A stretch of 35,829 bases of DNA, from NCBI GenBank assembly GCA_030656075.1, contig JAUSOT010000270.1, forward strand, positions 1-35,829, written 5' to 3'. The notes under the pieces are model-generated. The model was not told the origin of the DNA, ran no database searches, and saw only the letters and a program-made list of their open reading frames with translations. The position numbers and the translations under genes are program-made. Source of the DNA: Candidatus Cloacimonadales bacterium (GTDB taxonomy: Bacteria; Cloacimonadota; Cloacimonadia; Cloacimonadales; TCS61). This document shows, piece by piece, positions 1 to 35,829 of the stretch (position 1 is the stretch's first letter; each line of letters opens with the position of its first letter).

Positions 1-64
1 AGACGAAAACAAGAAACAATGCGGACTCCTCGGGACGAGAAGTCCAACTTTCAAAATAAAGAGT

Positions 65-135
65 GAAATGTGTTTAAAGAAATAAATCCGCTCCCCTCAG
101 GATTTGAAGAGGGGCTGGGGGAGTTTAATTATCCA
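65..135 (+). repeat. Dispersed repeat module (alpha), first copy
   Basis: gaaatgtgtttaaagaaataaatccgctcccctc..gatttgaagaggggctgggggagttta.tatcca; about 66/71 identical to 19926-19996. Confidence 0.8.
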
Positions 136-244
136 TTATTGAACATGGAATATCCAAGTAGGAAGGGAAGATGAAGCAACCTTAAAAGTGCTAAGCTGGA
201 AGAACTATATGAAAGAAGCGCTTACAGGGTTCATCATACTTTTC

Positions 245-361
245 CTCCCCCTAAATAGGGGGATCGAGGGGGTTGAAGTTGTGGCAAAGTTGAAAGCAAG
301 AATGCAAGAAACTTTCGCAAAATTTATAAAAGAAAAGTTGAAAGAACTTTTGGGAAAGTAA
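245..361 (+). repeat. REP-like palindrome plus ~90-bp tail (gamma-delta module)
   Basis: CCCCCTAAATAGGGGGATCGAGGGGGTT followed by a tail ending ttgggaaagtaa; the same tail occurs at 19201-19300 and 20054-20153. Confidence 0.8.
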
Positions 362-371
362 TGCTTTTTCT

Positions 372-416
372 TCCCCCTAAATAGGGGGATCGAGGGGGCT
401 GAAAATGTGCCAAAGT
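372..416 (+). repeat. Second REP-like palindrome with truncated tail
   Basis: ccccctaaatagggggatcgagggggctgaaaatgtgccaaagttt; the tail stops after the conserved gtgccaaagtt. Confidence 0.7.
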
Positions 417-458
417 TTGAAAATTACCAAGGTTTTATTAATTAACTGTAAAAGAAAG

Positions 459-488
459 TTGACATCATTTTGATGATAAGTAATTTTC
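459..488 (+). promoter_or_regulatory. Candidate promoter for the response regulator
   Basis: TTGACA, 19 nt from TTG to TAATTTTC (close to the Bacteroidota -7 box TAnnTTTG), ~25 nt upstream of the ATG at 513. Confidence 0.35.
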
Positions 489-512
489 GAAATTGAATTT
501 GAGAGGTAAAAC

Positions 513-875
513 ATGAAAAAGAAAATTATGATCGTAGAGGATGAAACAATCATTGCTCGAGACCTGAAGCAACTGCTGCAAGGGGAAGGATACGAGATCC
601 AATCCATAGAAGACTCAGCGGAAAATGCCATGGCAAAGATTAAACTTGAAAAACCTGATCTGGTACTTATTGATATTCAACTTTTTGGTAAAATGGATGG
701 GATCAAACTGTCGGAGGAAATTGCCAGGATAGATCATATTCCAGTGATTTATGTTACGGCATACTCAGAGAAAGAGGTCATAGATCGAGCTATGAAAACG
801 AAACCAATAGCTTATATCATGAAACCGATCCTGGATGAAGACCTGGTCGATGCTGTAAAGGATGCTCTAAAATAA
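513..875 (+). CDS. Single-domain CheY-like response regulator receiver protein
   Basis: MIVEDE, LVLIDIQL, VTAYS and K-P motifs; no output domain. Confidence 0.9.
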   Translation: MKKKIMIVEDETIIARDLKQLLQGEGYEIQSIEDSAENAMAKIKLEKPDLVLIDIQLFGKMDGIKLSEEIARIDHIPVIYVTAYSEKEVIDRAMKTKPIAYIMKPILDEDLVDAVKDALK

Positions 876-877
876 AA

Positions 878-906
878 AAAGCCTGCAAAATCATCTTGCA
901 GGCTTT
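878..906. terminator. Bidirectional Rho-independent terminator
   Basis: Perfect 11-bp stem AAAGCCTGCAA-aatcatc-TTGCAGGCTTT with A/T tracts, between convergent genes. Confidence 0.85.
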
Positions 907-922
907 CAAACTATTTTTTCTG

Positions 923-2158
923 TTAAGCTGTTTTATTTCTTTTTTCTTCTTTGAACGAAAATGCCGGCTCACTTAAGCCAAGAACTACATCTTTCGAGAT
1001 CAGGCATTCTTTAAGATTGTCCATCTCAGGAATGTTGTACATGATCTCGATCATGAATTTTTCCATGATTGCACGCAAACCACGAGCACCCATCTTTTGC
1101 TTGATAGCTACGTGAGCTATTTCACGCAATGCATCTACACTAAAATCAAGTTTCACATCCTCAATTTCAAAGAGTTTTTTATATTGCTTGCAAATAGCAT
1201 TTTTGGGATCTGTTAAAATCTTGACGAGAGCATCTTCATCCAGTTCTTGCAGATAGCTGACCACCGGCATTCTGCCGACCAGCTCCGGGATCAAACCGTA
1301 TTTCACCAAATCGTTAGGAATAACATGTCTAAATAGATCGTCTTCGTTGAGTTTGATTATTTTTGCTTCGGCATCAAAACCGATGATTTTCTTTTTCAAG
1401 CGTTTGCTGATGATTTTCTCCAATCCGAAAAAGGCTCCGCCGGAAATGAAAAGAATATTTTTGGTATCGATTTCGATAAATTCCTGCTGCGGGTGTTTAC
1501 GACCACCTTTGGGAGGAACGTTCACTTTGGCGCCTTCCAGGATTTTGAGAAGAGCCTGCTGCACTCCTTCACCGGAAACGTCGCGGGTGATGGATGGTGT
1601 CTCAGATTTCCTGGCTATTTTATCCAATTCATCGATATAAATTATCCCTTTCTCGGCTTTTTCGATATCATAACTGGCATTTTGCAGCAGCCGCACCAGG
1701 ATGTTCTCGACATCTTCTCCCACATAACCTGCTTCGGTGAGAGTGGTTGCATCTGCAATGGCAAAGGGAACTTTGAGCAATTTAGCCAGAGTCTGAGCGA
1801 TGAGAGTTTTGCCGGAACCGGTTGGCCCGATCATGAGAATATTACTTTTTTCAATATCGATATCGTCAGTGGGTCTTTGTTTGAAAATCCTTTTGTAATG
1901 ATTGTAAACAGCAACGGATATGATCTGTTTGGCAGATTCCTGGCCAATCACATATTGGTTCAGCAGCATGTGTATTTCTCGTGGGGTGGGAAGAACGAAA
2001 TGTTCGAATTCGTGTTTCTGATGATCAGCTTCGATGATGGTTGAACACATTTGGGTGCATTCATCACAGATGTTACCGCTGATACCTTTGATCAGGAATT
2101 TCGTTTCGATTTCCGATCTGCCGCAGAACGAGCAGTGATGTATATTCGGATTATTCAT
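923..2158 (-). CDS. clpX: ATP-dependent Clp protease ATP-binding subunit ClpX
   Basis: N-terminal C4 zinc finger (CSFCGRS...CDECTQMC), GPTGSGKT Walker [11 protein letters not shown]; follows clpP. Confidence 0.97.
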
Positions 2159-2776
2159 TTATACTCCGTTTTTGGTAGTTTTCTGCAAAGAATCTTTGCG
2201 CGATTTGATCACTTCATCGATCAATCCGTATTCTTTGGCTTCCAGGGCGCTCATGAAGAAATTGCGGTCGGTGTCTTTTTCAATGCGTTTGAGCGTTTGC
2301 CCGGTATGAAATTGCAGCATTTTATTCAAGGTGATTTTATGTTGCAGGATTTCTCTGGTTTGAATTTCGATGTCGGAAGCTTGTCCTTGAGCACCACCCA
2401 GAGGTTGATGGATCATAATGCGGCTGTTCGGCAGAGCAAATCTTTTGCCTTTCTGTCCGGCTGAGAGCAGCAGCGCTCCCATGCTGGAAGCTTGACCTAT
2501 GCAGATCGTGCTCACATCGGGACGAACATACTGCATGGTATCGTAGATCGCCAAACCGGAAGAAACCAAACCGCCGGGACTGTTTATATACATGGAAATA
2601 TCTTTTTCAGGATCATCGGCAGCCAGGTGCAGAAGCTGGGCTATCACCACATTTGCCACGTTATCATCGATGGCTGAACCCAGGAAAATTATTCTGTCCT
2701 TTAATAGGCGTGAAAAAATATCATACGCTCTTTCGAACTGTCCTTCCTGCTCTACAACTATTGGTACATACGGCAT
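2159..2776 (-). CDS. clpP: ATP-dependent Clp protease proteolytic subunit ClpP
   Basis: [12 protein letters not shown]..., [30 protein letters not shown]. Confidence 0.97.
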
Positions 2777-2786
2777 GAATTCTCCT

Positions 2787-4103
2787 TTATTCCGCTTTTC
2801 CGGATTCCGTTTTCTCTTTAGTTTTATCCTGTTTGGAAATCTTCTTCTTATCTTCCTTTGGATAGGAAACGAATTTGGAATTTTTTTCCAGGAAATCCAT
2901 CAATTTCTTCTCTTCCAAACTATATTTGAAATCATCGCTTTCGATCTGTTTTTTATACATTTCTTTATATTTTGCCACATCCAGCTTCAGATTTTCAGCA
3001 GCTTCGGCGATCATCGCTTCTTTATCTTCATCAGAAATTTCGATTTTTTCCAGTTTTTTCAATTCGTCCAGAAGGTAATGATTTTTTAGATTAAATGCAG
3101 CGATAGTTTCATATATAGGAACGATCTTATCGAGTTCCATCTTGTAAGCTTCAGCATAGGGTTTCGCCAAATCTTCGGCATAGCTTTTCACGAAAGAAGG
3201 GGGAAGATCAAAGGGATTTTCCTGGATCAGCGCAGTAGAAATTGCCTGTCGCTTTCTCTCGCCATTGTCTTTCTCGATCTTGATTTTCAATTCTTCCGCA
3301 ATTTTTTCTCTCAAGATTTCCAAAGAGTCATATTCCAGATCTTTAGCAAAATCATCGTTCAATTCCGGAAGCACCTTCCTCTTGATCTCTTTCACTTCCA
3401 CCAGGAATTCACGATCTTTTAAATTATCAGTAATTTCAGAATCGGTCGATTCTTCCGACTTTGTGAAAAGTTTGGTTTTTATTTCATCGCCGACTTTTAC
3501 GCCAGTCAAATTCTTGTTCATTATTTTGGAATAGGAATTATCGCCTAAGATGAACTGTCTGTTGATCTGTTTGGTTTCCTTTCCTTCATCGTCCAGGAAT
3601 TTGATCGTGACGCTTATCTGATCGTTAATTTCAGAAGTTTCCACGGTTTCTTCCGTAGCTGTTTTATGACGAAAATCTTCGATCGTTTCATCGATCATGG
3701 CATCTTTGAATTTGGTCGGTTCAAAAGGAATTTTCAAACCTTTATATTTTTCAACTTTGATTTGCGGCATAACTTCAAATGTGAAAACCATCACCAGGTC
3801 TTGCCCTTTTTCCCATTCGATCTCTTTTGCTTCACCCGGATTGATCGGATGCAGATCGTTTTCTTCGAGAGCTTGTTTATAATAATCGTTTAATTTCTGA
3901 TTAAAATATTCTTCTTTAACCTTGTCGCCATAAGTTCTTTCGATCATGGTAAGTGGTGCTTTTCCTTTACGAAAACCGGGAATGGCCACGAAGTTTTTAA
4001 ACTTACTCAATGTTTTATGATAATCCTGAAGCGCTTCTGTTGCTTCGATCGTGATTGTTAATTCCTTCACACATTGAGATATGTCCTTAATATCGACTTT
4101 CAC
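2787..4103 (-). CDS. tig: Trigger factor
   Basis: [10 protein letters not shown] ribosome-binding signature; upstream of clpP-clpX. Confidence 0.95.
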
Positions 4104-4149
4104 TAATTCTCCTTAACTTCTTGTTTGAATTCTGCACAATTTTATTATT

Positions 4150-4236
4150 TGGTGCGAAAGAGGGGACTTGAACCCCTACAGGATTGCTCCCACAGGATCC
4201 TAAATCCTGCGTGTCTACCAATTCCACCACTTTCGC
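4150..4236 (-). tRNA. tRNA-Leu (anticodon UAG), 3' CCA encoded
   Basis: Reverse complement GCGAAAGTGGTGGAATTGGTAGACACGCAGGATTTAGGATCCTG...GGGGTTCAAGTCCCCTCTTTCGCACCA; class II variable arm; anticodon loop ttTAGga. Confidence 0.95.
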
Positions 4237-4245
4237 ATTACAGAG

Positions 4246-5451
4246 CTATTTTTTTATCATCTGGTTGGTCAGGTTGATATAATTTACGGCTTCTTCAGAA
4301 TTCGGTACTAACTCTAACCATTTCTTCGCATAAACCAAAGCTTCTGCATAACGCTTTTCTCGAGTTAAAGTGTAGGTTAGATAAGAAATCCAATTTATGT
4401 TTTGCGGATCAAGATCAACAGCTTTTTTCAAGCATTTGATCGATTCATCCATATTGCCCAGTTTTTCGTAAATATTACTGGAATAGGCAAGTACATCGAT
4501 ATTGTCCGGATCACTTTCCAATATTTTTTTATATTGCTGTAAGGCTGTTTCCAAATAAGCTAATGATTGTTCTTTATTCCCAAGTTTCTCATAAATTTCA
4601 CTGGCAAAAATGAGTGCATCAAGATTGTCGGGTTCAAATTTTAAAACCTTCTCGTAAGAAATCAGAGTATTTTCCTGATCTTTCAGTTTATTGTAAGCCA
4701 GAGCCATATTGAAGTAGTTATCAACGCTTTCCGGATTTATTTGTGCCGCGGCTTTATACCATTTCAAAGCAGCTTCATAATTACCATTTTCAAAGTTTGT
4801 ATTACCGATCTGTGTGCGTACAATATCATCCAGTGTATCTTTTTCAGCTACTTTTTCCATATAATTCAGAGACTGTACTTCATCTCCCATTTTGGAATAA
4901 ACAAAAGCTATCATTTTTAAAGTTTTCACGCTATCGGGAGCGATTTCTAAAACATAGAGGAACTTATCCAATGCGCTTTGCAGGCTATCGTTTTGTGTAT
5001 CAGTTTGGGCATCCAGAAACAGCTTCACCCAGCAGATCTGCATAAGCTTGGGTATGCGCTCATTAATATCGTCCAGTTTTATATTTTTTATATATTTTTT
5101 ATGGAATTTTTTGGCAGCTTTTTCATCAGTTTGCATAAGAGTATTATATTCAGCATAAACTTCATCGATTTCAACTAATACATTCGTATAAATTGCAATG
5201 GCTTTTTTGTAATCAAAATTAAAATCATAGTAAATCCCAGCCATTTTGTTCAAGGCTTCGATGTTATGAGAATTATCTTCCAAAACTAGTTCATAAAAAG
5301 GAAGCGCCTTCTCCGGCCTGCCTTCTCTCAGGTGTAGGTTAGCTGATCTCAGATTTTTATTTCCTTCAGCCGTAAGATCTTGCGATGCAGCAAAAAGTGA
5401 TACGGATCCAATCACCAGTATTGCCAAACCGGTCAAAATTACTTTTTTCAT
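4246..5451 (-). CDS. Exported tetratricopeptide-repeat protein
   Basis: N-terminal signal peptide (MKKVILTGLAILVIGSVSLFAAS) and multiple TPR motifs. Confidence 0.85.
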   Translation of the reverse strand: MKKVILTGLAILVIGSVSLFAASQDLTAEGNKNLRSANLHLREGRPEKALPFYELVLEDNSHNIEALNKMAGIYYDFNFDYKKAIAIYTNVLVEIDEVYAEYNTLMQTDEKAAKKFHKKYIKNIKLDDINERIPKLMQICWVKLFLDAQTDTQNDSLQSALDKFLYVLEIAPDSVKTLKMIAFVYSKMGDEVQSLNYMEKVAEKDTLDDIVRTQIGNTNFENGNYEAALKWYKAAAQINPESVDNYFNMALAYNKLKDQENTLISYEKVLKFEPDNLDALIFASEIYEKLGNKEQSLAYLETALQQYKKILESDPDNIDVLAYSSNIYEKLGNMDESIKCLKKAVDLDPQNINWISYLTYTLTREKRYAEALVYAKKWLELVPNSEEAVNYINLTNQMIKK

Positions 5452-5704
5452 TTTTCCTCCAAAATTACTTATATAATATATTTTAACGTACTTTATGCAA
5501 TTTTTTTTGTTAGGTTAAACAGTCAAGATATTTATTATGATTGAATTCATGAATGCGTTGTGAATGTTCAATCCCAATTCTGAAGTCTGACCTATTTCTG
5601 TGATTTGGTAAATCATCATTAATGGATCAGACTTCTTGCATTTCAACCCTGAAAGAGTCAACATCCAAACATTATCGGAAGAGACGTTTTCAGAATTTAT
5701 TTTT

Positions 5705-7438
5705 TTAGAACTGAATCTCGTATGGCATAATAGCCTGCACAGGATCGGTTTTGATATTTTTATAAAATTCGATCATTTCATCGAATTTCAATTCTTGAGG
5801 TATGCTCTTTTCCATGATCTTGGCACTGATATCGATATTGAATTTTTCTTTCAGTAACTCTTCCAGCATACTTTTTTTATGAGGATAATAATCGATTTGA
5901 TAATTGCTGATATTAGCTAATTCTGCAGCTTTAAGCACAGCATCGGACAACATTCCAACTTCATCGATAAGTCCATTTCTCTTAGCATCAGAACTCTCCC
6001 AGATCATCCCCTGAGCTACTTCCTCAACTTCGTTCAGAGTGAGAGAACGGCCTTCGGATACTCTCATTTTAAATTCCATATATGTGCTGTTCACAGATTT
6101 CTGTAAGGATTGGATTTCTGCCTGGGAAGGTTTTTCATACAAATTGAAAACATTATTGTATTTTCCATTTCCGATCCTTTCTGAATTTATACCGATTTTA
6201 TCGGTAAGACCGCTGATATTAGGAACTATGGAAACCACGCCAATGGAACCGGTGATGGTGAACGGATCAGCAAAGATATAATCGGAATTAACAGAGATAT
6301 AATAACCACCCGAAGCGGCCATATTTCCCATTGAAATTATTACCGGCTTCACTTTTCGAACTTGTTTTATCTTGTTCAATATGATCTCTGCGATGAGAGC
6401 GCTCCCGCCGGGACTGTTCACACGCAGCACGATCGATTTGACGGAGCGATTGCTCTGAAGTTCATCCAGAATTTTATTGATCTTGCTGGCTGAGAGATTA
6501 AGGGCTGATGTTATCGAATTGGATGGAGCAATTGTACCTTGAGCATAGACTACGGCAATCTTGTTGGCTGCTGTCACAGTTTGCTGAACTCTGTATTTCT
6601 CAAAATCGATCAGGTGATCTTTAAGATTAAGGAGATCGAGCAGTTCATCACGGTAATAAAGATCATCCACCAGTTTATAATCGAGAGCTTTGTTTTTGCT
6701 GATGAACAGCTCATCACGTTTTTCATAAATATATTTTATCTCATCCGCAGTCAGATTTCTATTTCTGGCCAGAGTCTCCAAAATCCTGGAATAGATCGCT
6801 CCCAGGGCTCGATCGAGATTTTCTTTTACAGGTTCCGAAAAGCTGTTTCTGGAATAATTTTCCCCGGCGCCTTTGTATTTTCCGGCATGGACGATTGTCA
6901 CATCGATACCGATTTTATCCAGCAGATCTTTATAGAAAATAACATTGCCACCAACTCCGGTAAGGAGAATTCCACCGGAAGCTGAAGGATTCAGATAAAT
7001 TTTTTCTGCTGCAGAAGCTAATAAATAATCACGGTTAAAGGCAAAATCAAGATAAGCATAAACCGGTTTGCCCTGAGCTCGAAAACGTTCCAGCGCCGTC
7101 ATGATCTCGTTCAAATCTGCATATCCGCAGGAAATGAAAGAAGGTTCCAGGAATATTCCGCTGATATTTACATCTTTGGCAGCCTGATCGATCTTTTGGA
7201 TGATTTCGTGGGCGTTCAAAGATTGATCTGCCAGGAAACCGTCTTCAAATTCATTGTAGGTAACGATCTCACCTTTCAAATCCAATTGTAAATACGAATT
7301 TGGCGCAACCTTAACCGATGCGGTATTCTGAGAAAAGTTTCTACCTAATTTAGAAATTCCTCGGAATCCAAGAAACAAAACAACGATTAAAATAATGATA
7401 GATGCTAAACATCCAAGAGCAAACCATTTAGATTTCAT
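5705..7438 (-). CDS. sppA: Signal peptide peptidase SppA, long form
   Basis: Two S49 domains: VHAGKYKGAGENYSR and VNSPGGSALIAE...MGNMAASGGYYIS. Confidence 0.92.
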   Translation of the reverse strand: MKSKWFALGCLASIIILIVVLFLGFRGISKLGRNFSQNTASVKVAPNSYLQLDLKGEIVTYNEFEDGFLADQSLNAHEIIQKIDQAAKDVNISGIFLEPSFISCGYADLNEIMTALERFRAQGKPVYAYLDFAFNRDYLLASAAEKIYLNPSASGGILLTGVGGNVIFYKDLLDKIGIDVTIVHAGKYKGAGENYSRNSFSEPVKENLDRALGAIYSRILETLARNRNLTADEIKYIYEKRDELFISKNKALDYKLVDDLYYRDELLDLLNLKDHLIDFEKYRVQQTVTAANKIAVVYAQGTIAPSNSITSALNLSASKINKILDELQSNRSVKSIVLRVNSPGGSALIAEIILNKIKQVRKVKPVIISMGNMAASGGYYISVNSDYIFADPFTITGSIGVVSIVPNISGLTDKIGINSERIGNGKYNNVFNLYEKPSQAEIQSLQKSVNSTYMEFKMRVSEGRSLTLNEVEEVAQGMIWESSDAKRNGLIDEVGMLSDAVLKAAELANISNYQIDYYPHKKSMLEELLKEKFNIDISAKIMEKSIPQELKFDEMIEFYKNIKTDPVQAIMPYEIQF

Positions 7439-7538
7439 TTTAACTCCTTTTTTATTACCTTGAAAAAATTTAAAAGCTTTCTCTTCCTGCTCAACTTTTC
7501 CAACGGTTATTTCTGTCCAATTTTCTACGTTTTAAACT

Positions 7539-7633
7539 AACCCCTCTGCCTGCGGCATCTCCCCTTGACAGGGGAGAATTATTCTCGTTCCAATGCTCCT
7601 GCGCTGGAACGTACAATCTCCGCTCTGCGGATT
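7539..7633 (-). repeat. Composite three-hairpin intergenic repeat
   Basis: Reverse complement: aatccgcagagcggagattgtacgttccagcgcaggagcattggaacgagaataattctcccctgtcaaggggagatgccgcaggcagaggggtt; same architecture as 14207-14293. Confidence 0.75.
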
Positions 7634-7752
7634 ACTCACATCTAACTTTGTTTTTCCAACGGTTTTTCCATCATATCACACTTAACCATTGAAAAGATTC
7701 ACGGGAAAGAATTTCTCCGGCAGAAGCAGTTTTCAAGGTTTTAATGCCTTCT

Positions 7753-9093
7753 CTAATTTTCAATTTCTAACTCTTTTATTTTTCTGGAAAGATTACTAAC
7801 CTGCAAGCCTAATGCTTCGGCAGTTCGAGATAAATTCCCGCCATTCAGTTGCAACTGAGTTGCCAGATATTTTGTTTCAAATTCCTTTTTCTTATCTTTG
7901 AAAAGCACGGTTTCATTCCAGAAATTTGTGGAAGATTTCACCTGTCCGAGGAATTCGATATCGGCAGGTTCAATGTTTTCTTTGGAAACAAGAATGTAGA
8001 TTCTTTCAATATAATTTCTCAATTCCCGCACATTTCCTTTGAAGCGCCAGGATTGCATCACTTTCATGGTTGCCGGCAGGAATATTTTGAGCGGAATTTT
8101 CAGATCATTAGCATAGAATCTTGAATAATGTTCGATCAATATTGGAATATCTTCAGGATGCTGATGAAGGGGAGGGGTGACGATGGGAATGACATTCAGC
8201 CTGTAATATAGATCTTCACGGAAAAAGCCCTGAACTATGAGTTCTTCCAGGTTTTTGTGCGTAGCAGCTATGATGCGGACATCTATCTTGCGGGTTTTAT
8301 TACCCCCGACTCTTTCGAATTCTCCTTCCTGGATCACGCGCAGGATCTTGGCCTGAGCATTCAGGTTCATATCGCCGATCTCATCCAAAAAGAGTGTGCC
8401 GCCGTCTGCCTGCTCGATCTTGCCGTCTTTGCTTCTATCCGCTCCGGTGAAAGCACCCCTTTCATAACCAAAAAGTTCGCTTTCCACCAGCTCGTTGGGA
8501 ATGGCAGCCGAATTGAATTTGACGAAAGGTTTATCTTTTCTGCGGCTGAGATTGTGAACTGCGTAGGCCACAAGTTCTTTGCCGGTGCCGCTTTCGCCGC
8601 GGATCAATACTTTGGAATCGCTGGGAGCCACTTTTTCGATCATGGAAAGCACTTCTTTGATGGCCGAGCTATTGCCCACCATCTGATACTGCTCACTCAC
8701 CGTGTCTTTTAATCTGTGATAATCCTGAGAAATGGTTTTAAATTCGATCGCCTTTTTGATGATCACTTTCACTTTTGTCAGGCTGAGCGGCTTTTCCAGG
8801 AAATCATAAGCGCCGAGACGCATGGCCTGCACCGCTTCTTTTATACCGCTGTGCCCCGAGATCATGATGACGATTTTCTCCGGATTGCTTTCTTTGATCT
8901 GTGCCAGCACGTCCAAACCGTTAGCGCCGTCCAGACGAACATCCAATAATATTATATCAGGCGAGAAAGCATCGACCTTGGCTAATCCTTTTTTGCTTTC
9001 CAAAGCATATTCGCATTCATATTCGTCATCTTCCAATATGTTTTTTAAGGATAAACAGATATTCATTTCATCGTCGATAATTAAAATTCTCAT
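7753..9093 (-). CDS. Sigma-54-dependent response regulator (NtrC family)
   Basis: Receiver domain, GESGTGKE, GAFTGA (ELFGYERGAFTGADRSKDG), C-terminal Fis-like HTH. Confidence 0.95.
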   Translation of the reverse strand: MRILIIDDEMNICLSLKNILEDDEYECEYALESKKGLAKVDAFSPDIILLDVRLDGANGLDVLAQIKESNPEKIVIMISGHSGIKEAVQAMRLGAYDFLEKPLSLTKVKVIIKKAIEFKTISQDYHRLKDTVSEQYQMVGNSSAIKEVLSMIEKVAPSDSKVLIRGESGTGKELVAYAVHNLSRRKDKPFVKFNSAAIPNELVESELFGYERGAFTGADRSKDGKIEQADGGTLFLDEIGDMNLNAQAKILRVIQEGEFERVGGNKTRKIDVRIIAATHKNLEELIVQGFFREDLYYRLNVIPIVTPPLHQHPEDIPILIEHYSRFYANDLKIPLKIFLPATMKVMQSWRFKGNVRELRNYIERIYILVSKENIEPADIEFLGQVKSSTNFWNETVLFKDKKKEFETKYLATQLQLNGGNLSRTAEALGLQVSNLSRKIKELEIEN

Positions 9094-9138
9094 CTATTGC
9101 TCCGTGACTTTACATTCAATATTACTTTCATATTTATC

Positions 9139-9180
9139 AACCCCTCTGCCTTCGGCATCTCCCCTTGACAGGGGAGAATA
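9139..9180 (-). repeat. REP-like palindromic element
   Basis: aacccctctgccttcggcatctccccttgacaggggagaata; near-identical core to 7539-7575. Confidence 0.75.
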
Positions 9181-9248
9181 TTCGATCATCAGATGGTGTT
9201 GATATTTCATTCTAACATCTTTCAACTCTTTCATGTTTTCTTTCACAT

Positions 9249-9279
9249 CCCCCTGTCAAGGGGGATTATCAGGGGGTTC
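9249..9279 (+). repeat. REP-like palindromic element, opposite orientation to 9139-9180
   Basis: tccccctgtcaagggggattatcagggggtt. Confidence 0.75.
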
Positions 9280-9295
9280 ACAAATATTCATAAAA

Positions 9296-10450
9296 TTAAT
9301 CCTTATTCAACACTATTTTGAAGGTAGTTCCTTTTTCAATTTCACTTTCCACGCCGATCTCGGCATTATTCAATTCAACCAGTTTTTTAACCAGGGCAAG
9401 GCCCAGACCTGTCCCCTTTTTTTTCATGGTAAAATATGGTTCAAAGATTTTTTGTAAAAATTCTTCTTCTATACCTTTTCCGTTATCTGCAATGCTGATA
9501 ACTGTCTTGTTATCTTTTTCCTCGCAGCAGATCGTGATTTTAGAGTTATCTTCAGTAGCGTCTATAGCGTTTTGTAGAATGTTGGTGATCACCTGATAAA
9601 AATGAGTTCTGTCAAAGGTGATGATCTGATCGGTGGCGCAGGAAAGCTCAATATTGTATCTATGCCGGTAGGAAGCTAATATCTCTTCCAGGCAGGATCG
9701 CAGATTAAAATCGGAAAATTCCGGTTCGATATCTTTGGCAAAACTGGAAAACGAATAAGCCAGTTTTTGAAGATTGTTGATTTCCTGGTTTATGATCTTT
9801 ACGGAATCCGGGAAAATCTCCGCGAATTTCTGAGGTTCGAGTTCATACTTCTCTTCCAATCTTTGAATCGTCAGTTGAATGGGAGTGAGGGGATTTTTGA
9901 TCTCGTGAGCCAGGATGCGGGAAAGTTCTTTCCAGATGCTTTCTTTTTCAGCGCGGATCAATTTCTTCTGCACATTTTCCAGTTCGCGGGACATCCGATT
10001 GAATGATGCTTTAAGTTCTTTGATCTCTTTGAAACCCGTTTCCGGCAGCTGCACGCTGAAATCACCTTCTCCGATCTTAGAAGTTGCTCTCTGCATTTGT
10101 TTTAGTGGTTTTGTGATTGCATAAAGTATAATAATAAAAGCAGATACGGAAATAATCATCAATAGAAATAAATAAACTGTGGAATATATCTGAGTTTCAT
10201 GGCAGATCATCTCCGAAGCAGCCCGGCTGGAATTGAATTTATTCAGAAGTTCCCGAGCTTTCAAGGTATCCTGCTCTGTTGAAAAAGAAAGCACCGAGAG
10301 CGATTCGCCAAATTGCAGATTTTGCAGGATCTCACTTGATTGCCTGTACTTTTCCACGAAAAAAGCATTAATCACCAGCAAACTGCCCAAATAGAGCGCC
10401 AGAAATAGAAATATAACTGTGCCGCGCAAACCAATCTTCTCCAAAGGCAT
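9296..10450 (-). CDS. Sensor histidine kinase (NtrY-like; TM-HAMP-HisKA-HATPase)
   Basis: LAHEIKNPLTPIQLTIQRL H-box, NILQNAIDAT N-box, GTGLGLALVKK; HAMP after second TM. Confidence 0.93.
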   Translation of the reverse strand: MPLEKIGLRGTVIFLFLALYLGSLLVINAFFVEKYRQSSEILQNLQFGESLSVLSFSTEQDTLKARELLNKFNSSRAASEMICHETQIYSTVYLFLLMIISVSAFIIILYAITKPLKQMQRATSKIGEGDFSVQLPETGFKEIKELKASFNRMSRELENVQKKLIRAEKESIWKELSRILAHEIKNPLTPIQLTIQRLEEKYELEPQKFAEIFPDSVKIINQEINNLQKLAYSFSSFAKDIEPEFSDFNLRSCLEEILASYRHRYNIELSCATDQIITFDRTHFYQVITNILQNAIDATEDNSKITICCEEKDNKTVISIADNGKGIEEEFLQKIFEPYFTMKKKGTGLGLALVKKLVELNNAEIGVESEIEKGTTFKIVLNKD

Positions 10451-10465
10451 GTTTTCTTAATTCCG

Positions 10466-11014
10466 TTAAATTTCTTCTTTGCTCAATTCGCAAAGTTTAT
10501 TCATTTTGGGCTTTTTAAATTTCCACAACATCATCAGATCGTATTCTTTATTCAGATGCTCTAATTTTATTTTTTTCAAATAAGCTGATAAAATGACGTG
10601 CCCACCTTCATATTTTTCACCATTATAGAAATATTCTACATGAGAGATTGTCTCGAGCAATTCATTATAGTCGGTGATCACTGATTGAACATCCTGTTCT
10701 TCCAAAAAAACATTATAATATTTTTTTATGGGATCAAAAATGACTGCATGTCGGAATTCACGCTCATGGGCAATTTCATTTTTATTATAAATCGAAATAT
10801 TAAAGAAAATATCAATTCTCTGTCCGGATTTAAAAATTTTTTCAAAATCATTCTCGAAGGCATCGACCAATTGGGCGTTAACGTAGATCTTACTTCCCAG
10901 ATAAGAAGCCATCATACTGCTGAATTTGGCATTATTGCCTTCATAAGAAGATAATAATAACATGCTCAGAGTCACAACTCCGGTGATGATCTTGCTTGAT
11001 AAAGCTTGAAACAT
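10466..11014 (-). CDS. Hypothetical protein, possibly DUF4390-like
   Basis: 182-aa ORF next to an NtrY-like kinase. The DUF4390 suggestion rests only on context and the segment IDIFFNISIYNKNEIAHEREFRHAVIFD. Confidence 0.6.
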   Translation of the reverse strand: MFQALSSKIITGVVTLSMLLLSSYEGNNAKFSSMMASYLGSKIYVNAQLVDAFENDFEKIFKSGQRIDIFFNISIYNKNEIAHEREFRHAVIFDPIKKYYNVFLEEQDVQSVITDYNELLETISHVEYFYNGEKYEGGHVILSAYLKKIKLEHLNKEYDLMMLWKFKKPKMNKLCELSKEEI

Positions 11015-11037
11015 TCTCTCCTCACATAAACAAAAAT

Positions 11038-11068
11038 AGTCTCTGACAGACCATCTCTGCCAGAGACT
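11038..11068 (-). terminator. Rho-independent terminator for the PDZ protein gene
   Basis: AGTCTCTGACAGA-ccatc-TCTGCCAGAGACT (12/13 bp stem) followed on the minus strand by ATTTTTG. Confidence 0.75.
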
Positions 11069-11097
11069 AAATTCACTAACAGTTTACTTGTCAATAA

Positions 11098-12348
11098 TTA
11101 AAATCCGAACCAAGGTCCGATACTCACTGTTAAACCGTCAATTGAAGCATCGGGTGGATTATTCAGTTTCACAGATTCTCCATTCCATTTTGCTTGCCAG
11201 CCTTTGGAAGAATAACTGAGCATGTAACCAACTTCCGTTCTAAAGCTTAACCAATTCAGAATTCTCCACATGAAGACAGCTTTTGGCTGAAAAACCATAT
11301 AATCAGATTTGATGGAAAGTTTGCTTTTATAATCATAAGAACCATCGAATTGTCCGCTGGGATCAACTTCAAAATCGAAATTTGTGATCTCGCCGTTATC
11401 ATCGTTTTGAGTGATGATAAATTCGTTATGTCCGCCACCCAGCATGAACCCGATCGATCCAAGGAATTTATTAGAAAAAGCAAATCTTTTATCCAGAGTG
11501 ACACCACCGAATCCAATGTTGTATTTAGCAGTTCGGCTAACGATATTCGTAACTTCTTCATCTTCAACCCAATGTGTCCATGGATGTTTTGTGGTTTCTT
11601 TGTTGTCGTAGCCTGCGCCCATTCCACCGATGAACCAGCCTTTGCCGACATTTCCCATTCCACCCCCACCGTGGATCAGGAAACCATCTTCGGAAAATGT
11701 TTCATCACCAAAATCCATATTTGCCAGGAAAGTGTTGAATGCAGTTACATCCGGCGTAAACCAGATAGGATACCAGCTGCCACCACCATGTCCGACAGAT
11801 AATTTCTTTTTCTTTTCACCGGTTTTGGTGATAATCATGTCTTTTTGTGGTTTATCCAAAGTTGTTAAGGTCACTTTTGTTTCGATGATGCTTCCTAAAC
11901 GGAAGATTTTAACGTCAACCACATCACCAATTTGTTTAGATTTGATCATGTTGACCAGATGTCGTTCAAATTTTGCTTTTTGTCCGTCGAATTCCATGAT
12001 GATGTCGTCTTTCATAATACCGGCTTTCTGGGCAGGGCTATTGGAAGTGACACCTGAAACATAAACACCGTAATTGTAGTCATAATGCATTTCATAGAGA
12101 TCTTCAAAATCAAGATTGGAAAGAAAAACACCCAATTTCGGGGAATCGGAAGATGAGTCGGTGATATCGATATTGAGTTGATCAATTCCACCTATTTCAT
12201 CCATTGCTGAATTAATCTCTGTTTGCACTTCTACCATTGCATCGTTGATCTCAGTTGACATGTCATTCATCTCTTCATCCTGAGCGTACAGAAAAAATAC
12301 TCCTCCCAACAACATCACTAAAAACAATTTCATTAATCTATTCATCAT
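11098..12348 (-). CDS. Secreted PDZ-domain protein with a probable outer-membrane/beta-rich C-terminus
   Basis: Signal peptide, PDZ motif (YGVYVSGVTSNSPAQKAGIMKDDIIMEFDGQ), glycine/aromatic-rich C-terminus. Confidence 0.8.
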   Translation of the reverse strand: MMNRLMKLFLVMLLGGVFFLYAQDEEMNDMSTEINDAMVEVQTEINSAMDEIGGIDQLNIDITDSSSDSPKLGVFLSNLDFEDLYEMHYDYNYGVYVSGVTSNSPAQKAGIMKDDIIMEFDGQKAKFERHLVNMIKSKQIGDVVDVKIFRLGSIIETKVTLTTLDKPQKDMIITKTGEKKKKLSVGHGGGSWYPIWFTPDVTAFNTFLANMDFGDETFSEDGFLIHGGGGMGNVGKGWFIGGMGAGYDNKETTKHPWTHWVEDEEVTNIVSRTAKYNIGFGGVTLDKRFAFSNKFLGSIGFMLGGGHNEFIITQNDDNGEITNFDFEVDPSGQFDGSYDYKSKLSIKSDYMVFQPKAVFMWRILNWLSFRTEVGYMLSYSSKGWQAKWNGESVKLNNPPDASIDGLTVSIGPWFGF

Positions 12349-12589
12349 AGCCTCCTTTTGCCTTATCTTAATTGCACATAGTGTGCCAAATTTGACTACT
12401 TGCTCATAAACTATTGAAAACCAATTAGTTGAATGAAGTTAAACATAATCCGCATCTGTAATTATTTTATGAATTTGATAAAGAATATAAATGGAGTTTA
12501 TCAAAAATATTGGAGGAAGACCGGAATCAGTAGACTGGACTTCACACGACGCAGGAGGGCGGAGTTCAGAATACGATAGGCAACTATTC

Positions 12590-12629
12590 GACTCAAGTCC
12601 AGCGTCGCAAGCTCCTCTGAACTTGAGTC
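12590..12629. repeat. Inverted repeat (9-bp perfect stem)
   Basis: GACTCAAGT - 22 nt - ACTTGAGTC. Confidence 0.6.
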
Positions 12630-12710
12630 TTAACGTAATTAATTCCCACGAATAAATTCATAGGCTATTTATTAATCAGCTATGGGTTTTGGATTATTCT
12701 TCCATTCTCA

Positions 12711-12746
12711 TTTTCTGACTTCTGATTTCTGATTTCTGATTTTTTC
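12711..12746. repeat. Short tandem repeat of TTCTGAT-like 7-mers
   Basis: tttctgacttctgatttctgatttctgattttttc. Confidence 0.7.
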
Positions 12747-13131
12747 TTTCCAGCGTCCAACCGTTCCGAAGGATAAAACCGTTCGGAAGGTTTCAATTTT
12801 CAATCTTCAAAACCAGGCTGTTCGCAAATTAACGCTGCGCTTTCGAGTCAAGTCCGACGTAGTTTTCACCCTTCAATCTTGTTTTTTGATGATTCAGGAA
12901 ACAAATTAGTTTATTTTCTAAGTTGAGATTTTGTTAGGATTAGTTTCATTTAGCACGTTTAAAAAAAACAAAGTTGAGGTATATTTACTCTCGTCCCATA
13001 TTTTTTGGGAGGCTGGTTGATAAAAAGGATTTTCTGAACAAATTGACAAATAAACTGCCGATAAATCTTTTGTAACTAAATATTAATTGGAGAGTTAAAT
13101 AAAAGAAGTTTAACAAGATTTAGGAAGTTAA

Positions 13132-14124
13132 ATGAAGAAAAGAGATATAATAAATATCATCGTTATCTTCGTATTGATTGCAGTGGGAACGTTCAGATTA
13201 TTGAACCGGAAATACACTTTCAACGATACTCAATTTTTGATGGATACGGTTGTCACAATCAAGATCGAGACACGAGAGAAAAATGGGGAAGATATCATCA
13301 AAGCAGCTTACAAACTGATGGAAAAATATGAGAATAAACTTTCATTTTATAAAGAAGGCAGCACACTGCGAGATTTTAATGAAAGTGAAAGTAACAACCT
13401 GGAACTTGATGAAGATTTTAGGCAGATCTTCGAGCTGGCAGATCTCGTCTATTCCGAAGCCGATTCACTCTATGACGTCTCGGTAGGAAGGCTTACCGAA
13501 CTTTGGGATTATGATGCGAAGATCGTTCCGGAGCAGGAATCGATCGATGTTGCGTTAAGATTTATTGGGTTTGATAAATTGATATTCAGTAATGATGAAC
13601 TGATCCGTCCATCGGGATTCAAAATTAATCTGGGAAGCCTGGCAAAAGGTTATATCATTGATAGAACGGTGGAATTCCTGATCGAAAATAATGTTTCAGC
13701 CGGTTACGTGAATGCCGGAGGAGATATTCGCATTTTTGGTCAGAAGAAACCCTTGCCGATTGGCATTCAGCATCCCAGGGATGAGCACAACCAGATCATC
13801 GATGCTCTAAAAGTGCAGAATAAAGCTATTGTCACTTCGGGAGATTATGAGCGATTTTTCATAATTGACGGAGTACGATATCATCACATCCTCGATCCCA
13901 GAACCGGTTATCCCAGCCGCAAAGCAGTTTCTGTCACAGTTATTTCCGATTCGGCTTTTTTGGCGGATGCTTATTCGACAGCCCTGTTTCTTTTGGAACC
14001 GCAGAAAGCTCTTGAATTAGTGGAATCCAAAAATGATTTGGAAGCCGTGATCTTGACAGAAGAGAATGGAGAAATTAAAAAATTCGAATCAAGTGGAATA
14101 AAGAATTATAGAAATGAGAAGTAG
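13132..14124 (+). CDS. apbE: FAD:protein FMN transferase (ApbE family)
   Basis: MDTVVTIKI, NLGSLAKGYIIDR, NAGGDIRIFG, HHILDPRTGYPS. Confidence 0.93.
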   Translation: MKKRDIINIIVIFVLIAVGTFRLLNRKYTFNDTQFLMDTVVTIKIETREKNGEDIIKAAYKLMEKYENKLSFYKEGSTLRDFNESESNNLELDEDFRQIFELADLVYSEADSLYDVSVGRLTELWDYDAKIVPEQESIDVALRFIGFDKLIFSNDELIRPSGFKINLGSLAKGYIIDRTVEFLIENNVSAGYVNAGGDIRIFGQKKPLPIGIQHPRDEHNQIIDALKVQNKAIVTSGDYERFFIIDGVRYHHILDPRTGYPSRKAVSVTVISDSAFLADAYSTALFLLEPQKALELVESKNDLEAVILTEENGEIKKFESSGIKNYRNEK

Positions 14125-14175
14125 CAATTTGCCTTATCTTCTTTCACAGATTCTCGGGGGAGATGTGGCAAAGTT
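14125..14175. repeat. Imperfect hairpin repeat (aatttgccttatct...agatgtggcaaagtt)
   Basis: Related to the 18903-18950 hairpin; shared loop tctttcaca..atct.ggggg. Confidence 0.65.
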
Positions 14176-14229
14176 GAAAGCAGAAGTGATGGGGGATTCT
14201 TTTCACAATCCGCAGGAGCGGGGAATCGA

Positions 14230-14293
14230 CGTTCCAACGCCGGAGCATTGGAACGAGATTTACATCCCCCTGTCAAGGGGGAACGAGGGGGTT
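14230..14293 (+). repeat. 64-bp composite REP-like direct repeat, copy 1
   Basis: cgttccaacgccggagcattggaacgagatttacatccccctgtcaagggggaacgagggggtt; 60/64 identical to 14501-14564. Confidence 0.85.
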
Positions 14294-14348
14294 GAGACTG
14301 ATAATCAGCTACTTTCTGAAGCTTCTTACAGAGAAAATCATCCTGCTG

Positions 14349-14387
14349 AGATTCGGAAAGAAAATCTTTATCAATCCTTCCGAATCT
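14349..14387. repeat. Inverted repeat (10-bp perfect stem)
   Basis: AGATTCGGAA...TTCCGAATCT. Confidence 0.65.
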
Positions 14388-14500
14388 GCTTCAAAAAAAA
14401 AGCAAGCAGATAAGCTTCGGAAGGGCACTCGGCTTCTTCCCGCTATATAGGGGGATTGATGGGTTTAATTGAACTTTCCCAAAGCTATTTGGAGAAATGG

Positions 14501-14564
14501 CATTCCAACGCCTGAGCATTGGAACGAGATTTACATCCCCCTGTCAAGGGGGACAGAGGGGGTT
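14501..14564 (+). repeat. 64-bp composite REP-like direct repeat, copy 2, abutting folE2
   Basis: cattccaacgcctgagcattggaacgagatttacatccccctgtcaagggggacagagggggtt. Confidence 0.85.
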
Positions 14565-14569
14565 TTAAA

Positions 14570-15355
14570 ATGAAAAATAAAATCGATATTCAAAGTTTAG
14601 AAGATAAAAGAAAAATTACGATCGATAAAGTGGGCGTGAAGAATGTGCGTTATCCGATCATCGTGGAAGACAGAGCGAACAAAATTCAGCACACGATCGC
14701 TGATCTAAACATGTTCGTGGAATTACCGCACAATCATCGCGGTACGCACATGAGCCGTTTTATAGAAGTGCTGAACCACTTTCACCAGGAAAACCTGATC
14801 GGTAAATTGCCGGATTTTCTGCAGGAAATGAAAGAAGCTCTAAATGCTGATGCATCTTATATCACGCTTTCTTTTCCCTATTTCATCAAGAAAAAAGCGC
14901 CGGTTTCGAAAACTGAATCCCTGCTTTCCTACCGTTGTTTTTTTGAAGCTTCCTTAAAAAAAGATTTCTGTCTTTCGATTGGAGTGGAAGTCCCTATCAC
15001 CACGCTCTGTCCCTGTTCCAAAGAAATCAGCGACTACGGCGCTCACAGTCAGCGCTCCAATGTTCTGGTAAAATTAATTTTCAACGAATTCATCTGGCTG
15101 GAAGAGATCATCGAATTGGTCGAATCATCAGCCAGTTGCGAGATCTATCCGCTCTTAAAGAGAGTGGATGAGAAATTCGTGACTGAAAAAGCCTACGACA
15201 ATCCCACTTTCGTGGAAGACGTCGTGCGCGAAATTACTTTAAAATTACAAAAAGATAAACGCATCGATTGGTTCCTGGTGGAATCGGAAAATCAGGAATC
15301 GATCCACAATCACAATGCTTACGCTAAAGTTGAAAGGAATATAAAAATTAAATGA
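14570..15355 (+). CDS. folE2: GTP cyclohydrolase FolE2 (type IB)
   Basis: MKNKIDIQSLEDKRKITIDKVGVKNVRYPI, VPITTLCPCSKEISDYGAHSQRS. Start moved from 14519 because the first 17 codons of the track ORF are repeat sequence. Confidence 0.93.
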   Translation: MKNKIDIQSLEDKRKITIDKVGVKNVRYPIIVEDRANKIQHTIADLNMFVELPHNHRGTHMSRFIEVLNHFHQENLIGKLPDFLQEMKEALNADASYITLSFPYFIKKKAPVSKTESLLSYRCFFEASLKKDFCLSIGVEVPITTLCPCSKEISDYGAHSQRSNVLVKLIFNEFIWLEEIIELVESSASCEIYPLLKRVDEKFVTEKAYDNPTFVEDVVREITLKLQKDKRIDWFLVESENQESIHNHNAYAKVERNIKIK

Positions 15356-17877
15356 ATGTAACATCGACGAAACTAAAAAACGGCTTCAAAATAATCTTCG
15401 CCACGGATACATCAAATCCTCTGATCTGTCTGCAATTCTATGTTCGCATGGGCTCGAACTGGGAAAAACCGGCAGAAGCCGGATATTCGCATTTCACAGA
15501 ACACCTCGTGTTCAAATCAACCAAAAAATATCCGGCTAGTTCCATCATGGAACGTGTCACTTTTCTGGGCGGCTCGATCAATGCTTACACCGAATATGAC
15601 ACGATCTGCTTCTACATCACACTGCCTTCCACTTTTTGGCAGGAAGGCCTGGAAATTCTTTCTGAACTGACTTTGCATCCCAACTTCAATCACCAGGAAT
15701 TCAAATCGGAAAAGCAGGTGATTATCGAGGAATTGAAGCAATACAAAAATGATCCGGAAGATTCTTTCATCGAAGAAATTGCTGATGTCTATTTCCAAAC
15801 AAATCCCTATAAAAATCCCATTATCGGCAATCTGAAAAACCTGCAGAAAGCGAAGTATGAAGATTTGCAGATATTTTATAGAAAAGTCTATTCACCAGAC
15901 AATTGTTTCCTGGTTGCCTCAGGTGATTTCGAAGAAGAAAAATTACTGGATGCAACCGAAAAATATTTTTCAAACTGGCAGAAACAGAAATATTCCAAAA
16001 CGGCAAGAACCGAATTAGAGCTTCCTGAAAAAGGCAGGTTTGTCTCGTTCAAAAAGGATATATCAAACGACATTCTGGCTTTCGCTCTTCCCGATCTTTC
16101 GGAGCTGAATAATGATTCTTATGCGCTTTCCCTGGCGATGAAAATTTTCTCAGTCGGTAGGAATTCCCGGCTTTACACCCGCTTATTCGACGAAGAAAAA
16201 CTGATCGATACGATCAAATTAAATTCTTTGAGCGGAGTGAACGACGGTGCCTCGATCATCGAGGTGATGCCGAAAAAAAATGCCGATCTGAACCGCATTA
16301 TCAACATCTTTCTGGAAGAATTGCAGCGTTTCTATCAATATGGGATCAACGAATTAGAATTGAAAGATCACAAAAAAGAAATGATCTTCAATTATCGCTA
16401 TTCCTTCGAATATGTCGAAACTCTGGCATCCAATCTGGGTGGTGAGGAAATCCTGACAAGCTACGAAAAATTCTTTGCTTATCCCGAACTGATCCAAAAA
16501 CTATCTATGCAGAACCTGAAAAAGATCATCAAAACCTATTTCAAAAGGGAGTATCTCTACATTTTTCACAAAGGGAAAACAACTTTTATAAATGATTTTC
16601 AATCTGAATTGCAGAAAATCTCATTGCAACCCAAAGCAGCATTCAATCAGAAAAAACATTATGAAACAAAGCTTTCCAACGGAATGAACCTGCTTTTGAA
16701 AAAAGTGAAGGGCAAGCCAACTGTGGGTGTTTCTCTTTCCTATGAAGTTTCGCAACTCAATGAAGACAGCAGCAACCTCGGCATCAATCTTTTGAGTGCC
16801 GGTTTGATGATGTACGGCAATGAAAAAAGAAATTATCAGCAATTCCTGAATTTCTGCACGACCAATGGTATCAACTTCGGCATAACGCCCCAGTCTGAAA
16901 CGACTTCCGTCAAAATGAAGTGTTTCACAGAAATGCTGCCGCTGGGTTTGGAACTGCTGGCAGATGTCGTTCAGCTTCCCACTTTTCCTGCCGATTATTT
17001 TTTGAATTTGAAGAATTCTTATCTCAGCAATCTTGATCGGGAACGCGATTATCCCGGTTATTACGCTTCCCGCATGTGGAAAGAGATGGTTTTCGGCAAA
17101 AGCAGCAATGTGATCAGCCGTTCGGGATTCAAAAATACGATCCGCTCGATTTCGGTGAAGAAAATAAAACAATGGTATGAAACGCATTATAATCCCAGGA
17201 ATATGTCGCTGGCCGTGGTGGGAGATATCAATTTTGACCAGGTGCTGGAATCCTGCGAAAAGTTATTTGTGACCAACGATAACGGCTATACAAAATCTAC
17301 TCAGACTCCGATCATAAAATCTTCCGAAGATCGTTTTCAACGTAGTTCCCGCCATCAGGATCAATCGATCATCATATTGGGCGGTTTCGGCTGCAATGCT
17401 TTGGAAACGAAGAAGAACACTGCCTTTCACGTTTTGGCTCAGATCATCGGTGGTGATACCGATTCGCTGCTGTTCAATGAATTGAGAGAAAAACGGGGAT
17501 TGGCTTATTCCGTGGAATTCAGCTACAGTTCGGTGCGCGATTTCGGATTTTATAACACTCTGGCAATCGTTGATAAAAAAAGGGAAGAGGAAGCATTGGA
17601 AGCAATTAAGAATATTTTGCAGGATGTGAAAAAGAATGGGATTTCTGCCGAAGAACTGCAGAAGACCAAAAACTATGTGCGCGGCATTCGCTTGATGGAA
17701 GAAGAAAGTGTGCTGAATCAGGCGCAAACTCTTTCCGTGCTGGAAGCTATCGGTTTCGGTTATGAATATTATAAACAGCGGGAAAAGCGCTTAAATGATG
17801 TAACCGTGCAATATCTGCAGGATATTGCTGAAGAGTATTTTGCAGATGATAATTATTTTATTTATATTTTGTCATGA
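15352..17877 (+). CDS. Zinc metallopeptidase, M16 (pitrilysin/insulinase-like), fused active and inactive domains
   Basis: HFTEHLVFK (HxxEH) with downstream E; second M16 domain with DSLLFNELREKRGLAYSVEF. ATGA overlap with folE2. Confidence 0.93.
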   Translation: MNVTSTKLKNGFKIIFATDTSNPLICLQFYVRMGSNWEKPAEAGYSHFTEHLVFKSTKKYPASSIMERVTFLGGSINAYTEYDTICFYITLPSTFWQEGLEILSELTLHPNFNHQEFKSEKQVIIEELKQYKNDPEDSFIEEIADVYFQTNPYKNPIIGNLKNLQKAKYEDLQIFYRKVYSPDNCFLVASGDFEEEKLLDATEKYFSNWQKQKYSKTARTELELPEKGRFVSFKKDISNDILAFALPDLSELNNDSYALSLAMKIFSVGRNSRLYTRLFDEEKLIDTIKLNSLSGVNDGASIIEVMPKKNADLNRIINIFLEELQRFYQYGINELELKDHKKEMIFNYRYSFEYVETLASNLGGEEILTSYEKFFAYPELIQKLSMQNLKKIIKTYFKREYLYIFHKGKTTFINDFQSELQKISLQPKAAFNQKKHYETKLSNGMNLLLKKVKGKPTVGVSLSYEVSQLNEDSSNLGINLLSAGLMMYGNEKRNYQQFLNFCTTNGINFGITPQSETTSVKMKCFTEMLPLGLELLADVVQLPTFPADYFLNLKNSYLSNLDRERDYPGYYASRMWKEMVFGKSSNVISRSGFKNTIRSISVKKIKQWYETHYNPRNMSLAVVGDINFDQVLESCEKLFVTNDNGYTKSTQTPIIKSSEDRFQRSSRHQDQSIIILGGFGCNALETKKNTAFHVLAQIIGGDTDSLLFNELREKRGLAYSVEFSYSSVRDFGFYNTLAIVDKKREEEALEAIKNILQDVKKNGISAEELQKTKNYVRGIRLMEEESVLNQAQTLSVLEAIGFGYEYYKQREKRLNDVTVQYLQDIAEEYFADDNYFIYILS

Positions 17878-18003
17878 GAAAAACGCCCCACCCTAACCCT
17901 CCCCGAAGGAGAGGGAGCCGATTACAAGAGTCTATAAATGGTTTTCCTTCTCTGCTGGAGAAGGTGTCCCGAACGCTTTCGGGGCGGAAGAGGCAGAAAT
18001 AAA
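17861..18003 (+). repeat. Tandem repeat unit 1 (143 bp)
   Basis: tttatattttgtcatgagaaaaacgccccaccctaaccctcccc...cagaaataaa; includes the last 17 nt of the M16 gene. Confidence 0.85.
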
Positions 18004-18151
18004 TTTATATTTTGTCGTGAGAAAAACGCCCCACCCTAACCCTCCCCAAAGGAGAGGGAGTCATTGGAAATTTTATGACTTTTTTCCTTCTCCGCTGGAG
18101 ATGGTGTCTGACCACACAATTGTGGTTCAGACGGAAGAGTCAGAAATAAAA
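18004..18151 (+). repeat. Tandem repeat unit 2 (148 bp)
   Basis: tttatattttgtcgtgagaaaaacgccccaccctaaccctcccc...cagaaataaaa. Confidence 0.85.
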
Positions 18152-18176
18152 TTCATATTTTCAAGAGGATTCTATA

Positions 18177-18899
18177 ATGATCGAAACGAAATTTAAATTC
18201 AGTAAAAACGATGTTGTAATCGTTCTTACCGGAGCCGGGATAAGTGCCGAATCCGGTCTCAAGACTTTCCGTGATCATGACGGTTTATGGGAAAATCACA
18301 AAGTTGATGAAGTTGCTACTCCAGAGGCATTTAAATGCGATCCGGAACTGGTCTGGCGCTTTTACAAACAGCGCTATTTTCAACTGGCTGAAGTGAAACC
18401 GAATCCGGGGCATCTGGCTCTCAAGAAATTGGAAGATTTCCTGGGTAATAATTTCATGCTGATCACGCAGAACGTGGATGGACTGCATGAGCAGGCCGGG
18501 AATGAGCGGATTTTAGAAATGCATGGTTCGCTGCGAGATTGTTTCTGTACAAAATTCGGAACGAATTTCAAAATGCAAGACGTCGATCTGAATCCGGCAG
18601 TCCCGCTATGCAAAGAGTGTGGTGCAGCTTTGCGTCCCGACATAGTCTGGTTTGGTGAGATTCCATACTATATGAATGAGATCGATCTGGTCTTAAAACA
18701 GGCAGATTATTTCCTGGTGATTGGAACCAGCGGAATTGTGCAGCCGGCAGCGAGTTTGGCTTATCTTGCCCGGATGAATGGAGCAAAAACGATTGGTGTG
18801 AATTTAGTTCCGCCCGAAAATATGATGTTCATCGATGAATTTCACCAGGGAAGATCAGGTGAGATTTTGCCGGAATTGGTTGAGAAGTGGATTGGATAA
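18177..18899 (+). CDS. cobB: NAD-dependent protein deacylase (Sir2 family)
   Basis: GAGISAESGLKTFRD, TQNVDGLHEQAG, HGS, IVWFGE; FYKQR fits the SIRT5-like YxxR motif. Confidence 0.92.
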   Translation: MIETKFKFSKNDVVIVLTGAGISAESGLKTFRDHDGLWENHKVDEVATPEAFKCDPELVWRFYKQRYFQLAEVKPNPGHLALKKLEDFLGNNFMLITQNVDGLHEQAGNERILEMHGSLRDCFCTKFGTNFKMQDVDLNPAVPLCKECGAALRPDIVWFGEIPYYMNEIDLVLKQADYFLVIGTSGIVQPAASLAYLARMNGAKTIGVNLVPPENMMFIDEFHQGRSGEILPELVEKWIG

Positions 18900-18902
18900 T
18901 AT

Positions 18903-18950
18903 ACTTTGCCACATCTTCTTTCACAAAATCTGGGGGAGATGTGACAAAGT
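18903..18950. repeat. Hairpin repeat
   Basis: ACTTTGCCACATCT-(20 nt)-AGATGTGACAAAGT (13/14 stem). Confidence 0.75.
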
Positions 18951-19052
18951 TTCAATGGTTAAAGAATATCCAATATCCAACCCGGAATTTCCCAGGATGA
19001 AGTAAAAAAGTGTAAGAATTTGTGAAAGATGAATTTCCCCCTAAATAGGGGG

Positions 19053-19190
19053 TAGAGTGTGTGATAATAGTAGCCCGACACTCCGTGGCGGAAAATCGTA
19101 GCCGAAATTTCGATTTTAATCAACGATCTCCCAAAAAGGAGTTGTTTTGTGTTCCGAAAAATCGGTTCATTTTAGTTTTCACACAGTCTG
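19053..19190. mobile_element. 138-bp MITE-like insertion in a REP-like element
   Basis: TIRs TAGAGTGTGTGA / TCACACAGTCTG (10/12); 5-bp target duplication GGGGG (19048-19052, 19191-19195); removal of the insert plus one target copy restores CCCCCTAAATAGGGGGATCAAGGGGGTT. Confidence 0.75.
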
Positions 19191-19200
19191 GGGGGATCAA

Positions 19201-19300
19201 GGGGGTTGAATTTGTGCCAAAGTTTGTTAAGTTCAAATTATTGATAGAAACTTTCGCAAAGCTCATAGAAAAAAAGCTGAAAGAAGCTTTGGGAAAGTAA
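19201..19300 (+). repeat. RAYT-flanking direct repeat, left copy
   Basis: gggggttgaatttgtgccaaagtttgttaag...gaaagaagctttgggaaagtaa; 91/100 identical to 20054-20153. Confidence 0.9.
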
Positions 19301-19310
19301 AGGAGATATT

Positions 19311-19889
19311 ATGTCAACATATCAAGACGATTGTATTTATCACATTTATAACAAAGGATGCAACGAAGAATTAGTTTTCTTTGATGATAGTAATTATAAA
19401 CTGCTGATTCGAAAGATGATCCATAATTATGAGAAATACGACGTTAGCATCATAGCATTTTGCTTGATGCCGAATCATTACCACATGTTGCTGCGTCAAA
19501 ATAGTGGAGGTTCGATCCTGAAATTTTTGACCAAGATTTTTTCTGCATATTCAGAAGCTGTCAAAAAAGAACAATCTATCAGTGGTGATGTATTTGAAGG
19601 CGATCCAAAATTTATTCGGATTGAAGAATTGGATCATTTACAGAATTTGATCTGGTATATTCATTATAATCCTCTTAAAGCAAGTTTAGTTCGGCGTCTT
19701 GAAACATGGAAATTTTCCAATTTTCCTGAATGTATCGGAGTCAGAAATGCGTTTCCCTATGATTTGAACCTGATTAATGACACATTTGGTTCAACAGCTG
19801 AATATAAAAATTTCGCTGATAAATCCAAAGATGATAAAATTTTTGAACTAGTGAAAAGTGAGTATTTGATAGATTATAATGTTAAATAG
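19311..19889 (+). CDS. REP-associated tyrosine transposase (RAYT / Y1_Tnp family)
   Basis: YHIYNKGC, FCLMPNHYHMLL (HUH), candidate catalytic Tyr in IFSAYSEAVKK, IWYIHYNPLKASLV. Confidence 0.93.
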   Translation: MSTYQDDCIYHIYNKGCNEELVFFDDSNYKLLIRKMIHNYEKYDVSIIAFCLMPNHYHMLLRQNSGGSILKFLTKIFSAYSEAVKKEQSISGDVFEGDPKFIRIEELDHLQNLIWYIHYNPLKASLVRRLETWKFSNFPECIGVRNAFPYDLNLINDTFGSTAEYKNFADKSKDDKIFELVKSEYLIDYNVK

Positions 19890-19925
19890 AACCCTTCCTG
19901 TCATTTTCATTCGAAGATTCTTGGG

Positions 19926-19996
19926 GAAATGTGTTTAAAGAAATAAATTCGCTCCCCTCTTGATTTGAAGAAGGGCTGGGGGAGTTTAAATATCCA
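19926..19996 (+). repeat. Dispersed repeat module (alpha), second copy
   Basis: About 66/71 identical to 65-135. Confidence 0.8.
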
Positions 19997-20053
19997 ACCC
20001 GGAATTTCCAGGGACGAAGTAAGTGAAAACCTCCCCCTAAATAGGGGGATCGT

Positions 20054-20153
20054 GGGGGTTGAAATTGTGCCAAAGTTCGTTAAGTTCAGAATAATGAAAG
20101 AATCTTTCGCAAAGCTTATAGAAAAAAAACTGAAAGAAGCTTTGGGAAAGTAA
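20054..20153 (+). repeat. RAYT-flanking direct repeat, right copy
   Basis: Preceded by intact ccccctaaatagggggatcgtggggg; 91/100 to the left copy. Confidence 0.9.
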
Positions 20154-20165
20154 CGAGGTTTTTTT

Positions 20166-20933
20166 ATGTCTATCAACATTGGCATAGATCTTGGTTCGCG
20201 CCTATCCAAGCTAGTAGTTTTACAAAATAATGATATTCTCTATCAGGAAGTAACCGACACAGGTGTGAATCCGCAGAAAACTGCATCTCGTCTTCTGGAA
20301 AATGCGCTGGAAAAAACAAAATTAGAACGTTCTAAAATTGACAAAATATTTTCCACCGGATATGGACGGAATATCGTTCCCTTCGCAGATAATCGGATTT
20401 CGGAGATTTCCTGTCATGCCAAAGGTGTAAACTTCTTTTTTCCAAAAGCCAAAACCGTAATCGATATCGGTGGTCAGGATTCCAAAGCTATCCTGCTGGC
20501 AGAAAAAGGGAAAGTCATCGATTTCGTGATGAATGATAAATGTGCCGCCGGCACCGGACGCTTCCTGGAAGTGGTTGCCAACATCCTGGAGATCACAGTT
20601 GACGATCTGCAGGAAATTTCGCTGCAAAGCAAAGAAGATATTGACATTAACAGCACCTGCGTAGTATTTGCTGAGTCAGAAATAATTGGCTTGATCGCTG
20701 CAGGAAAAGAGCCTGCCGATATCGTGAAGGCAATCCACAGATCGATTGCCCGGCGGATCAAAAACCTGATAGCGCAAATGGCGTGGCAGACACCGGTGAT
20801 CTTCACAGGTGGGGTTGCCACAAACAAAGGAATGCAAAAGGCTATCGCCGAAACTTTGGGAGAGGAAATTTCAGTGCCGCAAAACTCGTTTATAACCGGA
20901 GCTCTGGGAGCTGCCCTGCTGGCTTCTGAATAA
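20166..20933 (+). CDS. BadF/BadG/BcrA/BcrD-type ATPase (2-hydroxyacyl-CoA dehydratase activator-like)
   Basis: GIDLGSRLSKLVVL, IDIGGQDSKAI, MNDKCAAGTGRFLE, CVVFAESEIIGL, FTGGVATNKGM. Confidence 0.9.
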   Translation: MSINIGIDLGSRLSKLVVLQNNDILYQEVTDTGVNPQKTASRLLENALEKTKLERSKIDKIFSTGYGRNIVPFADNRISEISCHAKGVNFFFPKAKTVIDIGGQDSKAILLAEKGKVIDFVMNDKCAAGTGRFLEVVANILEITVDDLQEISLQSKEDIDINSTCVVFAESEIIGLIAAGKEPADIVKAIHRSIARRIKNLIAQMAWQTPVIFTGGVATNKGMQKAIAETLGEEISVPQNSFITGALGAALLASE

Positions 20934-20938
20934 ACATT

Positions 20939-21895
20939 ATGAAGTATTTATTTTTAATTGTCTTGATCTGTTTTTCGGGTATTTTGCTGCTGGCTCAGCA
21001 ACAGCCTGTGAACACCCAGCTGTCCATCAATGTGGACTACCTCTACGAACTGATCAAATTCTATCTTGCCGAAAATGAATTTGACCTGGCTCTCACTTAT
21101 CTCGATTCCACTATGGCTCATCCCACCGACTCGCTTTATTACTTCAAAGGCGAAGCTCTGAAAGGAAAAAAAGATTGGGAAGGTGCTGCTGATAATTTTG
21201 CCCGGTCGATCATCACCCACCGCCATCTGGATATTATGAAAGCAGCTAAAAAAAAATTGAAAGAAGTGCTGTTGCTGCTTCCTCCCATGAAATCTATCTC
21301 TTTGCTTTCCAGCTATATGAACGGTATAAAAAATGATGAAACTCTGACCCAATTCCTCTTTGTGCTGGCGGAAATCTATGAAGAAAATCAACTGTTTGAA
21401 GAAGCGAACGATGTTTATCAAACCATCTTGAAAGAAACCGATTACCGGGAAAAAGTGCCGGTGGAATTACGTATTGCTACAAATCTCATCTTCCTGAAAA
21501 ACTTTGAACAGGCGATCGTCACACTGAAGCCGGTAATCGCACTGAATGATCATATCTACAATGAAGATGCTCTATTCTTCTATTACATTGCCAATTACTC
21601 ATTAGAAGATTACAAAACAGCTAAAGAAGCTTTGCTCAGGCTTTACCAGGGATATCCCGATCATCCTAAGATAATCGAAATACTGAAAGGGCTGGCTGAA
21701 CTTTTTGAAAAAGAAAATCAACTTCTGATGAGTTGGTATTTCTACCAGGAACTGAAAAGTATCAGCAGCGAAGCCCAGAAATTCATAGTTCAGAAAGAAA
21801 TAGACCGGCTCAAACTAAGGATCGGCAGCGAGAAATTCATTACGGATCAGTTTAAGTATTTTAAGCCGAAGTTTGAGAAAAAAAAATCAGAATAA
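20939..21895 (+). CDS. Exported TPR-like repeat protein
   Basis: Signal peptide (MKYLFLIVLICFSGILLLAQQ), helical repeats. Confidence 0.75.
   Translation: MKYLFLIVLICFSGILLLAQQQPVNTQLSINVDYLYELIKFYLAENEFDLALTYLDSTMAHPTDSLYYFKGEALKGKKDWEGAADNFARSIITHRHLDIMKAAKKKLKEVLLLLPPMKSISLLSSYMNGIKNDETLTQFLFVLAEIYEENQLFEEANDVYQTILKETDYREKVPVELRIATNLIFLKNFEQAIVTLKPVIALNDHIYNEDALFFYYIANYSLEDYKTAKEALLRLYQGYPDHPKIIEILKGLAELFEKENQLLMSWYFYQELKSISSEAQKFIVQKEIDRLKLRIGSEKFITDQFKYFKPKFEKKKSE
21803..21860 (+). repeat. Direct repeat flanking the zeta cassette, copy 1 (inside TPR gene 3' end)
   Basis: gaccggctcaaactaaggatcggcagcgagaaattcattacggatcagtttaagtatt; 55/58 identical to 22706-22763. Confidence 0.9.
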
Positions 21896-21897
21896 CA

Positions 21898-22485
21898 ATG
21901 AAAAAGAAAACTATTTATATTCTTGCAGGTGCAAATGGCTCAGGTAAAACCACATTTGCCCAGGAATTTGTAGCTGCTTCACCGATAATATTTTTAAATA
22001 CTGATGAAATCGAAAAAGAATTTAATCCAGATGATAAAGAAGGTGGAAAAATCAGAGCAGGTAAAGTGTTCTTTGAGTGATTGCATAATCAGATTAGTTC
22101 TGGTAAAGATTTCGCGATTGAATCGACGCTTTCAGGTCGGTCTTTAATTAAAATATTTCAACAACTGAAGTTTGAAAAATATAGAATTATAGTATTATAC
22201 ATTTTTCTCGATTGTGTTAAAATTGCTGTAGATAGAGTTCGAGTTCGGGTTGAAGAAGGTGGTCATCATATTCCAACAGAAGATTTACAACGAAGATATT
22301 CCAGAAGCTTCAATAATTTCTGGAATATTTACAATGATTTAGCCGATGAATGGCAGATTTTTTATAATGGGGAAGATAACGTGATTCAAACGGCTTTTGG
22401 AGCAAAACAGGAATTCAAGATAATTGATGAAAGTAAATTTGATTTATTTATGAGAGGTTTAGATGTTAAAAATAACGAGTTATGA
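21898..22485 (+). pseudogene. Zeta-toxin-like P-loop kinase interrupted by an in-frame TGA (22078-22080)
   Basis: GANGSGKTTFAQEF Walker A, then after TGA in the same frame DFAIESTLSGRSLIK and VEEGGHHIPTEDLQRRYSRSFNNF (zeta hallmarks). Confidence 0.85.
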
Positions 22486-22657
22486 ACTGTTATTAGAAAT
22501 GACAAAAATATTTCAGCGAGCAGTCAAACGTGTTCAAAAATCGCATAAGGAAAATGGCTTGCCCAATGTGTATTCCAAAAATGGAGAAATTGTCTGGGAA
22601 TTGCCGGACGGTTCTTATGTGAAAGAGAATCCATTTGGCGAAGCAAAAGATAAATAA
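22463..22657 (+). CDS. Small protein, putative partner/antitoxin of the zeta-like gene
   Basis: Overlaps the end of the zeta reading frame; SKNGEIVWELPDGSYVKENPF. An alternative start is 22500. The antitoxin role is inferred from context only. Confidence 0.6.
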   Translation: MLKITSYELLLEMTKIFQRAVKRVQKSHKENGLPNVYSKNGEIVWELPDGSYVKENPFGEAKDK

Positions 22658-22672
22658 CCACAGATTAAAATT

Positions 22673-22786
22673 ATGGAACAATACGCTTTATACAGATTTA
22701 AATATGACCGGCTCAAACTGAGGATCGGCAGCGAGAAATTCATAACGGATCAGTTTAGGTATTTATATCCGGTTTTCGAACAATAA
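22673..22786 (+). pseudogene. 37-codon remnant: duplicated C-terminus of the TPR protein
   Basis: ATG...MEQYALYRFKYDRLKLRIGSEKFITDQFRYLYPVFEQ*, in frame with IDRLKLRIGSEKFITDQFKYFKPKFEKKKSE* of the 20939-21895 gene. Confidence 0.75.
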
Positions 22787-22860
22787 ATGTAAGATTACGT
22801 TACATAAATTTAATTGTATTTTTTGAATAAAATCAACATTTTCGCAAAACATTTAATTTA

Positions 22861-22889
22861 TTGACTTCAAATCTACTCAAATAAATTTG
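22861..22889 (+). promoter_or_regulatory. Candidate promoter for nifJ (Bacteroidota-like)
   Basis: TTGACT...TAAATTTG, 18 nt between TTG and the TAnnTTTG box; 46 nt upstream of the ATG. Confidence 0.45.
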
Positions 22890-22934
22890 GAACAAATTTT
22901 ATAGGTTATAATAAAAAATACATAAGAGGTAATT

Positions 22935-25900
22935 ATGAAGAAATTCAAAAAAGTGAGTATGGAAGGAAATAAGGCAGCCACGCATGTTGCTTATGCTTTC
23001 AGTGAAGTTGCTGCCATTTATCCCATCACGCCCTCGTCATTGATGGGCGAATTTGCCGATACCTGGGCTGCCAATGGTTTGAAAAATATTTTTGGTCAGG
23101 TTTTGGACGTTATGGAAATGCAGTCGGAAGCGGGAGCAGCCGGGGCCGTGCACGGTTCACTTTCTGCCGGAGCTTTCACCACCACCTTCACGGCATCCCA
23201 GGGTTTGATGTTGATGCTGCCGAACATGCACAAGATCGCCGGTGAAATGCTGCCGACGGTTTTCCATGTTTCCGCCCGTTCTCTCGCAGCGCAATCCCTT
23301 TCAATTTTTGGAGATCATTCCGACGTGATGAGCGCCCGTAACACCGGTTTTGCTCTGCTGGCAGAAGGTTCTGTGCAGGAAATTATGGATTTGTCCATAG
23401 TTTCTCATCTTGCCACGCTCAAATCAAAAGTGCCATTTATGAACTTCTTCGATGGTTTCCGTACTTCCAACGAAATTCAGAAAGTTGAAGAAATAGATTA
23501 TGAAACTATCAAAGAACTGGTGGAAACCAAATACGTGGAAGAATTCCGCAGCCGCGCTATGAATCCGGAAAAACCACGCGTAAAAGTGGGAGCTCAGAAT
23601 CCTGATGTATATTTCCAGGGTCGCGAAACAGTGAATAATTATTATGATGCCACTCCGGGAATCGTGCAGGAATACATGGATAAAGTAGCCAAAGTCATTG
23701 GACGCCAGTATCATCTGTTCGATTACGTCGGCGCTCCCGATGCCGAAAACATCATCATTGCCATGGGCAGCGGCATTGAAACGATCGAAGAAACCATCAA
23801 TTATCTGAACGCCAGAGGTTCTAAACTCGGACTGATCAAAGTTCGTCTTTATCGTCCATTCTCCGTTCAGGCTTTCATGGATGCAATTCCGGCCAGCGTG
23901 AAGAAGATCGCCGTGCTGGATAGAACCAAAGAACCGGGCTCCATCGGCGAACCGCTTTATCTCGATATCGTTGCAGCTCTCAAAGACCGAAAAGATCTAA
24001 CAATTGTTGGTGGACGTTACGGACTTTCATCCAAAGAATTCACACCTCCCATGGTGAAAGCAGTTTACGACCATTTGGCAGGCAAATGCACTCATAATTT
24101 CACAGTTGGAATTAATGACGATGTCAGTAATCTTTCAATAGAAATCAAAGATCAGATCAACACGCTGCCGGAAGGAACGATCAGCTGCAAATTCTGGGGG
24201 CTGGGTTCCGACGGCACAGTGGGCGCCAACAAAAATTCCATCAAGATCATCGGTGATAACACGGATCTTTACACTCAGGGTTATTTCCAATACGACTCCA
24301 AGAAATCCGGCGGCATCACCCGTTCCCACCTACGTTTCGGCAAAAAACCGATCCAGTCTCCCTACCTGGTTTTCGCTGCCGACTTCATCGGCTGTCACAA
24401 CCAGGCTTTCATCGGCCGCTATGATGTATTGGAAGGCATCAAGGAAAACGGCGTGTTCCTGCTGAATTCAAACTGGGAACATGATGAAGTATTTGAAAAC
24501 CTGACCAAACACGATCAGCAGGTCATCATCGATAAAAAAATTAAATTATATAACATCAACGCCCTGGTGATCGCCAACGAAGTAGGTTTGGGAACTCGTA
24601 TTAATACAGTTATGCAAACTGCTTTCTTCCTGATTTCCGGTGTTTTGGAAAGAGAAGAAGCGATCAAAATGATCAAGAAAGCTACTGAAAAAGCTTACCA
24701 AAAGAAAGGTCAGAAAATTGTTGAAATGAACTGGAAAGCTATTGATAAAACTAATGAAGCTTTAGTGGAAATTCCGGTTCCCAATGTGTTGCCGGCAACA
24801 TCCGCAGAAATTAAAAAACTCATCCCGGATAATTCGGATGATTTCACCAGGAATGTAATAGAAAAGATCATGCGAGAAAAAGGCGATGAAATTCCTGTAT
24901 CTCATATGCCTTTTGATGGTTCCATTCAATCCGGAACTACGAAACTGGAAAAACGCGGTGTTGCTCCTTTCGTTCCGCATTGGATTCCCGAAAACTGTAT
25001 TCAGTGTAATCAATGTTCGGTGGTTTGTCCACATGCTGCCATCCGTCCAAAACTTTTTACAGAAGAAGATCTAAAAAATGCTCCTAAAAATTTCCGTTAC
25101 GTTACTGCAACTGGTAAAGATAAAGATACTTACAAATATACGATGCAGGTTTATATCGAAGATTGCGTAGGCTGCGAAAACTGCGTATTGGAATGTCCGA
25201 AAGCAGCTCTGGAAATGAAACCGATCGCCGAGGAACGAGAACACGGCGAATCTGAAAATGCTCTCTTCTTTGATGCATTGCCCAGCGATGTGATGGGTTC
25301 AAACAGCGATACAACGATCAAAGGCAGCCAGTTCAAACAGCCGCTGCTTGAGTTCTCCGGTGCTTGTGCAGGTTGCGGAGAAACACCTTATGTAAAACTC
25401 ATTACTCAATTATTTGGTGACAGAATGATCGTAGCCAATGCTACCGGTTGTTCTTCTATCTGGGGCGGAACGTTCCCAACCATGCCATATTGTACAAATA
25501 AAAATGGTTATGGCCCGAGTTGGGCAAATAGTCTTTTTGAAGATAACGCTGAATATGGCTTTGGTATGAGCCTGGCTGTGAATGCTAACCGAAAACAGCT
25601 CAAAGCAAACGTCGAAATCCTCATGGGAAAAGAAATTACTGCAGAACTTAAAGCCGCTTTCCAATTTGCTTTGGATAATTGGGATGCAGCGGACGATGCA
25701 GTTAAAGCTAATTCTACAAAAATCCAAACGCTTCTGAAAAAAGAGATCGAGCTACCCTGCTGTGATTGCCGAAAAGGCATCCTTAAAAAAGTGATCGAAC
25801 TTCAGCATTATTTTGTTCCAAAATCTGTCTGGGCTTTCGGTGGTGACGGTTGGGCTTACGACATCGGTTATGGCGGCGTGGATCACGTGATGGCTTCCGG

Positions 25901-26462
25901 CAGAAATATGAATATTCTCGTTTTGGATACCGAAGTTTATTCCAATACCGGCGGACAGGCTTCCAAAGCTACCCCGCTTGGTTCCGTGGCAAAATTTGCT
26001 GAATCCGGTAAGAAAACAGTGAAGAAAGATATGGGAATGATGATGATGAGCTACGGCTACGTTTATGTGGCATGCATCGCGCTGGGAGCGAACAAGGTTC
26101 AGGCTCTGAAAGCAATTCGCGAAGCCGAAGCTTATAACGGACCTTCGATCATTATGGCTTATGCACCGTGTATCAATCATGGCATTGATATGACCAAAAC
26201 CCAGAAGGAAGAAAAGAAAGCTGTCGATACAGGCTACTGGCTACTTTACAGGTACAATCCCGATCTGAAGAAAGAAGGAAAAAATCCTTTCGTTCTCGAT
26301 TCCAGAGAACCGACAATTCCGGTTGTGGAATTTCTGAAAGGAGAAGGACGTTACACTTCCCTGGAAAGAACCTTCCCGGATAAAGTGGAAGGTTTCCGTT
26401 CGGAATTCGATAAATATGCCAAAGAGCGTTATCTGAAATATAAGAAAATGGCAGAAGAATAG
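22935..26462 (+). CDS. nifJ: Pyruvate:ferredoxin (flavodoxin) oxidoreductase
   Basis: YPITPSSLMGEFAD, two CxxCxxC ferredoxin motifs (CIQCNQCSVVCP, CVGCENCVLECP), TPP domain GDGWAYDIGYGGVDHV, NTGGQASKATP. Confidence 0.97.
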   Translation: MKKFKKVSMEGNKAATHVAYAFSEVAAIYPITPSSLMGEFADTWAANGLKNIFGQVLDVMEMQSEAGAAGAVHGSLSAGAFTTTFTASQGLMLMLPNMHKIAGEMLPTVFHVSARSLAAQSLSIFGDHSDVMSARNTGFALLAEGSVQEIMDLSIVSHLATLKSKVPFMNFFDGFRTSNEIQKVEEIDYETIKELVETKYVEEFRSRAMNPEKPRVKVGAQNPDVYFQGRETVNNYYDATPGIVQEYMDKVAKVIGRQYHLFDYVGAPDAENIIIAMGSGIETIEETINYLNARGSKLGLIKVRLYRPFSVQAFMDAIPASVKKIAVLDRTKEPGSIGEPLYLDIVAALKDRKDLTIVGGRYGLSSKEFTPPMVKAVYDHLAGKCTHNFTVGINDDVSNLSIEIKDQINTLPEGTISCKFWGLGSDGTVGANKNSIKIIGDNTDLYTQGYFQYDSKKSGGITRSHLRFGKKPIQSPYLVFAADFIGCHNQAFIGRYDVLEGIKENGVFLLNSNWEHDEVFENLTKHDQQVIIDKKIKLYNINALVIANEVGLGTRINTVMQTAFFLISGVLEREEAIKMIKKATEKAYQKKGQKIVEMNWKAIDKTNEALVEIPVPNVLPATSAEIKKLIPDNSDDFTRNVIEKIMREKGDEIPVSHMPFDGSIQSGTTKLEKRGVAPFVPHWIPENCIQCNQCSVVCPHAAIRPKLFTEEDLKNAPKNFRYVTATGKDKDTYKYTMQVYIEDCVGCENCVLECPKAALEMKPIAEEREHGESENALFFDALPSDVMGSNSDTTIKGSQFKQPLLEFSGACAGCGETPYVKLITQLFGDRMIVANATGCSSIWGGTFPTMPYCTNKNGYGPSWANSLFEDNAEYGFGMSLAVNANRKQLKANVEILMGKEITAELKAAFQFALDNWDAADDAVKANSTKIQTLLKKEIELPCCDCRKGILKKVIELQHYFVPKSVWAFGGDGWAYDIGYGGVDHVMASGRNMNILVLDTEVYSNTGGQASKATPLGSVAKFAESGKKTVKKDMGMMMMSYGYVYVACIALGANKVQALKAIREAEAYNGPSIIMAYAPCINHGIDMTKTQKEEKKAVDTGYWLLYRYNPDLKKEGKNPFVLDSREPTIPVVEFLKGEGRYTSLERTFPDKVEGFRSEFDKYAKERYLKYKKMAEE

Positions 26463-26554
26463 AACCCTTTGCAGTTTCCCTTTGGTAAAGGGAAAACGTA
26501 GAGAAGCAAGGAGAAATTAGGCCGCGGATTTTCGCGGAGGAACGCTGATAAATT

Positions 26555-26590
26555 AACCTGCCAGGTAGAGATGCTTGGCAGGTTTGTTTT
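26555..26590 (+). terminator. Rho-independent terminator downstream of nifJ
   Basis: AACCTGCCA-(12 nt)-TGGCAGGTT then TGTTTTTG. Confidence 0.75.
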
Positions 26591-26732
26591 TGATTATTAT
26601 AATTCTCCTTCCTAAGCTTCTGCTTGGGAAGGAAATAACTATGAAGCTTCTGCTTCAGAACAAAGTAGAAACTTCTAATATTACTGCATTCCAAACTGGA
26701 AAGTTCGGAATGAGATTCTTGATAATAACTTC

Positions 26733-26759
26733 CCGCTGTCAAGGGGGATTGAGGGGGTT
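26733..26759 (+). repeat. REP-like element abutting trmO
   Basis: cccgctgtcaagggggattgagggggt, preceded by a degenerate gcattccaaactggaaagttcggaatgagat hairpin, as at 14501-14564. Confidence 0.7.
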
Positions 26760-26761
26760 AA

Positions 26762-27253
26762 ATGCAAAGTAGTATCACATTCCATCCCATCGGCATCATC
26801 CATTCCCCGTTCAAAGAACGAGAAGGAATGCCGATCCAGCCGATTGGAGCGAAAGGCATCAAAGGACAGATCGAGATTTTCCCGGAATTTACTGAAGGAT
26901 TGAAAGACCTCGATGGTTTTTCTCATATTATTCTGATCTTCAATTTCCATCTTTCCACCGATTATAAACTACTCGTTAAACCTTTCATGGAAGAAACGAT
27001 ACGCGGTGTTTTCGCCACTCGTGCTCCGCACCGTCCGAACCAGATCGGCTTGTCTGTGGTGCAGCTCGACGGCATCGAAAACAACATCCTGCATATTTCT
27101 AATGTTGACATCGTGGACGGAACTCCGCTTTTAGACATCAAGCCGTATATCAAGAAGATAGATTGCGTGGAAAGTGAGAAAAACGGCTGGTTGGAAGAAA
27201 AGACGGATAAATTCCGAAACAAGATTTCGGATGACAGGTTTAACGGGAATTAA
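26762..27253 (+). CDS. trmO: tRNA (N6-threonylcarbamoyladenosine(37)-N6)-methyltransferase TrmO / TsaA-like
   Basis: FHPIGIIHSPFKEREGMPIQP, ATRAPHRPNQIGLSVVQL, VDGTPLLDIKPYI. TAATG overlap with mutL. Confidence 0.93.
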   Translation: MQSSITFHPIGIIHSPFKEREGMPIQPIGAKGIKGQIEIFPEFTEGLKDLDGFSHIILIFNFHLSTDYKLLVKPFMEETIRGVFATRAPHRPNQIGLSVVQLDGIENNILHISNVDIVDGTPLLDIKPYIKKIDCVESEKNGWLEEKTDKFRNKISDDRFNGN

Positions 27254-29085
27254 TGGGAAAAATAAAAGTTTTATCGGAAGAAGTTGCAAATCGAATTGCT
27301 GCCGGAGAGGTGATCGAGCGTCCGGTTTCGGTGGTGAAAGAACTGGTGGAAAATTCCATCGATGCGCAGGCGACAAAGATAACAATTCAAATCGAAGACG
27401 GCGGTAAACGCTTGATCCAGATCACCGATGACGGCATCGGCATGAGCGAAGAAGATGCCATGCAGAGTTTTGAGCGGCATGCCACCAGCAAAATCCGCAC
27501 GGTGACTGATATCTTCAATATTTCTTCACTTGGCTTTCGAGGTGAAGCACTGCCCAGTATCGCCTCGGTAAGCAAATTGACATTGATCACGCGGGACAAC
27601 GAAAGCGAAATGGCTTCCAGAGTTGAATTCGACGGTGGCAGGCTAACAGATTTTTCCAAAACATCCGGAAATGTGGGAACGACCATCACTGTTCGCAAAC
27701 TGTTCAGCAACGTTCCGGCTCGGAAGAAATTCCTCAAATCCACTCAGGTTGAATATAAACACATCCTCGACTACGTTCACTACCAGTCCATTCTCTATCC
27801 AACCGTCCATTTCCGCCTGCTGGCGGATGGCAAAGAAAAACTTAACTATCCGGCCGTGGAAGATAAACAGCAGCGATTTAACGCTGTTTTTGGTCATGAT
27901 TTTCTGCAGCGGGATTTGATAACTTTAAACGTGAAAGCCGAAAACATGGAATTAAGTGGTTATATTGCCGGTTTGGAAGATGAATCGCAGGGATTTGCCG
28001 ATTACCGCTATATTTTTGTGAACGGCAGATTCATCCGGGATAAGATCATTTTACACAGCATTAAATCAGCCTATGAACCGTTCATCAAAAAACTGCGAAT
28101 TTTTCAACAAGGCAAAACACCTCCGTTTATTCTTTTTTTGCAGGTCGATCCATCCGAAGTGGATTTCAATGTTCATCCTGCCAAACTGGAATTGCGTTTC
28201 GGCGATCCGGGCAATATCCATGCTTTTGTGAAGAATGCGATTAGCAAACATCTCTTAGATTATGAAGAGAATCGTTTCAAAGCTATAAAAACGAAGCTTT
28301 CCGATACATTACAAGCAGGCAGAACCACTCCGATCGAATCGAAGATTTTTTCTAAGAGAACAGATAAAAAGCGTTTTAGTGAAGTGAAAAAAGAACTGAA
28401 ACAAATCTATCAACCCGATATGTTCCGAGCGAGTTCGAATGCCGATAAAGCTTTGGAAGAAAACCTGCTGCCCAAAAAACAGGACATGTTTTTACGTCCG
28501 GAAGAAGAAGTGATCAATCCCTGGCAGCTGCATCAGAGTTACATTTTTGTGCAGGTGGAAGAAGGTTTGATGATCATCGATCAGCATGCTGCCCATGAAA
28601 GAATAATTTATGAAAAAATCTTGCATCGGATTCATGGTGCTCCGGCTCAAACCCAGAAGTTGCTTTTTCCGATCGTGATCGATCTGCCGCCGCACCTCAG
28701 TACAACCATTCCTGAATTGATCTCCGAAAACCTGGAAACTTTCCAGAAAATCGGTTTTTCGATCAAAACATTCAGCGGGAATTCTATCGTAATCGATGAA
28801 ATTCCCATTGAGCTGGAGGATTGGGATGGGGGAGACATCTTTGTCGAGATCATCAAACAACTGGAAGATGAATTGTCGGAAACCGAAGATTTCAGAGAAG
28901 GCATCGCCAAATCGGTAGCCTGCAAAGCCGCTATCAAAGCCGGCAGAAAAATGGGACGCAAAGAAATGCTGGCGCTCATCAATGATCTTTTTGCCTGCGA
29001 AGTTCCCTACTATTGTCCGCATGGCAGGCCGCTCATCATCAAGATGCCGCTCTCGGAATTTGAAAAGAAATTCAAAAGAATCTGA
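27253..29085 (+). CDS. mutL: DNA mismatch repair protein MutL (endonuclease type)
   Basis: IAAGEVIERPVSVVKELVENSIDA, GFRGEALPSIASV, DQHAAHERIIYE (DQHAx2Ex4E), CPHGRP. Confidence 0.97.
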   Translation: MGKIKVLSEEVANRIAAGEVIERPVSVVKELVENSIDAQATKITIQIEDGGKRLIQITDDGIGMSEEDAMQSFERHATSKIRTVTDIFNISSLGFRGEALPSIASVSKLTLITRDNESEMASRVEFDGGRLTDFSKTSGNVGTTITVRKLFSNVPARKKFLKSTQVEYKHILDYVHYQSILYPTVHFRLLADGKEKLNYPAVEDKQQRFNAVFGHDFLQRDLITLNVKAENMELSGYIAGLEDESQGFADYRYIFVNGRFIRDKIILHSIKSAYEPFIKKLRIFQQGKTPPFILFLQVDPSEVDFNVHPAKLELRFGDPGNIHAFVKNAISKHLLDYEENRFKAIKTKLSDTLQAGRTTPIESKIFSKRTDKKRFSEVKKELKQIYQPDMFRASSNADKALEENLLPKKQDMFLRPEEEVINPWQLHQSYIFVQVEEGLMIIDQHAAHERIIYEKILHRIHGAPAQTQKLLFPIVIDLPPHLSTTIPELISENLETFQKIGFSIKTFSGNSIVIDEIPIELEDWDGGDIFVEIIKQLEDELSETEDFREGIAKSVACKAAIKAGRKMGRKEMLALINDLFACEVPYYCPHGRPLIIKMPLSEFEKKFKRI

Positions 29086-29139
29086 TATTATTTTAAAAAT
29101 TATGACATGAATAACTTAAAGCATTTATTTTCTGATTCG

Positions 29140-29180
29140 AAAAACCCCCTCTTGATCTCCCCTTACAAATGGGAGCAAGG
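29140..29180 (-). repeat. REP-like element
   Basis: Reverse complement ccttgctcccatttgtaaggggagatcaagagggggttttt; matches 31151-31190 in opposite orientation. Confidence 0.7.
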
Positions 29181-29230
29181 TGGAAATTTTAAAAATAAAT
29201 GTGCTATTCTAAGATTGATTTAATATTAGC

Positions 29231-30154
29231 ATGATACCAGTAATCATTTTGCAAGGACCTACAGCCGTCGGCAAAAGTTCGGTTGCGCTGGAAATTGCCC
29301 GTCATTTCCAAACAGAAATAATCTCTGCCGATTCCCGGCAGGTTTATAAATTCATGGCTATCGGAACGGCGAAACCTTCCCAACCAGAACAGAAAAAGAT
29401 CAAACATCATCTCATCGACATCATCACTCCCGACCAGGTTTACAGCGCCGGGGATTTTGAGAAAGATGCCGCTAAAATCATCAAGCAGCTCCATTCTGAA
29501 AATAAAATTCCGCTTGTCGTGGGAGGAACCGGATTTTATGTTAAAGCATTAATGGAAGGTATTTTCCAATCTCCGAACGTTCCCCAAGAAATAAGAGAAA
29601 AACTGAAAGAGCAAGCAGCAGAAAAAGGCAGCGAATTTCTGCATCAGAAATTACAGCAAATCGATCCTGATTCGGCAATCCGAGCCAATCCCAACGATCT
29701 GAACCGGATCATTCGAGCGCTGGAAGTTTACGAATTCACAGGAAAAACGATCACACAGCTCTGGCAGGAAAATCCTGCTGAAAAAAAGAACTTCCGCTTC
29801 TTGAATTTATTGCTTACGGATGAAAGAGAAAAAATCTATTCGCGCATCAATCAGCGGGTGGATGAAATGATGGCTGCCGGATTATTGGACGAAGCTGCAA
29901 ACCTGTTGCAAAAGGGTTTTGCTAAAACCTCTCCAGGATTGAATACAGTTGGTTACAAAGAACTCATTCCATACTTTGAAAATGGCGTTTCGTTAGATGT
30001 TTGCAGCGATGCAATCAAGCAGCACACCCGCAATTATGCTAAACGTCAGATGACCTGGTATAGAAAAGTAGTTTTCGATTTGACAATAGCTGCTTCCGGT
30101 ATTAGCTTTTATGCTATAAATAAAGTAATAGATGAGTTTCTTGAGGAAGAATAA
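29231..30154 (+). CDS. miaA: tRNA dimethylallyltransferase MiaA
   Basis: GPTAVGKSSVALEIA, ISADSRQVYKFMAIGTAKPS, VVGGTGFYVKAL, TRNYAKRQMTWYRK. Confidence 0.97.
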   Translation: MIPVIILQGPTAVGKSSVALEIARHFQTEIISADSRQVYKFMAIGTAKPSQPEQKKIKHHLIDIITPDQVYSAGDFEKDAAKIIKQLHSENKIPLVVGGTGFYVKALMEGIFQSPNVPQEIREKLKEQAAEKGSEFLHQKLQQIDPDSAIRANPNDLNRIIRALEVYEFTGKTITQLWQENPAEKKNFRFLNLLLTDEREKIYSRINQRVDEMMAAGLLDEAANLLQKGFAKTSPGLNTVGYKELIPYFENGVSLDVCSDAIKQHTRNYAKRQMTWYRKVVFDLTIAASGISFYAINKVIDEFLEEE

Positions 30155-30163
30155 GGAGAATGG

Positions 30164-31015
30164 ATGATAATTGCGATTGTAAATGATTATCAGATCAGTA
30201 CAAAAGAATATAAAGCAGAATTGAATGTTGTGATGTCTAAAATGAAATTGGAAGAACCGACCGAAGAAGCAAAAAGTAGAGCTGTCGAGCAATTAATAGA
30301 CGGTTATCTCCTCCTTTTGGAAGCTAAGAATTCTGATATTGATATCAATGCGGAAATGATCGAAAATGAGTTTGTGGAAATAATGCTGAAGTATGATTCC
30401 AAAGAAGAATTTGATGAAATGCTGGCCATCCACAATCTTAATTATGAAACCATAAAAGACCGGCTTCATAACGATTTACTGGTGAAAGAATATATCCAGC
30501 GGCAATTTCCGCCAACCGATGATATACCAATGGACAAATTAAGTGATATCTATGTGAATAATAAAGAAGCTTTCGTTACCCAGGAAATGGTGAAAGCTTC
30601 ACATATATTGATTCAAGGCGAAGATAAGGAAAGTTTGCAGAAGATTCTCGAGATCAGAAATTCAATATCCTGTGCAGAAGATTTCCTGGCTCTGGCCGGT
30701 GAACATTCTCAATGTCCCAGTCATTGCACCTGCGGCGAACTGGGTTATATCACACGTGGCAAGATGGTGAAAGAATTTGATGATGTCGCTTTCAACTTGA
30801 GTTTAAATGAGATCAGCGAGCCGGTGAAGACACCTTTTGGCTATCATCTCATCATGATCACAGATCGCAAGAATAGCAAAATTGCCGCCTTTGAAGAAGT
30901 TAAAGATGCACTTCAAAAGCGTCTTCAGCAAATAGATTGCGAACTGCAGTTAATACGGCATCTGAAGAAATTGCGCAGCAGCGCTGAGATATTTATTAAA
31001 CACGATAAATTGTGA
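30164..31015 (+). CDS. Parvulin-type peptidyl-prolyl cis-trans isomerase (SurA/PrsA-like, apparently cytoplasmic)
   Basis: VKASHILIQ, GELGYITRGKMVKEFDDVAFNLSLNEISEPVKTPFGYHLI; no signal peptide. Confidence 0.88.
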   Translation: MIIAIVNDYQISTKEYKAELNVVMSKMKLEEPTEEAKSRAVEQLIDGYLLLLEAKNSDIDINAEMIENEFVEIMLKYDSKEEFDEMLAIHNLNYETIKDRLHNDLLVKEYIQRQFPPTDDIPMDKLSDIYVNNKEAFVTQEMVKASHILIQGEDKESLQKILEIRNSISCAEDFLALAGEHSQCPSHCTCGELGYITRGKMVKEFDDVAFNLSLNEISEPVKTPFGYHLIMITDRKNSKIAAFEEVKDALQKRLQQIDCELQLIRHLKKLRSSAEIFIKHDKL

Positions 31016-31150
31016 ACTGTAAGAAAATTAGATTTTTAAATAGAGTGTTATTGTCATCCTGACGAATCTTGCACGTTGTTCTTTGGAAGGATATCCAATA
31101 ATACTGAGATTCTTTTGGAGAAATTACTTTATAGAATCCTGAAAAGATAA

Positions 31151-31190
31151 GCTTGCTCCCCTTCGTAAGGGGAGATCAAGAGGGGTTTTG
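31151..31190 (+). repeat. REP-like element
   Basis: gcttgctccccttcgtaaggggagatcaagaggggttttg. Confidence 0.7.
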
Positions 31191-31220
31191 TTAGATTATA
31201 ATAATCTTGATATAGTTTAG

Positions 31221-31252
31221 CAAACCCCCTTTAATTCCCCCTTTCAAGGGGG
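31221..31252 (-). repeat. REP-like element, inverted relative to 31151-31190
   Basis: caaaccccctttaattccccctttcaaggggg. Confidence 0.7.
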
Positions 31253-31288
31253 ACGGAATGAATTTATTTAGAAAACATAGGAGCTAAA

Positions 31289-31996
31289 ATGATTCAACTC
31301 GGTGTAAACATAGACCACGTAGCAACTATCCGCCAGGCCAGGATGGGAATCGAACCGGAACCGGTTCAGGCAGCAGCAATTGCCGAACAGCATGGAGCTG
31401 ACCAGATCACTATTCATTTACGCGAAGACCGCAGACATATCCAGGATCGTGACCTGAAAATCCTGCGCAAAACTATTCAAACTCGTTTGAACCTGGAAAT
31501 GGCAGCCACAGATGAAATGATCGAGATAGCTAAAAAGATTAAGCCTGATACAGTAACTCTGGTTCCTGAAAAAAGGGAAGAACTGACTACCGAAGGCGGT
31601 TTGAACTTGAAACCGGAACACGCTGAGAAAATAAAACAACTCAAAGCTGCCGGTATCGAAGTAAGTGTGTTCATCGAACCGGATCTGGAAATGATCAAAC
31701 TCGCCAAAGAAATTGGCGCTGATGCTGTAGAAATTCATACTGGAAAATATGCCAACTTGAAAGATAAAAACGAAATTCAAATAGAACTGGAAAGAATTTA
31801 TGATGCTGCAATTCTGGTGGAAGAACTCGATATGCGGGTCGTTGCCGGACATGGACTCAATTATCATAATATTCATGAACTTGTGGAAATGGATGTTTTT
31901 GAAGAATATAATATCGGTCATAGCATCATATCACGCGCTGTTTTCACCGGTTTAGCCGAAGCAGTGCTGGAGATGAAAACCCTGATTAATTCTTAA
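31289..31996 (+). CDS. pdxJ: Pyridoxine 5'-phosphate synthase
   Basis: LGVNIDHVATIRQAR, HLREDRRHIQDRD, VAGHGLNYHNI. Confidence 0.97.
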   Translation: MIQLGVNIDHVATIRQARMGIEPEPVQAAAIAEQHGADQITIHLREDRRHIQDRDLKILRKTIQTRLNLEMAATDEMIEIAKKIKPDTVTLVPEKREELTTEGGLNLKPEHAEKIKQLKAAGIEVSVFIEPDLEMIKLAKEIGADAVEIHTGKYANLKDKNEIQIELERIYDAAILVEELDMRVVAGHGLNYHNIHELVEMDVFEEYNIGHSIISRAVFTGLAEAVLEMKTLINS

Positions 31997-32027
31997 GATT
32001 TAGACAGGATAACAGGATTTACATAAT

Positions 32028-32072
32028 AAAAAACCCGAGTTGGGTTCTAAAAGAACTCGACTGGGGTTTTTT
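32028..32072. terminator. Rho-independent terminator downstream of pdxJ
   Basis: AAAAAACCC..GAGTT...AACTC..GGGTTTTTT. Confidence 0.75.
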
Positions 32073-32077
32073 ATATT

Positions 32078-32130
32078 AACCTTGAAAAGGTTTATAAGCA
32101 GGTTTCTTTCTCTTAAGCCTTTTCAAGGTT
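32078..32130. repeat. 13-bp perfect inverted repeat in the convergent intergenic region
   Basis: AACCTTGAAAAGG - 27 nt - CCTTTTCAAGGTT. Confidence 0.7.
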
Positions 32131-32283
32131 TCTCTAATCCTTTTAAGGCTTCCTTCACTATATCTCAATTACAAACAACCTTAAAATTGTAAATTGGAAG
32201 AGTCTTTAAGAGAATCGTAAGTTAAGTGAAAGATAATCAGCGATCGGTTTTTGAGAAAAACCGACGCATAGATTTCAAGTTCT

Positions 32284-35200
32284 TTATTTCAGCATCAACA
32301 TCTTTCTGGTATAAACCTCACTGATAGTTCTCAACTGATAAAAATAAAGTCCACTACCGCTATCTCCGCCATCCCACTGATATGTATGTTGACCAGAATT
32401 GAACTTATGAGTCGCGATCATCTGCCCTTTCAGGTTGAAGATTGTCAGTATTCCGCTTTCATTCTCTTTTATGTCGAAGCGGATGGTAGTGGTGGGATTG
32501 AAGGGATTGGGATAGTTCTGGTAGAGTTTGGTGGCAGAAATCACCATATCTCCCCCACTTGAGACTGGTTCAACTGTTATTTCCCACAAAGTTTCAATGT
32601 TGTATTCTCCATCGGAAATATTTGAAGTGACGGTGGCAGAACCTACTTCTTGGAACTGATAGATAAAAGTTTCGGAAATCTCCGTTTGCAGCACTCCATC
32701 CACGTACCATTCGTAAACCAGATCGCTGTCAATATCCTCAGCTTCCACATTGAAGGTAACCGTTGAATCCTGCCCAACAGTGAAAGACAGTTCCGCAGGA
32801 GTATGGCTGATTAGTTCCGGTGGATCGTTAACCGGCGTTACTATTACTTCCACACTATCTATAGCTGTAGCCCTTGTTTGATTATCATCTACAGTAAAAA
32901 AGAGCATTTCACTACCAAACCAGTTTTCTAAAGCAGTAAATGTAACAATTGCCCCGGCAATATCAACCAGAACATTATTATTTCCTTGAACACTCAAAGT
33001 GAGATCATCATCATCGATATCACTGATATAAGAAGAAAAATCCTCTACTAATTGTCCGTCTTCCTCAAAAGTTAAATCATCCGGTAAAACAATTGTCGGC
33101 GGATCATTTACGGGATTGATAGTAACATTAATAGTCTGCTCAACTATATCCCTGCTGGAAAAATCAGGATTTCTGTGTTTGTGAATACTCCTATCTGCGA
33201 GCAGTGTTACATTATCGTCTAAGAAGAATGTGATCTCTTCTGTTCCATGCCAATTATTGGTATTGGATTGGAATACAACATCAAAATCTGTGATCGTTAC
33301 ATTGATATGAGTAGAGTTATCTGCTGTGAGAGTGAGAACATCAGTTTCACCAAACGTTTGAGAACAGAAACTACTAAAGTCATAAATTTGCGAAGGTAAG
33401 TCTTCATCAGTTTCAAATGTGCCAGTTATATTTAGAATGGGTGGATCATTTACAGGAATAACAGTTACAATCACTTCATCAGATATAAATTCATTCTGAT
33501 CATCAGTTGCAGTAAATGTTATATTTTCAGATCCAAACCAATCTATATCAGGTGTTAGTGTTACTAAACCATCCACTATTTCAACCTGAATATTAATGTT
33601 GCCAGAAAAAGAAAATGAAAGCTCATCTCCGTAGGTCAAATCTGGATCATCGAAAACATTATTCAGATTTATTGATGAATTTGATGTGTCTTCATTAAAA
33701 GAAAAATCATTTATCGGATTTTGAATGATTGGAACTGAATTAACTAACTCAATAAAATCTTCCTTAATTTCTGTATCAGAATAAGAACCGTCTGTGACTG
33801 TTAAGGAAACTGTATAAAAACCTCTTTCATAAAAAGTAAATTGTGGATTTTGTTGATTAGAATCAATGACACCATCATTATTGAAATCCCATTGCCAGCT
33901 ATCAATGGAATTACCTAAATTACCTATAGATGATTGATCTGCAAAATTTATTGTTAAGGTAACAACTCCATTATAAACATCTGCTGAAAAATCAGCTATT
34001 GGAAAAAAAGGTGTTTGATCAAAAAAGAGTGCTCCCATATCAGAAATTGTACCATCTGGATCAAAAGATAAGTTGGGATCTCCAGCATCGATACATGGTG
34101 AATTCATTGATAGATTAAAATTATGATTTGCTAAATCTACAAATAATGGGTCTAATTGAATATTCATGAATGCATCACAAGAATCACCGTTTGCATTTGT
34201 AGTAATATTGTTTCCAACCCATGAATTACAATTATAAAAATTACCATTGTCATTATTCCAAAAATCTGAATAACTTATTGTAGGGTTACCAGATTCAACA
34301 TATATTCCATAATCACCCGAGTTGTCAGAAATAATTGAATTTAGAATGATTGGATCTGAATTATAGCAATAAATACCACCACCACCACCATATTGCCCTT
34401 CATAATTATTTGAAATGGTTACATTTTCCATATACATATTTGAGTTTATGTACAGATAGATACCTGAACCAACGGATTCAGAATGATTATTTGTGATTGT
34501 TGTATTTATAACTTGTGGACTCGACGAATAACAATAGATTCCATTACCATCATTATTATATATGCTAGAATTTTTTATAACGGGAACTGAACTTTGGGTT
34601 GAGACCCCAATACCGTTATTATTATAAATTATTACATCATCTAAAGTCGGGTTACTTCCATTAAAAATTGATAAACCAGCACCTCCAGAGTAAGTTAATG
34701 AATTTTCTTTTATTACTGACATAACTAATTTAAAATTTGAATATAAGCTATAAATACCTCCACCTTCACTTGTGGCAATATTATTGGAAATAATACAATT
34801 TGTTATTAACGGACTAGAATCATTATAGCAAAATATACCGCCACCACATCCATCATTACCGGTTCCTATAGCAGAGCCATTAGTAATTGTAAAACCCATG
34901 ATAACTGATAATGAATCTTCTCCAGAGATGAATTCAACAACATGACCGTTTGAATTGCCATCTATTATAGTCTGTGAAATATAGGTTGTATCTTGCGTAG
35001 TCAAAAATAATGAGGCGACAGTTATAGCTTTACCAAGAAAGTTTACATTTTCTACATAAGTACCAGGTTGTACTAAAATAGTATCTCCGTCCCATGCAAA
35101 ATCTATAGCCTCTTGAATAGTTGATAAAAATGAAGGAACATTAATTACTGTAGGATTTCCTAAAAGTAAAACATCTTGTATTGTTGCATTAGAATAAAGA

Positions 35201-35466
35201 ATTTCATCATTTAATTGAATTGGATGATATAATTCTTTAGTAAATGTGATATCATAAATCCCAGCTTCAGGATTGAGAGTATAAAATCCATCAGAATTAG
35301 TGTAAGTAGAATCAATTAATACGCTTGGTATAGTACGTGTAAAAACAACTTTTATGTTTTCATGATTTGTTTGGTTTTCAAGATATCCATAACCGTTAAC
35401 GGTAACAGCACAAATTATATTGCATGAAATTATTAGAGTTAATAGAAAAAGAGATTTTTTTAACAT
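32284..35466 (-). CDS. Large secreted protein: right-handed beta-helix, PKD domain, tandem VNDPP (tandem-95/cadherin-like) repeats, T9SS-type C-terminal domain
   Basis: Signal peptide MLKKSLFLLTLIISCNIICA; STIQEAIDFAWDGDTILVQPGTYVENV; PKD WQWDFNNDGVIDS; several PVNDPP; C-terminal YQNYPNPFNPTTTIRFDI...GLYFYQL. Start moved to the ATG after GGAGG. Confidence 0.9.
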   Translation of the reverse strand: MLKKSLFLLTLIISCNIICAVTVNGYGYLENQTNHENIKVVFTRTIPSVLIDSTYTNSDGFYTLNPEAGIYDITFTKELYHPIQLNDEILYSNATIQDVLLLGNPTVINVPSFLSTIQEAIDFAWDGDTILVQPGTYVENVNFLGKAITVASLFLTTQDTTYISQTIIDGNSNGHVVEFISGEDSLSVIMGFTITNGSAIGTGNDGCGGGIFCYNDSSPLITNCIISNNIATSEGGGIYSLYSNFKLVMSVIKENSLTYSGGAGLSIFNGSNPTLDDVIIYNNNGIGVSTQSSVPVIKNSSIYNNDGNGIYCYSSSPQVINTTITNNHSESVGSGIYLYINSNMYMENVTISNNYEGQYGGGGGIYCYNSDPIILNSIISDNSGDYGIYVESGNPTISYSDFWNNDNGNFYNCNSWVGNNITTNANGDSCDAFMNIQLDPLFVDLANHNFNLSMNSPCIDAGDPNLSFDPDGTISDMGALFFDQTPFFPIADFSADVYNGVVTLTINFADQSSIGNLGNSIDSWQWDFNNDGVIDSNQQNPQFTFYERGFYTVSLTVTDGSYSDTEIKEDFIELVNSVPIIQNPINDFSFNEDTSNSSINLNNVFDDPDLTYGDELSFSFSGNINIQVEIVDGLVTLTPDIDWFGSENITFTATDDQNEFISDEVIVTVIPVNDPPILNITGTFETDEDLPSQIYDFSSFCSQTFGETDVLTLTADNSTHINVTITDFDVVFQSNTNNWHGTEEITFFLDDNVTLLADRSIHKHRNPDFSSRDIVEQTINVTINPVNDPPTIVLPDDLTFEEDGQLVEDFSSYISDIDDDDLTLSVQGNNNVLVDIAGAIVTFTALENWFGSEMLFFTVDDNQTRATAIDSVEVIVTPVNDPPELISHTPAELSFTVGQDSTVTFNVEAEDIDSDLVYEWYVDGVLQTEISETFIYQFQEVGSATVTSNISDGEYNIETLWEITVEPVSSGGDMVISATKLYQNYPNPFNPTTTIRFDIKENESGILTIFNLKGQMIATHKFNSGQHTYQWDGGDSGSGLYFYQLRTISEVYTRKMLMLK

Positions 35467-35481
35467 ATAATCCTCCAATTT

Positions 35482-35814
35482 TTATTCGGATAATTTATTA
35501 TAAACAATTCCAATAAACGTTGTTCTTTCAAAAAATGTTATGAACCATACAGAATGTATTTCACTATCATCAATTTTGTTGTATCGATATTCAACAATGT
35601 CCTTTTCACGATGAGCATAATTCAGTTCATTTTCAAACTGCTCTGGAATTTTGTATTTTAAAATATCTGTCCAAACTTGGTTATCTGGAATAGTTTTATT
35701 ATAATGTTCATAACAAAGTCCTCGAATTATTTTTTTCATAACTCGTATTACTTTTTTATCATTTCCAGGAAATACTTTGAATACATAAGAATTGACAACT
35801 TTTTCAGGTTTCAT
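35482..35814 (-). CDS. Uncharacterised protein, possibly 5'-truncated by the window edge
   Basis: 110-aa ORF; the frame stays open for 5 codons upstream (DILFQ) to the window end. Confidence 0.5.
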   Translation of the reverse strand: MKPEKVVNSYVFKVFPGNDKKVIRVMKKIIRGLCYEHYNKTIPDNQVWTDILKYKIPEQFENELNYAHREKDIVEYRYNKIDDSEIHSVWFITFFERTTFIGIVYNKLSE

Positions 35815-35829
35815 TTGAAAAAGAATATC

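What the first reader, a model, noticed from the sequence alone, without database searches (positions are those of the whole stretch)
21803..22786. Zeta-toxin cassette bracketed by a duplicated, in-frame 3' end of the TPR gene
21803-21860 (inside the TPR gene) and 22706-22763 (after the cassette) match 55/58, and homology continues at protein level to each stop: DRLKLRIGSEKFITDQFKYFKPKFE.. versus DRLKLRIGSEKFITDQFRYLYPVFE... The cassette (kinase + small protein) lies exactly between them, 2 nt after the TPR stop. This resembles insertion into a gene's 3' end with regeneration of the terminus, as for elements that use gene ends as attachment sites, but here a protein-coding gene and a toxin module with no visible integrase. 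A tandem TPR paralogue reduced to a stub is the main alternative.
Basis: partly seen in the sequence, partly recalled or inferred. Interest (0 to 1): 0.7.

Follow-up and report, generated by a model that had tools for sequence, protein, structure and literature searches.

The report
Toxin-like cassette with duplicated gene end
A small, now broken toxin-like two-gene cassette was inserted just behind a housekeeping gene, and the insertion left a second copy of that gene's last 26 codons; it looks like a one-off scar of ordinary DNA uptake and recombination, not a new kind of mobile element.

Summary
21803-21860 and 22706-22763 match 55/58, and the TPR reading frame continues to a stop in each copy. 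Between them lies a zeta-type kinase gene plus a small partner gene.

A species of the same genus (G002) shows the empty site: one TPR gene, then 137 nt, then nifJ. That intergenic DNA matches what follows copy 2, so the tandem-paralogue alternative is unsupported. The cassette is scattered: 8 of 125 genomes of the phylum, always at other loci. In G008 and G107 it sits cleanly between two operon genes; in G116 it is an integron cassette. No sister copy carries a duplicated gene end, there is no recombinase, and a 661-kb scan found no second case. So the duplication is a scar of this one insertion, not an attachment-site property.

The first 58 nt of the copies are 95% alike, but the last 23 nt of coding sequence only 57% (Fisher p = 1e-4). 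The two tails are therefore different TPR alleles. Best fit: one-sided homologous recombination with, or circle insertion of, a donor fragment carrying 'TPR tail + zeta operon'. Known kind of event; modest interest.

The parts
20939..21895 (+). TPR-repeat protein gene; its last codons (21803-21895) are repeat copy 1, with tail DQFKYFKPKFEKKKSE*
   Evidence: Pfam TPR_14 7.6e-8; homologues in 30 of 40 relatives searched
21803..21860 (+). direct-repeat core, copy 1
   Evidence: 55/58 to copy 2
21898..22485 (+). zeta-toxin/AAA_33-type kinase gene, interrupted by TGA at 22078-22080 (codon 61)
   Evidence: Pfam AAA_33 2e-8, Zeta_toxin 1.7e-7; TGA seen; homologues uninterrupted in L028, L029 and L030
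22463..22657 (+). small 64-aa partner gene, overlapping the kinase end by 23 nt; candidate antitoxin, no known family
   Evidence: conserved downstream partner of the kinase in L028-L030, L037-L045 and others; no Pfam above cut-off, no NCBIfam or PADLOC match
22658..22705 (+). 48-nt spacer of unknown origin, ending in the sharp left boundary of the stub
   Evidence: 17/60 identity left of the repeat; no second copy in the genome when 21750-22800 was searched
22706..22786 (+). repeat copy 2: TPR 3'-end stub (26 codons + stop), divergent tail FRYLYPVFEQ*
   Evidence: found as the second TPR match of the genome; core/tail contrast; profile score 26.8 bits
22787..22934 (+). native TPR-nifJ intergenic region
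   Evidence: aligns with the 137-nt TPR-nifJ interval of G002 and the nifJ-proximal part in G001
22935..26462 (+). nifJ-type pyruvate:ferredoxin oxidoreductase gene, the native right neighbour
   Evidence: tblastn to relatives, 77-96% identity

Best explanation
This is the scar of one horizontal insertion of a promoterless zeta-kinase + small-protein operon into the gap between the TPR gene and nifJ. A donor fragment carrying the 3' tail of a related TPR gene with the zeta operon behind it recombined at its TPR end with the resident TPR 3' end. Its other end joined illegitimately (homology-facilitated illegitimate recombination), or the fragment circularised and went in by a single crossover. 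The result is a TPR gene with a donor tail, then the cassette, then about 58-81 nt of duplicated resident TPR end with its own tail, followed by the untouched nifJ upstream region. Both neighbours stay functional. The cassette has since lost its kinase to a nonsense mutation. Shown: the repeat, the empty site, the scattered cassette, clean insertions elsewhere, the core/tail contrast, and the broken kinase. Inferred: the donor arrangement, the recombination route, and that the cassette lacks its own promoter.
For: Empty site in G002, with intergenic DNA matching the right side of copy 2. TPR-nifJ order in 11 family members. Zeta operon present in only 8 of 125 genomes of the phylum, always elsewhere. 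Cassette GC 32-35% against 39-45% for its neighbouring genes. Core 95% versus tail 57% identical, p = 1e-4, which uniform drift of one duplication does not give. Tail 1 (FKPKFE) and tail 2 (LYPVFE) both score as true TPR tails. The left boundary of the stub is sharp, as at an illegitimate join. Precedents: in E. coli conjugation experiments most recombinants carried 109-950 bp duplications of the homologous end from single crossover of re-circularised fragments (PMC3240628); orphan 3' ends behind new modules are explained this way for T6SS/Rhs loci (PMC5361080).
Against: No genome was found with the zeta operon behind a TPR gene carrying tail 1, so the donor is hypothetical. By DNA, tail 1 is closer to G002 (28/33, counted by hand) than tail 2 is (24/33), so it is not certain which tail is native. 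HFIR usually deletes rather than duplicates (PMC3240628). All evidence for the window arrangement rests on one contig of a draft genome.
Confidence: 0.55

Rival explanations
1. Insertion with long target duplication: the cassette entered by an unknown cut-and-fill process that duplicated about 81 nt of the target. The two ends were identical at first; copy 2, free of selection, then changed, with the core kept alike by chance or gene conversion.
For: Pattern as described for restriction-modification genes in H. pylori (Nobusato et al. 2000, as reported in PMC1643837). Single end in G002. Tail 2 is the faster-changing one relative to G002.
Against: 3/58 against 10/23 mismatches is hard to get from uniform drift (p = 1e-4). 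Clean zeta insertions in G008 and G107 show no such duplication.
Confidence: 0.22
2. Site-specific integrative element that uses the TPR 3' end as attB and regenerates it, integrase lost or acting in trans.
For: Insert exactly behind the gene, both ends in frame, divergent regenerated tail, near-identical core.
Against: No recombinase in the insert; related cassettes sit at unrelated sites without gene-end repeats. In G116 the operon moves as an integron cassette with attC sites, of which none was seen in the window. The homologous block extends far upstream of the tail junction.
Confidence: 0.07
3. Tandem TPR duplication followed by cassette insertion and deletion of most of the second gene.
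For: Explains two different but homologous tails.
Against: No relative shows a tandem TPR pair here. The core is too alike (95%) for an old paralogue whose tail is 57% alike.
Confidence: 0.1
4. Assembly chimera of two strain variants in a draft, probably metagenome-assembled genome.
For: 282-contig genome; repeat shorter than common k-mers; divergent tails could be two strains.
Against: The junction 48-nt spacer | GACCGG needs reads that span it. No second copy of any piece was found in the genome.
Confidence: 0.06

Closest known systems
Insertion with long target duplication (Nobusato et al. 2000; restriction-modification genes in H. pylori)
   Same: Small selfish-type module between direct repeats that are single in the relative lacking it.
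   Different: The module here is a zeta-type kinase pair, the repeats differ strongly in their last third, and the comparison is between species, not strains.
Homology-facilitated illegitimate recombination / single crossover of re-circularised fragments (PMC3240628), and orphan 3' gene ends at T6SS/Rhs loci (PMC5361080)
   Same: New module placed behind a gene whose 3' end is exchanged, with the old 3' end left behind downstream; no dedicated recombinase.
   Different: No donor strain in hand; the host gene is a TPR protein, not a polymorphic toxin; a short end is duplicated rather than a large displaced one.
Zeta toxin family (epsilon-zeta, PezAT)
   Same: Walker-A kinase of Pfam Zeta_toxin/AAA_33 with a small partner gene.
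   Different: Partner is downstream and matches no known antitoxin family in the libraries searched; the kinase here is interrupted.
Integron gene cassettes
   Same: A relative of this operon is one in G116 (L037), with attC sites.
   Different: No attC-like site was seen at the window insertion.

Membership tests
Insertion with long target duplication | direct repeat flanking the insert | tested here: met
   55/58 core
Insertion with long target duplication | single copy of the repeat in a genome lacking the insert | tested here: met
   G002, (different species of the genus)
Insertion with long target duplication | the two copies derive from the same target sequence along their whole length | tested here: inconclusive
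   core yes, tail 13/23 only, p = 1e-4
Insertion with long target duplication | insert carries restriction-modification genes | tested here: not met
   zeta kinase + small protein
Integrative element using a gene 3' end as attB | recombinase in the insert | tested here: not met
   insert holds only two genes and a stub
Integrative element using a gene 3' end as attB | repeated use of the same kind of end by relatives | tested here: not met
   no flanking gene-end repeat at sister cassettes
Zeta toxin family | Pfam Zeta_toxin/AAA_33 kinase match above cut-off | tested here: met
   AAA_33 35.1 bits (cut-off 27), Zeta_toxin 31.3 bits (cut-off 22.3), with the stop read as X
Zeta toxin family | uninterrupted kinase gene | tested here: not met
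   in-frame TGA at codon 61
Toxin-antitoxin pair | small protein neutralises the kinase | not testable with these tools
   only conserved linkage
Integron cassette | attC site behind the genes | tested here: inconclusive
   none seen by eye in 22658-22786; no attC model was run
Homology-facilitated illegitimate recombination | homologous junction at one end, non-homologous junction at the other | tested here: inconclusive
   divergent tail fits a homologous or homeologous junction and the left edge of the stub is sharp, but donor DNA is unknown

The most novel reading that the evidence does not exclude
The zeta-kinase + small-protein operon is a recombinase-less mobile cassette that is in some way aimed at gene-gene junctions inside operons (TPR|nifJ here, a membrane-protein gene|holA-like gene in G008, transketolase N|C in G107), sparing both neighbours, with occasional duplication of the upstream gene's end.
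Probability: 0.07. Interest if true: 0.65.

Novelty: new member of a known kind. Interest (0 to 1): 0.3.

Why it matters
It shows how a small addiction-type module can settle behind a core gene without any recombinase of its own and without damaging either neighbour, leaving a readable scar. It is a warning that duplicated, in-frame gene ends are not by themselves evidence of an integrative element. The by-product, a conserved zeta kinase + downstream small-protein operon without a curated partner family, is a plausible uncharacterised toxin-antitoxin type.

Tried and rejected
(1) attC-like sites: the 11-bp inverted repeat GTTAGCTACC/GGTAGCTAAC around the G010 cassette is within chance for that length of sequence (own estimate) and was dropped. 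(2) The 110-nt repeat at 19191-19300/20044-20153 first looked like a second duplicated gene end, of Sir2. It is not: Sir2 genes in relatives end elsewhere, and the repeat belongs to REP-like elements around an IS200-like transposase gene. (3) Import of nifJ with its upstream region from a G002-like donor: rejected, because nifJ is conserved in general (82% DNA to G002, 79% to G001). (4) Scan of 661 kb (own-genome samples, the window, G001 and other stretches) for other gene-end duplications: the other hits look like tandem paralogues, mostly with PNPFNP-type C-terminal domains. (5) Plasmid, phage and viral-contig searches gave only distant zeta relatives.

Full report
What is there. The window holds the order Sir2, an IS200-like (Y1) transposase gene among REP-like repeats, a BadF-type ATPase, a TPR protein (20939-21895), a zeta-type kinase frame (21898-22485), a small gene (22463-22657), a 48-nt spacer, a TPR end stub (22706-22786), 148 nt, and nifJ (22935-26462). 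The direct repeat is exactly as reported, 55/58 with 903 nt between starts. A whole-genome protein search finds the TPR end twice and no more. A nucleotide search with 21750-22800 finds no second copy of any part elsewhere in the genome.

The cassette is broken. The kinase frame carries TGA at 22078-22080 (codon 61); uninterrupted homologues in other genomes have a sense codon there. TGA is an ordinary stop in this genome: 4 of 24 window genes end in it, as does the kinase frame itself. So this is a nonsense mutation, or a sequencing error, not recoding. The small gene is intact.

Empty site. In G002, of the same genus, the TPR gene is followed by 137 nt and then nifJ. Those 137 nt align with 22787-22934, the DNA to the right of copy 2. 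Ten further genomes of the family keep TPR directly before nifJ with gaps of 66-150 nt. In G001, the other genome of the genus, a two-gene operon resembling a TAXI/TRAP transporter (naming from my own reading of the sequence) sits in the same gap. Its first start codon overlaps the TPR stop, and no TPR stub was found next to nifJ. So the gap has taken two independent insertions in one genus, and one TPR copy before nifJ is ancestral. This speaks against a tandem paralogue reduced to a stub.

Is the duplication a property of the cassette? The kinase + small gene pair or its kinase occurs in 8 of 125 genomes of the phylum, at unrelated places, and in other phyla. A flank-against-flank comparison of the fetched copies finds no duplicated gene end at a sister cassette. 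Repeats near some copies were followed up where they looked relevant: REP-like repeats (L031), gene paralogues (L054) and, in G116 (L037), attC sites of an integron array; weaker ones (L059, L060, L063) were not. Two sister insertions can be compared with empty sites. In G107 the pair lies between two transketolase subunit genes that abut or overlap in relatives. In G008 it lies between a membrane-protein gene and what reads as the start of a holA-like gene, which follow each other directly in relatives. Neither junction has a duplicated gene end. A scan of 661 kb found no second case of a gene end repeated around a foreign cassette. The duplication is therefore best read as a feature of this one event.

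How the scar arose. Identity is 55/58 in the first part of the repeat and 13/23 from there to the stub's stop (Fisher p = 1.0e-4). Both tails are genuine TPR tails by profile score (54.2 and 51.6 bits in context). A single duplication that then drifted evenly does not give this contrast. If both cores come from the resident gene while one tail was brought in by a donor, the contrast follows directly. Copy 1 would be resident core + donor tail, followed after 2 nt by the donor's zeta operon. Copy 2 would be the resident's own core and tail in front of its own intergenic DNA. This is the product expected from recombination in the TPR end on one side and an illegitimate join on the other, or from a single crossover of a circularised fragment. 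In E. coli conjugation experiments with one-end homology, 56 of 60 analysed recombinants had such duplications, 109-950 bp in the 14 sequenced (PMC3240628). The same type of event is invoked for orphan 3' ends at T6SS and Rhs loci (PMC5361080). Insertion with long target duplication, reported for restriction-modification genes (Nobusato et al. 2000, via PMC1643837), is the closest pattern-level precedent.

Weak points. The donor is not in hand. Tail 1 is a little closer to G002 in DNA than tail 2, so which tail is native is inferred from position (tail 2 adjoins the native intergenic), not from phylogeny. The tails are too short for a tree. The cut between core and tail was chosen after seeing the alignment, so the p-value is somewhat flattering, though cuts at every position from 45 to 60 stay below 0.002. 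All rests on one contig of a draft genome.

Function. The most likely present function of the cassette is none: the kinase is interrupted. Originally it was probably a zeta-type toxin with a small partner expressed from the TPR operon; there is no obvious ribosome-binding site before the kinase, and its start is 2 nt after the TPR stop (by eye). That the partner is an antitoxin is inference from conserved linkage alone.

Noticed in passing
22463-22657; L028-L031, L033, L037-L045, L061, L062: A 60-70 aa protein with the motif GxPNVYSxNGxIxxELPDG follows zeta-type kinases as an overlapping or adjacent second gene in many phyla. It has no Pfam, NCBIfam or PADLOC family: a candidate uncharacterised antitoxin with reversed gene order.
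   Followed up: partly
22078-22080: In-frame TGA in the kinase; the cassette is a decaying pseudogene or the base is a sequencing error.
   Followed up: yes
L037 (G116:C381): The same operon type sits in an integron cassette array with several attC-like repeats.
   Followed up: partly
L038 (G107), L029 (G008): The operon is inserted cleanly at gene-gene junctions inside operons: transketolase N|C subunits, and a membrane-protein gene|holA-like gene.
   Followed up: partly
L065 (G001:C7), about 52800-56345 of the contig: A TAXI/TRAP-like transporter operon occupies the same TPR-nifJ gap in a second species of the genus; its start codon overlaps the TPR stop.
   Followed up: partly
19191-19300 and 20044-20153, also 240-291, 366-417, 14259-14310: REP-like repeats (CCCCCTAAATAGGGGGATCGAGGGGG...), a 110-nt pair of which brackets the Y1 (IS200-like/RAYT-like) transposase gene 19311-19889. 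G001 has a similar gene at the same place.
   Followed up: partly
22841-22934: Upstream DNA of nifJ is strongly conserved between the species of the genus (TTTAATTTATTGACTTCAA...TTTGGAACAAATTT), a probable regulatory region.
   Followed up: no
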